NCBI RefSeq assembly: GCF_000003815.2
Contig: NC_049993.1
Coordinates: 16,450,897 to 16,514,896, forward strand
From: Branchiostoma floridae
Taxonomy: Eukaryota; Chordata; Leptocardii; Amphioxiformes; Branchiostomatidae
Direction of reading: 5' to 3'
Length of the DNA: 64,000 nt
Shown: piece by piece, positions 1 to 64,000 of the stretch
Layout of the letters: the number at the start of each line of letters is the position of its first letter
Position numbering within the stretch: the first letter of the stretch is position 1
The notes under the pieces: generated by a model
The model's database searches: none
The model's input: the letters and a program-made list of their open reading frames with translations, nothing else
Told to the model about the DNA's origin: nothing
Made by a program: the position numbers and the translations under genes

Positions 1-343
1 CATCACTCAAGTTTCAGAACGACAATTCTATGTTCCTTGATGAGAGCGGTCAGCCCAAGTAAAGGCTAGGGTCGGAAAGTTTTTGTAACCCTAGCTTGCT
101 CTCCAAGTGTAGGCTCCGTACGGCTGGTTTTGTTGTGCTTTAGGGGCCATGTTTACATATTTCTATTCAGTTTCATTGTCTTTATAATAACAGAAAGCAA
201 TAGAACAACATGACGAAATAAATTTAGAAAGGCCGACTCCAACAAAGACGCCAAAACATGCCGGTGCCGAACCTGTGCTTGGGGGGTAAGGCAACCTGAA
301 ACACCACATTTTTTCCTGGGTCTTAAGCATACTGTTTGTGATT

Positions 344-1996
344 CTAACCTTCATCGTTAGTACTAGTGTTGTACATGCAGTTTGTAGAGTCTGCCGTTGG
401 TTCCGCAGATGTATACAGGGTGGTTGTGGCGGCACTGCTGAGGTTAGGATCCACGCAGCGCTCCGTGTCGTTCGAGACGGCAACAGGTTCATGGTACAAG
501 ATTCCCACACAGTGGTTTGTAGACTGTTCTTGTGGAAGTCTGATTTGGTTTTCACCGGAGACAATCTGACGTCCCTGATTCAAGCATGTATACAGGGTAG
601 TTGTGGCAGTACTATTGAGGTTAAAATCCACGCAGCGCCCCGTGTTATTCGAGACGGCAACAGGTTCATGGTACAAGATTCCTGCAGACTGTTCTTGATC
701 TTGTGGAGGTATGTTCTCATTTTTAGCGGGCACAATCAGACGTCCGTGATTCAAGCCTTGCGATGAGGTACCGATGCACTGGTGCAGGGGGTCTACTGTA
801 GGTAACGTACACGTGGTCGTGTGTGCAACTGGAGGTCCGTGGTTCGAAGCTCCTGCGACGGGTCCGTTGTATAAATTGTTTTCAATCATCGAATCTGATG
901 AAACAATTTGTCTCAATGGAATGGAATTGTGATCTAATACCACGCCGTTGACAAGTTCTCGGCGATTGCAGCATAGGTTTTTCTTTCTCACGAGGCGCAC
1001 GAGGCAGGCAATAAAAGATAAAACCAGACAACTTTCTGTCACAAAAATAGTGATGTAAAGAATATAATGTCTTTCCCCTTTTCCGTTCTTCGTGTCCGTG
1101 GACACGGTGGGAGATGTAATAACGATATACTCGCTGGTCTGGGCAGCACTTGTCCGGATCCTTGCCGAACTATTTGTCTGGTAGTACTGTCCCGTGTTCA
1201 CCTCCTTCCACACCTGGGCTTGTGTTGTGACATCTGTTGAGCTTTTGTTGAGAAAAATGTCGTTTACTATGCTCGGTAGTTTGGTCTTGGCTGGGTGGGT
1301 CGGTTCACAATCCGTCAGCTGGGCCGACACAGTAGACAAATGTCGCTGATAAAGTTGACTCGGACTGTTGCAGACGAAACGTCCGCTCAGCGCAAGAAAA
1401 CACGCAGAACACAAAGAGCAACATTCCTGATTCCGTCCCCATTTACAGCCCTCTAAACATGCCATATTGTCGATCAGCCAGGAAAGCTCACAGTCACAGT
1501 GAAACGGGTTGTCGTTGACTATTACTCTGTTCACCGACGGCCATCCTATAGCGTATCTGGAGAACGATGTTAGTTTGTTCCAACTCAAATTTACGTGCAT
1601 CAGCTTCGGCAGATACGCAATGACGGTGTCGAGTTGGACGTACTTCAGTCGGTTTTCTTGTAGAGAGAGAACTTCTAAAGCTGGCAAAGCCCGCAGAGAC
1701 ATCCAGGACACGGTTTCGATGGAATTATAGCTCAGGTCTAAGGAGTACAGATACGGCAGTGACGGAAAGTGCGAGACGTTTTTTATGTTATTATGAACGA
1801 GTTCGAGTCGCTCAGCGCTGGTCGGTATATCACCGGGCAGCGCCACCAGGCCCAGTCTGTTACAGTTAACTGCCGTACGTACACACCCACAAAAGACAGG
1901 ATTGCTCTTTTTGACATCACATTGGGCTGGCAGACTGCTACATCCTAACAGACCAGATCCAAAGGCAACAAGCAACAACAAGCTACTTACAGTCAT
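344..1996 (-). CDS. LRR transmembrane receptor, tandem copy 1
   Basis: Single-exon 550-residue type I membrane protein. A hydrophobic signal peptide (about 1-19) is followed by a cysteine-bearing LRR N-terminal cap (26-45), about four leucine-rich repeats (about 60-160; LxxLxLxxN cores such as YSLDLSYNSI), and an LRR C-terminal cap opening with NPFHCDCELSWL at about 163. A Thr/Ser-rich stalk follows, then a membrane helix (about 311-334) ending in a basic stop-transfer RLVRKK. The roughly 200-residue tail carries a repeated module with YHEPV twice, and TLYTCL, which resembles an immunoreceptor switch motif (TxYxxL). The cap holds extra cysteines (CCSLC). A full-length tandem paralog lies 3.46 kb away on the same strand. 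The architecture is clear. Role as an immune or adhesion receptor is inferred; no one-to-one ortholog is recognised. Confidence 0.85.
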   Translation of the reverse strand: MTVSSLLLLVAFGSGLLGCSSLPAQCDVKKSNPVFCGCVRTAVNCNRLGLVALPGDIPTSAERLELVHNNIKNVSHFPSLPYLYSLDLSYNSIETVSWMSLRALPALEVLSLQENRLKYVQLDTVIAYLPKLMHVNLSWNKLTSFSRYAIGWPSVNRVIVNDNPFHCDCELSWLIDNMACLEGCKWGRNQECCSLCSACFLALSGRFVCNSPSQLYQRHLSTVSAQLTDCEPTHPAKTKLPSIVNDIFLNKSSTDVTTQAQVWKEVNTGQYYQTNSSARIRTSAAQTSEYIVITSPTVSTDTKNGKGERHYILYITIFVTESCLVLSFIACLVRLVRKKNLCCNRRELVNGVVLDHNSIPLRQIVSSDSMIENNLYNGPVAGASNHGPPVAHTTTCTLPTVDPLHQCIGTSSQGLNHGRLIVPAKNENIPPQDQEQSAGILYHEPVAVSNNTGRCVDFNLNSTATTTLYTCLNQGRQIVSGENQIRLPQEQSTNHCVGILYHEPVAVSNDTERCVDPNLSSAATTTLYTSAEPTADSTNCMYNTSTNDEG

Positions 1997-3806
1997 GTTT
2001 GTCGCAGGAGGGAAATCTGGTTGTCACCACATATATAGTATACTTGTCTGCGATGTCTGTCAGCAAAGGGCAGCCCAGCTTTTTTTGTCTCTGAGGCTGC
2101 AAGCCCTCAAACATGTCATACCGGACTATTCCTGACGCTAAACAATGCGGATGGCAATTGTAGCCCTCTAGCCATAGCCATAGATGAGCTTTGGTTTCTT
2201 TAACCAATTTTACAGTACTGCGCAAATTGGGCCTTTTCACATAAATTGTAACCATCGATAAGAACTTTTACACAGGAATAGCTGACATTGTCCGAAGGAG
2301 AAAGCTCTTATGTATGTCCAAGCCAGTCATTGAGGAAACTAAACCATACAGCTGAGATTTTCAATAGCCCGACGCACTAGGCAAAGCAACACCGCCCACA
2401 AAACGCATCGTAGCTCCCGCATCTGAGCTACATGAGAGCAGGGACGAAATATGAATTACAATGTCCTTGATGAGAGGCAGATCACTTTCCACGCGGAAGA
2501 ATACCTAGAAGTAAGTCTCGGGCCCAAGATTGATTTTCAGACAAAATACATCACGCCTTTCATCAACGTTAGTATTGAAGTTCATTTTACAACAAATGGT
2601 AAGAAATCTGACCTCAAACTTAAGATCCCGAAGATTTCCTCAATTTTTTTCTCGTGCACTATCCTCCGTCGCGGAGGATTGGCCTAGGTGTGTATCCAAA
2701 TCAGTATCTCTGTTGTGGTGGGGGAAGATTTGTCTGAGCGCATCTTTTTTCCCGTACATCCATTTCAAGGACGGACCTAGATACATAAAAAGATGAATTG
2801 CTTGGCTGTACCAGACAATACTAATTACATATCCCTTCTTTTCAGGGAACCAATCTGAAAAGAAAATGAGGTTCCAAGATTGTCTTTCTTATCACAGTCC
2901 GTACAAGTGGGACACCAGGGCGTCTGTTTTGTAACTAACCTCTCACACGAAACAGGAACACTGTCCAAAAGATCTTAAATGTACCTTTTTGCACGTTGAA
3001 GATATTCTTTCCATTCAACTTTTAACGATCGTGTACTGTTCACGTCTCTTCAGCTGTATACATGTTTGAAAGGGGTAAGGCCAAATAAACATACTATAGA
3101 AGAAGCTTAAGGCGGGAGATATCATTTAAGATATAGTGTATGTCAAAAATGATGACCAAAAAGAGTACAGTCAATACAGTAGTCTTAACTAGTCTTACAA
3201 ACACTTTCGTTTTTTAATCAATAACAAAAGGAGCCTGTATAGTAGCATCATTACAGATGATATGCGGTCCATACAAATAATACCAATCATATTGATATTA
3301 CGATGATATAAAGAAAAAAAAAGGGAAAAGGGTATGTCATATCACAGTCAAAGCCTTCAAGGTTACACACATTATTGTGATCCACATAGCATTACCATCA
3401 ACTCAATCTATTCAAACATATTTATCCATTTGCGTACTTATAATTAGAATAAAACTAACTCTAGACTTCAGAGTTTAAGAGTTTCGGCTACAGTTATAGT
3501 ATAATTATACATGTACAGTTAAACATGGTACAAGTACACGTATATAAATAACTGAACAAGGAAGCAAGTTTACTACACATTCTTACATAAACTGTTCAAA
3601 GCCTTGAGTGTGAAATACAAGACGTCTGTGAGCGACTTTGCAAGACTGGTCGGAAATCTATTTTGAAAAGCAAAAGTTCTGAATATAGCAAATCCGACAC
3701 CAACGTCAAAAACACGTCCATAATAACAAGCCTGTGCCGAACTTCTGCTTGGGGGTAAGGTAACTTGAAACACCAATTTTTTTCCTGGGTCTTATTGCTC
3801 GTGATT
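1997..3806. other. Intergenic DNA between the LRR genes
   Basis: Upstream flank of LRR copy 1 followed by AT-rich DNA up to the 3' end of copy 2. Apart from the segmental duplication, no gene or known element is visible. Confidence 0.6.
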
Positions 3807-5462
3807 CTAACCTTCATCTTGAGTGCTGTACATGCAGTTTGCAGAGTCTGCCGTTGGTTCCGCAGATGTATACAGGGTAGTTGTGGCGGTACTGCTGAGG
3901 TTAGGATCCACGCAGCGCTCCGGATCCATGTCGTTCGAGACGGCAACAGGTTCATGATACAAGTTTCCCACACAGTGGTTTGTAGACTGTTCTTGTGGAA
4001 GTCTGATCTGGTTTTCACCGGAGACAATCTGACGTCCCTGATTCAAGCATGTATACAGGGTAGTTGTGATGGTACTTTTCAGGTTAGAATCCACGCAGCG
4101 CTCCGTGTTATTCGAGACGGCAACAGGTTCATGGTACAAGATTCCTGCAGACTGTTCTTGATCTTGTGGAGGTATGTTCTCATTTTCAGCAGGCACAACC
4201 AGACGTCCGTGATTCAAGCCTTGCGAGGAGGTACCGGTGCGCTGGTGCAGGGGGTCTACTGTAGGTAACGTACACGTGGTCGTGTGTGCAACTGGAGGTC
4301 CGTGGTTCGAAGCTCCTGCGACGGGTCCGTTGTATAAATTGTTTTCAATCATCGAATCTGATGAAACAATTTGTCTCAATGGAATGGAATTGTGATCTAA
4401 TGCCACGCCGTTGACAAGTTCTCGTCGATTGCAGCATAGGTTTTTCTTTCTCACAAGGCGTACGAGGCAGGTAATGCAAAATAAAACTAGGCCAATTTCA
4501 ACCACGAAAATAGTGATGTAAAGAATATAATGTCTTCCACTTGTTTCGTTCTTCGTGTCCGTTGACACAGTGGGAGATGTATTAACGATATACGCACTGG
4601 TCTGGGCAGCACTTGTCCGGATCCTTGCCGAACTATTTGTCTGGTAGTACTGTCCCGTGTTCACCTCCTTCCACACCTGGGCTTGTGTTGTGACATCTGT
4701 TGAGCTTTTGTTGAGAAAAATGTCGTTTACTATGCTCGGTAGTTCGGTTTTGTCTGGTTGGGTCGGTTCACAATCCGTAAGCTGGGCAGACACAGTGGAC
4801 AAATGTCGCTGACAAAGTTGACTCGGACTGTAGCAGACGAAAGTTCCGCTCAGCACAAGAAAACACGCAGAACACGAAGAGCAACAGGCCTGTCGACTAA
4901 GTGTCCATTTACAGCCCTCTAAACACGCCATTTTGTCGATCAGCCAGGAAAGCTCACAGTCACAGTGAAACGGGTTGTCGTTGATTATCACTTTCTTCAT
5001 CAGCGGCCATCCTAGAGCGTGTTTTGAGAACGATGTAAGTTTGTTCCAACTCAAATTTACATGAACCAGCTTCGGCAGATATGCGATGACAGTGTCGAGT
5101 TGTACCTGCTTCAGTCGGTTTTCTTGCAAAGAGAGAAGTTGCAAATCTGGCAAAGTGCGCAGAGATATCCAGGACACGTCTTCGATGGAATTATAGCTCA
5201 GGTCTAAGGAGTACAGATACGGCAGTGACGGAAAGTGCGAGACGTTTTTGATGTTATTGTGAGCGAGTTCAAGTCGATAAGTGCTGGTCGGTATATCACC
5301 CGGCAACGCCACCAGGCCCAGTCTGTTACAGTTGACTAGCGAACGTACACGCTCAGAAAAGACATAATTTCTCTTTTCGACATCACAATGGGCTGGCAGA
5401 CTGCTACATCCTAACAGACAAGATCCAAAGGAAACCAGAAACAGCAAGCCACTTACAGTCAT
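3807..5462 (-). CDS. LRR transmembrane receptor, tandem copy 2
   Basis: Single-exon 551-residue paralog of the gene ending at 344, with the same order: signal peptide, cysteine-bearing cap, about four LRRs, LRR C-terminal cap (NPFHCDCELSWL), Thr/Ser-rich stalk, one membrane helix, tyrosine-bearing tail. The stalk and most of the tail are nearly identical to copy 1. Differences concentrate in the N-terminal cap, in the C-terminal cap around the extra cysteines, and in the membrane helix. The tail has two YHEPV motifs and one TLYTCL. Both copies are open throughout, so both are probably functional. Flanking DNA is duplicated too (2.4-3.2 kb resembles 5.9-6.7 kb), so whole units including the presumed promoter were copied. 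Confidence 0.85.
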   Translation of the reverse strand: MTVSGLLFLVSFGSCLLGCSSLPAHCDVEKRNYVFSERVRSLVNCNRLGLVALPGDIPTSTYRLELAHNNIKNVSHFPSLPYLYSLDLSYNSIEDVSWISLRTLPDLQLLSLQENRLKQVQLDTVIAYLPKLVHVNLSWNKLTSFSKHALGWPLMKKVIINDNPFHCDCELSWLIDKMACLEGCKWTLSRQACCSSCSACFLVLSGTFVCYSPSQLCQRHLSTVSAQLTDCEPTQPDKTELPSIVNDIFLNKSSTDVTTQAQVWKEVNTGQYYQTNSSARIRTSAAQTSAYIVNTSPTVSTDTKNETSGRHYILYITIFVVEIGLVLFCITCLVRLVRKKNLCCNRRELVNGVALDHNSIPLRQIVSSDSMIENNLYNGPVAGASNHGPPVAHTTTCTLPTVDPLHQRTGTSSQGLNHGRLVVPAENENIPPQDQEQSAGILYHEPVAVSNNTERCVDSNLKSTITTTLYTCLNQGRQIVSGENQIRLPQEQSTNHCVGNLYHEPVAVSNDMDPERCVDPNLSSTATTTLYTSAEPTADSANCMYSTQDEG

Positions 5463-7771
5463 GTTTGTCTCAGGAGGGAAGTCTGGTTGTCACCACCTAT
5501 ACTGGTCTGCAATGTCTGCGAGCAAAAGTCACCCCAGCTTGTTTTTTGGTCTCTATTCGAGGCTGCACACCCTCAAGTTTAGCGACCGTATCTTACCGAA
5601 ATATTTTCCAAAAAATGTGGATGGTAAAGAAGTATAGCCCTCTAGCTATAGGAACTGAATTTCGGTTTCTTCAACCAATTTTAGTGCAATTGGTAGGAGG
5701 AAAGTATTTTACGGTAAAAAATGATGTGCAAATTGGGTCTATTCACGTAAAATTGAAACAGCCGATTAAAATTTTGGCATAGAATTAGCTGACATCGTCG
5801 GAAGGAGAAAGCTCGTAGGTATAGCAAAGCCAATCATTGAGAAAACCAAATAGTACAACTGAGATTTTCAATAGCCCGACGCACGAGGCATAGCAGCACC
5901 GCCCACAAGTGTGAACCCTAGCTCAATCTGAGCTACATTTGTACTTGAGAGGCAAATCACTTTCCACGCGGAAGAATACATAGAAATAAGTCTCCGGCCC
6001 AAAATTGATTTTCAGAAAAATACATCACTTCTCAGGCCTTTCGTCTACTTTAGAATTCAATGTTATTTCTCAGCAAATTTTAAGGAATCTGAACTCTTAA
6101 GCGCCCGAAACCATTTCCTCAATTTTTTTTCTCGTGCACTTTCCGGCCTCTGTCGCGGAGGAATAGGCGTTTGTATCTAGATCAGTATCTCTGTTGTGGT
6201 GGGGGAAGATTTATCTGAGCGCATCTTTTTTTCCGTACAACCACCTCAATGACTGACCTGGATACATAAAAAGATAAATCGCTTGATTGTACCAGACAAT
6301 ACTATTACACATCCCTTCTTTTCAGAGAACCAATCTGAAAAGAAAATGAGGTTCCAAGATTGTCTTTCTTATCACAGTCCGTACACGTGGGATACCAGGG
6401 CGTCTGTTTTGTAACTAACCTCTCACACGAAACAGGAACACTGTCCAAAATTTTAAAAACACTGTCCAAAATATTTTAAATGTACCTTTTTTGCACTTTG
6501 AAGATATTATTTGAATTCGACTTTTAACGATCGTGTACCGTTCACGTCTCTTCAGTTGTATACATGTTTGAAAGGAAAAAGAGCAAATAAACATACTATA
6601 GATAGATATATCATTTGAGATATAATGTATGTCAAAAACGATGACCAAAAAGAGTTCAGCCCGATGAATACAGTAGTCTTGGCTTGACGCTTTTAGACCT
6701 CGGAGAAAACAGGGATCTGTCTGTGCGAAGAGGACTAACGCTAGTTCACTTTTATTCGCGGTATAACTTATATCCGTTGCATGTAAAAGCGGTATTTAGG
6801 GATATCAAGTCGATAGTCGATCAACAAAGAAGAAGATGACATGAGACTCAAAATTTGAGAGACCGGTTTCGAAGAAGACTCAACTTCGCCACAAGTCAGA
6901 AGAGAGACATACAATATGCTACGAAAATAACGGGAAAAACTGATCAATTCTATGACGACACTAGTTGGACCGGACAGCGATAGAGAGTTGGTGTCTATGA
7001 AAAACTCGTCTATTTTATGAATTGAAACACAACAAGCTGAACCTGTATGTTATAGACATTAATCATCCCACTATGTTACTCTGCCGGGCCGCAGTGTGTG
7101 CAGCATACGAGCAAGGTGTTATCTGTATCTGTATCTATATAGCCGGTATAACCGCCCTTCGGCGTAACACACCAGCTTTGCCGGCACGCGGCGCGGCAGC
7201 AGCTGGTTATATTACACTGAACGACCCGTCACACCTAACTTTTGCACATCTATCTGCAAGCGTCCATGAAACTATCGAGAGAAGATGCCCCTTCTGTGCT
7301 TGGAGATAACAAATTCCACTCTACGATAGTTCTGGGAAAATACGAATTTTTTAACATATCAATCCTAGGTTGGTAACACTGGTACTTGAAGTCATGGCAG
7401 CTGTTAGATTCTTATCAGTCGGTACGTCCACCAGTTTATTGGTCATTTTGTACATCATGCAAAGTCTGGACATTTTCCTTCTGTCTTCAAGTGATGTCTA
7501 TTGCAAATCTGTTTTCATTTTGGTAACACTAGCATCCCTGGTAGAAAGGAGTCTTTTGCGTATAATGCTTTTTTCACAAAAGACAGAAACTGTTTTTTAA
7601 AATACCAATTTAAGGACTACACAACTTCAGACTGCCACGACGACACTTTTCCATGGGCCAACTGGGTTCCCAGACAAATTACTATCCTAGATACAGGTGA
7701 CGTCATCAAAATTCGAAGCTCGGCAATTGCTATTTTTTTTGCTAAAACAAACACAAAAAAATGACACACAA
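5463..7771. other. LRR copy 2 upstream flank and repeat debris
   Basis: To about 6690 this is the duplicated LRR upstream region. From 6735 to 6820 it resembles one arm of the short inverted-repeat element seen complete at 61699-61917. From 7110 to 7240 there is a GC-rich segment (AGCCGGTATAACCGCC type) that looks like a dispersed repeat; a weak relative sits near 27850. The open frames here look like chance. Confidence 0.45.
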
Positions 7772-7954
7772 CTAAATTATATTGTTCATATTTCTCAGTG
7801 AAATGTTTTTAAAATGTAACAAATACATGAATTGCAGACAAAAGTCGATTTTATCTTTATACAGCTCTGTACGATCAAAATATATCAGAACGCATAACAC
7901 ATTTATTACCAATGCAATGGTCAATGATATTCCGTTGCGATTGTTTGTCAACAT

Positions 7955-8209
7955 ACCTTTGTCATGTGTTTCGGTGAGGACCAGTATGTCGTGTCCACAT
8001 TCTTGGCATAGATCCTGTATTGTGTGCGTCAGACCGCCGCAGTTCCAGGTGCCAATCATTAGCTGATTACCGAGCGGCAGCTTGGGTCCGTGGGGAGGGC
8101 CGTCTGTAGACATGAACATGTCTTCGCAGCCTGTGCCGTGGCGGTTTGTATCCGCACGCACCGTAGGAGCCACTCTACGGCGAGACGGTGAAGCCATAGC
8201 TGAGATCAC
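7955..8209 (-). mobile_element. Non-LTR retrotransposon fragment, endonuclease start
   Basis: Minus-strand reading shows MIGTWNCGGL followed by ILVLTETHDKG, the first two motifs of the apurinic-like endonuclease (exonuclease-endonuclease-phosphatase fold) that opens LINE ORF2 proteins. Similarity stops near 7955 and the frame then runs into unrelated AT-rich DNA, so only the first part of the domain remains. No reverse transcriptase follows. A dead insertion; the clade is not determined. Confidence 0.6.
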
Positions 8210-8821
8210 ACCTATTTAGGGCAGATGGATGGCCACTAGCATTAGTTTTATCGATGTTGCTAGGAGGTTGTCCTCAGCGGTGGCGTCGGCCACCTTCGGC
8301 ACCAGACTTCCGCACGATTTGCATACTAGTAATCAATATCTAACTATATAAACCATAACTTAAGCTATGTACATACAAAAAATCATAACGATCCGTCAAG
8401 CCCTTCTTGAGTTATTTCCTTTCAAAGTTGGACACTAAAACAACCCCTGCAGTACCGTAACAAGCTGCTAGGGGGGTAAAAAAATCTAATCGTTTCCAGG
8501 TCTCATCAAGACGTACCCACATACCGAATATTAATACAATCCATTCAGGCATTCTTGAGTTATGCTAGTATTCTCCAAAAAAGTTTCTGCAGCTGTACAC
8601 AGACCAACAATAGCAGTATTATATACAGTTCAACATAATGTTCTACAGCGTTGGCTTAAAATGACATAACAGACGAGTGAAACTGTAGATAGATAGAACC
8701 CCAAGGGAGTTTTAATAAAAATGCGGTCTGTCAAAGTGCATTTTTGTCATTACACACATATCAATTGCGCATGATGATGGGACTAAAATTCTAATCAAAA
8801 CTTACTGTTGGATTTTGTTTG

Positions 8822-8827
8822 TTTATT
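8822..8827 (-). promoter_or_regulatory. Candidate poly(A) signal of CARD gene A
   Basis: AATAAA on the minus strand (TTTATT on plus), about 215 bases downstream of the stop at 9042. Position fits; use is not shown. Confidence 0.4.
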
Positions 8828-9041
8828 TCGCACATAAAAACAATAACGATTATTGATAAGTAAAGAATAGTAATTAAGAATGCAGGAGGAGGGGAGAAGC
8901 CAATACGGTTTATACAAAGCCCTCCTCCACTTAATTAAGCTAATACTAATAAAAATAGGAGTAAATATAAGGTAAAGTAAGGAGCAGCGACAATTGAGAA
9001 ATAGCAACAGTCACTCGGATTTTGAAAATTCATACTCTCGA

Positions 9042-10650
9042 CTATAAACATTTCATAGGTTTCGTCTCTTCTTCCTTGTAATTTGTGTCGAGGCCTTTCA
9101 TGGGTTTCGTTTCTTCCTCATTTCCATCCAGATCGAATACTCTCTGCGCTTCTCTTTTCGCCCAGCCGGTGACAAAGTTGGGGAGGAGGTTTTCCTCGGC
9201 CTCTACGGCATACTTGTAATGTTCCTCCGCCTTTTCCGAATTTGATTCCCAGCTGTAGAGGATAGCGAGACAGTAGTGCGCCCAGTGAGACCGCTTGTCG
9301 CACGGCGGGGCGAGCTGCAGGTACCGCTGGAACTGCTGGGTGGCGTCCTGTGGGGATAGAACCATGGAGCACTCAGCCGCCAGGTGTATGGCCAGAAAAC
9401 AGTCGGGCTTGTACATCAACGCACTCGTGAACACCGGGACGGCTGAGACGGGGTTGTCGCGGTTTACATTCAAAATCGTGTCCCCGAGAACGCAGTAGAT
9501 GTGGTGAAGATGTTCGTAAAGCGAGTCCAATTTTCTATTCCTCAGGATTAAGTCTACGGCCTTTCGAAGAGCGCGGCTTCGACCATCACCGAACGGCATA
9601 AGCGCCGCCTGGAGGAAGAGACAGGAACTGCTGTCCGGGAAGTCTCCCATGAGTTGCTCCATCCTTTCCTTCTCCAAACCGAGACCTTCTGCGCTGTACA
9701 GAAAGTGGTTATAGCTGCTCGGAGTTAGACGTTCTTGGAGAACAAATCCTTCTACAACCTTGTCCACTCCTGAGACGTTTGTATAGTTACTGTTGGTAAG
9801 TATCTCTCCACCAGATTCCATCAGACTGAAGCCTTTGATGAAATTTCGAGCTGTGGGAGAGTTCTTAAACTGGTGCAGACTGAGTCTCCATAGCCTGAGC
9901 GGACCGGGAGGGACGTCATCTGAGTTAACTCCTGAGGAGGATCTCTTGATGTTGGCGTTTTCTCTTTCGATGGACGTTTTGGATAGCTTTGTCTGATGAA
10001 AGATGGAGAAACGTTGAAAGTGTTATGTATAATTACTTCACAATAATGTTGAATGCAGTTGTCATTATATGATACAATTACCGAAAATCCATCTACTATT
10101 ACTACTTTACACAGTGACATTTTTTTTTAAAGAAAATGTCTGATGAAACCTATTTATTTATAATCTAAAGGTGGTTCCTTCAGTATTTGTCATGTAATTA
10201 GCAGGTCCTGAGTTCGATACCAGGCCATAACATACCAAGGACTAGCCCAATACTGTAGTGATTGCACAAAACTGTGCGGCCCAGGGCTACAGAAAAACGG
10301 AGATGGGCGCCGCCCGATACACTATCTGGGGCTCGGGAAGGACTTTAACTTACCTTTTCAAGAAGTGCCACAAGATGTTGGTACTCCGCTTCCTCCAGCG
10401 CCCGTTTGAAGACGCCGAAGGCCCGGTCTCCTCTGGTCATGATGATGTCCAGCAGTTTCCTGGCCTTGTAGCTCCTCCTCTCGTCAGGGATGGCGGCTAG
10501 GTCCTCCATCATCTCTTCTGTCAGGACGCCCTCTTGGTACAGGTAGGGCGTGACGTAACGGGCTTCCAGGTCACGTGACAGGGGGACGTACTTCTTCCTG
10601 ATGACGTCACGATGATGATCGGACATCGGCCTGTCTCTGACGGCGAACAT
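9042..10650 (-). CDS. CARD-TPR-like protein A
   Basis: Two coding exons, 10354-10650 and 9042-9992, joined in phase 0 at canonical GT-AG sites; about 415 residues. Exon 1 encodes a death-fold CARD: helix-rich, with LTEEMMEDLAAIP, then KARKLLDIIMTRG and AFGVFKRALEE, typical of caspase-9/CRADD-type CARDs. Exon 2 encodes a linker and a helical region with TPR-like repeats (HLAAECSMVLSPQDATQQF, CDKRSHWAHYCLAILYS, KAEEHYKYAVEAEE). The C-terminus has a short duplicated EEETKPMKxL. The start is the first ATG of exon 1; an upstream non-coding exon is possible. It is the first of three tandem paralogs. An adaptor role in death or innate immune signalling is inferred from the CARD. Confidence 0.8.
10195..10340 (+). 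mobile_element. Probable tRNA-derived SINE fragment
   Basis: Contains a B-box-like stretch (GAGTTCGATACC) after an A-box-like start, then a non-tRNA body. It lies inside the intron of CARD gene A. Family not identified. Confidence 0.4.
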
Positions 10651-10730
10651 CTCTCCTGCTGCAGCACCGAATGAAGTTGAAAAGAAAATAGCTTAAAACC
10701 TTGAAAGACGTATCAAATTAATCTCAAAGC

Positions 10731-10868
10731 AGACCTTGCGGTGGCATAAGGTAGTATCATGAGCTTGGGGAAGAAGCTCGAGCCATTTTCATTGGCCAAT
10801 TAAAGTCCTCTGCCGGCTGAACTCCTTACCCAGATTATGATACTATCTTATGTCACCGCAAAATCTGC
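10731..10868. mobile_element. MITE-like inverted-repeat element
   Basis: Arms of about 23 bases (left starting TGCGGTGGCATAAGGTAGTA, right ending TATGTCACCGCA) surround a short unique centre. A diverged relative lies at 17318-17435. Non-coding. Confidence 0.55.
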
Positions 10869-13639
10869 ATGGAGATAAGTATCAATGACAATGAAGTTTA
10901 TTGCATATTCGTGCTCCATTGGGGCTAAATGCAGTCAGTTTTATATAAAACTTTTAATCAAAAGGTAGTAAACGAAAAGTTATACATATACTATAGTTTA
11001 CATGCTTCTTCTCTCTTCTGAAAACATGTGTAGACGAACTTACAGAGATTTTCCAGTATATCGTGATCAGATGATGACATAAGAACATATCTTCCTTCGT
11101 TAGGTGTGCATATTTCTGATCTTCTGATGTGTCGCATGGGAATATGAAAGGTGAAGAAATTCTACCATACATTACATTTAGTACCCCAAAAGTTAAAGGG
11201 AAGAAATACTTCAACAACAGAGCGAAGGTAGAGGAAGGTTAGGCATCTTGGTAGTAATTTACGCCGAATCATACTTACTCAAGCAACTAGATATGATTTT
11301 GGTTTCCACATTTGTTTGGCGTAAAAAGGTGTATAAACAGCGTCAATGTTTCATTGATGATTTTCAAAATGAATTCAATGAAGGGATTTCTTTTTGGGTC
11401 GAATCCGAGACAAAGCTAGTGAGTGCGGCTTTGCTCATTCAGTCATTCGTAACCAATTTTTTATTTGCCGACTGCGGCTTTTGAAAAGAGGGAGAGAGAA
11501 ACTTGTCCAACAGGCACGCACACTGCATTACACACAATGGACTCAAGGATTACCAACATACCCGGGGCCCGCAGGTTGATTTATGCTCAGTTGAGTGTGT
11601 GCCAAAAGAGGTGGATGACTTAACTAACTGTGCAAACAACCTTCATAATGGCGACTTGAAGTACGTAGAAACCGAAACCACAAAAACGCACAAAACCATA
11701 CGCCTAGCTTCGAAATAACTACACAGATGCTTAGTGTGTTTTGAATACGCCGGAAGGCAGTTGTACCGGTTACCTAAACACCCGAGACAACTCATCATCC
11801 ACCACTTCATCTAACGAGTTGTCCCTTCATGAACATAATATTACCGTTAATATCTCAGACAGATTTACACAAACTAACGCGAGTGGAATGGGTTCGTCTG
11901 GTGCCAACAGCGCGGTATGTTTATAGCTGGGACGTACCGAAGGAATTCGAGTACAAGTAATATACTGAAAGAGGCTGGCTTACTAACCTTAATAGTGTCA
12001 ACCCTGGTGACATCTAAACGTTCAGTAGCACTCCTACTCAATGTATTGATGAAGAAACCCGGACGTTTCCCTGTTTTGAATACTAGCTTTCTCCGAGTCC
12101 CCGGTGTACAGAATACGTTCTCAACCCTAAAATACACCGGCGGGACATTCCAGACTCAGCAGACAGGAAGATATACGGTTTTGACGTCAGCCCTTCCGTA
12201 CAATGTCGGAGGTGAAAGGTTACGTGACGTAGTGAAGTAGGGTTGGCGCGTTTTACAAAACTATGTCTGGTCTGAACTTTTTTGCGGCGTTTTGATTTGT
12301 CCTCTTTAGAAATACGTGATGGCGTTTTCATATTGCTGGCACTATTTGAAAGTCTACCAGGCGCACAAAAATAATTGAAAAATAAGACGAAGCCCTACGT
12401 TGATTTGAAGATTGCACACTCATCTTAGGGGAATGGAATTAGAATAGCTGGGAGTGAGACCCATGATCCCGATGGATATAGCGTAGTCGGAATATCATCA
12501 GAAGCAAAACATTTACAGTATGCATAGTAATTTCAACTTGTGATTGCTACGCAGCCGTACACATTTGCAGCAGTCATTATATAGAATTGTATAGATTTTT
12601 TATATCAATTAGTATCATGCAATGTAGTCTTGTGTTGTATACATATAGATGGGGTTTCGATTGTGAGCCTCCACACAAACTACTAGTATGCAGTTCAGAG
12701 TTCTTTGATTCATGTACTCTGTACAAATGAATGCTTTGTAGTGTTTGGTATAGTTACATGTATATATATAATATCGGGTGTATTTTGCAGCCAGTAGGTA
12801 CCCAAAGTGAGGGTAATGAGGCTGTTTAACGTGGTTGAGGCACCTCCTCGAGCACGGGACCCCTGTTTTACGTCCCTCCCGGAAGACGATTTCGTGGACA
12901 GCTTCGTGAGGCTACAGCAATCCGGACGTCCTTGGTTGGTCTCCCATCCAAGCACTGTCCGGACTGCGCGTTGCTTAACTTCCGAGATCGAGGGATCGGG
13001 TGTACCAACGCGCCACGCGGCCGTATAGTGTATGTTCTTTCCTTAAAGGAAAAAGGGTAATAAATACCAAAAAGCAGGCAAATCTACAATCTGACAGTGA
13101 TGATAGCAAGATCGACAGCAGAAGTCAGCACAAGATTGTGTGCAAAGATGTAATGTCCGGAATTCCATACTTACGTATCTAGCTACTATCATATTTCTGA
13201 TCTGTTCGTCGTTGTTTTGATACAATTGTAAGTGTTTTGACGTTGCAACTATACCTTGTCCATGTCTTTTTCTTCTTTGTGTGTTCAACGAAAAAATGCA
13301 TCTAAGATCTAATTGCATTACTTTAAATTGGATGTCTATCGAAAGGGCTTAAACATGATGATGATGATAGAATGACCATAACATAATCTACGTAATGTAA
13401 GTTGGTTCCCACACGAACGTACGTAGTATGCTATATCTATTAAGTATGATATATCATCTATGATCATCTAAATTGTAATCTGAATGGATTTTCCATCATA
13501 AAGTCAAGGGTAACACAAATCCAATTTCGAGCGCAGCGACGTCGCAAACATGCCGCAATGCTGTGAGGTGTCCTCTTTAGAGAACACCATCTGGAGTTTA
13601 GCACCCCTTTAGAGAACACCTTGTGGAGTTTAGCACCCC
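10869..13639. other. Intergenic DNA between CARD genes A and B
   Basis: Holds the 5S-like SINE at 12785-13025 and the end of gene B's 3' repeat. Open frames at 11.2-12.3 kb lack recognisable domains and overlap each other on both strands, so I do not call them genes. Confidence 0.5.
12785..13025 (-). mobile_element. 5S rRNA-derived SINE
   Basis: Read on the minus strand, about 12890-13005 matches the internal part of 5S rRNA: a CCGATC...CTCGGAAGTTAAGCA block, then a CTTGGATGGGAGACC block. Downstream is a body with GGGACGTAAAAC and a repeated GTCCCG. This is the organisation of SINE3-type elements, which carry a 5S-type pol III promoter. It is not a functional 5S gene because the ends and spacing are wrong. 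Confidence 0.7.
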
Positions 13640-13652
13640 TTAAGAGAACACC
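13579..13652. repeat. 32-bp tandem repeat at the end of CARD gene B
   Basis: AGAGAACACC recurs at 13579, 13611 and 13643 (period 32) with GGAGTTTAGCACCCC between. The stop codon of CARD gene B (13640-13642) lies inside this array. Confidence 0.85.
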
Positions 13653-15910
13653 TTCTGTGCCACCTCTTTCGCCCAACCCATCACGGACGTAGGGAGGCGT
13701 TTTTCCTCCGCCTGGACGGCGAGGTTGTAGTGTTCCTCCGCCTTCTCCTGCTGGGCCTGCCGGCTGTAGAGGATGGCCAGGAAGTAGTGCGCCCAGTGGA
13801 CCCGCTTGTCGCACGGCGGGGCGAGCTGCAGGTACCGCCGGAACTGTTCTATCGCGTCGGGCGGGGAGAGAACCATGGAGCACTCTGCCGCCAGGTGCAC
13901 GGCGGTGGGATAGTCCCGCTTGTGCATTAACGCGCTCGTGAAGGCTGGTAAGGCACAGGACGGGCTGTCACGGTACAAATTTAGGAGACTATCTCCCAGA
14001 ACGCAGTAGACGTGGTGAAGGTACTTGTGGAGCGGGTCGTCTTCTCCGTTTTGTACCACGACGTCTGCGACTTTCCTCATCTCCTGTACGCGTGTCTCGT
14101 CGAACGGCAGCAGCGCCCCCTGTAGGAACAGGCAGGTACTGTCAGCAGGGTTGTGATGAAGCTGAGAGGTCATGAGTTCGGCTAACCGCGCCCTGTCCAA
14201 GCCGAGATGGTCAGGGCTGTACAGAAAACGTTCGTAACTTCTTGCAGTGAGACGTTCTTGTAGCATGAACCCTTCCACTATCTTTATCAAGCCCTCCGCG
14301 TCGGTATATCCGCTGTTGTTCAGGATTTCAGCACCCTTCTCCATGAGTCTGCATCCTTGGATGATTTTCTTGGCGGAAGGAGTTTCCCTGTACGGCTGGA
14401 GACAGAGGCGTAGAGACTTCAGCGGTCCTTCCGATACCTCCTCAGAGGCGACCTGTTCGTGGTGCAGTTCACTTTCGACGAGTGGTTTCGGCTGAAACGG
14501 AATAATTATATGTACTGGTTATTCCTCTCTGAAAAAAACAACCAAGCATGAAACTGAATAGGGTAATCAACAAACACACTGCCGCAATTCAGATTAAATC
14601 TGTCTTACTCAACGTGCTACAATTAACACAATTTATGGAAGTCTTCCACAGCTATCTCCAAAGAGGACTCTCCGAAGGATAAAATTTGCAGGACACTGTT
14701 GTCGAGTCAAGCAGGAAATAGTTTCGTCTGTTCTCCTATGGAAACCGAGTGGCCGGGTACATTGAGGAAGTTTGACTTTTACAGACTCTTTAACTAGAGA
14801 CTCTGGTATCGAATTTGTGAACTTAGAACGAGCAATGTTAGATAGGGCCCTATGGAGTGAAATATGTACTAGTAGCCTGGTCCAGACCTCTGGTCGTTTA
14901 TGTGTATGTATGTATGTAATACTATGTAAATCTGCCTTAAATGGGGTCTTTAAACTTTCCTCAATTCTTCTGCGACGAAACGCCACCGAAAGCAATCCTA
15001 ACGACAGCATTCAGTTTTTCTTATTACAAAACAATAACTTTGATACAAATGTGCAAGTCAAACTTACCTCTTCAAGTAGTTCAGCAAGATGTCCATAACC
15101 GGACTCCTCCAGCGCCTGTTTGAAGACGCCGAAGGCCCGGTCTCCTCTGGTCATGATGATGTCCAGCAGTTTCCTGGCCTTGTGGCTCTTTTTCGCTTCA
15201 GGGATGGCGGCGAGATCCTCCATCATCTCTTCTGTCAGGACCTGACAGGGTTTACAGTTGTCGTACGATATCTGTTACTAGATTTCAAAAATCAAGTTGA
15301 ATTTATAGACGATAGAGACGATACGCCAAAAATAGTTACTCAAGCAACTGGACATGGTTTTGACCGTTTCAAAACCATATCCAGTTGCTTGAGTAACTAT
15401 TTTTGGCGTATCTTATTACCTGGATGTCTAACCTACATCGACGATAGAGACGATATTTTCATATTTACGTAAAAGATGTTAATACTAATGACCATACTGA
15501 TTTAAAAATACTAGCTATAGGCACCAAGGAGTCGATGTATATTTCTGTGTTTGCCTTTGAGTTTGTTTCTATTGTTGAAGTTCAGAAGAGATGAAGCAAA
15601 CTTCAGACAACGTCTCTTACGCCTTTCATCTAGAGTAGTAAAGGCCTAGGTGTGCAAGTGAGCCTGATCCAACAGGATGGTGTTTAGGACTGAGTAAGGG
15701 AGTGAGGGTGTCCACTACTCTTCCTAGAGTCACGTGTAACACAACAATGTATAGATAATAGTGATCAAATAACACCAGAAAAATGACATCTCCCACCTTC
15801 TCCTGATACAAGTACGGCAGCACGTACTTGGGGTTGAGGTCACGTGACAGCGGGACGTACTTCTTGCGGATGATGACGCGGTGCCTGTCCGACATGGGGA
15901 CGTCTGCCAT
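13640..15910 (-). CDS. CARD-TPR-like protein B, with an extra intron
   Basis: Three coding exons: 15797-15910, 15068-15241 and 13640-14491, all in phase 0; about 379 residues. The ATG at 15910 has a good context (CCACCATGG). Exons 1 and 2 together make the CARD that is a single exon in genes A and C. The extra intron (15242-15796) splits it after YLYQEK, with donor AAG|GTGGGA and acceptor CAG|GTCCTG, and no residue is lost relative to A or C. Exon 3 encodes the linker and TPR-like region (HLAAECSMVLSPPDAIEQF; HWAHYFLAILYS). The C-terminus ends early, just after AQKVFS, inside a 32-bp tandem repeat. Same inferred CARD-adaptor role as its neighbours. Confidence 0.78.
15242..15796 (-). other. 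Additional intron in the CARD of gene B
   Basis: 555 bases with GT-AG borders. Genes A and C are uninterrupted here. At 15320-15412 the intron contains a near-perfect hairpin with arms of about 40 bases (GATACGCCAAAAATAGTTAC and its complement), built from two opposed copies of the dispersed repeat containing CCAGTTGCTTGAGTAAC. Both borders contain AGGT. Confidence 0.75.
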
Positions 15911-16072
15911 GGTGGGGTCTGGAAAGAGAGATACTGTGAGGACGCTGTTGTAGGTGACAGAGAAGACTTTATGTACAGTTTTTAGAGGCCCTTGTACCGA
16001 AGATCCTCCCCAGCTCTTTTCGACAAGTACAATTAAAAGTGAGCCACAGATTGCTTGATACCCAATAATCTC

Positions 16073-16223
16073 TAGGTCCCAAGGCCGGGTAGCTTTCGGA
16101 AACACAAAACTTTAAAAGTTAGTCAAGAGCATAATCTGTGTATATTCCTACTAGTAGGTGAATAGTTTCGTTTCCGTAAACATCCCGGCCGGCCGGGCCC
16201 CGTTTCGGAATTGGGACCTAAGC
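16073..16223. mobile_element. GGCCGGG-rich inverted-repeat element, copy 1
   Basis: Imperfect terminal arms (left TAGGTCCCAAGGCCGGGTAG; right ending GGAATTGGGACCTA) include TTTCGGAAAC / GTTTCCGTAAAC and a CCGGCCGG core. The same family is at 49015-49214. MITE-like and non-coding. Confidence 0.6.
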
Positions 16224-16424
16224 CTAAGTCAGAATCATTAAGTTAGAGTTAGCTTTTAGATTAGAGTAGACACGTGTTATATTGTTTTACACTGTTTGTC
16301 CGTACCCTTTTATGCTACCTACAATTAGCCCAAGGGCAAGAAATTGCAATAAACTTTCTTTGATATCCGATCCTAATTATAAGGACTTTCCCTTTCCAGT
16401 AGCGTGCTTGTCGGGTATACCGCG

Positions 16425-16500
16425 TACCGGTAAGCGGCAACAGCCGGGATTCGAACCCTGGACCAGATGCAGGGCTGCTAACAACTGAACTAAACACAGA
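16425..16500 (-). mobile_element. tRNA-like segment, probable SINE head
   Basis: The minus strand shows an A-box-like TAGTTCAGTTGTTAGCA followed by a B-box GGGTTCGAATCCC, spaced as in tRNA genes. A clean acceptor stem cannot be drawn, so I call it a tRNA-derived repeat and not a tRNA gene. Confidence 0.5.
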
Positions 16501-18633
16501 ACACTGCACGAATACATACAAGCTTTAAGATCTCATAAAGTGTCGTATGTTGTCTCAGTCGTGACCAGTGCCGGTTGAAACCCACATAACAGAGTTAAGA
16601 CGTTTGAAGTTTAGACCCATTTTTTGATCGAGACATTTATTTCAATCATCATTTGCTGACGAAAGCCAGGTGCAAAAGAAGACAAGATGTCTTACCTGAA
16701 GTAATTTTGTATTTCCTGTTCGAATGAAGGTTGGCAAGACCGGTACTCAGTTTTACTATTTTACATAATTTCTTTGCACGTTCGAACGTAGCTAAACTTG
16801 CTTCTCATGTGAACAACTTGAAAGTTAAGCTAAGACCAAGGACTCTGAGTGAGTGGTAAAAGTGATCCTCATATCAACACGTAATACATGGAAACTGCAT
16901 TTCTAGCCTATAATGTATGACCGGGTCTTTCCTGTTCAAACAAAACCGTTAACGTTTTCAGCCACATTTTGGTATGTGACCCACTTTTAATTTTGTGTAC
17001 CGTCAGATTCACTGCCGTGACATTGCGCTAGATCTCCTGATCATCAGTTTTATAGACCTTCAACAACAGACTGAGACTTAGACGTTGAACCAACAACCTC
17101 CAAACAACAACAACAAAACGTAGGAAACTTAGTAAGATTTAGCACCATTCTTACCGTGTTACGAACTCAGGTGTGCAAGGTCCGGGAAACAGGTAAGCTC
17201 AGGTACTTCCGCATACGTCATGGCTCTGCTGAAGGGTGAAAGGTCACGTCACTTCCAGGTATTGTACTCGTTCAGACGGAGTCTACATTGTATATCCATT
17301 GTAATCTACAAGCAGATCCTAAGGTAGCATAAGATAGTGTTGTTGTTTTTTTACCTAAGAGTGTGTCCCGTAGGCAACGGACCTCCTCTGGTCTGTTATA
17401 CTATCTTACATGCCATCGGGAATCAGCTTGGAGACTAGTAAATAACCTCCAAAAAGACACTGCATACGCATAGTTTGTATGTTTCGAAGTTGTTGTAAAA
17501 TTCGTTGTAGTTTTGTTGCCGGTCAGCTATCACGGACGAGAGAATTAAGAATTTTCGACTGCTAAAGGCAAAATCAGCATACGTCCAAAATACCTTCATT
17601 ATTACTTTTCAAAATGAAAACAAACAGTCGAAGTTCTGATCTACAGGTGAACTGATGTTTATTTTGTTCGGCAAGAAATTGCAGAGAGAATATGCTGGTA
17701 GCTGATTCTGAACTACTAGCAGGCACCAGGCAAGCGTGGATGTCTGCAGAGACAGCTTACAACATCATGATTCCCGGCTTGGGAATTCAGTACATCAATA
17801 TCATACACACACGAGCACGCAATTGTAAAATTATCCCATGTTAAACTTGTCCCAATTGCAAATCATGTGAAAAAGAACTGATGGATTAACAGTTGTGCCA
17901 CAGTTAAGTACTCCAATATATCAGTCAATGGATGGAATATTGGTGTTACCTTTAACAACAATAACAATAATAGAATAAAACAATCGACATACTTAGAAAT
18001 TTATTTCTTTGTATCATACGTATACGCACTGATTTTGCAGATAGGTATTTGTGATTTATATTGGATACAAACTTGACTCCTTATTTGTTTCTTCATGATT
18101 GTTTTCCACTATCCATTTTGTGTTGAATTACATGTTGAATTACATGTACAACTGTTTCATATTTGTATTCACATTTTTAGGAGAGGGTTTTATTAAGCAC
18201 TTTGCCTCAATAAATAAATGCGAACTGTTGAACATGAAAATCTAGAGACGCCAGTAACAGCAGCTTGAATTTCTGAGCAACATTGGTTCGAAATATATAC
18301 CGGCAACAATAAGCTTTTGCAACGTTATGTATATATAACATATCATACGTAAGGTTTATACAAAAATCAATACACTGCAGCTAAACTCAAAACAATGTTC
18401 TAAAGTTGATGGCAATAACACTCTCTCGATTAAAAGGTATGCACCAAATCTGGGAGTAATCAAGCCAAAACTAACTTAGATCGGTTGAAAACTATTTTCT
18501 GAATGACAAACGTCCCTTTCAATCTCATTTTGCCTCTAAAATAGCAATTTCTTTAGTATTGGCATTGATTGACAGTCGTACTTTCCAAGTCAAACTTGAT
18601 AATCTATGAAGCAGCACCACAAACTAAAGACAC
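16500..18633. other. Intergenic DNA between CARD genes B and C
   Basis: AT-rich, with a MITE-like relative at 17318-17435 (arms around AAGGTAGCATAAGATAGT and ACTATCTTACATGCC). No supported coding sequence. Confidence 0.5.
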
Positions 18634-18639
18634 TTTATT
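18634..18639 (-). promoter_or_regulatory. Candidate poly(A) signal of CARD gene C
   Basis: AATAAA on the minus strand, about 35 bases past the stop codon at 18673. Position approximate to a base or two. Confidence 0.4.
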
Positions 18640-18672
18640 TCAGTCATTAAAGTCATATCGATTCGGCACCGT

Positions 18673-20168
18673 TCACGGGGTTGACACCTCTGGAAACACT
18701 TCTTGTGCTTTCTCCTTTGCCCACCCAACTTTGAACGTGGGGAGCAGATTTTTCTCCTTCTCCATGGCAAGTCGGTAGTGTTCCTCCGCCCCATCTGGCT
18801 CGGACTGCCGACTGTAGAGGATGGCCAGGAAGTAGTGCGCCCAGTGGACCCGCTTGTCACACGGTGGGGCGAGCTGTAGGTACCGGTGGAACTGTTCTAT
18901 CGCGTCGGGCGGGGAGAGAACCATGGAGCACTCTGCCGCCAGGTGTACGGCTAAGGCGTAGTCTGGCTTGTACGTCAGAGCGCTGGTGCAGGCCGGTAAG
19001 GCAGGAGAGGGGTCGTCATAGTTCATCTCGAGAATCGTGCCACCCAGCATGCAGTAGACGTGGTGCAGGTACTTGTGAAGAGGGTCCTCCTCTCCTTTCT
19101 TCAGGATGACTTCCACGACCTTCCTCATCGATGTAGCTCGGTTCTCATCTACGGGCAGGGGCGCCGTCTGGAGGAGCAAGCAGGAACTGTAGGCAGGGCT
19201 CTGTTCTTGCTGGCTGGATAAAAGCGTACTCAAGCGTTCCTGATCTAAATTCAGGCGGTCAGAATCGAAGAGAAAGCGCCTAAAATTACGATGATTGAGA
19301 CGCTCTTCAATCATGAACCCCTCAACTATCTTCACCACACCGTCCGGTTCTGTGTACTCGCTGTTGATGAGGATCTCTGCCCCTGACTCCATGGCTTCAC
19401 AACCCTTTATCATCTTCCTGGCAGAAGGGGAACTTTTGTAGGGTTGTAGTTTAAGACGGAGCCACTTTAGAGGGCCGTCAGGAACGTCTTCAGGTGTGAC
19501 CGCTGACTCGGGAACTTCTGTGGTATCTGGTGGTTCCGGTGGTGCAGGCTGTACGGAAACGGAAAGCCATCATTAACCACTTCATGTCTTAAGTACCCCC
19601 CCAAAAAAAACAACAACAACAAGCAAACAATCAAAGTAACAAACATCGTCTTACAGTCCACCTTTGTAATGTTTGCGACCAAACCATTTATCTTTCTATT
19701 TAGCAAAATATTTAGACAGTTAAAGACAAATGTACAGACAGGTGATTGCTGAATTTCGTCCTTTCTTTACTAGTCGATAGTTGTTGTAAACAAAACAGAA
19801 ATTAGACCATTGTGACTAAATGACAAGATTGTTACATGTTGCGTTGATAATTGTATCCAATCAAAAAGAGCTCGTACCTCGTCGAGAAGCTTGGCCAGGA
19901 AAGGGAAACCACCCTCGTCCAATGCCGTCTTAAAGATGTCGAAGGCCTTGTCTCCCCGAGATGGTAACATGTCCAGAAGTAGCCTGGACTTTTTTTTCCT
20001 CATCTCGTCAGGAATGGCGTCCAGCCTCTGTTTCATCTCTTCCGTCAGCACATCCTCCTGGTACAGGTACGGGATCACGTGATTAGGGTGCAGGTCACGT
20101 GACAGGGGGACGTACTTCTTCCTGAGGAGATCCCGATGGCTGTCGGACATCGGCCTGTCTGACATCAT
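18673..20168 (-). CDS. CARD-TPR-like protein C
   Basis: Two coding exons, 19878-20168 and 18673-19548, joined in phase 0; about 388 residues. Exon 1 is a complete CARD (SHRDLLRKKYVPLSRDL, then LTEEMKQRLDAIP, LLLDMLPSRG, AFDIFKTALDE). Exon 2 has a Pro-rich linker (PAPPEPPDTT), the conserved block before the TPR-like region (GPLKWLRLKLQPYKSSPSA), and helical repeats ending in KEKAQEVFPEVSTP. The intron sits in the same place and phase as the shared intron of genes A and B. It is the most diverged of the three in the CARD. Function inferred as for gene A. Confidence 0.8.
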
Positions 20169-22640
20169 GGACTAGTCTGGAAAACAGGAGAATGATGTTT
20201 TTAGCATGAAAGCTCATCTGTTTGCAGGTAAATGACCTAATGGGGGAAAAACAATAACTAAACTTAACATAACAACAGGTTTTCATAAGAAGATTTTCTG
20301 TCAGGGATATCAGTTTCTACAGCGCACTAAGCACTACAGCGCGTTACCGGGGATAGAAGTCACTACTTCTCCGTTCAATTCTTTGAAACTCTCACCTGGC
20401 ATGACAAGGATTATGATCAACGTCACAAAGTTTTACTTAGGTGACAGCAGTGTTGTGCCACACGCCATCACCCAATGGGTGCCATAATATCACATTATTG
20501 AGATGGGTGTCACTCCCTACCCTAAGGGTCAACACACGTGCATCGGCTATAAGGATACGGGACTATAAGTATGACCCTTCAGTGGCCCTCTGTTAGAGTG
20601 ACGTGGCAGTCTGCAGTACTACGGCATGCAGCTGTGGAACAAGCTCCCGCTCTTGAATCTCGAAATCTGTAGAAGCTCATCATCATCTGGGCGTGCTGGT
20701 TGCACGGATGGACATGACTCTCTTCCTCCATTCTTCCCTACCCTCCATAGCCTTGGGCAGATCTTCAGCCGAGCAGCCAGAATCTTCACAAAGTTGATGT
20801 AGATATCATGGTTTTGCGTGGTCTACCCCACAGGCTATGCTCTCATACCCATGTTTCAGGGAATCCACAACAGAACGTCACTAATGATCTCACCTTTACT
20901 CCGCCATGCGTGACCAACAAACCTCAGCCTTCTTCCTCGTATGACTTGAGAGCTCAGGACATTTAAACGCCAATTGACTCACAGCTAACCTGCTTAGTAA
21001 CACTATTTCATGGTTTATGTTGAAATGGAAATGTGTGAGTACTGTTATTGTCATTGTGCTTTTTATGTAAGTCCAGGACTGCCTGAAAAGCAGACCTAAG
21101 CTTTCAACCTGCGTGTACACTCCTGGTTAAAGAGGTATAAAAGTGAAAGTGAAAATAAATGCGTAGAGCAGGCGTTGTAATCTTCAATACGATAATTCTT
21201 ACTTATATAGTCTGATAATGCATATTAATATGACAAAGAAAATAATTTTCCATATTTAAGGAGTAATGAAACAAATGTGACTGGAAATATTCGTAAGTGG
21301 TTGGTGATAGAGACGAAAGGCGGTTACATATCAAAGTCCGACAGGCTTGCTGCTTGCTACATGTTCTTGAATATTCCTGACTAATCTTCACTGGCGCGTG
21401 GAAGGACCTTAGTTTACCGTCGACCTTAAGAACATAGATACCCTGTTACTGTAATGTAGAATTTCCCGGAAGTTAACGTTAGGTTCTAACGTGATCTGTC
21501 AATGCTAGTCTTTCTAAGACGACCGAAACATTGATACTGCAGTTAGACTCAAATTTGTAGTAAACCGTTATCTTATTCTACTGTATTTTTGACGTTTCAT
21601 GAAGTCTAATTGTATCAGAACGGGACTGACTAGTAGTTATTCAGGGGACGCTTATTTTCCCAGGGAATGATGGTAGGTCTACATAATGTTCAGGTAAATT
21701 GACTAGGTTCTTACCTTGTAACATACGCAGGTGAGAAATCGGTGAGCCTTAAGTTACTTCCGGGAGTGACACGTACAGGTGAGTTCAAAGGTCATGATGT
21801 ACCTGTATGACGCACGGCCACGCGTGACGTTACTCGATGTCAGGCAAATGGCAGACCAAAAAAAACGGAGCTTCACAGAAATGAGAAAAAGTACAGTTAT
21901 GTGTATACAGCTGAATAAGGCGCGGGCACATACGCGATTTTGATTTCATAGGATTTGCAAGCAAGCTAGTGGTTCCGACAACCAAGGAGCTCTTATCAAC
22001 TCCTTGCAACAACCGACAATGATCTAAGAAAGCCTTTTGTGTAGCAAAACGGCTTAACGTTGCAAAACACTTGTAAAATGCCCTATTATTAAAGTAAGCG
22101 ATTGTACGATGATCCCACGACCTATACATGTGACCGCACTCGTACTAAGATACTACCAAGAACAATCCGACCGGATACTTTTTAAAAATATTTCTTGATG
22201 GCTCACAAATCTTATATCTTTTGTGTATTACTAAGTAATCCTTGCCATTCAAGTGCAACATAGGCTACGTCCCCCAACGGATTTCGTACAAACTGCAGCT
22301 CCCTCCACCTCTAGATTACAGTCACACATGTCTATAGTGACCACACGAGTCACAGGAAAGACTACCGCAATGTTTGGGTAAACTTGAAAAATTAACTATA
22401 TAAAACCAGAATAGCTAGGTATTCCCTGTGCAGAGGTGGGAACTAGTACAGAACCCACCAATCATTAATGACGTGGGGCGTTTCATTGGCCACTGCCTCC
22501 AAAGAAGTCAAATAACTCAGTGATATATGTAGAAAACATTAGATAGATGTGTAGAATCAAGGTAGAATGGACACTTGTTGCCTTTTTCTGTTTGTACTAT
22601 AATTATCTTTGCTAGAATGGCTAAGGTTATGTTTTAGGCT
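20169..22640. other. Upstream of CARD gene C, with LINE debris
   Basis: At about 20595-20660 the plus strand encodes YGMQLWNKLPL, a motif typical of the C-terminal end of non-LTR retrotransposon ORF2, and the DNA to about 20940 resembles a LINE 3' region. The rest is AT-rich and featureless. Confidence 0.45.
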
Positions 22641-23520
22641 TGTGAGTCTGTGTGTCTGTCTGTCTGTCTGTCTGTCTGTGTGTTAACAGTATAACTCAAG
22701 AAGCCTTTGATGGATCCCAATAATATTTGGTAGGTGGGTAGGGGTCGGGAAAACGAAGGTCAAGTTCGATAATGGGCCCCCTAGCGGCTTGCTAAGGTAC
22801 TGCAGCAAAACCTCAATTTTTTTATCTCGTGTTCTGGACCTGCTGTGGTTATGATTTTTGAGTGGTAGATAGCCCTTGGTGCAGAGAGTAAGTGCTTCAA
22901 GTTTGGACCCCCTAGCGGCTTGTTTGGAACTGCAGTCGCCGATTTCCTTTCAAACTTTGGACGAGAATAACTCGAGAACGTGTTGATGGATCGTCATGGT
23001 TTTTGGTATGTAGATAGCCCAAGTAACAATGTACACAATGGAATACCAATTATGCAAATCAGCAACTAATTTGCATAATTAATGAGGAAAGTTTATAAAT
23101 CCACTGCATTTCATGATAAGACTTTCAAACTTTTCACATATATAGATGAGGAAGAGAGAAATATCAATGCATATTAATTATGCAAATGACGGCCTCATTT
23201 GCATAATTAATGAGAAAATATAAACGTGTTGACGGATTGTCATGGTTTTTGGTATGTAGATAGCCAAAGGGAAGACTTACATGATGGAATTATAATTATG
23301 CAAATCGACTGCTAATTTGCATAATTAATGAGAAAAGTTTGTAAATCCACTGCATTCCTTATAGGACTTTCAAACTTGTCACATTTTTAGCTAAGAAAGA
23401 AGGAAATATCAATACACATTTATTATGCAAATGATGCTTGATACAATTTAATATTATTATGTAAATCTAATCTGCATAGGGATCTAATTTGCATAAGCAA
23501 TGGCGAAATGTTATGAACCA
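22640..23520. repeat. Composite repeat with ATGCAAAT/ATTTGCAT pairs
   Basis: Begins with a TGTC microsatellite (22653-22678). Then come partial repeats sharing CCCCCTAGCGGCTTG (about 22780 and 22910) and GTGTTGATGGATCGTCATGG (about 22980 and 23227). From 23040 on there are four blocks in which ATGCAAAT and its complement ATTTGCAT flank a short spacer, followed by AATTAATGAG. Looks like nested or tandem copies of one AT-rich dispersed repeat. Confidence 0.65.
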
Positions 23521-23759
23521 ACTCCAGGCATATAAAATAAAATATAATGAGTAACACATTTATGTCTACAGACATCATTCTACATAACAAACCTGGTTTA
23601 TTTGGCAAAGGTATGTGTTCGTTGAACTCTAGTTACAATTAGCATACAGGCATGAATTTGCAAATGAAAACCAAGGCTAGTATAAAAGTACATTCTATGT
23701 AAAGTATCACAGGCAAAATACTACATTTTGAAGCACAAACAAAAAGGACACCAGAGGAA

Positions 23760-26700
23760 AGAGTGTTTTGATACTTTTATTGATGGCCAGCAGGAATATG
23801 GAAAATAACATAACTCTGTGTAGTTTTTACTTATGTAAGCCACAAACAAAGAAAACCTTTACAAAGAACATGTGTCCGTAATACAATAGTGTATCTCTGC
23901 TTGCCTTTCATACCACATCTGACACATGCATGTACAAATGTACTCCCTCATAGACTACAGAGGAGAAGATTTTGAGATGTAAAACATGTACTAAGTATAC
24001 TATCTCATAGGTTTCCAGTAGACAAGTACTCGGGGGCCACAACTTTATCCTTGATTCTATACTCGGGATACAATACAAAACACAACCTCTAATGGAAATG
24101 GGGTGTAAGACATTGATGTGTTTTTTTCACACGATTACATGATATAGTCAATAAAAGTTAATTATGCTGCTCCCTTCTGTATTATTCTAGTGATTGCTAC
24201 ACATGATATCACCCATCAAATACCGCACAGAAATCGCAATGAAGGCCTCATCATTTCTATTCAACAATAAATCATTTCTTTTCCATACAGTTTTACATTA
24301 CATTGACAAAAGATGAGTTACAATTTAAGCATAACTAAGGCTCACTTGGTACAGGCTAGTAGTGAATCTTCAGAAATAAACTTATATTCCAGTACTATTC
24401 GTATCTGTCAGAAGATCATGGTATTTCTCTTTAAATTTTGATGAGCATCAAAATGTCATATTTTACTTTTTCGATTTCATCACATCATATTTTTTTGTTA
24501 ATCACAAATCAAGACCATTCTAAAGGACCAAATCATGCATATTAACATTTGAAATCAAAAATATGTCTTGCAAACAATGAAAAGACAAGTTGACCAGGTT
24601 GTCTACTTATCAACACCTTTGAAAAACAATAGGTTACTGTTCAATGTGAAAATGTCACAGGATGGGGTTGTTAAAAAGCTAAATTCAGAATATTTTCCAG
24701 TTCTCTTCCTAAGTGGTACACATGGTATACAGCACTTATAATACAAACTCTGCAGTATGTATGCATAGTCCTATAGCATTTTTGTCTCCAAGCAGATGGA
24801 AGGGCCCTGCTCAGTATCTTTGTATATTTTTGCAACAGTTTGGACATCTCTCCAGTAGAAGTAATACTAATAGTGCAACTTGATTTCTTAGGGCTAGAAG
24901 GTAGCCCTAAGAAAGTGCACCACTCAAATACAAAAAACTAGACATAGAAATCCTGGTATGAGTCAGACCTCGAAATTAACTGTTTTCTTTATTGTCCCAG
25001 AAGTGTTCCCAAAATACGTATGATTGGTTTACATTCTGATGTTGATCATTTTTCTACCGTCCCAAAAAAGGTCCCAAAGGAATTTTTAGCGTTCCCGGAC
25101 TAGCTTTTTGGTGCCCCGGGACTATGGGACTATGTTAATTTCGAGCCCTGTGAGTGGTACACATGATTACAGTTCAGTGGCCACAAATGGGGCAATGCAC
25201 TACTGCTAGGCGCTGTGTCCAGGCTGTCATCACAGACCCTTGCGGTTGAGCCCCGTCTATGTAAACTCCTCCTACTTCAGCCTCTGGTTGCAAAGAGATA
25301 GTAGACGGCCCACTCAATAACGAGAAAAGACAAAAACTAAACCCGGACTGATCCATCTGCTCGGACATCAAATACATCCTACATGTGTACACTATAGGGT
25401 ACAGTTTGACCATTTCAGCCCAGGACATCATATACCTATCACCATTGAGTAGGTGTATCTCTTCATCTATCCACATGTCTATGTTAATATACCCACTTGC
25501 AAAATAGGCTGATTTGCACATATTTACAAATATACACTTTGTATGCATGGTAAGCTCCATGGAGAATGTAATGTTAGTTTTAAGGGGTGCTGGATTTTTG
25601 AAAGAATTTCTTCACAAGTTATCGGGCCAGTTAGCAACAGCAGTTAGATGTACAATCCATTTGTGTGTGTTAATCAACAGTGTTTTGCATTATATGCCGG
25701 TTTCACGGCACCAAACCCAACATCCATCTCAAGACACTCTTTGTAACAGTATAGTTTTGGTGTACAGTACCAACAAAACAGTTTTTGTACACAGTAAATT
25801 ACTATAATGTGCACCCACCCCTGTAGAACTATCTTGACATGTGTACCACTATCATGGTATATTAGCAAATTACAATGGTACAGATAAGTACTGTACATTT
25901 TACACTATATTCAGTGTCTGTATTGGTCAACTGAAACTCTGGAAAGGCATGGATGTAGCACACTGGGTATTGGAAGTGTGTACCCAGAACCTCTTGTGCA
26001 TTGGTTCAACGTGCACAATGGGCTTTGCAAAGTATTTCTTGTTGGACACATCTGTAAGGATGTAGTGGATATTACGGGTTCTGGGTACATGCTGCTACAA
26101 TAGGCTTAGATCATCACCGTATCTAACAGTATACATGTATGTATTATGTGGATGCAATGCATTCAATTTACCCTAAAACAAAAAGACTGCGTTTTCAGGC
26201 CAGTATGGATAGACATATAATTTTGTTTTTCTCAACACTTCCAAGCCTGTGTCCTATCTTTTTTCTTTCTCACCAAATTTCCAAAAATTTCCTGACAGTT
26301 AACAAACTGGTAACTTGCAATAGTCACATCTTTTCCATTATATCATCAAACCAATCCTAGCCTACATATACATATATGTAATTATGTATTCTTGACTGTG
26401 ACCTTAGTTCCGAATTCTGTATTAATATTTCAGCTCATATCAATAATTGCTTTCAGTATTTTCCATTGATTCGATCTAATATTTTCCTGTTGTTTCAAAT
26501 TCCAATGACTTGATGTAACTTATGTAAATTTTACACACTTGTACTTCCAAGTATCACAACATTCTTTTAGCACTAATAAGTCCTTAGTTAACCATGTGAT
26601 GGCTCTATGCTAGCAATGTCGTTCTGTTAAGCACATAAAAAAGTAGTCCAGCTACGTTTTTCTCACTGAAACGAAATTGCATGCATCTTTTGTTTCTTTC

Positions 26701-28069
26701 ATTTCTTTATAAAATGAATAAATCAATGATCGTATCAGCCAAACCTGTCAAGAAGTGCCCAACATGACATTTCAGTAATACATGTTACATGTACCAAGTA
26801 GTTAGCAAACTCAAAGTCAAGATTTTTTAAGTAAAAAAAAAAAAAAACGAAAATAAACAAAAGCCCTTGATTTTCATATTATGGCTTCTCGAAACAAACA
26901 CACAACATAATATAGATGTTAACTGGATGTGCAACTTCTGGGCATCCTTGCCTTATACACATCCTTTATGCTACACCTACACACTGTTTACTGGAAAACA
27001 TAAGAAAGTCTGATTTTTTTGTCAGCCACCAATTTTCAAACGCTATAAATACATTTTTCTCTCTCACAAAGCAGCAAGTTTTACATATGATACATTTACT
27101 GGGTTATGGGAAAACACATCCCACATGATCATCACTTATTTCCCTTCAGTATCCAACAACTCCTTCTCTGAGAAAAGTCTCCTTCCAAATCACAACCATC
27201 TAAATCACTCTGACAGTGTGGATACAATGGTTCGAAACAACCAGGTGCATTGTGGGAAACAGTGCATGATGGGATACAAGATGGCTGCCCGCCCTTGAAC
27301 CCTGTCACATATGACCTTGACATTGATGAATATTTACAAGCTATACATCGTTATCCATTGCCTCTCTCAGCCCTATTGCACTGCATTCTTCCAGTGGTGG
27401 ATTTTTTTTTCATCAGGCCACACTGTCTCATTTCCATGATTCTTGGACATTTCAATGTAAAAACAAGAATTCCATCTCTGTAACTGGATAAGATGTGCAG
27501 ATTACTTCTGGACGTTTTGAGTGACGTCCATCACTCTTCTTCAGCATCACTAAAATGAACTGGAAGAGCAGAAGTTCTGAACTCATTTTATCCAGTTGTA
27601 GAGATTGATTTGTCTCGGTGATGTATCAAGGCATGAAAACAAGGTGAAAACAGAGCCCAGTGAGGAAAACTTGGATCCATTTGACTTTCGGCCAGTATCA
27701 ATCAAATTTAAGAAATGTCTGTCTGGTCATGTCAAGTGCCTTGCAACACACAAGAAGGGTGTGTGCTTTTCTTCTGTCCCGCCAAAATAGTTCAATCAAG
27801 ACAATATACGGTATTCTCTTTTCCTGAATCTGTGTCCGTGTCTGTGTCTGTACAGCCGGTGCAGCTGCTCTTATCTTTACAACCAGGTCTAAGTAACACA
27901 CCAGCTTTGAATCTGATTTTGCCAAAAGATACAAAGTTTCTCTCACACTCTGTTGTCACCATATTTCCTTTTCTTCATCACTGACTTTCAGAGTCCAAGA
28001 ACCACGGAAACAACCTGTCTATAATGCCTGACCAAAACGGTTAACATTAATCAATTAATGAATGTGTTG
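23760..28069 (-). other. Possible long 3' UTR of RNF11
   Basis: 4.3 kb of AT-rich DNA downstream of the RNF11 stop with no recognisable coding sequence. A minus-strand AATAAA lies near 23775-23780. Vertebrate RNF11 also has a long 3' UTR, so this may be transcribed with it, but nothing in the sequence proves continuity. The MITE at 24969-25145 lies inside. Transcript data would decide. Confidence 0.35.
24969..25145. mobile_element. Short inverted-repeat element (CTCGAAATTAAC ends)
   Basis: Perfect 12-base ends, CTCGAAATTAAC and GTTAATTTCGAG, 177 bases apart, with repeated TCCCA/TCCCGG motifs inside. Non-autonomous MITE-like element. Confidence 0.65.
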
Positions 28070-29542
28070 TTAATTAGTTTGATATGTGGTTAGCAAGGCC
28101 GCGTCGACGGGCTCCATGCAGGAGGGACAGGTGAAGGAGCGCATCAGCCAGTCGTCTATACAGTCCTTATGGTAGATGTGGCAGCAGGGAAGCAGCCTGA
28201 TCGGGTCGCCGATCACAAAGTCGTTCATACAGATCACACATCTGGGGGAAGAAGGAAAAAAAATAACAAACACATGGCACAACATCATTTAGACTCACAA
28301 CAGTTCATTCACTAACTTAAAGGCTTTCAAAAATAATGCCGTAAACATCCAGCAGCAGCCTGATCGGGTCGCCGATCACAAAGTGGTCCATACAGATCAC
28401 ACATCTGGGGAAGAGGAAGAAAGAAATCAAAATAATGCCATTTAGATTCCAGTACAATAGTTGATAGATAAATAAACTAAGGCTCTCACAAATAATAAGG
28501 TAACTAGAGAGGAAACATCTTTGCAAAAATGCAGAATGTTTTCCCTCTAGCCTTATGTAAAGCTACTTGCATACAATACTCTACCATTAGGCTTGCCCCC
28601 AAGTAGTGTGTGCGAATGAAAAAAAAAAAAATTGAGGCTATGAATCGGGGTATTTCTCAGAAGCCTGACGTGATAGCCAGTCCAAGTTGACAGCCCAGGA
28701 AGCCAGGCCTGGTGCACACCCAGCCTTTTCCATAAACCCTATTCTGCATGGAGGAAGAAAGAAAAAGAAGACAACAGCAAAAACAAAATGTGTTTTCTCC
28801 TTCGGGAATGAAACATAAAAATCTAGCAGCAGCTTGATAGGCTCTCCTATCACAAAGTCGTTCATACAGATCACACATCTGGGGGAGAGGAAGAAAACAT
28901 AATGCCACTTAGATTCCAGTACAATAGTTTGATAACTAACTGAAGGCTCTCAAAAATGATAAAAATCTAGCAGCAGGCTGATCGGGTCTCCCGCCACAAA
29001 AATCGGTCATACAGATCAAACATCATCAAGACTAAGAAAAAAATTTAAAAAACACATGGTACATGTATAATGCCATTTACATTCCACACTCACTCACTCA
29101 CTCACTCACTCACTCACTCACTCAATCACTCACTCAATCAATCACTCACAGCCCATGACCACAGCAGCCGTAGGGGCTCAACGACAGCCAGCAGCAGCGA
29201 TCTTTGCCCATCTCTGTTCATTAAATAAGGCTACACCTTGGTTCTCAAAAGTAAAGGTGAAAATCTAGCAAACCAAAACTGTTCATACAGTCCACACTAT
29301 TCTTATCACATCATCTAAATGTACCAAACACAATCAAGATATATAGATATTATATCATTATCACATATTTGACTCACTCTCTGCCCTTCTTGGACCCGTC
29401 GTACACCCCGGAGGGCAGGTGTTGGATCAGTCCCAGCCTCTGAGCTATCCTGATCTGCTCATCTTCTGTCAGCTGGGTCACAGGTCGGGCTGTGTTCGGG
29501 GTCGGGTGGTAGATGGGTGCTTCTTCCTGTAGGGGAGAGAAG

Positions 29543-29577
<35 letters not shown>

Positions 29578-32500
29578 ATCATAACCATCAATCAACCAAT
29601 AAAATCATAACTATCAATGTATTATAACTGCGTTCAAGTGGTAGGTGCTTCTTCTATTAGGCAGAGCATCAATCGATGGATTGATCAGTCAATCGATCAA
29701 TTAATAGTTTAAGTGTCTGGTGGTAGGTATGTGACTCTCCCTATTGCCTTATTGGACAAATACTAATATTAGTACTCAAGAGTTCTCCCCAAAGGATGGA
29801 ATAACGGAGGCCCTCCATTATACTCCTAGCCCAGCTCCACTATACTACTTTTGAAATTTAGTGTGTTTCTTCCCTATTTTCTTGGTTAGTTTTGCTAAAA
29901 TTAATGAAAATTCACAGCTTTTTGTGCCAAGTGGTATCACTTTTCCAGCCGGCATTGTCTGAAAAACTTGTGAATGGGCGATGATCAAAACAATAGCTGT
30001 TTTGCCACTTCACAACAAAGGAATCACTATAATATATTATTACTATAGTCTTGTAGTATTTGACACCCTCTGTCATTGCACAATGAACCCATTTTCATGA
30101 AAGTGCAGCGCGTTTGTTCGGGTTATTTTTGCCAGCCCCTCCGGACCACTATACTAAAAAATTCTGGGGAGAACCCTGGAATATATACAGCATAGCTACG
30201 CTCAGGCTTTTAGACTTAATCAGACCTGACTTCACAGTCCCATCACATTGCTGGTACAGATGCACTCTGTCATTATAGTTTTTCCAGAAACACACAAAAT
30301 ACCATAATCTATGCATGAAATATGAATTTGATATGCTTCTGTACTATTGACACAAGTTGAAAGATTTGGACCTTCCAAGCCAAGCTCATGTATATCTAGG
30401 ATTTCTTTTACACTCTGTGCAATTTTGTAATCATAATACTTATAGGTAAAATGGATGGTTATTGGTGGTCACTATAACTATATACCAGCAAATGCAGGTT
30501 ATTTCATAGACTCCGCATCATCAGTATTACTTACATGTACCTGGTAGGAGAGACAATTTCTGAACTGTCTGTTTCTTCTGAGCCGGTAATACAATGATAC
30601 CAGCCCTGCAATTTTGCAATAACGCTATCAAGCCCCATTTAGAGATAACCTTGTGGCAACTGGCAGACCACTCAGAGCAGATCATCTGCTAGCCACCGAC
30701 AAAGGGATGGGTTGCTTAGCAACAGATTGTATAGATACCGATGATTGAAGTAATAGATTGTTCAATGGGCTCTATCTGTCCTGGAAATTCTTTTGGAATG
30801 ATGACTGTGTGTATCATCTAACCATATCACTTATTTATTGAAAATGACAACAAGTCATTACACTGGGCCAGCCTAGGCAGTCTATTCAAGCTGATGACGG
30901 CTGACCCACAAAGATACAACAAACAAATCTAAATTACACATATGTACATAATAGGCCACATAGGCTACGTAAGCTATGAGGAGCAGATGGAAGGTGCTGT
31001 AAATCGGTTTGTTGATGTTAAAAATGAATGCAAAGCGTCTGAGAGTTATCAGTTAACCATATCATCAGTGGACGTCAAGGATACCCATAGCCAGGAGCTA
31101 CAAAATGTATCACATTACTATCAACAACCGCTTACACAAGACTACATGTACATAGAGTCAACACTAGTATTTGAGTAGTCTCTTTGAAAAATGATATCTA
31201 TCACAGTTCATTGTTGCATGTATATCCCTACCTTGTTTCTACCATGTACTTTTCGACCACGAAAGAGATGGCTGGACAACATAAAGGAAGACATCAACTT
31301 TCTCAACCTACACAGTGTCAACCCTAGTGACAGAGGACGCTGGCGAGCTGCCATCAGACCCCCTCATCATCAGCGTGCAAGCACGTCTAACCCCCACAGG
31401 GTGGGGAACAACAGACGTTAAACCGGAGTGAGTGAGTGAGTGACTTGCAATTAGCCTATGGGCATGAACTTGCATTTTATAAACTTTAACTTTTCTTATT
31501 ATAAATAAAGATATGAACACGAAATAATTTTCCTTGTGTGCATATTGCATATCAAGTTGTATAAAACTACTGAGGTTAGTGAATTTAAAATCCCTCCTTA
31601 CAACATTTTGGTGCCAATAAAGGTGCAGTGCCCATCTCCATTTCTGTAGCCCTTGGGCCACATACAGTACGGGGTAAGTACAGTCTGGTAGTGGGGTGTG
31701 TCCAACTCCAAAATTTTTCTCATAAGTGCTGAGTGCTAAACAGAGAAAGCAGTGTTAGGCACCATTTTTCGTGTCTTTGATTTGAATCCCAACCTTCTGA
31801 ATGCGAAGTGAACACTGGGTTAGGGATCAGGGCTGTTTCCAGCATTTGAAATAAATCTTTAGCAATTCCACTCATTGTTTGGGAGTCCATGTTGCTACTG
31901 TTCCATTTTTGTTGTAAATCTGTAACTTTCTTCTTCTTCTTCTTAAATTTGTGGCAGCCACCTTCATCGTATTGAAGATTCTGCTGTCTTCTGAACTCTT
32001 TGAACCTATGAAAAATCAACTTCATGTCATGACATAGTTTAAGCCATGAAATTCAGGTTTATTGGACAGCGGGTTGACATTTTTGTTCCTCCCAGGGTAG
32101 TGGGATGGGACTGGAGACAGGCTACCCTGGGAGCCAGCCAGGACCGGGTAGCTAGCGAGTTTTGTTCGGGGAGCTAAGGCAGTCAGCCCGCAGATCTCAC
32201 ATAAGCACTCCGGGGAGTTTAAGCCTGACGGAGTTATTGCTATACCCTTGTAGGGCAGGTCTGACTGTCTTGGGCCACTGAATAAACTGTCCTAGCTGCC
32301 CGATCCTGGCTGGCTCCCAGTGGAGAGACAGCCCTGTCAGGGATAAGACTAAGAACTAGAGAGTCTGACTGTCTTTATCTAGAGCTAACCCAAGTAGCCT
32401 GGCCTTGTGACCACTCGGATGACAGACAGGGAACAGACATGCTCTGATTATGGGTCCCAGAAATATGTGTAAACATTCCCCGATACTCTTCCTGCACATA

Positions 32501-35500
32501 ACAGGGGCTCTGCAGGGATTTCTGGAACATGCCAAGAGGGTTGAATGGTTGGTTAGAGATAACATGGAAGTATCCAGATCCAATGTCAGCTTACCAGGAT
32601 TATCTTTCACTCGTCATGACAAGGAGACATGGATGTAAACTTGTTCATCACCACATTGATGGGCACAATGAGCAATATTACAACTTTTAATGACTTAAAC
32701 CCAGGGCTGGCCCAAGACAAGCTTTGCTATTTTTCTGGCCAACTCTTTGTTTTATGATGGCCTTAGCTTGTTGTTGTTTTTTCTGTCATTTAAGCTGCCC
32801 AAAACGATCTACTTTCATCAATGTAATGTTCTGAATTTATGATTTTTTTGACGGATGGAGTGAAATTTTTTGTTCGTGCCAACACTCATTCCCATCCCAG
32901 GATAGAGGGACGGGTCCTGGAGATAAGCCTTCAAATTCTTCTACACGTACGACTCGTGCAGTATATTACTCAATAAGCCTGTACAAGTACTTATTTAGTA
33001 GCCTAGAAAAGTAATCCTCATATGACTTCTATTCCTGTGATTTATCTTATTGTTAGAACCATTTGAGTCATTCAATCTTCAGAAGCCATGACGTGACTTC
33101 ACCTTCACCAAATGCTCTAAAAGTAGATAGAAGTTCTAAGCTTATCTTTGAATTGCTGCCATGTCAAAGGTACAGTGTACACTCCCCAATTGTGTGGCTG
33201 TCCCAGTCTTGCTAAATATATAACAGCTACAATGACTTGAGCCCTGAGCATGTAATAAGATCAGCGACCTCGCTGCGGATTCCTATAACGGTAAAATAAC
33301 AAGTACCCATGTTGCCACGACAACCCTGTTGCCATGACAACACAACTTCTGACATCATTGCCGAGACGATGGCAGAATTCCAATGACATTGATATCAGCT
33401 TGTTTTAAGAGTGATTCAGGAGGGTGACTTCACTTACCCTGGGGGGAAACCCAGCTGTCTAGACTTTGTAGTGTACCCTACTGTACACATACATTTTTAT
33501 TTATGATCTTGGTAATTATGCAAGGCATTAGACATGCATTAATTCCTGACCAAGGCCTAGATTAAATCACTTCTAAGTTTTACTGAAAGATGGTGTGGTT
33601 TTGTGTGGTTTAGAAAGAACTGACACATCTTTTCCTCTAGAACTAGTAGAACCTCAAATAAGTGAAACCTGTGCAACTCTATATAAGTCCACCAACTGGT
33701 CTTTTGGTTTCCTTTTGACACGGGTATTAAGATGTCTGTCTGTAGTAACCACCTGTCCCCATAGACCAGATATCATAATAATGGCCCTCTGACTCTGAAT
33801 GGTCCTTGAGTAGTTTTGACTGACCTGTAATAAGACATCCCTGGAAGTTTTAAGTCCTGAATGACAGAAGCAAGAGTCCCTGGGGCCTGGATTTGTGGTC
33901 ACTTATTCCTGATGGCATTCTTGACTGACTTTTCCTCTTAAATATTTCATGTCCGCCCTAAGACTGATGCTGTGGTCTTGTCTGGTGGTTGATGAGCTTG
34001 CCTCTGGACCACAGGTTACAGGTTCTAATCTCAGTCTACCCGCCAGTGTTGTGAGCTTGCTTCTGGACCACAGGTTACAGGTTCTGATCTCAGTCTACCC
34101 GCCAGTGTTGTGAGCTAGCTTCTGGACCACAGGTTACAGGTTCTAATCTCAGTCTAGCCGCCAGTGTTCTGATAAGTGGACATTATCTAATTTTTATACT
34201 TTAAATTTTGGATGGGAGGTCAATCTGTCAGCTGTTGTTTGAGAAGAGCCAGACCTCATCATATTTGCATATCAATGAAGCATGCCATAGCAGTCTTCTT
34301 TAATTAAAATCCTTCCCACACCAGTACATAGGGCAGTAACCATCTCCATTTTTATAGCCCTTGGGCCACACAGATGTGCAAGCACTACAGCAGGTTGCTA
34401 GTTTTAGCCATGCTATAATATAGTACTCAGACTATTTTCTTTCAGCAGTGTGTGACTGACATCAACTTCATGACATGGCTTACAGTTTACACATTTGCAA
34501 TAAAGATATCATGACATTATCATTTTAAATTTTTATTGGCTTGCGTTAATTAATGTTACACATGCAAGTAATACTGAGATACTGAATACAACTAAGTTAC
34601 TTGACTTGAGCAACTGGAAAAGTTTAGTAATATATTTAGTATCATTTTTTTTGGTTCTACAGCATGGCAGACCCAGAAGTGTTTTTAGCCTGACGACAAC
34701 CAAAGTGTCAGAAAACCAGGTTACTCCAAGTCACTGCTCCGCATTAGTCGCACCCTACCTGGCATGACGTCAACGATATACAGGGACTCATTCCTGCAAT
34801 TACTGGGTTTCTTTGGATGTCATTGAAAATAAATGGACCTTCAAGCAAAAAGAATTGAGAAACCTTGAAGCACATTTTTCGGGCACAATTTGCAACAAAC
34901 TTTACGCTTTTGTTTTTAGGCTATACTGGGAATATAATTGAACAGCTGCAACAGACAGCACCTGGAGAGCAGAAAATTGGCTACTAAAGAAAAATGAGAA
35001 TTCTGTCTGAACAATAATCTCTTGTCCAATCCAAATCTATGCCGAAATTTTGCGACTAATTCCTCAATGTAACATTGTAAGACATTATCACAATGTTATA
35101 TATATGAAGTTATCCTGCTGTTCATCAAGCAATGAAGTAGTCAAATGACCGACCAACCCATAATCATCTCTTGGTATACATCAAATTTAAGCATACTTTT
35201 TCTGATTACATGTTCATCTACACAAGTCGGTTAATCTAAAGTTCTGCCAATAATCAGATTTATAGTTATACATCCATGAAGGTTACACATCCAGATAATA
35301 AGATGTGCCAAAAAGCAGTTACGTTTCCGATAAGCATCCACTATATATCCTTCTTCAGTGACATTGACAAAAGAATGGATGCTATATCTGAAGCATTTGA
35401 CCGTTTCCAAAATGATATCCAGTTGCTTGAGTAACTGCTTTTTGGGGAATAATCAGATATAGTTGGTGAAAAATTAGGCAGTCCAGCTGGACAGCACCGG

Positions 35501-37437
35501 TAAATCTGGCTGGCACCGGTAACTGTAAGGCTTTCGTCATACCAAATTAAGTGATAAGAATCGTTTATACCAGGAGAAATCAATGCAGGAATACGATTAT
35601 GCAGGAATCTCTGTTTGCCGTGTTTTGGCAATACCAAGTTCATCTATTGGTTTTGGCAATACCAAGTCCATCCATTGGTTCTCAGATGTATGAAATATAT
35701 ATATATTCAAACTGCCCAAGATGACAACAAGGGGTACCCATAAATCTGGTCTATATGGACAAGATAGAGGACTAGGACAGTTGCTTGCGATGACCGTGAT
35801 AAAGTGGAGGGATTTGAAGAAGAGAAGACTGATTGCAGCTGCAGGGTGTCCATGCAGACCACTGCAGCAGCAGTGCAATGTAAGTGCTATTGGACTACAA
35901 CATTTGCACAACTATGTGGGCAGGTGGTATACATGTAGATGGGATTGCATTAATGGAGGAAAATTATCTCAGGGACCTCCACAAAGAGTTCACATTGGGC
36001 ACTGGCACCAGGTGGGTCTTATGTAGAGGTGGCCACCTGTACAGGCTTCATTGTGTAACATTGGCCAGGTGGCCTTTAAACTAAAGTAGGTCACTTTTGC
36101 AGATTTGACTATCATTTGATGCTTTAGGTATGGCCCAATGTCCATAAACTTCTGCCTTCTTTGGGTAGACCCACAAACGAAAATTGTACTGTGTACTTGT
36201 TTATAGTTGATCTTAGTTGCACCAGGGTTAAATCAAAACAAACTGGTGGGTTCAACAACCTTACTTCACCTTTGACCTCTATGTGTACTTTCCCAAGTGC
36301 TTCAACTCTTGCTTTAGCTCCAATATTAAACCTTCTTGCTCTGTCATATAAAGGCCAAGTATTCAGGTTATAACACGAATACCCAAGTTCTATTTGATTT
36401 ATGTAAAATGTCATAGAAAATATTACAGTCCTCCATGGGTACAATGAAAACAATGCAATTCAATGTAGAGCACAAGGAAATTACCATATGGGATTAAATT
36501 AGCAGATAAAAGTCTAGACATTAAAGAGAAATATTAATCTTGATACAAAATTGGTAAGGGGGAAGTTATAAATTTGAAAACAACGAGAGCTAATTCGACA
36601 TAACACACATAAGTACCTGTTCTTGTATTAAAGAATGGACAAAGTCCTCTCTCTGATCCTTGTTTTATATTGACCTCAAGGCTTACACAGAATTAACATA
36701 TCAAACGTTATACCTCTAGCTACAAACTTGAACGATCATTTGCATTTACAGCTGTATGCTAAATGCGTTGCCATTGTAAACGTTTCTGTGTGCACGTAGC
36801 AGTTCTTCTCTTTCAAATGATAACTTGGGAGTTTTTGTCTTTCTATTTTGAGCCCCATGGAGCCGTGAAACTAGAACAATACCCAGACAAGAAGTCAACA
36901 AAGGCCAGGGACAATTTGTTTTCTTTCTACTTATCACTACAAATAGCTTATTAAAACTTTACATGCGTTCTCAGACGGCTAGACGAGAAGGAAACAATCA
37001 CAGAAAGGAAACAAGGACGATTTCCAAACGTCTGTAAGACCAGCTCTGCGAAGAGGAAGTACGGACGGATGAAATATTTGTCGTCTGTCGTTTCCAGTCG
37101 TTTCATCATCTGAGTGACGATGGTTGTTTTGATAAGACCCGACACAAAGGGACCAAATCAAAATTGTATAAAACACCAATATCATACCATATCTTGATAT
37201 AAATGGGCAGAATATTTCATGAAAGAGTACACATAGTGTTCTACAAGAGTTGGTATCGTGTTGTGGTGAGTTAAGGAAGAAACTGAAAGGAAAACACTTC
37301 CTTGAGAATGTGTAACCGACCTGGTATGGTGGCGGCGGTCCGAGGTTTTCGGAGCTGTCCCCCGTCTCGCTCCCCGCTCTTCCCTCGTGTAGAAGCGAGA
37401 TGTCATCCGCTGTAGGCGTCTTAAGGCAATTCCCCAT
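28070..37437 (-). CDS. RNF11: RING finger protein 11
   Basis: Three coding exons: 37321-37437, 29378-29526 and 28070-28241; 438 bases, 145 residues plus stop (vertebrate protein 154). Exon 1 starts MGNCLK, an N-myristoylation/palmitoylation signal, and ends with a PPPPY motif that binds WW domains of NEDD4-family ligases. Exon 2 encodes the conserved ITCH/NEDD4-linked region (LTEDEQIRIAQRLGLIQHLP). Exon 3 encodes a complete RING-H2: CVIC, then LPCCHIYHKDCIDDWL, then CPSCMEP, ending at the family-typical C-terminus (YQTN). Junction codons match the vertebrate gene (RE|CVIC). It is an adaptor/E3 acting with NEDD4 ligases and the A20 complex on endosomal membranes. The acceptor side of exon 3 is copied several times upstream. 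Confidence 0.95.
28242..29090 (-). repeat. Array of decoy copies of RNF11 exon 3 start
   Basis: The first 57 or so bases of exon 3, with its polypyrimidine tract and AG, recur at about 28350-28407 (CVICMDHFVIGDPIRLLL), 28823-28880 (ICMNDFVIGEPIKLLLD) and, degenerate, 28962-29022. Intronic flanks are copied too (AATGCCATTTAGATTCCAGT near 28434 and 28900; AAGGCTCTCA-type near 28320, 28480, 28940). None carries the later RING cysteines and no donor follows, so they are not functional alternative exons. Confidence 0.85.
29089..29152. repeat. CACT/CAAT microsatellite
   Basis: About ten tandem CACT units grading into CAAT. The following segment to about 29260 looks like the complement of a LINE/SINE tail. 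In RNF11 intron 2. Confidence 0.85.
29548..29576. repeat. AATC microsatellite
   Basis: About seven tandem AATC units in RNF11 intron 1, just upstream of exon 2. Confidence 0.85.
31240..31440 (+). mobile_element. Non-LTR retrotransposon 3' end
   Basis: The plus strand encodes RKRWLDNIKEDINFLNL and then GRWRAAI, the usual C-terminus of LINE reverse transcriptase ORFs. It is followed by a stop and a TGAG-type microsatellite tail (31427-31442). A 5'-truncated insertion in RNF11 intron 1. Confidence 0.7.
32127..32320. mobile_element. Inverted-repeat element, 27-base arms
   Basis: Left arm 32127-32153 (CTGGGAGCCAGCCAGGACCG...) is repeated inverted with two mismatches or fewer at 32294-32320. About 140 bases lie between. 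MITE-like. Confidence 0.65.
33994..34170. repeat. 59-bp tandem repeat, three copies
   Basis: Units start at 33994, 34053 and 34112, each containing GGACCACAGGTTACAGGTTC and CAGTCTA(C/G)CCGCCAGTGTT. Nearly identical, so probably young. Confidence 0.9.
35285..35460. repeat. PLE-like dispersed repeat, RNF11 intron copy
   Basis: A reverse half (CACATCCAGATAATAAGATG) and a forward half (GACCGTTTCCAAAATGATAT then CCAGTTGCTTGAGTAACTG) of the same family found at 15280-15445, 49561-49695, 53998-54125, 57868-58130 and 63565-63885. All copies are non-coding. Confidence 0.7.
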
Positions 37438-38439
37438 CTTAAGTCTCTACCGGGGCATTGGTAAGACGTCTTAAAACGGAGAAATTTGTACACAAAGAAG
37501 CTCCTTTATGTCCCGGTCCTGTACTGCGAGCTAGACCAATCACCAAAACATGGCCGCACTGCCGATTTTCTGCTCAGATGTACGTGCGCACTACAACGTA
37601 GTCCTAAAAATAATATTACTGTTAACTAAAAACCCTATTTCTGATAGAATAAATCTATAAATAAAATAACCAGCATACATTAGTTCTATTTCAAATGAAT
37701 TGTGGTTTGTAGATGTGGGAAGATGTGTAGGAAAAGGAAAATGCGGAAGTAAATAAAGGGAACGGACCGCTTCACTCCGCGGATGGATGTAATGTGCCAG
37801 CTGACGGAGCAGTGCGGAAACCCGGGGGCCGGTTGGCCATGACGTCACACGGACAGGGTACGTCAGGAGTTCCTGGGATGACCTCAACTAGAAACACTTG
37901 ACGTAAGGACGGAATGTTTTAACTACTCATGATGATGGTAAAATCGCCAATCATCTTTCAAAAAATGAAGATGATATATAAAAGATACTGGGAACATTGA
38001 TCAAAAAGAAAATGACACGAGGAATTGCCATTGTAAAGTATTTTCAGAGCGCAAGTCTACACCAACAGTTGCATAGTACATTTGTACTTTTCTCTACGTT
38101 CATATTTGTAATCACAATGTTGGTACCATATTTAAAAAAAAATGGAATATGGAAGGTCTCAGAGAAGAATGTTACTAAAAGAAAGAAATAGAAATTGTCT
38201 TAGTCTAGCCAAGGACGTTACATCGTAACGTTACATCGTAACGTCCTTGGTCTAGCTTTCTGTGCCTCAATTTCAAAAGTTCCATGTTTGCTTTTCCCTG
38301 ACCTGCAAAGATATAAACTGTAGCTAACATTGATGATTATGATCAGTAAGTGTAAATTCATGGTGGTAAAAGTTCTATATGTTACAGATGACTTAGCTTC
38401 AACAGAAATTGAACTAAGAATAGTTTACTCAACATATCT
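37438..38439. other. Between RNF11 and the STIL 3' end
   Basis: Contains the RNF11 5' flank. No TATA box is placed with confidence. A 43-base imperfect palindrome is at 38208-38250. No gene seen. Confidence 0.5.
38208..38250. repeat. Palindromic hairpin
   Basis: CCAAGGACGTTAC and its exact complement GTAACGTCCTTGG flank ATCGTAACGTTACATC, whose centre is itself palindromic. A stem of 13 plus 5 pairs, interrupted by a 3-base mismatch. Confidence 0.85.
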
Positions 38440-38445
38440 TTATTC
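38440..38445 (-). promoter_or_regulatory. STIL: Candidate STIL poly(A) signal
   Basis: AATAAA on the minus strand, about 590 bases beyond the STIL stop at 39036; would give a 3' UTR of roughly 0.6 kb. Confidence 0.4.
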
Positions 38446-39035
38446 CATCAATCATTTCTATTGAGTAACTCTTTAGCACATCTTGCAGAGTCCAAAATGA
38501 CTAAACATGTCATTTGAAAATGATATATGATATAGCAAAAGTTTTTCACACGTAGAACCCATTATAAGAAAAAAAAACTTTATGTACACTTCATATGTTG
38601 CCCATTACGTTTTATGATAGGTAACCAATTATATAATAAAATTCATTACCATTTGTACATGTGTATCATGGTGTAATAAGATATGAACATTCAGGCTATA
38701 TCCTTCTCTGCTCCATTGCAAATGAACAATATACAAACTTGTAGATTACATTTACTATACTGGGCTTCAGTTGCCATTGTCAAACTTGATTTCAAACAGC
38801 CCTGTGAATAAAGCCGCGTCCAAAATAAATACATCATTAAAAGTTACAGAATGTTCGGAAACTCAATTTTTCTTGTTATAAGCAGTAACATGTCTACTGT
38901 ATTCTCAATTGAACAAGATTGAGGGATAAATTGCATTTGTTTGAATGCAACAAGTTTTCAGGGTACAGTTGGTGCCTGGGATAACCTCAGTCAAAAGTTT
39001 ACTTCAAATGTTTTTTTCAACAATATAAGAATGAA

Positions 39036-42000
39036 TTACAGGAGTTTTGGCATTTGCCTCAACTTTCCAAGATCAAGAATGTTTCTTGTTTCTCCACTTC
39101 CCTCCCTCGCACCTCTTCCCCTCGTCTCACGGTCTGTACCCTCTCTGTGTCCTGACGTTTCTGATGAACCTCTGGACACTCTCGAGCCCTCGTCATCTTC
39201 AAACTGTGGAGAAGAAGACTGCCTTCTGGGTCTTCCCTTCCACTTCTCGGGAAAGACGACGATCGGATCTTCTCCCTGCGCCATGTTGTCCCTCTGCCGT
39301 CCACTCCTGCTGCTTGAGCCGTGGCTGGATCCCGAACAACAGCTGCACTCCTTGGAATCGTTTATCGCTCTTCCTTGAGACGCCTCCTCTGATTCTCTCC
39401 TACCTCCTTGGGAATCTCTTGAGGAGTGCTGTTCCTCGTCTAAGTCACTCTCAGAGCTGGAGTAGGATCTCCTGGAGGTGATTTCCTTTGGAGGGCTGAA
39501 CACCTGACTGGTTTCCTCATCCTCTTCCTCAATCAGCCCATACCTATTGAAGAGAAGGAATTCCATCTTTATCAGATCACTTTTCTAAGTCCACACCTCT
39601 GAGAGAATTATGCTTTTGTAGATGTTTTTAGGTTATATATGTCAATGGAAATTAAATGCTTTGTCAGATGCTATCTGTTTGTCTTTACTTAGATTAAATG
39701 CATTATTTTTCAGCAGACAGTCAACAAGACAGTGAGTGTGAGTGAGGTCAGGAGCTTTCATGCTGCTTTGTTAGATATTTTTATGACTGCAACATTGCAG
39801 GAATGAAATTTTATGCTATGTTAGAAGAGACAAAATAATTTCCTTCCCAGGAAGCTCTGGACTTCTTTACCAAAAGGGTAGTTCTATAAAGAAATAACTA
39901 ATAGCTATACAAGAGTACGGTATAAACAAAGAGTGCTATTAGATATTGGCATTACCTATGAAATTGTAAAACATACCGTCTCATGTATTTCCAAGTGGCC
40001 ATCGACATGTTCACTGGTGTCACTTCAAAGTTTGTCCTCCCTCTCATGCCCCTCCCCCTAAACATGCCCCTCAACAGCGATTGGTTGGCAGACATGGATC
40101 TGATTGGTGAGGGAGCCTGGTTGCCATGGTGAGCAGGGGTGAGTGGCAGGTTGGCTAACTGGTCATCAGACAGGTACTTCATGGCGATAGCGTTGGCCTC
40201 AAAGCTGAGATCGGTGCCGGTACCTTCCAGAGCCATCTCCGAGAGCGAGATGTAGTTTATCTTGGGGATGAAGTCTGCACTGGGGTGGGCCGCTGAAGGC
40301 CTGTAGCAAACAAAAACAAAAACAAATGCACTGCTGAATAAGAACAGTATACCCATGGCAGGGCCCAAAGAAGCTCCTAACCTAAAAATGTAGGTATACA
40401 GGAATATTTGGGCACACAAAAAAAGATAAAATAAATGTCAGCAAAACTTACTGCCACTCTTCTGAGCTCTTCAAAGGTTTTGTTATTAGTCTGTGACCAG
40501 AACCTCTGGTCGACAGACTTTTAGTTTTGTCAGGTTTTCGCGCGTTCGCAGCTGTATCTATATGTTCCCATTGTCTGAATTCTATATGGTTTGGCAGGTC
40601 CTCTGTACTGAGGTTGACGATGATGCACGTGATTTTTTTTGCGGTAGGTGGTTTTATTATGGATGTTATAAAAATAGCACCCCTACAATTTGTTCGTCTT
40701 ATGGTGTTTTGGCCCAGATCCTCTGCATGTGGGTCATGATGTAATCGGATATTGTCAAGCAGATGCATGGTTTTATCTGATCGTCAAAGTTAGTCGCGTT
40801 CGCATCTGTATTTGCATGTTCCCGTTGTTGCATACTTACGTTGTTTGGCAGGTCCTCTGTACTGAGGTTGACGATGATGCACGTGGGTTTTTTTGGCGGC
40901 AGGTGGTTTTATTATGGATGTTATAAAAATAACACCCCTACAAAATGTTCGTCTTCCGGTGTATTGGTCCAGATCCCCTGTATATGGGTCATGAGGTAAT
41001 TGATATTGTCAAGCAGATACGTGTTTTTATCTGATCGTCAAAGTTAATTCGCGTTCGCACCTGTAACTGTATGTTCCCGTTGCCGCATACGTACGTTGTT
41101 TGGCAGGTCCTCTGCACTGAGGTTGACGATGATGCACGTTGTTTTTTTTTCGCGGCTGCTGGTTTTATTATGGATGTATAAAAATATCACCCCTACAATT
41201 TGTTCGTCTTACGGTGTTTTGGTCCAGGGCCGCTTTGTGTGAGCCTTGCCAGAATTAGATATTGCAAGCAGATGCGTGGTTTTATCTGATCGTCAAAGTT
41301 ATTCGCGTTCGCATCTGTAACTGTATGTTCCCGTTGTCGCATAAGTACGTTGTTTGGCAAGTCCTCTGCACTGAGGTTGACGATGATGCACGTTGTTTTT
41401 TTTCGCGGCAGTTGGTTTTATTATGGATGTATAAAAATATCACCCCTACAGCTTGTTCGTCTTGCGCGTACGGTGTTTTGGTCCAGGGCCGCTTTGACAG
41501 TTGTTCACCTTTCTCGAAATATTTTGGATTATGATTTTACCATACACACAAGTTGAAAGTTGTTCACCTTGCTCGAAATATGTGAACATCTGTGACCAGC
41601 TGTGACCAGCTGTGACCAGCTGTTCATGTTGTCAACGGCTGCGACCAGCTGGTCATGATATGTTTGACAACTTCGATCTACTTTGAATATGACAGTATCA
41701 CCTAATTTTATGTAGCTGCGGGCCAATGGCCATTTACGTTTTTAAGGAACATGGTTGGTACTTTTATTATGATAATGCTGTCTTCATATATACTTGTACT
41801 TTCAGCCTCTTGTTATGGTTGTAATAATTTCAGAAATCCAAGTTTGCCAAGACTAGCCTAAATAGACAAAGCTGGGTGAACGCACTACACGATGAAGAGT
41901 GTAAGCCATATTAGAAATTATAAAATTACATCAAGGTCCTCCTTCCGTGCTTCATACTTATTACGTCCATAACAGAAACATGTTAGGACTTAGTGCGTTT

Positions 42001-45000
42001 GTCAGTCTGCCTGTCGGTCTTGTAGCACTTGTAGGTGTGTCTTCTGTGAATGTGCCTGTGTATTAGACCATTCGTTTACTTTTCGTCATCATAACTTTAG
42101 ACTTTGACCACATGTTATCTCACAATCCATACCTGTTTAGGTCTTTAACATTAAGATTCACATGACACAGACATATTAAGCAACTTTAGATAAAACGATA
42201 TAGTTAACACCGTGAAAAGAATCATTATAGGATATATAACTTTATTGCACAACAATTGTACGAGGTACAAAGTATGGCATCTACATAACTACAGTTCTAT
42301 AGCTTAACTAACTAATACAGGAGTTGTAGTATGGGATAAGCTTCTTACAATCATTGGAAGCTTTTACAATCAGTTGAGGAGTTTCTAATATCCAAACCTT
42401 CTTTAATATATTTTCCTATATCTGCCATGCAGGGATTGTCACATGTCATGATGTATTTGAATTTGCACTTCAGGTCCATTGAGATAAATCCTTGTGTATA
42501 AAATGACAACCTTCTGTATAGAGAATTGCGTATTTCAGAATATTTGGGACATACAATCATAAAGTGATATTCGTCTTCAATTAACTCTGGACAGAATGGG
42601 CAAACCCTCTGGTCGATAGGGATTTTTTTGAATCTCCCGGTTTCTATATTTAATTTGTGACAGCTAATTCTGAGTTGTGTGATTGCCCTACGAATGTCAA
42701 GGCTCTTTATGGTTGAAATGTAATTTTCTTGCTTGTAGTGCTTATTCAATGTAGAAAGAGAGGAGAGTTTAGAATTGGTTCGAATAGAGGAATGCCAATT
42801 TTGCACGTATATATCTTGTAAACGTTGTCGTAACTGAGTGTTGATTGTATCTATGTGGTATGATCTCGGGTTCAGCCATATGTGTCCAAAGCCTTGGTAA
42901 TTTAGGATATTTTTTACGTGGACAATCCAATCATGTTCTCCGAATGAAACAGTATTGTAAGTCTCACGAAGATATAAGCACAACGTCACACACCAAAGAA
43001 GACAAAACAAGCAACATATACCAGACCGACGTCACAGACTATGTTACCTACGGTCACTTGTTTTTCTTACACCTAAAATATGCTGTATACTAGTGTACAG
43101 TAGCACACTTTCAGACGTTACCCTATCTAGGTGCGCACAGCTCCAATTTTCGGTGCACAAAAGTGCATATGCACCTAGTTAGTACTTCCACTTCCAACCT
43201 GGTAATGCCCCAGAAAGTTTCGGGTTCAAATCAAGCATTCATCTTAAATGAAATTGGAGATGATGTACCTGTGATGGTCCATGTGTTTTCTGGAGTGTTG
43301 TTGTTCCTCCTCCACGACTGCACCCATCCGCTTCAGCTGTTTCCTGGTTGCCTTGACAACCCGCTGGTGTTCTTTTTCCCACAGAGCACTCTCTGGAAAT
43401 CAAACAGTGTGGAGAATTCTAATATAAGTCTCCCTTGGACATTAAACATAGATCAAAGCATCTGTACATGCTAAGATGTGAGTCAAATATACAACAATCT
43501 ACAAGTAGTTTGCCATATTGCAAAATAAAGGAACTGTTGGAGAGAAAAAGTTGACGTCGTCCAAGCAAGCTGCCTGATTTTGATGACAACGACCATCATC
43601 TATTGGTTTCTGCATCAGTTCTGCATTATTGAAACATAAACAAGAAATGAGCCAAAATCCATGGTGTTAAGGATTAAGTGGTAAGGAACACTGCCTTCTT
43701 ACATTAAAAACTTAAGGGCTCTAATCCCAGTTGCCAGACATCATATGTTGAATAAGAAGTAATGAAGACTCACCAGACAGTCTCCTTGGTTTGGGAGCAG
43801 GAGAAGCTGAGGGGTGTGCAGGGAGAGACAGACGAGGTTCCTTCTGTGGGCCTCCATCTGGGGAGCTGCTGTGGAGCAGCTGGTTCACCTGGCCCTGGTG
43901 GGAAATAAAACACATGGCTGTCAAGGACATGCTCATGTACACAAATCATCAAATTAGGTACATTAGGAATGCAGGGTTGTAAACAGGATTTTTTCCCAGC
44001 TTGGCTGTGTGGCAAGCGACACAGGCCTTGTAAGGTGGTGGTCTGGGATGGGGGCATCCTCCCCTTGAAAAATCTTACATCTATAAGCCTCAGAAATACC
44101 ATTTGCTGGATTTTGTTTTTTAAAGCCAAATTTTATGAAATAAAACAACAATTTTTGTTACCTATGTAACAAAACAACAGAAAAGCCCCCTATGCCGCTT
44201 GAAACACTGTGTAGAGGCCCAAATTACAGCATAGGGGACTGCTGTGAAACTCTTACAAACATCTTTGAGCTTAAATTTGGTACTTCTAAATTGTACCATG
44301 ATGTGATAACCTACTTACCAGTATCTGCTGGTAGAAGTGCTCTTCATCCCTGAAAGATGTAGGGTTGTTCAATCTCTCCTCCTCTTCCTCTCCATCTTCC
44401 GTCTGTTGATACAAGAACAATCTGCATCACAATGATGACTATAGGGGGATTACAAATGGTGATTGTAGTGAGAAAGCACACAATCCAAAAAATATAAAGT
44501 GACTTACATTTTGTAAAACTAAAAGATCATGACAGAGCTTGCTTTGGTTTTATGCAGCTTTTATGTGCAAAATTGATTTTGTATGCCTCGGACCTGTTTA
44601 CCACTTGTCCAACAAAAGTGCCCTCAAAGTCTACACACCTGTTGCTGCTGCACACACATACTGGCACTCTCCCCCAGCACTGGGCTCTGGAACATCTGAC
44701 TCATACTGGTCTGATGGTTCGCTTCACTGTCAAGGGGGGATCTGGAAGGAATAAGTTCAGCAAGTTAAAACCAAATTAGGGACTTTGGACCAAGGGTTTT
44801 CCTTGTTTCTGTACTATGCAGACCTTTGTAACCTAAGGTATTGAAAATCTAATTCATTACAGCAAAGATAGAGAGCTGAATGAAGATTTAGATAATGTTT
44901 TTCTTTGTATCTATAAGTTTCTGAATATGTTTTCTTCCTCTTGAAAAAGACAAGGAAAGGTAAGACACCTTGAAGGAGTGCTGCCTGCATAACTCTCAAT

Positions 45001-48000
45001 GTCCACAGCATGAAGAGAGGAGACCATACTGCTGTGAGGACCCGCTTCTTGTTCCACAGGCAACTGGCTCAGGTTCATACCAAAGGAGCCTTCCTGATTG
45101 GTTTGCTCTTGGTCATGTGATGTGAATGCACTCCTCTCATTGGTTCCCATGTGATCATGTGATAGGTATCCACTCCTTTCTTTGATTCCCTCATGATCAG
45201 ATGATTTGGGCAATGTTGCATCAGCAGCTGTTTCATGGAGACTGTCCGGTGTGTCACATGACACCTGTACTGGTTTTTGATTGGCTTCCTCATGGGATAT
45301 GACCTCTGAACCTGTATCGCCCCAGTACAGACTTGTACCAGTGTTAATCGCAATAGATGCTGTCCTTTTTCCAGTAGGCGAGACTTCGGGGAAATCAGCA
45401 ACACTGGTGGCTGTATTTTCAAGCCCTTCATCAGAGTTGTTCTCATCATTGATTTGTGTTCCCTGAGGCTGATGATTGGTTGAAGGACTAGGATCAGTGG
45501 ACAGAGCTTGATGATTGACAGCTGGAGGGATGGATGATGGAGTTGTTCCCTGCTGCTCAGTGCCACCACTATTAGGCTGAGCTCCAAGAAGACGCTGGAT
45601 CTGTGGAGATGAGATAAGGTTTAAGATTGAGCTTTAGATATCAGTAATATACATAAACTGGGCTTTTAAATTAGTCCTCAAGAAAATTAAAAGATAGTAA
45701 CCAGATATATGTATGAACCAATAAAAAGATAAATTTGTCCATAAACCTCTTTATGGGGAAGTTTCCTTAAGCTTATTTACAACTATTATCTAAGAAAACA
45801 TTGTTACAAATCTACATGATGTACCTGAGCCATAAGCATCTTGAGTTGAGCATCTTGCTGCATCAGCAGTTTGTAAGCATGTGGACTCATCCCGGACTGG
45901 GCATGCCCACAACTCTCCTCCTGATTGGCTGCTACATCTGACTGCTCCAGTTCACTGTGGTATCCTTCACTCTGATTGGCTGGTGACAGAGCCTCATCAT
46001 CACTATCTTGCTGCTGATTGGCTGCTGAATGAGAACCTTTCATCTGATGAGGGCTAGGTGTGAAGTGGACAGCTTGTGGAGGATGCCTGTTACCAGGGTG
46101 ATGACCAGTGTTACCATGGTGATGACCTTCTTGAGGTGTTCCATGAGAAGGATGCCTTTTCTTTGACCTCTGGGATTTTACAGGAGGCTGTTGATGATTC
46201 TTTAAGATTCCTGTGTGAGATGGATGTGTTTCTTGAAGTGTTTGTTGACCATATGGTTGTGTTGCTGGTCGATAGGTGTTGGTTTGATGGTTTGGTGGCT
46301 GCGATGCTTGCTGGGGTGGATAGACTGGTGGAGGAGGCTGCCAGCGTGGGTCCTGGTTATGTGGCTGCTGCACCTGGGGGTGAGGAGGAGGGGGCATGCT
46401 GTAAGGCTGTGGAGCTGGTCTGTGTCTTGGGACCATGCCTTGTCTTGGAGGACCAACCCGAGGTATTTGACCATTCTGAGGCATTTGACTATTTGGTTGC
46501 ATTTGACCATTTGGTCGCATTTGACCATTTAGTTGCATTTGACCACTTGGTCGCATTTGACCGTTTGGTGGCATTTGACCATTTGGTCGCATTTGACCAT
46601 TCTGTGGCATTTGACCACTCTGAGGCCTTAGACCGTACTGTCCACCACTCCATCCCTGAGTAGACCCCACTGGATGGCCGTATGGCTGGATATATCCAGG
46701 CCCTGCAGAGTGAAACTGCTGCCTGGGGCCTGCAGGCAATGGTGGAGGATGTCTGTAACTGTCAGGCTGGGGCGCAAACCTCTGCTGCTGCTGCTGGACA
46801 TGTGGGTTTGCTGCAGATGGGTGACAGTGTGGTGTATATCCCCTGCTTGGGTTAGCTGGTCCTGGGTGCCTTTGCTGGGGGAAGTTTTGCCCCACAGGCA
46901 GACCATGTGGATGAGGTGTCACACCCTTGCGTTGGTCGTGAGTGTCTGTTGCGTGAATGTTAGAGGAGTGGTGGCCATGAGACTGTTTACTACGGTCCTG
47001 TTTAGAGTTTGCAGACTGGCTTGACTCTGTGTGCTTCCCACCACTGTGCTGTTTCTGTCCTGTTTGGTTGCTACCTTGAGGTGGTGTTTGGTAGTTGTAG
47101 TTCCTGAGCGGCTGTCTCCCCTGTGGAGATGCATGTGTGTGGGGGGACTGTGCACCCTTCGGTGGTGCCGTGTTGGAGGGAGCGAAGTGGACGTGCTTGC
47201 CGCCGTGATTCACGTTTTGGTTCTCTTTGTCCAGGAGGGAGTCATTGAGCTTGTTAACGTTCTGCGGGAGGATTTCACAGAAGCTGTCAAAGACCATAGA
47301 CAGCTCGGGCACCAAAGGCTGCACCACGGGGGACTGGAGAAAGGAAAAAAACAGAACAGAAAAAAGTTATCCTAACAGGCTTCATCGTTATCAAGTAAAG
47401 ATCTAGTAGAATGTACTTGGAGTTGAAATCTTGATCTTTCCAAAAAATTTTGGGGTATGGTTTTCCTTTCTCATCAAGTAAACTAAGAACAGTTTCTCTG
47501 TTACCTTTCCTGACAGGGGGTGAGGTGATGGAGAGGGGCGTGGCACTGGACTGTCATGGTGATTGTTGCCATGGTTACTATTCTCCCCAGGGAACATCCT
47601 TTTCATGGCAGAGTCAGGCGACATGGCAGTCGGACACCTGTCATAATAACAGTAAAAAGGGATACACATGTTTGAATCGCATATAGTCAGATGTTGTCGA
47701 CCAATAAGAAGGACCATTTTCCCCATAACCAAGGTCATTAAAATTCCAATATTCTACCCACTTTTTCTAAGGTTCCCATTGGTCCAAAACTATGGGGCAT
47801 AGGACTTGTTCTCAGGGTATTGTCAACCATTAAGTGAGTAGAGGATCTTTCAAATACGGACACAAGAGCCAACATATTCCCCAGCAGATCAAAATGGCAC
47901 CATATAAACCTCAGGGTGGGTCATTAACCCTATCTTGACTTGTTGATATCATGTATTGACCCTTTATTGATATATTAATCTTAGATATGTAGTGGAAAGC

Positions 48001-51000
48001 AGGAAAAGAATCATCATAAATGTAACTACTCACTCTATGGGGTCCATATCCTTCAGTGCCTGCTGGAAGAGAGCAAAATTCTGCCCGTCCTCGGCAGGCA
48101 CCAACTCCAGGTGCAACGGACGCTTGTCCATAGTCTCTGCATCCTGCATCGCACATTTCAAACATTCATCAGAAATTAGATATACCAAAGAGAAGCAAGG
48201 TCATTGATTCAATGCTAGAAAATATCTAGACTCCAAAAGTTTATACAACAATGATTACACCCAGGAGTGACAGGATAAAATGACGTGACAAAATTAACAT
48301 TGCATCATTTAGCAGAATGTTGCTCTGTGACATTGCATAAAACTTCCACATTATTACTTGGAAACATGTTCCCACACAACTAATTCTACATTGCAATAAA
48401 TCTGTGATGAACAGAAACGTCACCTTCAAAACATGAAGTGTTTCGAAGCAGTTGTGGAGTTGAAAGTTCATGACCCCGTCTTTGGTCCTGCAGTCGTAGA
48501 ACTCAGGCTGGGAGTGAGTGGGGGAGTACAGCACGACCAGGAACCCCTGCATGGGGGTGTACACTCTGTACAGGGAGCAGGGGGGTACGTTATTGGTATG
48601 GGAGTGAGTGGGGGAGTACAGCACGACCAGGAACCCCTGCATGGGGGTGTACACTCTGTACAGGGGACAGGGGGGTACGTTATTGGTATGGGAGTGAGTG
48701 GGGGAGTACAGCACGACCAGGAACCCCTGCATGGGGGTGTACACTCTGTACAGGGGGCAGGGGGGTACGTTATTGGGCTGGGTGCAATCTTGACAAAAAT
48801 ATTAATACATGACTCAGTAAGGGTTAGAGAATACTAGTACTGTACATGTTACAAGGTCTACCGTAGTGCTATAATTATACATGTACTAGAATGTCATGAC
48901 CGACAATTTCGATAACTTAAGGTATAAGTGAACCTCTTCAAGTCAATGGAAGCAAAAAAAAATGCAATTATTGGGTACAAAGTCACAACCACAAATAAAA
49001 TGTATTCCTTGGGCTTAGGTCACATTTCCAAACCGGACCCCGGCCGGGATGTTTGCGGAAACGAAAAGTAAAAGTGTTGACCAAGGAATATATACAAATT
49101 ATGGCAATGACTAATATTGTTTACGTTTTGTGTGTTTTGTTGCCTTTTATACCACATTTTTCGTTTCCGAAAGCTACCCGGCCGGGCCCCGGGTTGGGAA
49201 TTGTGACCTGGGCCTTAGGCAGTACTAAGGACCTTGTCGGAATGGCCCATATCCTTTTTTAAGTATCAGAAGATTTACTATATAATGAACACAAAGCCAC
49301 CCAAACTGTCTCAGCATCACTGAAATACTCAGCAAGTGAGTGTAAGTTGACCTATTACCTGTCCTGTATGTTGGTGTTGTACATGTATCGGAGACAGCAG
49401 GCCCAGATATGCGGACTGTGGATGTGGACTGGACCACAAACCCAGCTGAAAACAAGTTACACATCAATATCTCAGTAGATAATGCACATGGTACATTTGC
49501 ATGGTACATAATGGCTAGTTGGGTAGATAAATAAATTGTATAGCGCTTATCACTTAAAAAACAAACCTACTCAGTGTCACTGACGAAAGATAGTGGATGC
49601 TACCTGAAATGTCTGACCATTTCCAAAATCATATCTAGTTGTTTGAATGACTTCTACTTGGCATATCTTATTACCTGGGTGCCTAACCTTCATGGACTTA
49701 TCACTATCAGTCTAACAAAATGCAGAGTCCTGACTTACATGCCGACCAATGGGAGGCTGTATATCTTAGGGTCAGACTCCAGGAGGAGGAGCAGCTTCCT
49801 GGTCTGGTCCATGGTCAGGAACCTGGGGAGAGGGACACACAGAAATATAATTACACAGTGGGCACAAAGATTTTGATCACAAAGATAGAGGTATGATAGT
49901 CATAGCTGCAGGTAACAGATGCATCTATAGGGAAGGGTAATAGAATCTGTTATGTTGGTTAGCATCATTCCTCTTCAGGTTGAATTACTGCTTCTGTTAT
50001 TGTGATAGCTCAGATGGATTGCATGATAAAGTTCAGAGATAGTTGACAGTTACTCCAGAAACTGGATAGTATTTAAATTATATTTTTCTAAATTTTACCC
50101 GAATGTTTAAGTAGCTGATAGTGTTCCCTTGCATGTTTCATTACCTGGATATCTTACCGACAATTTTCTGATGATATGTGCTATGCAATGACTGAGATTC
50201 CTCAAGGAACTTAATTACCTTCAAGATAAATATAATTATCTTCAAGAAAAAGATGGATTTATTAGAGCTTATTTGAAAAGGTACTGTTTTAGGTAGCCTG
50301 TGTTTATACAATTTCTATCTGGCTGGGGTTAACTGTAGGGCCGGCCGCTAGGGGCGCGATTTCAGTCAGGCTACTGTTTCAGGTATTTACCCCGACTTTG
50401 GCGCCCCCTGCACCTCGCTGAGGTTGAGCGGCCCGGCCAGGTTACGAGCCAGCGCCGTCGGGATGATGGGCACGGGGGTGACGGGGGTGGCCTCGAAACC
50501 TGTTGCCATGGAGACGGCCGACAGGTGGATGTCAAAGGTCATGGCCTCCCCCTCGTCCTGTACGTAGATGTGAGCCTGAAGAGCCAGGGAGTTGGAGACG
50601 TCCACAGGGTCCTTAGTACAGCAGTGGTGGTGCAGGGACTGGGGGAGAGAGGAAATACTATTCACAGAGCGACAATGCCAGTAACTACAGTCAAACATGT
50701 ACACTACAAGTGACCTCCTCTACAAAAAGACAGTTATCATTTTGGTTTTATGTAATTTTACCATGGATACAGAAAATCTGCCTACTTCACCCACAGCCAT
50801 AATTGTCTGCACAGTTTTACCATTGTGTCATGACACAGAAGAATGTCAGACTCTGCACATTTTTTTTCCAAAAAGGAGAACTCTTACCCAGCAGAGCTTA
50901 TACTCTGACAAACATAGAATTCTGATTGACCAGGGATGTTACTAGGTCACATGCAGCCAGTCTTCAACTTCTCTGACACTATCTTCTCTAGCACACCATC

Positions 51001-54000
51001 CCCTGCTTGGTTGCTCAACTTCCTGTTAATACTCCAAGGAACTCCCCTTGCAATTTTTTGCAAGAAAAACCCCTGTAGTACAGTTTGTCTACCATCTAGT
51101 TTGCTACTGTATGTACACCTTTACCTTTAATGTACTGGTGAAGACTTCCTTTGTGCTGGTGACTGAAGCTTCTGAGCCTGGAGCCCTTTTAGTCAGCTGG
51201 GGAGAAAAACACCGAGTTAAAAAAATCTGGACTTGCAAAACATCCAAGACTCACTTTTAATTTAAATGTCTTAGAATAAATTGATCTTACATGTAGCTTT
51301 AGCAGTACAAATGAAATCACTTGAAAATCAACAAGACTCATATAAATGGCCCCCTTCGGTCAGTATTGACCATATTAAATTCCTAATTGATAGCCCTACA
51401 ACTTCGGCTATGGCTGAACAGTCGTACATATACTAACTACAGTGTATATGAGAATGACATTCTCTGCCATGCACATTGGGCACATTTGTAAGCTGACTCA
51501 GGTCTGTTGTAGACGTTTATTGTCTTAAAGGGGAACTAAACCTTTTCTTGTAAAGCATTCTGCAATATTTGAAATACATCAAAAAGTCCAGTTTTTACTT
51601 GTTTTACGTTAGTCCATCATAGATTAGCGTTTCCACAACATTTGAACTTCGCGTCGTTTTGTTGTCGAGTCCAGGAAGTACCGCGACCTTTGACCTCTGT
51701 GACGTAATCCGACCACCAACCTGCCCCAGCTCGCACGTCCAGCACACATCTTGACTGCGCGGGAACTTATCGTATAAATAGAGTTTTCCAGTCCGGCTTT
51801 CTCAATCGAGGACTTGCCAATGTGGACCGTAACTTGTGAACTCTTCATTTAGAGTTTGTTACGACCTCGTCTGTGGCACAAAACGTATTACGGACGTACA
51901 AAAATAGCAGTTTTTTTTTCCCGCGAGTTCGTCCAGCTGAAATGTGGGGAGGGGGGCGCCATGCTGTCCTGCGTAGTTTGTAGTAACTCCCGCAAGAAAG
52001 GTTTCAACATCGGTCCCGTTCCATTCGACGGCGCTGACAGCCTCAATAAGTTCTGGATGTGTCGACGGGGCGACAGAAGTAGCTCCAACGGCGCCGCCCT
52101 CCCCAGTCTCATCGACCGATCTCGCTGGGCGCCTGGGCTGGTAGTTGTACGGAGTTATATTCTGTGGGTCAAACCCCTCGTACTCCTCAAAGCCCTCAAA
52201 CTCGTTTACTCCCTCCAAGTCGCCGGAATCCATCATTTGGAGAGTAGCGTGGTGACAAAGCCGTGGTATAGCGTATTGGCGTATTTAGCAGTATGGAGGT
52301 TGGCGGTCTATGATGGACTAACGTAAAACAAGTAAAAACTGGACTTTTTGATCTATTTAAAATATTGCAGAATGCTTTACAAAAAAGGTTTAGTTCCCCT
52401 TTAAGTCTTTTCTCAGGATCTGCTTTTCTCTGCCATGCGCATCAGTCTGGCTTGTGCTGGTTTTCCAGACTCACCGTGATGGAAGTGTGCACGATGTGGT
52501 CCCCCAGTAGAGAGGCTGTACTCACCGTGATGGAAGTGTGCACCACATGGTCCCCCAGTAGAGAGGCTGTAGGTATCCTGTCTGCCCTGCCTGGTACACT
52601 CCTGCCTGGATCAAACCTGTCTAACGTCACAGTCACTCCCTCCTCATCTGTGGGGACAGAAAACACAGGGCTCTGGTATTGAGGGTCTTATCTGATGTAA
52701 GTAAAGGTAGTCCCATAGCCTTTTTAAGACGGTAGGGGCAGTGGGTTGTTATCCAGAGTGTCTGGGGCATGGTATTGGGAGGTAGGGCCCATATACATCT
52801 CTCGCCTTCCATCTCCCCAACAGAAGTCAGGTACCCATTGTTACACCTGCATGGAGTGAGGAAAAGTCATGTTAAGTGCCTTTCCTAAAGGTACAAGATC
52901 CGTAGTGTAGCATGACAGGATTTGAATCCAGGACCACTGAGCTCTGGGCAAAATTCCCTGCAATAACGCCACACGACCCCACCTGATATACTAATAGATC
53001 CTTTCCTTATTATGTTACCTTCACAGAAGGGAACATATTGTTTTTGCTTTGTTTCTTCTTCTTTTCCGCGCAAATAAGGTGAACGACCTGGACCAGACGG
53101 CTGTCACGATGGTAACCGGTAAAGTAGCAGGCACCATGTGGTGTTTGGTTACATAATGTAGCAAATGTCAGATCTAGAGGGGCTCGGGTCACTACATTTA
53201 GAAATGTGTTCAAATAAGAATGAACAAAACAGTTGCCAGTGTTAGACTACAACATGTGAAGGTAACATTCTGTATTTGCTTGCAAATATTACCTTTCTAG
53301 TTCAGCTTGCATCTACCACAGCCATTGCAGAAATATCAGTTTGCCACTTAATACACCAATATGGGAGCTTACCAAAATACAGACTTAACCATTTCATCAT
53401 TTTCTTGTCATCAAGTTTGATGGATGAGGTGAACTTTCTTTCCTCCAACAAACAAGTTTTGCATCATGGGATGGAGGGATGGGTCCTTGAGACAACCCTG
53501 TTGAAATAGGATGTCAAAACCACCAACCTGAGTCGACCACAGCACAGCCGATGAGGAAACATGAGAAGGGCGTGTCCTCTGCCTGCAGGGCGTGTCTCTG
53601 GGCCAGTCGCAGGGTCTTCTCTAGCACTAATACATGGCAGTTCCTAAAAAAATCATTTTTAATGGTAAGCCCTCACAGGTTAAACTTAGATCTACATATT
53701 ATAACTACAGAAGAAGAAAAAAAAAAATTTCAACAAGCCCATTACTACTAGTATTTACAGTATAAGTTTTCTACATTCTATTTTCAAGTTCGGATGTGCA
53801 CTTGTGCAATACTATAATGTACACATATGTCATATACAACACTTTACACACCTGTAGTGAGTCAGATGCAGAGTGGAGGGAGTTCCTGTTGGAGTTCGGC
53901 TCCTGCATGGGTACAGAATATTGTATCAAAATTGATGTCTAGCTTTTGTCATTAAATTAAACCAGGACACATAAGCTACACATGTTTTATTTCTGTTTCC

Positions 54001-54749
54001 TATTGGACTATGTCTGCTGTATCAAATGTCTGACTATTTGAAAATTTTTATATTTCCACAATGATATTCAGTTGCTTAAGTAATTGTTGATGCATTCTTA
54101 TTACATGGGTGTCTAACCTTCATTACTAGAGAAATACTATTTGCCTGAAGACTTAGATGGGCAAAAGAACAACATTTTATATATTGAATACCTGACACTG
54201 TGAACATGCTCTTCTGGCCACATTAATCTACTGGCAAACTTTCATCTTGTTTCAAAGAGCACAAAAACTGAAAAAGAAATTAACCATCCAAACATACCAC
54301 AATACTGCTCTTGTTGCAGGAAAACTCAGTGGAACAATCCCTGTGTTTTCTGTCGACCTGGAAAAAGACAAAATCATTTAAAATGTATGTTTTTTTCACT
54401 GTCTTTTGTGACATTAATGAAAAGTGTTAAACTTAAAGGTAAATCTATCTCTACAGTCTACTTGTTGCAGATACAAAATTTTCCAATTGCAGATGAACAA
54501 AGATATTACCAATTTTATAAAATAACTCAGCATATACATGTAGTTCAAATTTGTATGTTTATGAGCACACGAACACACAAACACCGATAGCGTCCCCAGT
54601 CATATATGTTTTTAAAAAAATAGCTGTGTTTCAGTCACTGTTTCTTACCTTTTTCTTCCTTTCCCGCCCGAGCTGTTGTCTTTGGACACAAAGTAAGCGG
54701 AGTCCCTGACGTGTGCCGGCATCTTACTCATGTCCACACGAACACTCAT
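39036..54749 (-). CDS. STIL: STIL centriolar assembly protein
   Basis: 21 coding exons in consistent phase: 54649-54749, 54298-54357, 53852-53902, 53528-53643, 52526-52647, 51125-51196, 50391-50638, 49739-49822, 49359-49445, 48424-48565, 48034-48143, 47505-47637, 45825-47333, 44969-45600, 44639-44726, 44319-44402, 43774-43894, 43269-43392, 40452-40490, 39977-40300, 39036-39543; 4,755 bases, about 1,584 residues (human about 1,290). Family blocks in order: [70 protein letters not shown], the PLK4-binding coiled coil ([26 protein letters not shown]), the STAN motif ([18 protein letters not shown], about 1405-1425) that binds SAS-6, and the C-terminal KLRQMPKLL. The CPAP-binding proline motif ([11 protein letters not shown]) is present. 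STIL links PLK4, SAS-6 and CPAP in procentriole formation. Length excess comes from a Gln/Pro/His-rich exon 13. Confidence 0.95.
40540..41545. repeat. About 250-bp tandem array in a STIL intron
   Basis: Four copies: TTGGCA(G/A)GTCCTCTG at 40591, 40855, 41100 and 41354 (spacing 264, 245, 254). Each contains GAGGTTGACGATGATGCACGT, a T-run followed by CGG, and GGTTTTATTATGGATG. The array starts about 50 bases from the 39-base exon 19. Confidence 0.88.
42351..42850 (-). mobile_element. Non-LTR retrotransposon C-terminal fragment
   Basis: The minus-strand frame encodes [33 protein letters not shown] and IRNSLY. The C-x2-C...H-x4-C pattern is the zinc-knuckle-like end of an invertebrate LINE ORF2. 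A 5'-truncated copy in a STIL intron, with about 200 readable codons and no reverse transcriptase core visible. Confidence 0.65.
46461..46625 (-). repeat. STIL: Hexapeptide-coding 18-bp repeat in STIL exon 13
   Basis: About nine consecutive 18-base units encoding variants of (R/P/Q)PNGQM. In frame, in the disordered Gln/Pro-rich part of STIL. Units differ by substitutions ([18 protein letters not shown]), so the array is not very recent. Confidence 0.9.
48511..48780 (-). repeat. STIL: 3 x 90-bp tandem duplication across a STIL acceptor
   Basis: Units at 48511-48600, 48601-48690 and 48691-48780 are almost identical. Each holds a pyrimidine tract with CTGTACAG and the first 55 or so bases of exon 10. 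Acceptors follow positions 48565, 48655 and 48745. 90 bases is 30 codons and no stop intervenes, so any acceptor keeps the frame and adds 0, 30 or 60 residues. The acceptor at 48565 gives the ancestral-length protein. Confidence 0.92.
49015..49214. mobile_element. GGCCGGG-rich inverted-repeat element, copy 2
   Basis: Left end GGGCTTAGGTCACATTTCC...CCGGCCGGG...GGAAACG and an inverted right end CGTTTCCGAAAGC...CCGGCCGGGCCC...GTGACCTGGGCC. Same family as 16073-16223, with better preserved arms. In a STIL intron. Confidence 0.7.
49561..49695 (+). repeat. PLE-like dispersed repeat, STIL intron copy
   Basis: GTCACTGACGA, an imperfect hairpin (AGATAG/CTACCT), GAAAT, GTCTGAC, then CATATCTAGTTG and CTTATTACCTGG...CTAACCTTCATGGA. 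It ends about 45 bases before STIL exon 8. A weaker copy lies at 53998-54125. Confidence 0.7.
51525..52404. mobile_element. TTAA-flanked DNA transposon with 95-bp inverted repeats
   Basis: Long terminal inverted repeats, 51529-51623 and 52307-52400, nearly identical (begin AGGGGAACTAAACCTTTT), each bordered by TTAA. TTAA duplication is the hallmark of piggyBac-type integration. The 0.88-kb element lies in the STIL intron between exons 5 and 6. It has a 125-codon minus-strand frame (51859-52236) but no transposase catalytic region, so it is non-autonomous. Confidence 0.85.
51859..52236 (-). CDS. Unrecognised ORF inside the TTAA element
   Basis: 125 codons starting [15 protein letters not shown], acidic and aromatic at the N-terminus ([21 protein letters not shown]), then a Gly/Ala-rich part. 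The PYNYQP context resembles N-terminal leaders of some transposon-encoded or P2X7-like zinc-finger proteins, but this is weak. No zinc ligands or DDE residues visible. It may be a leftover first exon of an autonomous relative, or chance. Confidence 0.3.
   Translation of the reverse strand: MMDSGDLEGVNEFEGFEEYEGFDPQNITPYNYQPRRPARSVDETGEGGAVGATSVAPSTHPELIEAVSAVEWNGTDVETFLAGVTTNYAGQHGAPLPTFQLDELAGKKNCYFCTSVIRFVPQTRS
52475..52576 (-). repeat. STIL: 2 x 51-bp tandem duplication across a STIL donor
   Basis: Two units of period 51 each contain the end of exon 5 (encoding ASLLGDH(V/I)VHTSIT) and a GTGAGT donor. Donors lie just below 52526 and 52475. 51 bases is 17 codons with no stop, so the second donor would give an in-frame 17-residue insertion. 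The first donor gives the family-length protein. Confidence 0.9.
52745..52985 (-). mobile_element. Probable tRNA-derived SINE
   Basis: Plus strand ends with GGATTTGAATCCAGGACC, the complement of a tRNA B box, preceded by the common GTGCCTTTCC...AGGTACAAGATCC body of marine-animal SINEs. Minus orientation, in a STIL intron. Confidence 0.5.
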
Positions 54750-57700
54750 GTTGGGCGGGGCAACTCACTCTGATTCTAAGGTGGCACCATATCACAACTG
54801 TTTAGCAATGTGTAACAGCTACTATTGTATATGTTAGCAGTGGCAATTCTTAGACTGGCTTGCTTATAGTTATAAGTTATGGTTCCGGGTCGGAGTTCAA
54901 ATCTGACCGGAGTTGGCGGAAGGGTGGTGTAATAGGCCGGAAGTGTGCTGTTGTCTCCATAACTTTTGCTCCCTGCATTGCTTGGTGATCGTTATAGCTG
55001 AGCACAGATTTGTCATATTTCCTGAAAAGCCTGTGGGTTGTATTATTTTTGTGCGAGGAGTAGTTGGTTGGCCAACGAAATCATTTTTGTATTAGTCCGC
55101 TGCAATGGTGATGCGGTTTTTTCGCCTGATGACACAAATAGCATCGTTTTTCATGCAATTTCGAAGAAATTATGTCATCGGAGATTGCAAAAAAGTTATC
55201 AAATGGAATTTTCTTATTTTCATTTTATACAAACATGAAGAATTTAGCTTCTCTTCCACGTAGGCCGTTATCCTGGGAAAATTCGTTTTTCCCAAGCAGC
55301 TTCGATCAAAAAAGTGTTAAAAAATGATAGTTTTTGTGTCCAAAATTAAAATTTTACTACATATTCCACCCAAAATAAAGAGGCAACAGACGATACCAAT
55401 AGGTTTGTCGGAAAGAGACAGTAAACGGCTTTCCATCATATTAATCAAGTTTCGCGTCCTACGTTTACTAGCGGAACTGTAGCCATTCGGCCTGAGGCTG
55501 TCCGCCAACCTCCGAAATCGTAAAAGAAACTCCGGTCCGAGACCTTATAACCCCCTAAACCTCATTAGGTACAGGTTTCTGGAATGAAAAGAAAGGGGCA
55601 CGACATGTTTTTACAATTTGTTGCTACTGGCTTTTTAATTATAAACATAATGTTGCATGCAATATTATAATTTCTAGGTTTAGAAAAATTACCATATTTT
55701 TTTATATAATTTACACCGCTTAGTTTAGCACCCTCTCACAATGCTTTCGACTCATTCTAAAACCCTATTTTTTATTGAAACGCGGCGATCATTTCATACA
55801 GCCGTTTTAATGAAGCATTTACAAAGTGGCATCTCTGACTTACATAGTGGGGAGGGGGGCGTTATATCTTCAAGAACAACAAATTTTAAAATATCGATGT
55901 TTTGGGGATTTCTAACCACCAGATGATAATAAAAATGTTATTATAAGCTACCCCTTACCTTCAGAATTCACAAGTATGGTCAAAATCAGGTCCAACATTT
56001 GAATTTGCTGAACTTTCCTCAAAAGATCGTACAAAAATCTGTCAAAATTCGCGCTCAACCGCCAGTTCTACTACGCATGTGCGATGACCCGCAAACTTAG
56101 CTTCCTGATCAAAGGTCAATATATAGCATCCAAACGAAAACAGATTTTCGCAGTTTGATTATTTCGGACGATAGTGACAAACATTAGAATAATTGATAAC
56201 TTGTTACAGTATAATATTTTATATATACATGGAAAAAGTAAACATATTGGTATCTTGGGGGATATTTCCAAAGTTTTGAAACGTATTTTATTTTAGTTGG
56301 TTGCGCTCTAAGCCGGCATTTCATCTGTACATGTTGGCAGGTGAGTTGGCTTCTTATCTTACCTGTTTCTTCTACTTTTCTCCACTTTCACTGGCTTCCT
56401 TGGCTATCTTTGGCTTCTTAAAAGACATTTGATTGTTCTCACTTCTATCAGGATGATTGTTGTTGCGTTTAGCGATGATGTTTCACGCTTGCTTCTTTTG
56501 ATCACACAGGTTTTTCACCAAGTGGATACAGTAAATCCAAGGTGTGGTGATTGACAGACAAGGCATTTAATTATCTTAAAAAGATAAGACAACAAGGAAG
56601 TGTGGATTGACTCCTTTGAACGTGTGTCTAATTTGAAGATATGCACATCTAGTGTGGCTTGAGTTTCATGGTTGATCATTGATGTGCTGTTCCTTTCCCT
56701 TTTTAACCCCCAAAACTTTCACTTTTTTGAATGCTGGATTGAAAGTTAACAGTTGATCATACTTAACCCTTAACGTTGAATACCTGACATATTGTCTTTT
56801 CGTGGCTTCTGTTGCTCAGCTAGATTTCTTTCTCTGTATAACGTCATGTACATCCAAACTAGAATGTTCTGCCCTTTTCTTTCTTAGGTACAACGTTGAT
56901 TTTGCGAATTTGTTGTTCTTGATAGTTGGTTCGTAAATAATTCATAAGTCTTAACAATGGTTATGTAAGATTGCCGTCATTGAGATTTTCTACGAGAGTA
57001 AATGTTGTGGGACAGGGTTGGATTAGCCCATTAGCCCGATTGCCCAGGGTAAGTCATTTTAATAATGATTGGGCAAACGGATGTCGTCCGTTGACTCCTT
57101 ACCTGATCCGATTGGACCAGTGCAATTTAGGCAGATATTGGTATTCTAGCCTGACAAAATTACACTTCCAGCAAACTACAAGGTCTTGTATTTAAAACGT
57201 TGTCACATGTTTTCAACGTAAGCGCTTTTTTTTTACGATAAACATAGAAAATGTTTTCCTTGCTCCAGGTAAATTTTTAGAAATATGTAATTCGATTTTG
57301 GGCCAGTGAAAAGAGGCAATAGGAAAGTACCAATTGGACCAGTGAATTTTGAAAACTTGTGCCCCGTGAATTTTGAAAACTTGTGCCCCGCCAGAATGTG
57401 TTTCATCTAAATTTGAGACACACTTTTTTCATCCATTTGCAAGCCATTTCTGTACATGTGTCACCCAGTCACCCAGGGGTGCACTTTGCACTTTACAGTC
57501 TATAACGTTACATATATTGCCAACAGATCGCCATCTAAGGCCTGGTTTTACTGCTCTGTACTTTTCAAGAAACCTGCAGTTTTGATCAAGACACAAAACC
57601 CATACAACTTGTTGCACAGTGTTAGTTCTTTAGCTCCTGCAAATAAAACAACAGGAGCTAAATTGACTCATTTACATTAACTGTGTCTTAGCTTTGATTC

Positions 57701-57867
57701 CCTTTAAAATCCAAAGTTGTCTTTAGCTTGACTTTGTCCTTCCTTTGTTTTCTATTGGAATCCAAATTGTCTTCAGCTTCACTTGTCTTACAATGTCTCC
57801 AATGGACACCTAAAATTGTCTTCATTCATAGTTAGGGTATAAAAGATCAGTCTTTTCCAGATCACTC
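54750..57867. other. Divergent intergenic region, STIL and CMPK1
   Basis: About 3.4 kb separates the two divergent start codons. It should hold both promoters; no TATA box is convincing and 5' UTR exons were not placed. Open frames here show no family. Confidence 0.5.
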
Positions 57868-58130
57868 CAGTGTCACTGACGAAGGATAGTGGATTCTATC
57901 CGAAACGTCCGACCGTTTCCAAAACCATATCCAGTTGCTTGAGTAACTACTTTTTGGCGTATACATACATATATATAGTAACACTTGTCAGTGAACAGTA
58001 GTAATTATCCCTTTCCTCCATCCGTTTCCAAAACCATATCCAGTTGCTTGAGTAACTACTTTTTGGCGTATACATACATATATATAGTAACACTTGTCAG
58101 TGAACAGTAGTAATTATCCCTTTCCTCCAT
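57868..58130 (+). repeat. PLE-like repeat and 109-bp duplication by CMPK1
   Basis: A dispersed repeat starts near 57868 (GTCACTGACGAAGG...CGAAACGTC...CCAGTTGCTTGAGTAAC). Units at 57913-58021 and 58022-58130 then match almost exactly, so its 3' half plus the adjoining CMPK1 flank was tandemly duplicated. Confidence 0.85.
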
Positions 58131-58144
58131 CCGGACACAGATCT

Positions 58145-61100
58145 ATGATTGTGACGTTCTGGAGAGCAGTACTCGTGGCGAGGAGGCTCATCATGACTGA
58201 AGCTGTGAAACCCACCATCGTGTTCGTGCTGGGGCCGCCTGGTGCTGGGAAAGGCACGCAGAGTCAAAACATTGTCAAGGTAAACTTCACCTAAGGTGTA
58301 TAAGCTCATTTTCTCCAGTTTGGGGCAGTAAGGAGTAGAATAAGGGCAAGAAAAATGGGTAAAAGCGGAAGATTGTCAGTCTTGAATCTAAAGTTTGGCT
58401 GCTATATACACTCCCAACGACATCTGTTTTCATCTTGTTTGTCCAGTTCAGTTCAAACTTTGTTTCTCTAAATGTGTAAAATGGTAGAATAGATAGATTA
58501 TTTGCAAGGCCTGACAGGTAACTGAGGTAAGTGACGAAGTAAATAGTGGCTACAAAGGTTTTACTGCAGATGATTTTTTTCTATCAGTATACTTCTGTTC
58601 TGACCCAGTAAAACTCTCTCACTTGCCGATAACGTGCTGGACCAGAAGACTAGAAGATCAATAAAACATGTTATACTTATAGGGAAAGCTGGAGGACGAA
58701 GTAAAGAATTGATCCAGGGTTTGTGTGTGTAAGAAACCCAGAGTCTTGTTGTTCCAGCTGTCCTTTGTGACAGGCACTCAACACAAGTTTCCCTTTCAGT
58801 GGAGAGATGCTCTTCGAGCCTTGCGTATGTGCCATCATGTCAGTGCCAACATTTACCACCAAGTGCTGTTAACTTTTCTTTTATGTCAGCTGTCCTCACC
58901 CAAACCCAAAATGCTTTTCTGTCTTTTTACTTGGGAAAGACACTAACGCAAATTTCCTCCGTTGAAAATGAGTACCAAGCTTTGTTTAGGGTTGTCACTT
59001 TGATAGATGGACAATAATGGAGGTCCCGTATTTGAGGAGAGCCATAACATGTAAAAGAACCCTCCACACTTATCAAAAAGGGTAGGGTCCATCCTGGTGT
59101 AAGAGGATAAAATAAATCTGCCCGAGTTGCAGCTTGTTGTCTACAGTACAAACCTGGTGTGTTACATCATAAGGTGGTTTACGGGGTATGCAATACAAAC
59201 AAACAAATACAAATACACTGCTCTGCTTTAGAGATCTAACCCTTGCAACCCCGTTCCTGCAGGAGTTTGGTTACGTCCACCTGTCTGCCGGTGACCTGCT
59301 GAGGGCGGAGCGGAACAGTCCAGGCTCGGAATACGGGGAGCTCATCGAGACGCACATCAAGAACGGCAGCATCGTGCCTGTAGCCATCACTATCAGCCTT
59401 ATAGAGAGGGTATGGAATCTACAGTCAATAATCCTCAATAACTGTAGCCATCACTATCAGCCTTATAGAACGGGTATGGAATCTATAATCAATAATCCTC
59501 AATAACTGTAGCCATCACTATCAGCCTTATAGAGAGGGTAGGGAATTTATGATAAAGATTGCAATTTTTAAATTTCATCCTAGATAAAAAAGCGCAATCT
59601 TATGCATTTTTACATCCTTGGTAGGGTTTTGTCACAGTTTTGTATGAGTTCATACAAGTTGTCCTTGCTGTGGAATACACGTTCAAGCATGCATTAAGAT
59701 TGCATTTTAAAAATTTCATCCTTGATGAAAAAAGTGTAAGGTTATGAAAGCTTTAAGACCAATTGAGACCAATGGTAATACTTCAAGGACATTTTTTATA
59801 TACTTGAACTTCACATCACAAGCTTCTGTCTTGTCCATTCTGTGATTTTCTTGCTGATGCTTGTGTGTGCATTTCTGCGGGCATTATACATGAACCTGTT
59901 TCCAGGTTAGGTGGCGAACTCTCTGATTACCCTTGTAGATGTTTTAACTGAGATCACTTTGAACAGTCACATGTATTTCCATCCAGGCTATGAAGGATAG
60001 TGCGAGCACCAAGTTTCTAATCGACGGCTTCCCTCGTAACGAAGACAACCTGCAAGGCTGGAACGAGAGGATGGAGGACAAAACCAACCTCAAGTTTGTC
60101 CTTTTCTTCGACTGCTCAGAAGAGGTGAGTTTTTTGTTTGGGTGTAGACTCTCACTCTTCTTTATTTCTTTTTTAACTGGTGGGGGGGGGGGGGGCAAAA
60201 CAGGTGCAAGGAAAACAGACTTACAACTTGCCCTCCCCCCATATACTGAAGGCAACATCTAATGATACTTGTATGATAGCCTCGTCTAGAACACCTGTAT
60301 GGAATGTTATCTTGGTCCAGGTATGACAAAAATTGGTAACTTTTGTGAGAGCTTGAGGTTAATATTTTCCTTTTTTTTTTCAGGTGTGTGTCCAGCGCTG
60401 CCTGCACAGAGGTGAACAGCAGGCCAAGGCTGGGGCCAAGAGGTCAGACGATAACCTGGACAGTCTCAGGAAAAGGTGGGGCACAGCAGGAGGTTCCTTG
60501 TGTCTGTACTTTTTGAATACATTTACAACATGTGAAGACATCTAACTAAAGAGCTACCATTGTATTAGGAGAAAGTCAACTATATTATAAGAATGTACAT
60601 TATGGTTAACTTTTCAAGAAACACCATTGCATGTGGTGATCAACGAAGTAATGTTGTCAGCTGCTTCTTTTTAAATCTTGCAAGCTTTGTAGTTTATATA
60701 CCTTTTATTTCATTGATATTTTCCATTAGTTTCTTTGGAAAATTCCAAATACGCTTACAGAAGAAAGTTGTATTTCCTCAAGACAAGTGGTAAATATAGA
60801 CTGGACTCTTAATGCCTTTGTAAGTGGAAAAATCCAAGGAAAAACAAAGAGCGACAATAATAGCAGTGTAATACTAGGAGGTCCTCACAGTACAATGTTG
60901 ACCGTAGCTGTGTGCTCTGTTGTTCCCAGGATCTCCACCTACACCAACTCCACCTGGCCCATCATCGACCACTACCAGAAACTCAGCCTGGTCAGGACGG
61001 TGGACGCTGCCGGCTCTGAAGATGAGGTCAGAGCAGTCAATCATTCCTTTCTTTGTTCATTTGCATTTTTGTAAGGAATTTTGCTGTAACGTCAACTTTC

Positions 61101-62182
61101 CTTAGTGTCCTGGGTATCGTATCTCAGACTGCCACATCAGGGTTCTAGCCAGGATTTGATTTTAGCGTAGTGGGAATAGCATGATAGCAAAGTGACCAAT
61201 CATCTTGGTCCTTCCAAGTGAGATTTTGAAAATGCAGAGTTAAAAGTTGGCACTCTGTTAACATTGCATGTAATTTGAAGGATTTTTTGGTCAGTTCCAT
61301 GAGTTGAAATATTATCATCATTTTTCATTGTTCAGACATTGATTAGACATTGTTGAACCAGAAACTGATAGCAAAGCACCACTACACTAGTTAAAAATTA
61401 GCGTAGTGGCCCTTATTTTAGCGTAGTGGTCACAAATTATAGCGTAGTGGCCTACTACGCTAAAATGCACTAGCTCGAACCATGCACATTACATAAACAT
61501 TGCAATGGAGGCCTTCTCAGGCATTTCTTGAACACGTGTGCATACCTCAGGGATTACACAAACAGTAGTTATAGCAGATCTTTTCAGATTTACTCTTTCT
61601 TTAATATGCTGGACTACCCAGTAGGATTACTGGAATTACTACTTTTTTATAATCATTGGTATTTGCAAATTATGAAATGGTTACAGCTTACATGTGGTAA
61701 CGCTGGTTCACCTTTATCCGATGGTATCCTATATCCGTTGTTTGTAAAAAAAAGCGTATTTAAGGATATGAAGTCTACGGACTGTGCTTTCAAATTGGAA
61801 CATTTTGAAAATATTGCAAATTTGAAACCACAGCCCGCAAATTTAATATTCATAAATGTGCTGTCTTTAAAGACAACGGATAAATGTCACTCCACGGATA
61901 AAGGTGAACTAGCGTTATATAGGCATGGTTATCAATTTCTTTGTTAACATTAACAACAGAAACTGAAAAGTTTATCATTTGATATTTCTTTGGTTTTGCT
62001 TCTTATGTTTTTCATTGAAGAGGTTTTGTGTTTGGCAGACCATGGACTATTAATGGGATACTGTATGTCCTAGTAGATTGGATAGATACATGAATGGAAA
62101 ACCTTTCATTGCAGTGCTCTAATTATGATTTTCTTCTGTTTTACAGATTTTTGCAGAGGTCAAAAAGTTGTTCAGCGATTGA
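58145..62182 (+). CDS. CMPK1: UMP-CMP kinase
   Basis: Six coding exons: 58145-58279, 59263-59409, 59987-60124, 60384-60475, 60930-61026, 62147-62182; 645 bases, 214 residues. It phosphorylates UMP/CMP (and dCMP) with ATP. Motifs: P-loop [28 protein letters not shown] (NMP binding), [33 protein letters not shown] and the lid AKRSDDN. Start choice: ATGs at 58094, 58145 and 58193 share the frame. 58193 ([11 protein letters not shown]) gives a 198-residue cytosolic form like the short vertebrate isoform; 58145 adds a 16-residue hydrophobic/basic leader similar in kind to the human long form; 58094 lies in a recent duplication. Head-to-head with STIL, as in vertebrates. Confidence 0.95.
59381..59545 (+). 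repeat. CMPK1: 64-bp tandem triplication across CMPK1 donor
   Basis: TAGCCATCACTATCAGCCTT recurs at 59381, 59445 and 59509 (period 64). The first copy is the end of exon 2 with donor AGG|GTATGG; copies 2 and 3 repeat exon end plus donor-like GGGTATGG and GGGTAGGG. 64 is not a multiple of three, so using a downstream donor would break the frame. Confidence 0.92.
61140..61490. repeat. Repeat with AGCGTAGTGG motifs
   Basis: TTAGCGTAGTGG or a close form occurs at about 61164, 61400, 61420 and 61440, followed by the complementary CACTACGC... orientation. Ends GGTTCTAGCC and CTAGCTCGAACC are imperfect inverted repeats. Unclassified non-coding element in a CMPK1 intron. Confidence 0.5.
61699..61917. 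mobile_element. MITE with 24-base terminal inverted repeats
   Basis: Left AACGCTGGTTCACCTTTATC, right GATAAAGGTGAACTAGCGTT, about 219 bases apart, in the last CMPK1 intron. The internal TATATCCGTTG...AAGCG segment also occurs near 6760. Confidence 0.7.
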
Positions 62183-64000
62183 TGACCAACAACACCAGAC
62201 ATTTTAATAGAAAATAACAGTAAGAAAATCACTTAGTAATACGTTGATGATGACATTCTGTGCTTCTGTTCTTCTGTCGTGTACTCAGCCATTGTGTCAA
62301 GAACAATTTATCATACAGGTGTGTGCACTTTGGGATGGTAAAATGAATGACTATGTTGGGTTAATAGTGCAGGTGTTTAGAGGGTAAAGCTTTCAGGTAG
62401 AATGTCCATCATCATTTATCACTCAGAGATTAGTACTTAGTGTAAGGATGATGGGGATTCAATGGTTTTGGTAGGGGCTTGATATGTGTCATATATGTTT
62501 ATGTGTAATTCTGCCTTTCTTTTTTCTGTTGTTCTGAAACCTTTTGAAAATACATTCCTTGATAATGTAGTGATATGTGGCAGATATTTCAACATGTTTG
62601 TGCTACAGCTTCAGAATTTTTAGGCCAGCCATATACAAGCAAGCACAACAACATTATGACCATGCTCATATGTTGTTCCACTCCATCTTGCATTCAACTT
62701 CATTGCAGTAAGAATTGGTACTGCTTTTCCTTTTATATTCCATCTTTTAAGGAAAATGGCTTACTTGGAAGAATGTATTATCATGCTAGTAAGGATGAGT
62801 ATTGTGAACATCTCAGTGCAATTTGTATTATTTTCCCAGAAATATTTTGTAGGGCAGATCTTCCAATAGTTTTGTGTGACTTTGTTCCCCTGGTGCAATT
62901 ATTTAGTGAAAAGGGTAGGGCTGATTTAGCTGTGGAAGCTAAGATATTTATCAAACAGCTGTTTTTCACTATCACAACACTGCCTCATATGATTCAGATA
63001 ATTCTAATGACCCATTCAACTTCTGGCTAGCAATACTCAGAAGATTTAATGTTCAGCCTACTACAAATGTAAATGTGACCCTCTTGCATCAAATTTGCAT
63101 TAGTTATGGGCAGCAGGGACAAGGTAAACATGTTTATGTTTGTTAATGATTATAACATACTCTCTCTTGGTTGGATTTGTGCAGAAGTAATCGTCTGTGC
63201 TGAGAAGCCGTGAAAGAAGTAATTATTGAATTTCTATCTTCAGAGCTTTGAACCAGTAACAAATTTGGTAAGAATCAACGGTAAGACTGTAAAAAATTAT
63301 GAGTTTCTGGTACAGTTCATTTGCAGATAAATTTGACTTTCAGCTTATTTGTGAGGACAAATAAAATCTCATTACAAAAATAAAAAAATGTGCTTTGCAG
63401 AATCTTTTTTCGTTGTGTTTTGAATTATACAATTCACAATGATTTATACTAGCTGATATTTTGAATACTTGCTAGAAAACATTTTCACAAATATTTGTCA
63501 CAGGATATTTTGTTTTCTCACGTTTACAAGAATTGAACATGTGGGTGAGGAAAGTTACTGATTATGACACGTCGATGAAGGTTAGACATCCAAGTAATAA
63601 GATACACCAACAAGAAGTCACTCAAGCAACTGGATATGATTTTGGAAACGGTCAGACGTTTTAGATCATCAACCACCTTTGATCAGTGACACTGAGCAGA
63701 CCTGTTGTAGAATAGGTAATTAAATGTAAACCCAAACTACCTGCAAATCGATATGTGAAGGAGATGAAGAAAAAATTTAGATAGTCCAATTGGAAACAAA
63801 ATTCCAAACTGTCCAGTTGCTTGAGTAACTGGTATTTGGTGTATGATCCTACAATACTACCTGGATGTCTAACATTCATCTACGTATACATGAGTGTATT
63901 CGTTAGGCCTAGGAAAAAAAATGTTGTGTTTCCTGTTTCAGTCCTGAAAAAATTAGGGTCGGTAGGTAGGGGATATCTTTTTTTTTTTTTGTCATTTTTT
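62183..64000 (+). other. CMPK1 3' UTR and downstream repeats
   Basis: AT-rich, with AATAAA at about 63360-63365 as a candidate poly(A) signal, giving a 3' UTR of about 1.2 kb. At 63565-63700 (reverse) and 63740-63885 (forward) are two copies of the PLE-like repeat (CCAGTTGCTTGAGTAAC; ATGTCTAAC). The frame at 62575-63030 has no recognisable domain. Confidence 0.5.

Follow-up and report, generated by a model that had tools for sequence, protein, structure and literature searches.

A predicted gene-specific intron in the CARD of one of three tandem Branchiostoma floridae genes, with a foldback element and a LINE relic in its interior

The interrupted CARD of gene B

Three tandem genes, here called A, B and C, lie on the minus strand of C15 in the genome of Branchiostoma floridae, and each consists of a CARD followed by a TPR-like exon. 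The CARD is broken by an insertion in B alone, and the locus therefore raises the question of whether B has gained an intron or its neighbours have lost one. It also raises the question of whether the hairpin repeat found inside this insertion created it, as was proposed in the first-pass annotation of this DNA. The stretch analysed (C15:16450897-16514896, 64 kb, the window in what follows) belongs to a genome of 513 Mb in 431 contigs.

The 91-residue CARD is encoded without a break in gene A (10354..10626, minus strand) and in gene C (19878..20150, minus strand), as found by sequence comparison, and the alignment of the three genes is free of gaps. In gene B the domain is shared between an exon at 15797..15910 (minus strand), with a presumed start codon at 15910 and ending in YLYQEK, and an exon at 15068..15241 (minus strand), which begins with VLTEEM. 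The TPR-like exon of B is an open frame at 13640..14491 (minus strand). The CARD was recognised by Pfam in all three genes (E-values of 1.9e-17 for A, 1.7e-19 for the spliced protein of B and 5.8e-16 for C), the spliced B having the top score of the three. TPR models matched A and B, the two genes scanned, below the family cut-offs (best value for B, 0.0043). The closest solved relative of the CARD is RAIDD (5.6e-07), and its alignment (YLYQEG/ILTE) shows that the interruption of B falls where the conserved YLYQE stretch ends.

The insertion occupies 15242..15796 on the minus strand (555 nt) and separates the codons of K33 and V34 in phase 0 (K/V). With a slash marking each border, the junctions read CAG GAG AAG / GTGGGAGATG ... 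CCTGTCAG / GTC CTG ACA GAA GAG, that is AAG/GTGGGA on the donor side and CTGTCAG/GTC on the acceptor side, with AGGT present at both. The first-pass annotation, which had placed a 555-base GT-AG intron between QEK and VLTEEM of B only and had pointed to the AGGT of the two borders (AAG/GT, CAG/GT), was correct on both counts, coordinates included. The donor is the top GT site in 15925-15242 (score of 8.16, runner-up 6.90) according to a consensus scoring matrix. The acceptor is weak, with 10 pyrimidines in 20 positions; the introns between CARD and TPR exons have 15 (A), 13 (B) and 13 (C). The insertion thus has GT-AG borders, a consensus donor and a preserved frame, together with a weak acceptor tract, and is predicted from its sequence to be a U2 spliceosomal intron that would be spliced in vivo. 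A candidate branch site, TAGTAAC, was noticed by eye at 15280-15274. An inverted repeat, CTGTCAG/GTCCTGACAG, spans the acceptor at 15232-15248.

Foldback element, LINE relic and intron ends

The intron contains a dispersed foldback element of 124 nt (15320..15443, plus strand), delimited by alignment of its copies and composed of a left arm, a 5-nt spacer, a right arm and a tail of ~31 nt. The arms (15320-15363 and 15369-15412) are 44 nt each and 98% complementary, which bears out the earlier description of two opposed copies of a dispersed repeat forming a hairpin. Allowing up to 3 mismatches, 10 occurrences of the hairpin's 19-nt core were counted in the window, where 0.01 would be expected. 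The element is flanked by a target site duplication, the direct repeat GACGATAGAGACGATA, at 15308..15323 and 15440..15455 (plus strand), each copy overlapping the element by 4 nt. This 16-nt repeat is longer than any found in 2000 shuffles of the intron (maximum 13).

A genome search with the whole intron returned 85 matches, 40 of 2018 first-look candidates being scored, and among the scored matches all but the intron's own full-length match fell within query bases 59-203. Twenty-eight copies of the element, that of the intron included, were taken with their flanks from the best-scoring matches. All 28 are bordered by direct repeats (7-16 nt, median 13; at least 9 nt in 26 of them). In a control in which flanks were paired across different copies, the repeats were mostly of 4-5 nt and never exceeded 10 in 5378 pairings. 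The tail end agrees within 1 nt in every copy, the arm side begins at element position 1-9, and the letters AGGT appear in only one of the 28 flanking repeats. Dispersed copies with the same ends, inverted arms and target site duplications characterise a mobile foldback, MITE-like element. Since all the copies examined have target duplications, and that of B measures 16 nt, the element entered an intron of ~423 nt that already existed. The hairpin hence looks like a later passenger of the B intron and not like its maker.

Relatives of arm and tail lie at about ten places in the 64-kb window, so that the presence of one inside an intron needs no special reason. Longer arm-and-tail relatives (up to ~145 nt) were observed at 49572-49716, 63557-63694, 57868-57962 and 35356-35445, the first two of which match the whole of a hand-made element consensus or nearly so. 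An 18-mer of the repeat was met in 9 viral contigs, with uninformative matches of 16-34 nt, and the letters of the repeat core were not found in the literature searched.

The first-pass annotation had proposed that an AGGT target duplication by an inserted element of introner type would account for both splice sites. On this reading the hairpin element would have inserted into AAGGTC, duplicated AGGT and supplied or recruited both splice sites. The AGGT of the two borders and the dispersed hairpin element between them agree with this proposal, but the element stops short of both splice sites (by 78 nt on the acceptor side and 353 nt on the donor side), its 16-nt duplication is internal to the intron and its copies have repeats of about 13 nt. 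AGGT on both sides is, moreover, the ordinary splice consensus: the available text of PMC3443670 gives AG/GT and AG/G as the consensus in many organisms, for which reason such borders do not discriminate introners. The same text reports for Drosophila that direct repeats of at least 5 bp border gained introns in 25% of cases and conserved ones in 26%. In PMC9860276, as far as its accessible part goes, introners were sought by similarity reaching near both splice sites, and secondary insertions in pre-existing introns were filtered out. The intron of B resembles the introners of that paper in being an apparently new coding-exon intron of an aquatic animal, with AGGT borders and a foldback element inside. 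Unlike them it is repeated in its interior only, which puts it in the secondary-insertion class. The search for introns with the same hairpin, suggested earlier as a check, gave a full-length match to the intron itself only (40 of 2018 candidates scored), and no other intron was found to resemble it up to the vicinity of both splice sites. Neither the boundaries of the element nor its target duplication form the splice sites. As an introner the hairpin is ruled out by its own target duplications together with intron ends for which the genome search returned no match but themselves, and an origin of this kind deserves next to no credence. The locus illustrates a trap, in that a mobile hairpin between AGGT borders mimics an introner while its target duplications reveal a passenger. 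No introner paper on amphioxus was found in the literature searched, the one co-mention of the two being unrelated to judge by its abstract.

Between the foldback element and the donor lies a LINE relic (15456..15692, minus strand, which is the sense of gene B), formed by the end of a reverse-transcriptase ORF and the start of the 3' region. Its best part, 15579-15660, recurs at 8 other genome places with 79-84% identity. These places and the intron segment match the ORF end of a LINE with at least 150 scored matches among 856 first-look candidates, and some of the matches sit in frames of ~1000 codons. One LINE frame that was fetched has an RVT_1 domain (7.1e-19), and its ORF, ending in LERIQKRACRIILG...LCLKFARTLLNSE, finishes with the segment seen in the relic. 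The relic resembles this C-terminal segment but is broken and short, extending over ~15456-15692 with large gaps. The LINE is putatively CR1/jockey-like. Aligned as protein with the ORF bearing the reverse transcriptase domain, the relic scored 79, whereas 100 shuffles reached 53 at most, which supports its identity as a LINE fragment. Its DNA compared with 5 fetched LINE copies scored 64.5-71, hardly above the highest shuffles (56-70). A Pfam scan of the 77-residue C-terminal segment of the LINE gave no family.

No genome relative was found for the two ends of the intron, namely its 5' end (15693..15796, minus strand) and its 3' end with the acceptor (15242..15307, minus strand). With a cut-off of E 1 and very common words skipped, a genome search returned no matches for 15690-15796 (107 nt) and 15242-15322 (81 nt) but these segments themselves. 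A source was equally sought in the 100 kb flanking the window at each end, which yielded only matches of 15-29 nt (best E 0.02). As no element was found that reaches either splice site, the founding event is not readable; whichever route was taken (repair filler, an old transposon duplicating AGGT, or some other), its trace has been lost.

Gain, loss and the exchange between A and B

Queried with the CARD of A (E up to 0.1), the complete genome gave 69 matches, of which 61, A and C among them, pass residues 33/34 unbroken. Two more are the halves of B itself, and the remaining 6 are weak (E 0.008-0.09) and start at residue 28 or later. Twenty of the better rows among the 65 other than A, B and C were fetched, and all 20 are unbroken at the point of the B intron. 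AG/GT is absent from the boundary in these 20 relatives and in A and C (0/22). The AAG codon that precedes the intron in B is equally missing from A, C and the 20 relatives, 14 of the 20 having a glycine codon there. In the CARD tree A, B and C form one group (support 89/92).

Other CARD genes serve as the outgroup for this intron, given that no CARD was recognised upstream of the TPR relatives examined. A genome search with the TPR-like exon matched 47 rows of its family, many of them on C10, C2 and C14, and in 5/5 places examined (on C15, C4 and C10) the ~3.5-4 kb upstream contained no recognisable CARD. For the three nearest TPR relatives on C15 (among L093-L100) an upstream exon of another kind was seen, FSANGFWGGVTLKITDSRIAAG... 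or close to it, and no CARD was found. The joining of CARD to TPR may therefore be special to A, B and C. No additional CARD or TPR exons of this family were detected in the 100-kb flanks of the window (E 0.01).

Judged by the paralogues of one genome, B has an intron within an exon that is unbroken elsewhere, as expected of a new intron, and its gain in B is likely from the sequences compared. The gain put forward in the first-pass annotation is thus supported, on evidence other than that offered at the time. Sharing of the intron by outgroup CARD-TPR genes had been named beforehand as a sign of loss in A and C; the intron is absent from all 20 fetched CARD relatives. The affinity then invoked, namely that the second CARD half of B is nearer to A than to C, is real, and a weak argument, because the closeness rests on an exchanged segment after the intron and the TPR tree leaves the order of the three genes unresolved.

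After the intron A and B are identical at 152/174 nt, and before it at 70/99 (Fisher 0.0011). In that first half the identities over 99 nt are 70 for A-B, 77 for A-C and 77 for B-C, so the affinity with A does not extend to it. By NG86 the dS between A and B is ~0.25 in the CARD part that follows the intron, versus 1.17 in the part that precedes it and 1.35 in the TPR exon; values above 1 are near saturation, and a YN00 estimate was obtained for one of the three TPR pairs. In the TPR exon B shares more sites with C (144) than with A (114), and the TPR tree rooted with 3 outgroup relatives does not resolve the order of A, B and C. The whole-CARD tree joins A and B (93/86), and includes the exchanged half. 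By these comparisons part of the second CARD half has been exchanged between A and B. In a three-gene site test the A-B similarity breaks between -2 and +2 of the junction (0/20000 permutations). When the mismatches between A and B are fitted with a single-tract model, the favoured start is +58 (66 identical bases), and starts at 0 and +1 are no more than 2 lnL units away. It is then suggestive, as the site test has it, that the edge of the tract falls exactly at the intron, even though the single-tract model prefers +58; neither method extends the tract across the intron. An intron that blocks conversion would yield a break at the junction, and this suggests, and no more, that the intron predates the exchange. 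A tract of at most ~135 nt would fit the allelic non-crossover tracts of B. floridae, which are short and mostly under 200 bp according to the available part of PMC12500494.

The history that we favour, and consider probable as a whole, begins with a single gain, on the B lineage, of a U2 GT-AG intron that separated codon K33 from codon V34. The intron would not be young, since a LINE 3' fragment has decayed within it. The mobile foldback element would have landed later than the LINE, 78 nt before the acceptor; its arrival, with duplication of ~13-16 nt of target, would have enlarged the intron from ~423 to 555 nt. Gene conversion between A and B would have made the sequence after the intron alike, without crossing the intron.

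Other readings of the same data have to be weighed against this one. The intron might be ancestral to the A-B-C family, or to CARD genes, and have been lost precisely from A and C, a process for which the accessible text of PMC3443670 gives accepted mechanisms and which the unsettled order of the three genes in the TPR tree accommodates. This is unlikely in view of the unbroken relatives and of the AAG codon confined to B: a single gain in B explains A, C and the relatives, whereas an ancestral intron needs at least one gain and then one or two exact losses. A truncated LINE copy might instead have been inserted in the exon and become spliced, and the relic does run in the sense direction of B; besides, one of two alignments to the emptied intron ran on into the tail (L084). 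Yet LINE similarity was detected neither in the 104 nt that follow the donor nor in the 82 nt that lead up to the acceptor (0/8 loci above shuffles in each case), and the CATCAT tail of the fetched LINE copies was not seen in the intron, which makes such a founding quite unlikely.

A further possibility is the repair of one double-strand break, in which the second CARD half of A was copied into B and filler on the other side became the intron; if true, gain of the intron and gene conversion would both stem from a single event. In its favour, the site test finds the A-B similarity changing no more than 2 nt from the junction, and dS falls across it from 1.17 to 0.25. We hold it improbable all the same, for the single-tract model permits a start at +58, no source of filler was seen in the genome or in the 100-kb flanks of the window, and an intron merely blocking later conversion gives an identical pattern. 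It could also be argued that the insertion destroyed B, leaving a pseudogene and not an intron, as the acceptor is weak, the splicing is a prediction and reading in frame through the insertion meets a stop inside it. The CARD and TPR exons of B are open, however, and in the TPR exon dN is below dS (0.32/1.35 versus A and 0.27/1.13 versus C). This and the exact in-frame GT-AG borders, with a spliced product that gives the top CARD score of the family, render a dead gene very improbable. Tandem duplication of an exon was tried as a source of the intron and rejected, as no exon-like copy occurs in it (best match of 12 nt, inverted, E 0.07; others at E of 0.25 or more).

Parallels in amphioxus and other features of the window

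Copy-specific introns have already been described in amphioxus, and B is a good, ordinary case of intron gain. In the available text of PMC3096672, on amphioxus amylase, 5/14 intron positions occur only in AmyC of B. floridae, and for the globins of PMC3087553, again from the part available, intron gain was preferred by the authors over repeated loss. As in B, the introns are present there in one or some paralogues only. The globin text also suggests 'mirage' duplications of intron/exon borders, whereas the B intron has no exon-like copy and only short, chance-level exon matches, the longest exact one being 12 nt and inverted. The accessible portion of PMC5802833 refers to a GDF8/11 paper for an intron gain in PRHOXNB containing the MITE LanceletTn-2. 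The amphioxus MITEs of that text are similar to the element of B in being short, built as arm-loop-arm, present in many copies, accompanied by target duplications and located inside a gained intron. No CARD-TPR case was found in the accessible part of PMC2575513. A gain with unbroken close relatives in the same cluster is of value in that comparison with other amphioxus species could give its age and help in the search for its origin.

The window contains several other features. A 5S rRNA-like stretch at 12909-13028 (minus strand) covers the full model length with only 47.5 bits, and is perhaps a 5S-derived SINE instead of a gene. Upstream of B, letters resembling a tRNA B-box (GGTTCGAATCC, 16443-16457, minus strand) may belong to a tRNA-derived SINE; ARAGORN found no tRNA in the window. 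At 344-2023 and 3807-5489 on the minus strand lie two open frames of ~560 codons, in tandem and similar to each other, which are leucine-rich-repeat receptor-like by eye. In addition there are two tandem arrays, one at 40541-41463 with 3.6 copies of a 255-nt unit and another at 48509-48776 with 3 copies of a 90-nt unit, 98% alike and open in several frames.
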